Source of the DNA: Clostridia bacterium
GTDB taxonomy: Bacteria; Bacillota_A; Clostridia; Oscillospirales; CAG-272
Length of the DNA stretch: 18,314 nt
NCBI GenBank assembly: GCA_017652965.1
Contig: JAGBZZ010000158.1
Span: 1 to 18,314, forward strand
Direction: 5' to 3'
Positions within the stretch are counted from its first letter, which is position 1. Every line of letters starts with the position of its first letter. Positions 1 to 18,314 of the stretch are shown here, one piece after another. A program made the position numbers and the translations under genes. The notes beneath the pieces are model-generated. The model saw only the letters and a program-made list of their open reading frames with translations, was not told where the DNA came from and searched no databases.

Positions 1-915
1 GATGAGATCAAAAAGAACCTCCTCCGCGAGGTGAGCGACCTGCACGGCGTTCCTGCGGGGGCATACAACATCCGTGAGGATGGAAAGTCTGTGGCGCGTG
101 CCACAACCGAAAATATCGACATTGAGCCCCGCGAGGATGGGGAAGGGATCAAGATCACCATTCGCCCCGGCACCAAGAACGAAAGCGTGCATATCCCGGT
201 CATCATCAGCAAGGCAGGGCTTACCGAGGCCGTCTTCAACGATTTTTATATCGGTGAGGACGCAGATGTTATGATCGTGGCCGGATGCGGTATCCACAAC
301 GCAGGGGACGAGAAAAGCGAGCATAGCGGTATCCACACCTTTCATGTGGGCCCGCGTGCCCGTGTGCGCTATGTGGAGAAGCATTACGGGGATGGCGACG
401 GCACCGGCGGCCGTGTGATGAATCCCACCACCGTGATCGAGATCGCCGAGGACGGATCGCTGGAAATGGAGACCACCCAGATCCGCGGGATCGATTCGAC
501 AGTCCGCCATACCACGGCAACGCTGGCCGCAGGGGCAACGCTGGTGGTTCGTGAAAAGATCATGACCCACGGCACGCAGTATGCTGAGACCGATTTTACC
601 GTCACCCTCGCCGGGGACGGTGCGGCTGCCGACGTGGTTTCGCGTTCGGTGGCCAAGGATAGCTCCTCGCAGCTCTTCCGCTCTCGCATTGTCGGGGATG
701 CCGCCTGCACGGGGCATACCGAGTGCGATGCGATACTGATGGATGAGGGACATGTGACCGCGATCCCTGAGCTGACTGCCAACCACCTGGATGCCTCGCT
801 GATTCACGAGGCGGCGATCGGCAAGATCGCGGGAGAGCAACTTATCAAGCTGATGACCCTGGGGCTTACCGAGGCAGAGGCTGAAGAGCAGATCATCAGC
901 GGATTTTTGAAATAA
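1..915 (+). CDS. SufB/SufD-family Fe-S cluster assembly scaffold (short, SmsB-like), 5' partial
   Basis: The reading frame is open from the first base, so the gene begins upstream of the window; the in-frame GTG at 31 is not needed as a start. The visible 304 residues match the beta-helical core of the SufBD family, with repeated acidic beta-strand segments and the characteristic C-terminal stretch around HEAAIGKIAGEQL, followed by a GLTEAEAEEQIISGFL tail. In this family the protein pairs with the ATPase SufC as a scaffold on which Fe-S clusters are built in the cytoplasm. A total length near 310 residues would be much shorter than E. coli SufB or SufD and would fit the minimal two-gene SmsC-SmsB type systems of anaerobes. 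The partner ATPase gene would be expected just upstream, outside the window. Ends 34 bp before rqcH. Family assignment is confident; the Sms subtype is inferred. Confidence 0.86.
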   Translation, partial: DEIKKNLLREVSDLHGVPAGAYNIREDGKSVARATTENIDIEPREDGEGIKITIRPGTKNESVHIPVIISKAGLTEAVFNDFYIGEDADVMIVAGCGIHNAGDEKSEHSGIHTFHVGPRARVRYVEKHYGDGDGTGGRVMNPTTVIEIAEDGSLEMETTQIRGIDSTVRHTTATLAAGATLVVREKIMTHGTQYAETDFTVTLAGDGAAADVVSRSVAKDSSSQLFRSRIVGDAACTGHTECDAILMDEGHVTAIPELTANHLDASLIHEAAIGKIAGEQLIKLMTLGLTEAEAEEQIISGFLK

Positions 916-949
916 TTCCAAAAAAACAAAAAGAAAGGGAGGCAGGGCA

Positions 950-2686
950 ATGGCATTTGACGCCGGTATGCTTCGCGCAATTGTAAATGAGATATCCGAT
1001 ACGCTTTGCGGCGGAGCGAAGGTGGAAAGGGTCACCCAGCCCTCCCGGGATGAATTTGTGTTCTGGCTACATGCGGGCGGCGTCACAAGGCGTCTTTCCG
1101 TGGTGGCCGGCACAAACGTACCGCATCTCTCTTATTCCAAGGTGGATCGTGAGAATCTGCCGACCCCTTCGATGTTTTGTATGCTTTTGCGCAAGCATCT
1201 TGTGGGGGCGAAGCTGCAGGAGGCATCGCAGATCGATTTTGAGAGTGCCGCACGCTTCGTGTTTTCTGCACGGGATGAGATGGGCTACGGCGTTAAGAGA
1301 ACCCTGGTCGCTGAGATGATGGGTAAGTACAGTAATATCATTTTGCTGGACGGCGAGGATAAGATCATTTCGGCATTCCGCATTGTAGACTTTTCGGCAA
1401 GCCGCATCCGCCAGTTCCTGCCGGGGATGCATTATGTAAAGCCTCCTTTGCAGGAAAAGCTGGATCCCCTCACTACGGGGCGCGCGGAATTTGAGGCGGC
1501 GTATGCCGTTTATCCGCCCGAGCGCTTGCTTTCCCGCTTCTTGACCGATACCTACCTTGGGATAGCGGCGGCTAACGCCAGGGAGATCGCCGCGCGGGCG
1601 GCCTCTGCCGAGGCGACCCTGGGCGAAACGCCGCCCGAGGTGCTTTTTGATGTGTTTTCCGCTTGGTTTTTCGACGTGAAGGAATGCGTCTTCTGTCCGA
1701 CACTTCTGGCCGATGCCTCCGGCGCACCGGTGGAATACAGCTATGCGGATATACGGCATAGCGGGCTTACCGTGATCCACCCGGAAAGCTTTGGGGATCT
1801 TTTGGATGCCTACTTTGGCGAGAAGGATCGGGTGGAACGCTTACGTCAGCGTTCGTCGGATCTTTCGCGGTTCCTTTCTCGGCGCGAGGGGCAGCTTAGC
1901 CGTAAGCTGGAGGCGCAAAGGGAGGAGCTGATCGCGTGTGACCAGGGAGAGGATTATAAGCGCTTTGGCGACCTTATTACCGAAAACATCTATCGGCTTT
2001 CCCGTGGGATGACAAGCTTCCGCGCGACCGATTATCGCCTTGACCCCCCGGCGGAGGTTACGGTTGCACTTGATGGACGCCTGGCACCGGCAGCCAATGC
2101 GCAAAGAATGTATAAGCTGTACACCAAGTCTCGCCGTGCCCGCGAAAAGCTGACCGAGCTGATCGCCGCAGGGGAAGAGGAGCTTGCGTATCTTGTGGGA
2201 GTACACGGCTTTTTGGATAGAGCCGAGTGCGATCAGGATCATGCCGAGATCCGGGCAGAGCTGATCGGTGGCGGATATCTCAGCCGCGAAAAGAACCTGC
2301 GCGATAAGAAAAGCCCCCGTGCAAGACCTATGGAATTTGTGACAACAAACGGATACCGTGTTCTTGTAGGGCGAAACAATTTGCAAAATGATATGCTGAC
2401 CTTCCACGTTGCGGCAAAGGACGATCTCTGGTTCCATGCCAAAAACGTCGGTGGGGCACATGTGATCCTGATCTGTGGAGGGGAAGAGCCGCCCTCCGAG
2501 GATTATACCGAGGCGGCCGCGCTTGCCGCCTATTACTCACAGGCGGGCGACGACGTGACAGCTGTCGATTATACGAGGGTCAAAAACGTGAAAAAGCCCC
2601 CGTCCTCCCGCCCGGGGTACGTGACCTATAAAACCAATTCAACCGCTTACGTGCGGCCGTCTGACAGAATAGGAGCAAGGACGTAA
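950..2686 (+). CDS. rqcH: NFACT-family protein RqcH (ribosome-associated quality control; formerly FbpA-like)
   Basis: 578 residues, the usual length for bacterial RqcH. ATG is preceded by AAAGGGAGG at 934-942. The N-terminal NFACT-N domain shows MFCMLLRKHL (75-84) and the EMMGKYSNIILL block (about 122-133). A helical, coiled-coil-rich middle follows, with the conserved LDGRLAPAANAQRMYKLYTK stretch. The C-terminal NFACT-R domain shows DDLWFHAKNVGGAHVIL (from residue 491). Family members bind 60S/50S subunits that carry stalled peptidyl-tRNA and recruit tRNA-Ala to add C-terminal alanine tails for degradation; older annotations call them fibronectin-binding proteins. There is no signal peptide, so it is cytoplasmic. 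Oddity: the D-R pair known to be needed for tRNA-dependent tailing (D97-R98 in B. subtilis) appears here as E98-S99. Its stop codon overlaps the start of mnmM (TAATG), indicating translational coupling. Confidence 0.92.
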   Translation: MAFDAGMLRAIVNEISDTLCGGAKVERVTQPSRDEFVFWLHAGGVTRRLSVVAGTNVPHLSYSKVDRENLPTPSMFCMLLRKHLVGAKLQEASQIDFESAARFVFSARDEMGYGVKRTLVAEMMGKYSNIILLDGEDKIISAFRIVDFSASRIRQFLPGMHYVKPPLQEKLDPLTTGRAEFEAAYAVYPPERLLSRFLTDTYLGIAAANAREIAARAASAEATLGETPPEVLFDVFSAWFFDVKECVFCPTLLADASGAPVEYSYADIRHSGLTVIHPESFGDLLDAYFGEKDRVERLRQRSSDLSRFLSRREGQLSRKLEAQREELIACDQGEDYKRFGDLITENIYRLSRGMTSFRATDYRLDPPAEVTVALDGRLAPAANAQRMYKLYTKSRRAREKLTELIAAGEEELAYLVGVHGFLDRAECDQDHAEIRAELIGGGYLSREKNLRDKKSPRARPMEFVTTNGYRVLVGRNNLQNDMLTFHVAAKDDLWFHAKNVGGAHVILICGGEEPPSEDYTEAAALAAYYSQAGDDVTAVDYTRVKNVKKPPSSRPGYVTYKTNSTAYVRPSDRIGART

Positions 2687-3240
2687 TGCTTGATCTTCTT
2701 GATATGCAAAAATATTTCATCCTTTCTCACCTCGGTGAGGGGGATGTGGCAGTGGACTTTACCATGGGAAACGGGAATGATACGCTCTTCCTTTCCCGCA
2801 CCGTAGGGGAGAGGGGGCGTGTGTACGCCTTTGACATCCAAGAGGATGCCGTTGCTTCTACCCGCGCGCATCTTGAGGCCGAGGGCGCTCCCGAAAACTA
2901 TACGCTGATTCACGATTCGCATCACCGTGTGAAGGAATACGTAAAGGAGCCTATCAAGGCCGGAATGTTCAATCTCGGATATTTGCCACGCAGTGGCCGC
3001 AAGACGGTTACTACGATGTGCGAGACCACGCTTCCCGCTGTCAAGGCGGCGCTCGACCTGCTTGCACCCGACGGCATCCTGATGGTTGCCGTTTATCCCG
3101 GGCATGAAGAAGGAAGCCGCGAGGGCGAGATGCTTACCGAATTCTTCTCGACACTTGATCGCCGCCAGATCTCAGTATCCTGCCTGCGGATCGTCAATTC
3201 CCCTACCTCTCCCTTCTTCTTCATTGCGGAGAACAGATAA
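2686..3240 (+). CDS. mnmM: Class I SAM-dependent tRNA methyltransferase MnmM (YtqB family)
   Basis: 184 residues, typical of the YtqB/'rRNA methylase' family. The start ATG shares its A with the rqcH stop, and AGGAG at 2671-2675 serves as ribosome site. Motif I is DFTMGNGNDT (24-33), an acidic residue ends strand 2 (D50 in YAFDIQ), and a motif IV-like NLGYLP lies at 96-101. In B. subtilis the family member MnmM methylates nm5(s2)U34 to mnm5(s2)U34 in tRNA, the final step of wobble uridine modification. The canonical NLGYLPGG has become NLGYLPRSG here, a mild departure. The gene ends only six bases before the terminator hairpin begins and closes the plus-strand transcription unit. The assignment rests on motif pattern and length; older databases would label it a putative rRNA methylase. 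Confidence 0.86.
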   Translation: MLDLLDMQKYFILSHLGEGDVAVDFTMGNGNDTLFLSRTVGERGRVYAFDIQEDAVASTRAHLEAEGAPENYTLIHDSHHRVKEYVKEPIKAGMFNLGYLPRSGRKTVTTMCETTLPAVKAALDLLAPDGILMVAVYPGHEEGSREGEMLTEFFSTLDRRQISVSCLRIVNSPTSPFFFIAENR

Positions 3241-3245
3241 GTGCA

Positions 3246-3287
3246 AAAAAGGAGATTTACTGCCGTTTGGCGGTAGATCTCCTTTTT
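3246..3287. terminator. Convergent intrinsic terminator between mnmM and the ZIP transporter gene
   Basis: Arms AAAAAGGAGATTTACTGCC (3246-3264) and GGCGGTAGATCTCCTTTTT (3269-3287) form a 19-bp stem with loop GTTT. In the plus-strand RNA two positions are G-U wobbles and the stem is continuous; in the minus-strand RNA the same positions are A-C mismatches. A T-run closes the plus-strand side and the matching A-run gives a U-run on the minus side, so it can stop both convergent transcripts, the plus one better. Confidence 0.9.
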
Positions 3288-3295
3288 GTTGTGTT

Positions 3296-4075
3296 TTAGC
3301 CCAGGGCAACGTCCAGTGCCATCATAAGGCAAAAGCCAATGGCAAAAAAGACAGTGGCCGTGTGCGTGTGTGCGTCCGCCCCATCCGGAATCAGCTCCTC
3401 TACCACCACAAATAGCATGGCCCCGGCCGCAAAGGCAAGGAAATAGGGAAGCAGGGGCAGGATGATGGCGGTGGCGGCAAGCGTGATAAGCGCTCCCGCA
3501 CTTTCTACAATGGCAGAAAAAAGCGAAAGCAGAAAGGCGCGGCTGCGTTTGGTGCCATGCTGGTGCAGTGGCATGGAAATGATAGCCCCCTCGGGGAAAT
3601 TCTGAATTCCGATGCCAAGGGCAAGAGCGAGGACGGTGGCGGTCGTGACGGCGGGATCTCCCGAAAGCCGTGCCGCCAGCACTACGCCGATCGCCATTCC
3701 CTCGGGGAGATTGTGCAGTGTGACGGAGATCACAAGCATCGGGGATTGCCCGGGGCGGGGATTTGCCCCTTCGGTACGCGCATTCCATGCGTTGCAGTGC
3801 GGCACAAGGCGACCAAGGAGCATTAGAAAGAAAAATCCGAGTAAAACACCGACAGTGGCAGGAAGAAAGGAAAAGAGACCAAGTGGCGCGGCAAAGTCGA
3901 TTGCGGGAAGCAAAAGGCTGAATACCGATGCGGCCACCATGATTCCTGCGGCAAAGCCGGTCAGGGCTCGCTCCGCTTCCTTGCGCAGTCCGTGCCCACA
4001 AAGGAAGACGGTTGCTGCGCCTAAAACAGTGCCAAGGAATGGGAGCGATAACCCAAGAACAAGGTCAAGTGTCAT
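3296..4075 (-). CDS. ZIP-family divalent metal transporter (GufA/ZupT type)
   Basis: 259 residues, almost entirely hydrophobic, with about eight predicted membrane segments. The two signature metal-binding helices are visible: HNLPEGMAIG (121-130) and IQNFPEGAIIS (157-167), plus E191 in the next helix and the EELIPD motif (226-231). ZIP proteins move Zn2+, Fe2+ or Mn2+ into the cytoplasm; the cation cannot be told from sequence. The loop after helix 3 is short and carries only H93 as an obvious metal-binding residue. The gene starts 25 bp after the glycosidase stop and probably shares its transcript. No good Shine-Dalgarno sequence is seen before this ATG (upstream reads CTCTTTAAGAC), so translation may be weak or depend on coupling with the upstream gene. 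The convergent terminator lies directly after its stop. Confidence 0.91.
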   Translation of the reverse strand: MTLDLVLGLSLPFLGTVLGAATVFLCGHGLRKEAERALTGFAAGIMVAASVFSLLLPAIDFAAPLGLFSFLPATVGVLLGFFFLMLLGRLVPHCNAWNARTEGANPRPGQSPMLVISVTLHNLPEGMAIGVVLAARLSGDPAVTTATVLALALGIGIQNFPEGAIISMPLHQHGTKRSRAFLLSLFSAIVESAGALITLAATAIILPLLPYFLAFAAGAMLFVVVEELIPDGADAHTHTATVFFAIGFCLMMALDVALG

Positions 4076-4100
4076 GTCTTAAAGAGTCGAAATAAAAAGA

Positions 4101-6089
4101 TTAGTTTACATAGTTGACGGTTTCTTCACTGACGTGTGCATTTTGCTCAATGAATTTGCGATCCACCGAGTTACCGGCGTCTCCTTCCTCAAAGGTGTAG
4201 ATAACGCCGCTTTTCAGATAGATGAAGGCGCGGTCACGGGCGTAGTCCAGCTCCATATAGCTTTTGCCGTCAAAGCCGCCCGCAGGGGCGGGGGTGATAG
4301 ATGCGATGCGATGGCCGTGAAGGGGGATTTTTACAAGCTCACTGAGGAAGGAGAAGATATAGCCCTTGTTGCTTTTCTTGGTGGGATAGTAGATCACTGT
4401 TTCACCGCGGATGCAATCGGCAACCACCTTCCCGTCGGCATCGATCAGCTGCCAATGGCCGTTATCGTCCACTACGGGGGTACCCTCGGGGCGCACCATG
4501 GTCAAGGAGGCAAGCGTGCCGAGGTCGCGCTTATCCTTAGCGGACATCTCGTAGATCTTCTTGCCGCAATCGTAGGTGTAATAGATGGCGTGCATACCGC
4601 AAACTGCCGCGGCAATGTGGTTCCGCTTCAGCCAATCGGGAAGCATCAGGGCACCGTCGGTATCGATAGGCAGATCGGGGCAGGCAAGTGCCATCACGCG
4701 AGCGCGCCGCTCCTTTTCCTCTTCGCCGGAATGGGTGTCGTGCAGGCGAGAGACGTCGATCAGATGCTCAAAGCGCGGGTCGTTCAGGGTGGCATTGATC
4801 ATGACGTCGGGCTTGACGGCCTTGGCACACTTGCGGAACAGGTCAAAATAACGGTAATATTCGCGGAAGCCGATGCCGTACTCGGGGTGAGCGTAGTCGG
4901 ATGCCTTGGCAGGGTTGCGCAGGTTCCCAAGGAAATCCAGCTTTACGGCGTCGGCATTCAGCTGTCCCTCACCGTCGCCGAACAGATGCTCGGCAACCTC
5001 GCGCAGGAAGTCTTCGGCGTGATCCGAGGTGTAGTCGATGGCGTAGCAGCCGGGGAAATTCTTAAAATAGGCGGAGGTCATCTCATCCCTTGAGAGGACA
5101 CCGGCCGCGGCGGCATGGCTTTCGACACCGTTGGTGGTTTTTTCAAACATCGGCGTGTACCAAAGCATAACGCGGTGGCCGCGGGCGTGCATATCGTCGA
5201 TAAGGCCGCGCAGATCCGGGAAGCGTGCCGTGTCCACGACCTCGCAGTGGGGAAGCTGCCAGGAGTCATCAATACAAATGACCATATGCTCGGCACCGAA
5301 ATCCTCCTCGCCGCGGCGCACAAAGTCACGCACCCAGGCATCGTCGATCAGTTGGCCCACGCGCTGCTCGATCAACTGGTCGCCATAGGTGCAGAACTGG
5401 GGATAGCGCCACCATGTGGGCAGCTCATCCCAGGACGGGCGGCAGGGGGTGTAAAGGCCCAGTGCCTGCAGGTTTCTGCGGAATTCGGTAATAGAGTCGA
5501 ATTCATCAGCAGGGAAGGCGACGATCACCCCGGGGATCTCGTAACTCTTTCCTTCCTCTATCAGTTTATGCATGCCGCAGTTTTCGATGAGAAAGCTTCC
5601 GTCCTCTTCCATACGGCATTCGGTCGTATCGGGGATGTCAAGAAGGCCGTAGGATACCCAGCCGTCGGGCGAGCCCAGCGAGAAGTTCAGGCAGGGCGGG
5701 GTGTGATATCCGTTAGAGGAGATATCGGGGAGGTGGGTGGTAAAGGTGTTGTTGACCCCCATGTTGTTGCGGGGCTGAGGGGTGTGCGCACGGTCAAAGC
5801 CGACAGGGGCGATCGTACCGCCCGCAAAAAGCTTTGTCATACCGATTGCAAGGGGGGCATCCTTAACGGAAAGCGAGGCGCGTACGGTAAAAAACTTTTC
5901 GTAAAGATTCACAGCTATAGCGGCAACACCGTCGGTATAGGAAAAGAGATTTTTGCCTTTTTTGGCAAGGGCGGGGGCATATTGGGTGCCATTTATCTCA
6001 AAGACCATGGGAAGGCTCAAAAAGAGCTTACCGTCCCGCTTGATTTCAAGCGTATGCTTTTTTGCTACCGCCGAAAATAACTTTTTCAT
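4101..6089 (-). CDS. GH36-like alpha-galactosidase/alpha-glycosidase (cytoplasmic)
   Basis: The longest frame starts at 6119, but the ATG at 6089 is chosen because GGAGGT (6097-6102) lies seven bases ahead of it; this gives 662 residues. An N-terminal beta-rich part (about 1-210) precedes a TIM-barrel part showing CIDDSWQLP (272-280), a motif like the DDGW of GH36/GH27 enzymes. VKLDFLG (382-388) follows, where D385 is the expected nucleophile by analogy with the KxD motif. D451 in SRLHDTHSG is a candidate acid/base. A C-terminal beta domain ends the protein. There is no signal peptide, so it would act on imported oligosaccharides. Substrate is unknown, and no sugar transporter is nearby. It is followed by the ZIP gene at 25 bp. 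A hairpin terminator sits just upstream of its ribosome site. Clan-level assignment is fairly secure, exact family less so. Confidence 0.78.
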   Translation of the reverse strand: MKKLFSAVAKKHTLEIKRDGKLFLSLPMVFEINGTQYAPALAKKGKNLFSYTDGVAAIAVNLYEKFFTVRASLSVKDAPLAIGMTKLFAGGTIAPVGFDRAHTPQPRNNMGVNNTFTTHLPDISSNGYHTPPCLNFSLGSPDGWVSYGLLDIPDTTECRMEEDGSFLIENCGMHKLIEEGKSYEIPGVIVAFPADEFDSITEFRRNLQALGLYTPCRPSWDELPTWWRYPQFCTYGDQLIEQRVGQLIDDAWVRDFVRRGEEDFGAEHMVICIDDSWQLPHCEVVDTARFPDLRGLIDDMHARGHRVMLWYTPMFEKTTNGVESHAAAAGVLSRDEMTSAYFKNFPGCYAIDYTSDHAEDFLREVAEHLFGDGEGQLNADAVKLDFLGNLRNPAKASDYAHPEYGIGFREYYRYFDLFRKCAKAVKPDVMINATLNDPRFEHLIDVSRLHDTHSGEEEKERRARVMALACPDLPIDTDGALMLPDWLKRNHIAAAVCGMHAIYYTYDCGKKIYEMSAKDKRDLGTLASLTMVRPEGTPVVDDNGHWQLIDADGKVVADCIRGETVIYYPTKKSNKGYIFSFLSELVKIPLHGHRIASITPAPAGGFDGKSYMELDYARDRAFIYLKSGVIYTFEEGDAGNSVDRKFIEQNAHVSEETVNYVN

Positions 6090-6096
6090 AGATCTT

Positions 6097-6102
6097 ACCT
6101 CC
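6097..6102 (-). promoter_or_regulatory. Ribosome binding site fixing the glycosidase start
   Basis: On the minus strand GGAGGT is followed by seven bases and ATG at 6089. It selects this start over the in-frame ATG at 6119, which would lie inside the terminator hairpin just upstream. Confidence 0.85.
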
Positions 6103-6108
6103 AAAAGG

Positions 6109-6132
6109 AAAAGCCGCAAAAATGCGGCTTTT
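6109..6132 (-). terminator. Intrinsic terminator after guaB, directly ahead of the glycosidase ribosome site
   Basis: On the minus strand AAAAGCCGCA (6132-6123) pairs with TGCGGCTTTT (6118-6109) around a four-base loop, giving a 10-bp stem, followed by CCTTTT. It starts seven bases after the guaB stop and ends six bases before the GGAGGT of the glycosidase gene. Confidence 0.85.
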
Positions 6133-6139
6133 ATGTGCT

Positions 6140-7642
6140 TTAAAGCTTGGTAGTTTGGGTTTTCAGCTGGACATCGTGCGCGCCGCCTTCCACGATGCTG
6201 ACCGAAGAGACAAGGGTGAGTTTTGCCTTCTGCTGAAGCTCAGGAATCGAGAGCGCACCGCAGTTGCACATGGTAGAACGCACCTTGGCCAGGGTCAGCT
6301 GGACATTGTCCGAAAGCTTGCCGGCGTAGGGAACATAAGAATCGACACCCTCCTCAAAGGAAAGCTTGGATGCGCCGCCGAGATCATATCTCTGCCAGTT
6401 GCGCGCACGGTTAGAGCCTTCGCCCCAGTATTCCTTCATCAGCGTGCCGTTGACGTTTACCTTGCCACCGGGGGCCTCGTCAAAGCGTGCAAAGTAACGG
6501 CCAAGCATCAGGAAATCGGCGCCCATGGCAAGGGCAAGCGTCATATGGTGGTCGTGCACAATACCGCCGTCAGAGCAGACGGGGACATATACACCGGTCT
6601 CCTTGAAGTATTCGTCACGGGCGCGGCACACGTCGATCAGCGCGGTGGCCTGGCCACGGCCGATACCCTTGGTCTCACGCGTGATGCAGATCGAGCCGCC
6701 ACCGATACCGACCTTAATGAAGTCTGCACCGCAGTCGGCAAGATAGCGGAAGCCCTCGGCATCCACGACGTTTCCGGCGCCGATCTTCACGCTGTCGCCG
6801 TAATGCGCACGGACCCAATCAATGGTAAGCTTCTGCCATTCGCTGAACCCTTCGGAGGAATCGATGCAAAGCACGTCACAGCCGGCCTCAATGAGGGCGG
6901 GCACGCGCTCTGCGTAGTCACGGGTGTTGATGCCGGCGCCGACAATGTAACGCTTGTCCTTGTCAAGGCACTCCAGCGGATTCTTCTTGTGAATGTCGTA
7001 ATCCTTGCGGAAAACGAAATAGACCAGCTCGTCCTTATCGTTGACGATGGGAAGGGAATTAAGCTTGTGATCCCAGATGATATCGTTTGCTTCCTTCAGC
7101 GTAATGCCCTCGTGCGCGGTGATCAGCTTTTCGCGGGGGGTCATAAAGGTATGGATGGGAGTATCGGGCGTCATACGGCTGACACGGTAGTCGCGCCCGG
7201 TGACAATGCCCATCAGGCGACCGTTGGGCGTGCCGTCGGAGGTAATGGCAACCGTCGAATGCCCCGTACGCATCTTGAGATCCAGAACATCGGCCAGGGT
7301 ATGATCCGGGCTGAGGTTGGAATCACTGCGGACAAAGCCGGCCTTGTATGCCTTCACACGGGCGACCATAGCCGCCTCATCCTCGATCGACTGCGAGCCG
7401 TAAATGAAAGCCACGCCGCCCTCGCGCGCCAGCGCGATAGCAAGCTGCTCACCGGATACCGATTGCATGATAGAGGAGACCATGGGGATATTGAGCGAAA
7501 GTGCAGGTTCCTCACCGCGGCGGTAACGCACAAGCGGGGTGCGAAGCGAAACGTTGGCAGGGATGCACTCGCTGGAGGAATACCCGGGGATGAGAAGGTA
7601 TTCATTAAAGGTGCGAGACGGTTCTTCATAAAAGATCGCCAT
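6140..7642 (-). CDS. guaB: IMP dehydrogenase
   Basis: 500 residues. It oxidises IMP to XMP with NAD+, the committed step of guanine nucleotide synthesis, in the cytoplasm. The N-terminal barrel strand shows [13 protein letters not shown] (51-63); two CBS domains occupy roughly 106-220; D261 lies in IDSSEG; the catalytic loop is [11 protein letters not shown] with Cys319; and the C-terminal flap contains WQRYDLGG and VDSYVPYAG. The ATG has AAGGAG at 7649-7654 with six-base spacing. The catalytic loop and flap differ from the common bacterial form (GIGPGSICTTR, GMGS), matching instead an IMPDH subtype I associate with trypanosomatids and some anaerobes. The CBS-containing layout and the Cys loop argue against GMP reductase. 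It has its own promoter and terminator, so it is largely monocistronic. Confidence 0.94.
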
Positions 7643-7677
7643 AACAAACTCCTTAATTATATAATTTTATTAGTACA

Positions 7678-7706
7678 AGTATAACATAAGGGCGAAGAAA
7701 AAGCAA
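7678..7706 (-). promoter_or_regulatory. guaB promoter (sigma-A type)
   Basis: Minus strand -35 TTGCTT (7706-7701), 17-bp spacer, -10 TATACT (7683-7678). The predicted leader is only about 30 bases, leaving no room for a riboswitch. The -35 element is inside the arm of the hairpin that follows the upstream ABC transporter gene. Confidence 0.7.
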
Positions 7707-7735
7707 GCGTTTTTTCGCGCTTTTTCCTCGCCCTT
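7688..7735 (-). terminator. Long hairpin after the amino acid ABC ATPase gene (probable terminator)
   Basis: On the minus strand AAGGGCGAGGAAAAAGC (7735-7719) pairs with GCTTTTTCTTCGCCCTT (7704-7688), 17 bp with one G-U wobble. GCG/CGC can pair inside the loop. It lies 18 bases past the ATPase stop. The T-run is within the 3' arm rather than after it, so efficiency is uncertain. On the plus strand the wobble becomes an A-C mismatch, consistent with use on the minus strand. Confidence 0.65.
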
Positions 7736-7753
7736 GCGGGTTTTTGGCGGGTT

Positions 7754-8608
7754 TTACAAAACCGCATTCAAAAATTGCTGTGTTCTTGGATTTTTCGGGT
7801 GGTCAAAAATGTCCTCGGGCGTCCCCTGTTCGGCAATCACGCCACCGTCCATAAAGAGGATGCGGTCGGCTACCTCGCGGGCAAAGCCCATCTCATGCGT
7901 GACGATCACCATCGTCATGCCTTCCTCGGCAAGCTGGCGGATAAGATCCAAAACCTCGCCGACCATCTCGGGGTCAAGGGCACTTGTCGGCTCGTCAAAC
8001 AGCATGACCTTCGGGCTCATCGCCAGTGCGCGCACGATGGCGATACGCTGCTTCTGTCCGCCCGAAAGGGTAGAGGGATAGACGTTTGCCTTTTCCTCAA
8101 GCCCGATACGGCGGAGAAGGGAATAAGCCTTGTCCTCGGCGGCCGCCTTAATGGCCTCCTTGGTTTCGGTAATCTCGATCAGCGGACGCTTATCCTTACG
8201 GAAGAGATTCCCGATCTTGATAAAGAAGTTCTTGGCCTTTTTCTTTCTGAGATTTCTGTACCCTACGTAAAGCGGGGCAAGCGTGATGTTCTGCAGTACC
8301 GTTTTGTTGTTGAAGAGGTTAAACTGCTGGAACACCATGCCGATATGCTCACGGTGGAGGTTGATATCGACCTTGGTATCCGCAATATCGACACCGTCAA
8401 AGAAAATAGAACCGCTTGTCGGATCCTCCATGCAGTTAAGGCAACGCAGGAAGGTAGACTTGCCGCATCCGGACGGACCGATAATAGCGATTTGCTCACC
8501 GTTTTCGATGTCGAGGTCAAGGCCGCGAAGGACATGGTTCTCTCCGAAAAACTTTTCAAGCTTGCGGACAGAGAGAATGATCGAGGAGGAAGCATCACTT
8601 GCGTTCAT
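7754..8608 (-). CDS. Polar amino acid ABC transporter ATP-binding protein (GlnQ/HisP family) with an insertion
   Basis: 284 residues against about 240 for usual GlnQ. It powers amino acid import with the permease and binding protein encoded just upstream. Visible motifs: Walker [10 protein letters not shown] (44-52), Q-loop in MVFQQFNLF (91-99), signature LSGGQKQR (181-188), Walker B VMLFDEP (201-207), D-loop SALD, and switch His238 in VTHEMG. The extra length is a basic, lysine- and phenylalanine-rich insert at about 118-155, between the Q-loop and the signature helix, containing [20 protein letters not shown]. The ATG has AAAGGAGG (8627-8620) ahead of it and overlaps the permease stop by 14 bp, so the two are translationally coupled. 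It is the last gene of the operon and is followed by a long hairpin. Substrate is probably a polar amino acid; which one is unknown. Confidence 0.93.
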
Positions 8609-9311
8609 TCTTGTTTAACCTCCTTTCAAGAAGCTTGACACCGAATGCGATCGTCATAACGAGCACGATGTACATGATGGCCATTGCGAAATAGGGCATA
8701 AGGAATTCATAGCGGACGTTACCGATTTCGGTAAAGGTCTTGTAAAGGTCAACGGCGGCAACAAAGCTGACGACCGAGGTGTCCTTTACGAGGGCAATGA
8801 ATTCGTTGCCGAGCGTGGGAAGAATGTTTTTGATAGCCTGGGGAACGACGATCTTCAGCATAGAGACGGCGTAGGGAAGGCCGACCGCTCGTGCCGCCTC
8901 CAGCTGACCGCGATCAACCGAGTTGATACCTCCGCGCATTACCTCCGAAACGTAAGCACCGCTGTTCAAACCGAAAACGAGGATACAGGTGGAAAGCGAG
9001 GTGATCGTAATGCCGAGAAGCGGGAAAAGCACGTAGTAGGCGATCAGCAACTGCACCACGATAGGCGTACCGCGGAAGAAGCCGACGTACACGGTGCAAA
9101 GCTTATCAAGAATGCGCGGAAGGCGCTTGTACTTCGGCATCACCCGCACGATGGCGATCAGCGTACCGATCAGGATGCCGATCAAAAGGCCGAGGATGGC
9201 GATCAGAAGGGTGTTTCGCAAGCCTTCGAATACAACACGCCTCCATCCGCCCTTGTTGAAGAACAGATCGATAAAAATCTGGAACTTATAGGCTAAGCTG
9301 GATAAATTCAT
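8595..9311 (-). CDS. Polar amino acid ABC transporter permease (HisM/GlnP family)
   Basis: 238 residues from the ATG at 9311, chosen because AAAGGA lies eight bases upstream; an in-frame GTG at 9329 has no ribosome site. About five hydrophobic segments are visible. Family landmarks are [10 protein letters not shown] (78-87) and the cytoplasmic EAA loop [20 protein letters not shown] (138-157) that docks on the ATPase, followed by [16 protein letters not shown]. It forms the membrane channel of the importer. Only one permease gene is present, so the transporter is expected to use a homodimer. It is separated from the binding-protein gene by a 9-bp hairpin and overlaps the ATPase gene. No alteration of key motifs was noticed. 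Confidence 0.94.
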
Positions 9312-9335
9312 GGTAATGATCCTTTGCACGCAACA

Positions 9336-9361
9336 ATCCCTGCCACATAAGCGGCAGGGAT
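9336..9361 (-). promoter_or_regulatory. Intercistronic hairpin between binding-protein and permease genes
   Basis: ATCCCTGCC (minus strand, 9361-9353) pairs with GGCAGGGAT (9344-9336) around an eight-base loop. Only TGTTG follows, not a U-run, so full termination is unlikely. Such hairpins after a binding-protein gene commonly protect the upstream mRNA or reduce downstream expression, giving excess binding protein over membrane parts. Confidence 0.65.
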
Positions 9362-9377
9362 GAGCGGTTTTTGAAAA

Positions 9378-10235
9378 TTAGTTTCCGTTGACGCTGGAGG
9401 CAATTGCCTTTGCGGGGCCGTTGTCCACGATCACGAAGTTGATATTGCCGTTGATCATATCGTTAACAGCAAGAGCGGCGTAGGTGTAGGACTTCTTTTC
9501 AACCGGGAGACCGGGGAAGCCATAGCCGCCTTCGCTATCGTCACCGTCGATGTAAAGCTCGCCGGTGGTGCCCTTCTGGCAACCGATCTTGGTGGCCGAG
9601 GTAAGCTCAGCGAGGATGGCCTCAATCTCAGCGGCGGTCGTGCAAGCATCGAAGGTGGTGTCCTCAGCGCGAACTACGAGAACCTGAGAAGCGTTGTAGT
9701 AGCTGTCGGTGAAGGTAACGACTTCAGCACGGTCGGGAGTGACAGAAAGACCGGCCATACCGATATCGCAGATACCGGACTGAACGGCGTTCACAACAGC
9801 CTCGAACTCCATATCCTGGATAACGAGCTCCTTGCCGAGGGACTCAGCGAGGTAGTAGGCGATCTCGAGGTCAATGCCGGAGTACTTGCCGGCGGCGACC
9901 ATCTCGAAGGGCTCAAAGCCGGTGCTGGTGGCAACTACGAGCTGATCCTTGCTGGCATCGAGGGTGGCAGAGGTGATCTGGAGAGGAGTGCCATCACCGA
10001 AGTAGTTGTTGCAGATCGCATCGAATTTGCCGTTTTCCTTGATCTCGGCGAGGAAGGCATTGACCTGATCCTTCAGCTCGGTATCGGCCTGGTTGACACA
10101 GAAGGCATACTCTTCTTCGGAAAGGGCGATGTCGATAACCTTAACGACGGGCTTGGCTTCGCCGCACGAGGCGAGGGCGAGGAGAGAGCCGCAGAGAAGC
10201 ACGGCTGCGAGGGCGAGGGAAATAATCTTTTTCAT
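9378..10235 (-). CDS. Amino acid ABC transporter substrate-binding lipoprotein, apparently circularly permuted
   Basis: 285 residues from the ATG at 10235, which has AAGGAG at the right distance; the ATG at 10241 is too close to it. A lipoprotein signal peptide ends at LLALASC with Cys24 as lipid anchor, so it sits on the outer face of the membrane. Residues 98-285 match the N-terminal and middle part of family-3 binding proteins: TGFEPFEM (105-112), GIDLEIAYYLAESLG, GICDIGMAGLSVTPDRAE with the ligand-binding Arg169, KGTTGE (221-226) and the hinge VIVDNGPAKAIA with Asp271. Translation stops at VNGN. The part that normally follows (strand, long helix, NGKFDAI..NYFG) is instead found at residues 29-82, just after the signal peptide. 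It is the first gene of the operon, behind a consensus promoter. That it is a binding protein is secure; the permutation is inferred from motif order. Confidence 0.92.
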   Translation of the reverse strand: MKKIISLALAAVLLCGSLLALASCGEAKPVVKVIDIALSEEEYAFCVNQADTELKDQVNAFLAEIKENGKFDAICNNYFGDGTPLQITSATLDASKDQLVVATSTGFEPFEMVAAGKYSGIDLEIAYYLAESLGKELVIQDMEFEAVVNAVQSGICDIGMAGLSVTPDRAEVVTFTDSYYNASQVLVVRAEDTTFDACTTAAEIEAILAELTSATKIGCQKGTTGELYIDGDDSEGGYGFPGLPVEKKSYTYAALAVNDMINGNINFVIVDNGPAKAIASSVNGN

Positions 10236-10285
10236 GATCATACTCCTTATAGAATTATTAATTTGTTTTCTCTTGGTGTGATACC

Positions 10286-10314
10286 ATTATAGCGGCCTCT
10301 TATCGGTTTGTCAA
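10286..10314 (-). promoter_or_regulatory. Consensus promoter of the amino acid ABC transporter operon
   Basis: Minus strand TTGACA (10314-10309), 17-bp spacer, TATAAT (10291-10286): a perfect sigma-A match. The leader to the ATG at 10235 is about 45 bases. An AT-rich tract immediately upstream of the -35 could act as an UP element or operator. Confidence 0.92.
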
Positions 10315-10429
10315 TAGGTTTTGTAAAAATATTCTAAAATATCGCATATTTTTTCGGATGGCGCCAAAGAGGTCGGAGGGGGACGCGGGCAAACAGGGTG
10401 ATACATCTCCTCGGTTCTGTCTAATAGCT

Positions 10430-10450
10430 TTCAATAATATTGAATATTAT
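10430..10450. repeat. Overlapping AT-rich inverted repeats
   Basis: Two perfect dyads share bases: TTCAATA-A-TATTGAA (10430-10444) and ATAATATT-G-AATATTAT (10434-10450). They lie about 115-135 bp upstream of the -35 box of the ABC transporter operon. Confidence 0.6.
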
Positions 10451-10460
10451 CGGCTATGGT

Positions 10461-10470
10461 GCTTATAAGC
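10461..10470. repeat. 10-bp palindrome GCTTATAAGC
   Basis: A perfect 10-bp palindrome eleven bases beyond the previous inverted repeats. It could be part of the same regulatory cluster, or chance. Confidence 0.35.
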
Positions 10471-10514
10471 TTCGCGTATTATGCACAAACCCGTGTGCCA
10501 TGGTAGGATCGAAT

Positions 10515-10547
10515 GAATATATATTCGCGCGGACGGAATATATATTC
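10515..10547. repeat. Two identical 12-bp palindromes, centres 21 bp apart
   Basis: GAATATATATTC occurs at 10515-10526 and again at 10536-10547, each perfectly self-complementary, separated by GCGCGGACG. Centre spacing of 21 bp equals two helical turns, as in paired operator sites. The right-hand copy abuts the terminator of the F420-ligase-like gene. Confidence 0.7.
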
Positions 10548-10549
10548 AA

Positions 10550-10591
10550 AAAACAAAGAGCCCGAGTATTGCTGCTCGGCCTCTTTGTTTT
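10550..10591 (-). terminator. Intrinsic terminator of the F420-ligase-like gene
   Basis: On the minus strand AAAACAAAGAGGCCGAG (10591-10575) pairs with CTCGGGCTCTTTGTTTT (10566-10550), 17 positions with one G-G mismatch and an eight-base loop; TT follows. It begins nine bases past the stop codon. Confidence 0.85.
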
Positions 10592-10599
10592 CTTTTTCT

Positions 10600-11790
10600 T
10601 TAGTTGGTATAGTTGTCGAAATACCCCTGGATCCAAACGATGGGCGTACCTTTGTCACCGCTACCCGAGGTGAGGTCGCAAAGCGAGCCGATCAGGTCGG
10701 TAAGGCGGCGGGGGGTCGTACCCTGCGAGGCCATCTGGCCGACAAGGTCACCATCCTTGTTGCGGATATATTCCGAGATCGCTTCCTTCAGGGCATCGCC
10801 CGAAAGATGGGCAAAATCGTTATCGGCGAGGTACTTCAGCTTGACCTCGTTCGGCTGGCCGACAAGCCCTGCGGTGTGGAAGGGCGAGACGACCGGGTCT
10901 GCAAGCTCCCAGATCTTTCCGACGGGATCCTTGAAGGCACCGTCGCCGTAAACCATGACCTCGACCGACTTGCCGGTCTTCTCCAGGATAGAGGCGGCAA
11001 TGCGATCCACAACGTCCTGCGCATCACGGGGGAAGAGCTTCACGGTATCCTCAGTAGCCTTGTTGCTACCGAGCAGACCGTAATCGGCATTGTAGCCGCT
11101 ACCGTCGCGGGATGCGGTCATGATCTCGTCAAGCCCAAGCACGACCTCGGCTCCGGCGGCCTTGAGAAGACGCTTGGAGCGGGCGCGGCTGTGGATGTCA
11201 CAGGTCAGCACGCTTTTGGTGTAGGGAAGAATGGCGCGGCAATCGTTGGCAAGGATAATCTCGGCCTCGCAGCCTTCCTTCTCGATCACTTCCTTATAAT
11301 AAGCCACGTAATCCACACCGGTGAAGGTATGCTTCTTGTAGCCGAACAGCTCGCGATAGCGCGCCTCGGTCAAAACGTCGGAATAGGGGTTGATGCCGGC
11401 GGCATCCAGATCATCCAGCGAGATCAGGTGGTTTCCTACCTCGTCCGAGGGATAGGAAAGCATAAGCGTGATCTTGCGTGCGCCGCGGGCGATACCGCGC
11501 AGGCAGATCGCAAAGCGGTTGCGGCTGAGGATGGGGAGAATAACGCCCACGTGGCCGGAGGGGAACTTTTCTGCCACGTCGTTTCCAATGTCATCTACGG
11601 TGGCATAGTTGCCCTGGGCACGGGCGACAACGGCTTCGGTCACGGCGATAACGTCGCGGTCGCGAAGCGGAATATTTTCACTTTCGGCGGCGGCCAGAAC
11701 GCTGTCTACCACGATGGCGGCAATATCGTCACCACTGCGGATGATAGGGGCGCGCACCCCGCGCGAAACGGTACCGATGAGTCTTTCCAT
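10600..11790 (-). CDS. Coenzyme F420-0:L-glutamate ligase-like protein (CofE family)
   Basis: 396 residues. The N-terminus follows the CofE pattern: GVRAPIIRSGDDIAAIV (11-27) with G20-D21-D22, then LRDRDVIAVTEAVVARAQG (42-60), equivalent to the 'GDVlvv..KvVSkaEG' stretch. In methanogens and actinobacteria CofE adds glutamates to F420-0 using GTP, but those proteins are about 250 residues. This one carries a longer central and C-terminal part, including VMVYGDGAFKDPVGKIWELADP (about 279-300), which I cannot assign. No other F420 gene is in the window, and most Clostridia lack F420, so the real substrate may be different. The ATG has GAGGA a few bases upstream. It is monocistronic, with its own promoter (11851-11879) and terminator. 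Family match is fairly secure, function is not. Confidence 0.78.
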   Translation of the reverse strand: MERLIGTVSRGVRAPIIRSGDDIAAIVVDSVLAAAESENIPLRDRDVIAVTEAVVARAQGNYATVDDIGNDVAEKFPSGHVGVILPILSRNRFAICLRGIARGARKITLMLSYPSDEVGNHLISLDDLDAAGINPYSDVLTEARYRELFGYKKHTFTGVDYVAYYKEVIEKEGCEAEIILANDCRAILPYTKSVLTCDIHSRARSKRLLKAAGAEVVLGLDEIMTASRDGSGYNADYGLLGSNKATEDTVKLFPRDAQDVVDRIAASILEKTGKSVEVMVYGDGAFKDPVGKIWELADPVVSPFHTAGLVGQPNEVKLKYLADNDFAHLSGDALKEAISEYIRNKDGDLVGQMASQGTTPRRLTDLIGSLCDLTSGSGDKGTPIVWIQGYFDNYTN

Positions 11791-11850
11791 ACGATCCTCG
11801 CAGACGGAAGAATTAAAGAAGGGAGGCCTCCGTCACCTGCCTCGCCTTCT

Positions 11851-11879
11851 ATCATATCATATTGCTATCGATAAGTAAA
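11851..11879 (-). promoter_or_regulatory. Promoter of the F420-ligase-like gene
   Basis: Minus strand -35 TTTACT (11879-11874), 17-bp spacer, -10 TATGAT (11856-11851); a second overlapping TATGAT lies five bases upstream of the first. The leader of about 55 bases contains the perfect palindrome GGAGGCCTCC (11822-11831). Confidence 0.65.
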
Positions 11880-11999
11880 GAACTATTTTTTTATATTTTT
11901 CATAAATTTTAATTATGGTAACGTTGCTTTTGGGTGTAACCGTCCTCCAAAAACGCACTCTCTTTTTCCGATTCACAAAAAAAGATGGTTTTTGTGCAA

Positions 12000-12089
12000 T
12001 CCGCCGAAAAGCAGAAAAACCGAGTTTTCCACCGGCGGGCGGTGGAAAACTCCCCAAAACGGTGGAAAACTACAGGCGTGTTCGGCGGA
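12000..12089. repeat. Nested inverted repeat enclosing the first repeat hairpin
   Basis: TCCGCCGAA (12000-12008) is exactly complementary to TTCGGCGGA (12081-12089). Inside lies a second perfect dyad, GAGTTTTCCACC (12022-12033) with GGTGGAAAACTC (12041-12052), loop GGCGGGC, followed by another GGTGGAAAACT (12061-12071). As RNA or cruciform DNA this would be a stem enclosing a 12-bp hairpin. Confidence 0.7.
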
Positions 12090-12156
12090 AAGAGAAGAAA
12101 ATGAGGTTGTAAAGCAAAAGTTACCCACAGTTTCCACCATCGGGCGGTGGAAAACT
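12022..12156. repeat. Five copies of a GGTGGAAAACT element (DnaA-box-like), direct and inverted
   Basis: Direct copies of GGTGGAAAACT start at 12041, 12061 and 12146. Inverted copies are AGTTTTCCACC (12023-12033) and the shortened GTTTCCACC (12130-12138). Two pairs form hairpins with similar seven-base centres (GGCGGGC and ATCGGGC). The inverted form TTTTCCACC resembles the DnaA box TTATCCACA, and TTACCCACA at 12121-12129 differs from that consensus at one base. Confidence 0.7.
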
Positions 12157-12494
12157 TGTTTTCTTAAAAACTCCAAAATCTGCGTTTTGCCCACTTGACA
12201 GAGACAAACGAAGCATAATGAGACAAAAAGAGCCGAAAAAACCATGAAATTGGAAATCTCTGTTATAAAGGGCGACGGAATTTTTTAGTTTTATGAAAAC
12301 GGACGCATTTTCACGGGTCGCGCGATGGTGTACAGAGCGAATTCTTGTGAAAAACAACCGAAATCTCTAAAACGTATCCCGCTTTCGTGCTTGGCGCAGA
12401 AATCTTTACGCAGTTACGTGCTGTAGGGATGCAAATACAGCCTCAGAAAAGCATTATGCGGCAGAAGGTCTTTATATGACAAGTATCCTTTGCA

Positions 12495-13550
12495 TTATCC
12501 TATCGGATCGTCGATGGTAACCTGCCCATTTGCCGCGCCGTAACGAATTCCGAGATGCTCATAGGCGAGATGGGTGACACACCGCCCGCGCGGCGTTCTG
12601 TTGATAAAGCCGATCTGCAAGAGGTAGGGCTCGTAAACGTCCTCGATGGTGATGGCCTCCTCTCCGATGGTGGCCGCCAGCGTTTCCAGCCCGACGGGGC
12701 CGCCGTTATAATAACGGATGATGGACTCCAGCATACGGCGATCGGTGTTGTCAAGCCCCAGGTCGTCGATCTCCAGCATGTCAAGGCCCGCCTTGGCGAT
12801 CTCGGCTGTGATGCGGCCATCCCCGCGAACAAGTGCAAAATCGCGAATGCGCTTCAAAAGGCGGTTGGCAATACGCGGTGTGCCGCGCGAGCGCTTGGCG
12901 ATCTCAAGGGCACCTGTTTCACTGATCTCGACTCCAAGGATCGTAGCCGAACGGCGGACGATGGTGGCAAGCTCCTCATGGGTATAAAGCTCCAGCTTCA
13001 AAGGAATACCGAAGCGGTCGCGCAAGGGGGTGGTAAGCTGGCCTGCACGGGTTGTCGCACCGATCAGGGTGAAGTGGGGAAGCGGAATGCGGATGGACTG
13101 AGCCGAGGGACCCTTACCAACGATCAGATCCAGCGCAGAGTCCTCCATGGCGGGATAAAGGATCTCCTCTACCGCGCGGGACAGACGGTGGATCTCATCG
13201 ATAAAAAGGACATCCCCCTCTGCAAGGTTGGTAAGAATGGCGGCAAGATCCCCCTGCTTTTCAATGGCGGGGCCGGAGGTCGTACGGATGTTGACCCCCA
13301 TCTCATTTGCAATGATATAGGAAAGGGTGGTCTTACCGAGGCCGGGAGGGCCGTATAGCAGGATGTGATCCAGTGCCTCGCCACGCCGCTTGGCCGCTTC
13401 AATATAAATATTCAGGCTTTCCTTTGCCTTTTCCTGGCCGATATACTCGGCCAGTGCTTTGGGGCGCAGGGAAAGGTCAATGTCACTGTCCGAGGGGGTA
13501 TATTCGGTTGCCAGGATCCGGTTTTCAAAATCAAATTCTGTCGTTTCCAT
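12495..13550 (-). CDS. ruvB: Holliday junction branch migration ATPase RuvB
   Basis: 351 residues, normal for RuvB. The AAA+ motor forms hexameric rings that pump DNA through RuvA-bound Holliday junctions. Visible: the [18 protein letters not shown] start of the ATPase core (27-44), Walker A GPPGLGKT (67-74), Walker B LFIDEIHR (115-122), sensor 1 GATTRAG (164-170), PLRDRFGI (175-182), the sensor 2 stretch [10 protein letters not shown], and a C-terminal winged helix ending in [10 protein letters not shown]. The ATG has AAGGAG (13561-13556), which overlaps the ruvA stop; the intergenic gap is nine bases, so the two are co-translated. RuvC is not in this window. No missing residues noted. Confidence 0.97.
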
Positions 13551-13559
13551 GCAAACTCC

Positions 13560-14174
13560 TTACTGCGGCTTGGCAAAACGCTTGAGTGCGGCCGTAACGA
13601 TATCCTCACGCGTCATATTGGTAGTATCCAGGGTGCGGATTACGTCTGTGACCTCAGCACGGCTGAAGCCGAGCCCGATCAGTGCCTCGGCCGCTTCGGA
13701 AAGCTTTCCGCTCATCCTGGGGGCGGCCGCCGTGCGCCCGCCGAGCGTGGGAAGTGCGGAAATGGCCGAGCCCGAGATCTTTTCCTTTAATTCCAAGACG
13801 ATGCGTGCCGCAGTCTTTGCGCCGACGCCCGGTGCCTTGGCAAGCGATTTGGCATCCTCTGCGCAGACAAGTGCCGCGAAATTTTCGGGAGAGAAGGCGG
13901 AAAGAATGCCAGTGGCAACCTTCGGGCCTACTCCTGATACCGTGATAAGAAGCTGGAAGGTTTCCAGCTCCTCCTTTGAGCCAAAGCCGAAAAGCTCGAC
14001 CGAATCTTCGCGCACCTGCAGGTGCGCAAGCAGCTTGACCTCACTGCCGAGGCGGCCGGAAAGCGAGTCGGCCGTCAAAAGCGAGACGGTCATGCGGTAT
14101 CCGACACCGCCACAGTCGATCACCACAAAGGACGTATCGACGTGGGCCAGCTCTCCGCGGATGTGATGAAACAT
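13560..14174 (-). CDS. ruvA: Holliday junction DNA helicase subunit RuvA
   Basis: 204 residues from the ATG at 14174, which has AAAGGA at seven-base spacing and gives the canonical N-terminus MFHHIRGELAHV; the frame extends further to 14240 but that would add 22 residues overlapping the upstream gene. Domain I (OB fold) covers about 1-65 with DCGGVGYRM. Two helix-hairpin-helix motifs follow (ITVSGVGPKVATGIL and APGVGAKTAARIVLELK). Domain III at the C-terminus (LIGLGFSRAEV) contacts RuvB. RuvA binds four-way junctions as a tetramer and loads RuvB. It starts 13 bases after the YfhO gene stop and so appears to be transcribed as part of a YfhO-YfhO-RuvA-RuvB unit. Confidence 0.97.
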   Translation of the reverse strand: MFHHIRGELAHVDTSFVVIDCGGVGYRMTVSLLTADSLSGRLGSEVKLLAHLQVREDSVELFGFGSKEELETFQLLITVSGVGPKVATGILSAFSPENFAALVCAEDAKSLAKAPGVGAKTAARIVLELKEKISGSAISALPTLGGRTAAAPRMSGKLSEAAEALIGLGFSRAEVTDVIRTLDTTNMTREDIVTAALKRFAKPQ

Positions 14175-14187
14175 ATGGGCATCCTTT

Positions 14188-16959
14188 CTACGGCTGTGTA
14201 GCCGTTCTTTTCGTTTTCCTGCGGCGCAGCATCCGCTCACCGATCATGGTGCCGCCAAAGACACAAAGACCGGCGGTAAAGCAGCATGCGGCATAGACGT
14301 ATTCCTTGGGGCTGTACTCCAGCTCCAGTGTGTATTCTCCCGGGGCAAGATCGAAAGAAAGCAGGGCATCCAGCGTTTCATAGCCCTCCACCGGCTGCCC
14401 GTTGGCCGTGATCCTCCATCCGGCATCGTAGGGGATGGTGGTCAGGATCGTTTCAAAGCCCTCGCTTACCGTGATCTTACCGCAGAAATAATCCTCGGTA
14501 CAGGTCTCTACCTCGTATCCGCCCGCGCACAAGGTATCGATCAAGCGGCGGTAGACGGCACGGTCCATCGAATAAAAGTATTCGACATTGCGATTGATGT
14601 ATATGCCTTCGTCTCCAAGCTGGAAGGTCACCACGCATTCCTCACCTGCCTCGTAGGAGCCGAGGCAAAGATAGCCGGATTCCTCCCAAACAAAGTGCCT
14701 GCCGATATGCTCGCCGTTCAGATAATACTGTGCTTCCTTGTAGGTATCGGTGGGGAAGTAGGCGAAGATCTCGCTCTCTTCTGTGACGGACAGCCTGAAG
14801 TTGACGTAGGCATCCTGCCCGGCATTTCGCTTGGAATAGTGACGGGAGGAGGAGAGGTGATAAACGTTTTCCCCGGTGTAACGGTACTCAACGGGGGAAA
14901 ACAGCACCACGTCCTCGCCCAAAAGCGCCTTGGCCAGGGCATTCATCCGTTCAAAGGGAGAGCCCTCGGAAATGATGGTGCGGTTGTCATCCGGGTCTAT
15001 ACGGTTTCCGTCCTTATCGTATTCTCTCGGCAGAAAGGTGATCGTGTGGACGTCATCCGAAACCCCGAAGGCGATGGGAAGCGCATCGGGATTGCGATAC
15101 GCAACGGTGTCGCCGTCGTTATAGATCTCCACGTAGCTGTCCGGGTAGATCATTCCGACCTCGCCAAGGACGTAGGATATCGAGAGAAAGGAGTCTACAA
15201 AGGGATTGGTCCCGGTGTAGCAGGAGGCATGATAGGCCGAGGCATAGCCCATCACGTTCAAAAAGGAAATGGTGTCGCGGTTGAGGGTTGACGTGGATCC
15301 TGAGACCCCGCGGTAATTAAAAAGGTAAGGATCGTTGACCCTGCGATAGCGGAGCTTTTCCATGCGGTAAAAGGGGGCTTGGGTATCCGCCTTTGCCGCC
15401 TCTGTGGCACCCTCCCACCGGTGCAGAAAATCGTAATAGGAGGCGCGGGAGGCTCGTCCGACGTCCATATAAAGCTGGCCGGTATTGACAAGCCCGCCAA
15501 GCATCATTTCAAGTGACACCAGCACAAGCAGGCAAAGCGAGGCATAGCGGCGCGAAACGTCCCGCCGCATGATGAAAAAGGCGAGGGCGATGACGTAAAT
15601 ACCGATGCAAAGCAGATTAAGCGGGACCGGGAAAAAGACGGTCTCCATGTGCTTGTAGCCAAAATGCTCGGCCAGGATCAGGATGAGCGATAGCGGTGTC
15701 GCGGCATAGATGACCCAGCGCGCCCGATGGGAGCGGATATCCTCAAATCCCTTGGCCGCCATCCCCACCAGCAAAAAGGAAAGCATGTAGCTATAGCGGT
15801 AGTTCAGCCAGTTGGGGGCCTGTCCGCCGTGCCATATAAGGTCTATGACGTGCACGGAAAAGCAGAAAAGGAGGAAAAGCGAAAGGAGGAGATTTGCTCC
15901 CTTTTCACGGGTGGATACCCTGCGGCTGATGAAATAAAAGGGAATCAGCATCAGGGTGATGAGGCCGCAGTAAAGATTGGGCAGTCCCTCCGGCCGTACG
16001 GTGTCGTACGAGGCGAAAAAGAACTTGGTCAGGATGTCCAGAATGTCTTGCTTGACGACAAAGTCGTAGCTTGGGCTGGAGAAGGTGTCTTTGCCAAAGG
16101 TAAGGGCGTACACTGCGGGAATGACGGTCAGCATGCTGATCGCCCCCGCCGTAAGCGAGAAGAAGCCGAAGCGGACACCCGAGCGCAGAAAATTGGCGCG
16201 CAGGCCGCGCGGATTTTTCTCCTTTGGTGTCAGCGCCAGATGGACGTAGAAAAAATAGAGGACACAGAAAATACAGGTCATATACCCGATGTAGTAGTTT
16301 GACATCATGCAAAGCACCAGGCTGACGGTATAAAGCTTGTATTTTCCTTCACTGACCAAGGCCCGTATCCCCACTGCCACCAGCGGCAGAAGGATCACGT
16401 TGTCTACCCACATGGTGTTATGCTGCATGACAACACTGTAAGCGGTCAGCGAATAGACGGTGGAAAACATGACGGCAGTAACAGGGGAAAGCCGTGCGGT
16501 CTTTTTCAGATAGTATCCAAAGGAAAGCCCTGAAAGCCCCTGCTTTAAAAGAAGCAAGAGAAAGAGGGCATCCAGCATTCCCTCACGTGGGAAAAGTGCG
16601 ACGAGATAGGAAAGCGGTGAGGCAAGATAATACGCATATATCCCTAAAAATTCCCCTCCAAGTGAACGGGAAAAGGAATATAGCAGGGAGGCATCGCCGT
16701 AGATGAAGCTGCGTAGGGCTTCAAAGAAGTAGACGTACTGACCGTTGAGATCCAACGTGAGAACCGAGTTCGCTCCAAACGGCCACACTCCCATGAAGGC
16801 ATAGATGAGCATCATAAGGAAAAAGGGGAGTGCAAAGCAAAAAAGGAGATAAGAGGAGGGATGTGCCCGATATTCCCGTATCAGCCGCCAGCGAAGCTTA
16901 CAGAGGGGGGAGGGGGAGATGCCGATCTCCTCCCCCGGTGATCCGTTTTTGCGCCTCAT
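14188..16959 (-). CDS. YfhO-family integral membrane protein (GT-C-type glycosyltransferase)
   Basis: 923 residues. After a short cytoplasmic N-terminus the first membrane helix spans about 36-58. It is followed by the family motif NSVLTLDLNGQYVYFFEALR (64-83), where D70 in the first external loop is the likely catalytic or metal-associated acid of GT-C enzymes. About a dozen further membrane helices run to around residue 490. A large extracytoplasmic beta-rich domain then ends with TTIPYDAGWRI, and one last membrane helix precedes a basic tail RRRKTKR. In B. subtilis YfhO adds sugars to lipoteichoic acid on the outer face of the membrane using a lipid-linked donor; the substrate here is unknown. 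The start ATG overlaps the stop of the preceding YfhO gene (ATGA). The two proteins are clearly related at their C-terminal domains. Confidence 0.9.
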   Translation of the reverse strand: MRRKNGSPGEEIGISPSPLCKLRWRLIREYRAHPSSYLLFCFALPFFLMMLIYAFMGVWPFGANSVLTLDLNGQYVYFFEALRSFIYGDASLLYSFSRSLGGEFLGIYAYYLASPLSYLVALFPREGMLDALFLLLLLKQGLSGLSFGYYLKKTARLSPVTAVMFSTVYSLTAYSVVMQHNTMWVDNVILLPLVAVGIRALVSEGKYKLYTVSLVLCMMSNYYIGYMTCIFCVLYFFYVHLALTPKEKNPRGLRANFLRSGVRFGFFSLTAGAISMLTVIPAVYALTFGKDTFSSPSYDFVVKQDILDILTKFFFASYDTVRPEGLPNLYCGLITLMLIPFYFISRRVSTREKGANLLLSLFLLFCFSVHVIDLIWHGGQAPNWLNYRYSYMLSFLLVGMAAKGFEDIRSHRARWVIYAATPLSLILILAEHFGYKHMETVFFPVPLNLLCIGIYVIALAFFIMRRDVSRRYASLCLLVLVSLEMMLGGLVNTGQLYMDVGRASRASYYDFLHRWEGATEAAKADTQAPFYRMEKLRYRRVNDPYLFNYRGVSGSTSTLNRDTISFLNVMGYASAYHASCYTGTNPFVDSFLSISYVLGEVGMIYPDSYVEIYNDGDTVAYRNPDALPIAFGVSDDVHTITFLPREYDKDGNRIDPDDNRTIISEGSPFERMNALAKALLGEDVVLFSPVEYRYTGENVYHLSSSRHYSKRNAGQDAYVNFRLSVTEESEIFAYFPTDTYKEAQYYLNGEHIGRHFVWEESGYLCLGSYEAGEECVVTFQLGDEGIYINRNVEYFYSMDRAVYRRLIDTLCAGGYEVETCTEDYFCGKITVSEGFETILTTIPYDAGWRITANGQPVEGYETLDALLSFDLAPGEYTLELEYSPKEYVYAACCFTAGLCVFGGTMIGERMLRRRKTKRTATQP

Positions 16960-18314
16960 TTTGCTTTGCCGTTCTTTTTTTGCTGTTGCTTTTTACCCTT
17001 GCTGCCGTTCCCCTTTTTCGGGGTATCTGTGGCGGCCTCCTCAAAGGCGTTTTTTTCATCCGCCTTGGGAAAGGGAGGGAGGAGGAACAGAAGGATCCGC
17101 CCGAAGAAGGATCTACCCGATACCGAGATCCTGTTTTTCTTACGCAGGATCTCCAGGGTTACGATAGCGGCAAAGAGCAGAAGTGCGGCAAGCGAGGCAA
17201 GAAGCCCCACAGTGTAGATAGAGGGACGGTAGCGAAGCGTGATCTCATAGGTGCCCGCATCGGGAAGGTCGAAGGCCAACATGGCATCCATCGTCTGATA
17301 GCCGGTGACGGCTGCGCCGTCCACCTCGATCTGCCAGCCGGCGTCGTAGGGGATGGTGGTCTGCACAGTGGTAAAGCCCTCGGTAGCCGTCAGTGTCCCA
17401 CAGAAGTGATCGTCATCGGCACGCGTCAGGTTGATCCCGCCTGCCTGCAGGATGTTGGTGGCACGCGTCAGATCGGCTTCGTCGATCGTATAGAAGTAGG
17501 GGATACTGTCGATCAGGTAGAATTCGCCGTATTTTTCGATGGACAGCTCAACCGTGACGGTTTCACCGGGAAGGAAGGTGCCAAGCGAAAGGACGGTGGC
17601 GATGTTGGCGCATTCCGGGTACAGGGGATTTGCCTGCTTTTCGCCGTTGACGTACATCGTGGCTTCCCGCGTGTAATAGGAAGGGAAGTAGCAGTAGATG
17701 GGCGAAAGCGTGTCGGGGGCGACAAAGGTCAGTACGATGCGTGCGGTCGAGTTATTCTTTTCGGTTTTGAAAACGGCGTGGCTCCAGGCGTTTGCCTCAC
17801 GGCGCATCCCGCCGTCAACGGTAAGGGTGGAGTCGATGGGATCGTAAACCGTAAGGGTGCTGTCCCCCGTCATAGCGGCATAAATGCTATTCATACGCGC
17901 AAAGGGAGACCAAAGGGCGTTCTTCCACTCCTCCTTCAGCTTATAAATGCCGCCGTCAAGCTCATACCCCTCTGGGGGATTGGTGGGCAGGGCAAAGGTG
18001 ATATCGCGGATCGCACCGTTAGAGGCAAAGGCAAGGGGGAGGGCGTAGGGGTTGCGGTAGGTGACGGTTGCGGTGCCGGCCTCGGCATCGCCGTCCCGAT
18101 GGTATTCGGAATAGAGCGGGTCGACCTCCTCATCCGCCTTGGCGACCCAGTATTTCACGCCGAGAAGCGAGTTGGTGACGATCGTGGAGCCGGTGGCCTC
18201 CGTCCAATGAGAATTGGCCTTGAGACCGATGGCGTGCTGGAATTTGACAACGCTTGCGTTCAGCGTGGAGGTGGAGGAGGCAAGACCGTTATAGCCGAGA
18301 ACAAAGGAATCGCA
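16956..18314 (-). CDS. Second YfhO-family membrane protein, N-terminus beyond the window
   Basis: The frame is open through the right edge, so only the C-terminal 452 residues are visible; the GTG at 18158 is not a needed start because the upstream in-frame residues (GYNGLASSTSTLN, TNSLLGVKYWV) are typical of the family. The visible part is the extracytoplasmic domain with TVTYRNPYALPLAFA, a TTIPYDAGWQIEVDG stretch and TMDAMLAFDLPD. A final membrane helix (SLAALLLFAAIVTLEIL) and a cytoplasmic tail of about 60 residues that becomes very lysine/glutamine-rich follow. The same blocks occur in the downstream gene (TTIPYDAGWRI, TLDALLSFDLAP), so the pair looks like an old tandem duplication. Its stop overlaps the next start by four bases. 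Role presumably glycosylation of a cell-envelope polymer, as for its neighbour. Confidence 0.88.
   Translation of the reverse strand, partial: CDSFVLGYNGLASSTSTLNASVVKFQHAIGLKANSHWTEATGSTIVTNSLLGVKYWVAKADEEVDPLYSEYHRDGDAEAGTATVTYRNPYALPLAFASNGAIRDITFALPTNPPEGYELDGGIYKLKEEWKNALWSPFARMNSIYAAMTGDSTLTVYDPIDSTLTVDGGMRREANAWSHAVFKTEKNNSTARIVLTFVAPDTLSPIYCYFPSYYTREATMYVNGEKQANPLYPECANIATVLSLGTFLPGETVTVELSIEKYGEFYLIDSIPYFYTIDEADLTRATNILQAGGINLTRADDDHFCGTLTATEGFTTVQTTIPYDAGWQIEVDGAAVTGYQTMDAMLAFDLPDAGTYEITLRYRPSIYTVGLLASLAALLLFAAIVTLEILRKKNRISVSGRSFFGRILLFLLPPFPKADEKNAFEEAATDTPKKGNGSKGKKQQQKKNGKAK

Follow-up and report, generated by a model that had tools for sequence, protein, structure and literature searches.

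A family-3 amino-acid-binding lipoprotein of a probable Clostridia ABC importer with a circularly permuted sequence

Canonical family-3 binding proteins (PF00497; type II, cluster F), such as E. coli GlnH and T. maritima ArgBP, can be divided into three segments in the order N-M-C. N is the first half of lobe 1, M is lobe 2, and C holds what remains of lobe 1 and, in addition, the final strand of lobe 2 and the second of the hinge strands. All three segments have homologous counterparts in a lipoprotein encoded in the window, the stretch of 18,314 nucleotides of Clostridia DNA analysed here, but there they stand in the order C-N-M. An earlier note on this DNA had read the protein as circularly permuted, with nothing missing and nothing duplicated. 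The locus thus raises the questions of whether the order is truly rotated, whether such a protein could still serve an importer, and how the order came about.

Segment order in the window protein

The reading frame is open over 9378-10241 (-), and translation is likely to start at its second ATG, at 10235, because AAGGAG (read by eye) stands 7 nt upstream; the product would then have 285 aa. Residues are numbered here on the 287-aa translation, the likely start being two codons later, so that Cys26, R171, and D273 are Cys24, R169, and D271 in the 285-aa numbering. Coordinates are given in Table 1.

Table 1. Coordinates of the binding-protein gene, its segments and its operon partners, and identifiers of two related sets
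Feature	Position or identifiers	Strand	Basis or remarks
Permuted family-3 amino-acid-binding lipoprotein, order C-N-M	9378..10235	-	285 aa; profile, PDB matches, rotation tests
Signal peptide with lipobox LASC at its end	10164..10235	-	Sequence; lipidated Cys26 (Cys24 from the second ATG)
C segment, residues 32-82 (canonical C-terminus)	9996..10148	-	PDB chain-end matches and DSSP
Linker, residues 83-100, old C-terminus to old N-terminus	9942..9995	-	Best GlnH cuts
N segment, residues 101-193 (canonical mature N-terminus)	9663..9941	-	First half of lobe 1; holds R171; border with M (residues 193/194) approximate
M segment, residues 194-287 (lobe 2)	9381..9662	-	GTTG stretch and D273; structure match
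ABC permease, HEQRo-type	8595..9329	-	PF00528; TIGR01726, 75.7 bits versus a cut-off of 42.2
ABC ATPase, GlnQ-like	7754..8608	-	PF00005; top NCBIfam match GlnQ, below the equivalog cut-off
Tandem lipoproteins	P0241-P0244, P0246, P0306, P0311, P0313, P0315, P0324		Two very similar complete binding domains
Rotated loci found via the junction profile	L249-L252, L254, L255, L257, L274		

The protein matches PF00497 at 109.4 bits (cut-off 26.4) in two stretches, and it carries counterparts of both the ligand-site Arg and the ligand-site Asp of the family. With the segments in the order C-N-M and not N-M-C, it is a permuted member of SBP_bac_3. Pfam at E <= 0.1 gave PF00497 and PF10613 only, with no match to cluster B (type I, sugar-binding). 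Matches to PDB sequences also come in pieces of swapped order. In 6svf, residues 97-231 of the query match 8-133 of the chain and residues 31-82 match 177-228; in 4zv1, residues 101-280 match 12-174 and residues 32-83 match 182-233. The C segment (residues 32-82) is paired in these two chains with their ends, 177-228 and 182-233, respectively; it supplies two helices of lobe 1 in addition to lobe 2's final strand and the second strand of the hinge. At the other end of the protein, the chain stops after M, just ahead of the segment with which canonical proteins go on. The family profile matched 77 PDB sequences, of which 60 were listed. In only one of these 60, the tandem protein 6h30 (43-265), does the best match extend collinearly from C to the end of M.

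When all rotations were scanned against E. coli GlnH, the best score was 209, for cuts at residues 83-100, versus 174 for the unrotated protein. The linker had been expected around residues 81-98 in the numbering of the earlier note, which is close. An HMM of the canonical family, built from 21 canonical seed proteins, scores the protein at 132.0 bits as it stands (model 37-204) and at 176.4 bits after rotation (model 38-258). In 300 shuffles of the moved segment, the mean was 132.8 and the maximum 138.9 bits, so the rotated score is far beyond chance. The rotation and shuffle results together indicate that no segment is missing or duplicated. The canonical seed proteins, when doubled, showed no score gain in the doubled-sequence test. 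As far as sequence comparison can tell, circular permutation of the family-3 domain is confirmed. One detail of the earlier reading has to be corrected: the new termini were placed after the hinge crossing, but they lie before the second crossing, and the moved segment carries the second hinge strand.

Ligand site, predicted fold and importer role

R171 pairs with GlnH R75 in the pairwise alignment. That alignment misplaced D273, the Asp of VIVDN, which was paired with GlnH D157 by eye; the position of GlnH Asp10 is occupied by Ser106. We take the ligand-site Arg to bind the carboxylate and the Asp the ammonium group. R171, D273, and G224-T-T-G227 are invariant in 73 aligned sequences (72 relatives and the window protein), as is Cys26 of the lipobox. 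The statement that R169, D271, and the GTT stretch are kept therefore stands.

In a predicted single-chain model, the mean pLDDT is 91-97 in 10-residue blocks of residues 31-80, to which DSSP assigns E33-49, H54-69, and H72-81. The model has a single 17-residue strand, 33-49, at the point where lobe 2's final strand and the second strand of the hinge are expected to form a continuous run; the hinge strands were placed by what we take to be the hinge numbering of GlnBP. Residues 96-287 of the model match residues ~1-176 of canonical chains, and sequential aligners left residues below 94 mostly unaligned. The model suggests that the rotated protein would fold intact, and it probably binds an amino acid. 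Counterparts of the ligand-site Arg and Asp, the predicted lobes, and an operon with a HEQRo-type permease and a GlnQ-like ATPase are shared with canonical family-3 proteins. The differences are the segment order and the location of the termini. As the rotated order is anchor, C, linker, N, M, the lipid anchor would join the fold at the lobe 2/hinge edge and no longer at lobe 1, and could exert its effects from there.

The operon comprises three genes on the minus strand, for the binding protein, the permease (48 bp downstream), and the ATPase. The permease and ATPase are of the same class, as in polar amino acid ABC importers. Among 79 genes considered, a permease gene comes next in 74 of 75 testable loci and an ATPase gene in 69 of 69. 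With a permease so regularly next to it, the window protein is very probably a working component of an amino-acid ABC importer; the earlier judgement, probably functional, holds up on this count and on the invariance of the ligand site. If it behaves like type II binding proteins in general, its lobes should shut around an amino acid, and the protein should dock on the permease.

The ATPase has an apparent insertion of ~40 residues ahead of the signature region, and its matches to the listed NCBIfam models are each split into two pieces. Elsewhere in the window, an F420-0:gamma-glutamyl ligase family protein (PF01996) is encoded at 10600-11790 (-) of this clostridial-type genome. Two adjoining YfhO membrane proteins are encoded at 14188-18158 (-); the upstream ORF, near the window end, matches the C-terminal part of the family alone (575-834 of 835).

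Several known systems resemble the window protein in part. In GlnPQ-type tandem domains (6h30), domains 1 and 2 are joined by the same C-linker-N junction, but both domains are complete, not permuted, and presumably fused to a permease. A permuted LAO-binding protein, reportedly going back to Okada in 2009, has been engineered within family 3. Cut at the hinge, it still binds lysine, although more weakly, so rotation is compatible with function (PMC5087393). The sensors described there share with the window protein family membership and old termini joined by a linker, and they keep binding when cut at the hinge, but they are man-made. A natural case is TpMglB-2 (Tp0684) of Treponema pallidum, a permuted, lipidated binding protein of an ABC importer, for which ligand binding and conformational change were measured, a tethering advantage was proposed, and one subclass, 'Type Ic/Cluster Bc', was put forward (PMC4990184). 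It is like the window protein in being naturally permuted, lipidated, and part of an ABC importer, but it binds glucose, has a type I/cluster B fold with a fourth hinge crossing, and is cut at another site; the available part of its description is without recurrent origins or intermediates. The earlier note knew of no described example in the family. No literature report of natural circular permutation in family-3 binding proteins was found; a permuted protein is known in another cluster.

Permuted relatives and their place in the family

The window protein is not a lone oddity. In a search of 5.8 billion proteins, 7998 candidates were scored, and all 120 of the closest relatives listed (the best 120 of 4852 matches) have the rotated order. 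A genome scan found 482 related stretches; 80 loci were kept, and each has one full-length, collinear rotated gene (in L031 the gene runs up to the contig end). These loci belong to Clostridia or other Bacillota, many out of animal gut samples. Among pairs at 78-98% identity, dN/dS is 0.033-0.168 in the 25 most similar permuted pairs, and the permuted genes are under purifying selection.

Permuted proteins are spread through the class. At least 55 of 245 sampled genomes of class Clostridia have one or more, and at least 18 of the 245 have the window family (full or near-full length, E 1.3e-104 or better; 8 of the 18 by profile matches alone). Across the phylum, the window family is found in at least two of 398 genomes, one being the search centre. 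A profile of the C-N junction has matches in 301 of the 398, most listed rows covering the N part alone; 8 of 30 loci fetched through it have the rotated order (Table 1), four of them in places already seen. All these genome counts are lower bounds, because the candidates scored per genome were limited to at most 10 in the 245-genome surveys and at most 6 or 8 in the 398-genome surveys.

A second rotation, M-C-N, also occurs. At L022:2358-3146 (+), an M-C-N family-3 binding protein adjoins the rotated C-N-M gene of that locus. Its cut lies where the chain passes out of lobe 1 and into lobe 2, and its predicted model has a pLDDT of 89.8 and a pTM of 0.80. The M-C-N order is found in all 120 of its listed relatives (P0121-P0240; the best 120 of 7234 matches), 119 by the doubled-sequence test and P0137 by two ordered matches. 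Applied to 480 proteins, the test gave 231 C-N-M, 141 M-C-N, 86 canonical, 15 partial, and 7 too long or too short, some genes having been fetched twice. Since the sample was seeded with permuted proteins, it gives no measure of prevalence and may miss other cuts. The junctions lie at model 193-212 in C-N-M proteins and at 128-139, 145, or 164-165 in M-C-N proteins. With lobes assigned as in GlnBP, these places are the lobe 1-to-2 exit, the middle of lobe 2, and a point before the second hinge strand; no cut inside lobe 1 was seen in this seeded sample. Both hinge strands would be kept by C-N-M and one by M-C-N. The mid-lobe 2 cut (model ~164), a third site, is found in L221, L222, L223, and L274. 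In L144:663-2246 (+) and L247:387-1970 (-), M-C-N binding domains lie within ORFs of ~527 aa; L144 runs on into permease-like transmembrane sequence (by eye), where rotation and transporter fusion seem combined.

For a tree, 465 rotated sequences were thinned at 68-80% identity by order class to 108 domains in the common order (227 columns, unrooted). On this tree, canonical versus permuted order requires 17 changes; the shuffled mean is 33.1, and 0 of 500 shuffles are as low. Well-supported (starred) branches force at least 14 such changes, and at least 8 for C-N-M and 9 for M-C-N, which may include reversals as the tree is unrooted. The long rows L139, L140, and L247 are of uncertain placement. 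A tree of the N segment only (99 columns, poorly resolved) has 20 changes, 6 of them forced. A single C-N-M clade is rejected (log-likelihood 725 lower, AU test p 1.4e-49), as is a single M-C-N clade (569 lower, p 6.8e-5). Some rotated proteins are close to canonical ones: after rotation, L120 shares 74.3% identity with canonical L150, and L125 shares 76.2% with canonical L192. The window clade (16 rows, support 100/100) has nearest canonical relatives at 38-42% identity and is, by its sequences, older than the rotations of L120 and L125. The trees argue that permutation arose several times in family 3, the window protein representing one clade among many.

Route of the rotation and rival readings

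Duplication with trimming is the most likely source of the rotated gene. A lipoprotein gene whose mature domain was duplicated in frame and in tandem would encode NMC-NMC in place of NMC; C-NMC would remain once N and M had been lost from the first copy, and loss of the last C would leave C-NM, the rotated gene. M-C-N forms would follow the same route, cut elsewhere. Likely intermediates are found in a subfamily different from that of the window. L253:1090-2640 (-) encodes one lipoprotein with two complete domains 79.2% identical, without a second signal peptide. Its listed relatives (the best 120 of 7450 matches, L253 itself included as P0241) comprise 12 tandems in which no permease was detected, 50 in which one is present, 47 single canonical proteins, 6 C-NM, 2 C-NMC, and 3 others. 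Of these 12, ten carry a lipobox, and their halves are 80.5-98.7% identical (Table 1). The other two, P0253 (halves 69.3%) and P0279 (62.2%), are without a lipobox and look like cut-short permease fusions. In some tandems, P0246 and P0313 among them, each half has the other as its closest row, so such duplications seem to have happened recently and more than once, provided that the likeness of the halves is not kept up by gene conversion or assembly error; misassembly could account for part of the near-identity. In the two C-NMC proteins, P0257 and P0305, the C copies are 55.8% and 50.0% identical, and the place of these proteins beside a C-N-M clade is poorly resolved. Homologues with both C segments were to count against permutation according to the earlier note. 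They do exist, in this other subfamily, but look like the expected intermediate and do not refute it. The series in that subfamily fits duplication, fusion, and trimming. In L256, two neighbouring genes, 50.4% identical, are 12 bases apart.

The window clade itself would have taken the same route. Neither C-NMC nor tandem forms were found among its classified relatives. SBP-like matches beside permuted genes (5 of 142 genes with flanks) are all weak, 25-29% identical, and so are not fresh duplication remnants. Partial internal repeats are seen in P0327 and P0304 (the first N stretch in triplicate; an additional piece of M), which may stem from slippage or from errors in assembly.

Three other readings of the rotated gene have to be weighed. 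It is almost certainly neither a broken-off part of a tandem two-domain binding protein nor an artefact of assembly or gene calling: the same junction does lie inside the tandem SBD protein 6h30 (residues 187-395), but the window gene has its own signal peptide, lipobox, ribosome site, and stop, the layout recurs in all 80 kept loci and all 120 listed proteins, no convincing second domain stands beside the permuted genes, and selection on them is purifying. Descent of all C-N-M proteins from one rotated ancestor, with canonical neighbours misplaced or reverted, would suit the single, well-supported window clade and C-N-M cuts that all fall near the same place. It is nevertheless very improbable, as L120 and L125 group with different canonical proteins on starred branches, the AU test rejects one C-N-M clade, and a reversion is still an order change. 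TmArgBP, a close structural match of the model, forms helix-swapped dimers, and the N-terminal C segment might likewise complete a neighbouring molecule, the monomer not being a closed fold. The confidence of the single-chain model over residues 31-80 makes this improbable, although a one-chain prediction is compatible with swapping. The explanation that we favor as a whole, a C-N-M importer protein rotated by tandem duplication and trimming, with repeated origins, has a probability of about 0.86.

Whether the rotated order was kept because an anchor on lobe 2 allows better docking on the permease, rather than being neutral, is a further matter. Every cut observed falls within lobe 2 or on its borders (model 128-145, 164-165, and 193-212; lobes assigned as in GlnBP). 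A tethering advantage has also been proposed for TpMglB-2 (PMC4990184). However, most of the sampled canonical proteins are lipoproteins as well (79 of 86), and the sites are accounted for just as well if cuts there are simply tolerated as neutral, which makes such an advantage doubtful. A broader proposal is that family 3 in Clostridia is a recurrent hot spot of permutation, in which genes duplicated internally and trimmed are cut each time within lobe 2 or at its edge and retained for the shift of the anchor from lobe 1 to lobe 2; we offer it tentatively, at a little short of even odds.

As a rule, the origin of a natural circular permutation has to be deduced from its two end states. In the present case, one family contains canonical, tandem, half-trimmed, and rotated forms side by side, with rotated/canonical pairs at up to 74-76% identity, so that the route and the fitness effects are directly testable. 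Order-blind annotation, with one PF00497 label and the usual product name, hides a change of topology in at least 55 of the 245 class genomes. The rotated proteins are natural designs for permuted binding-protein sensors.
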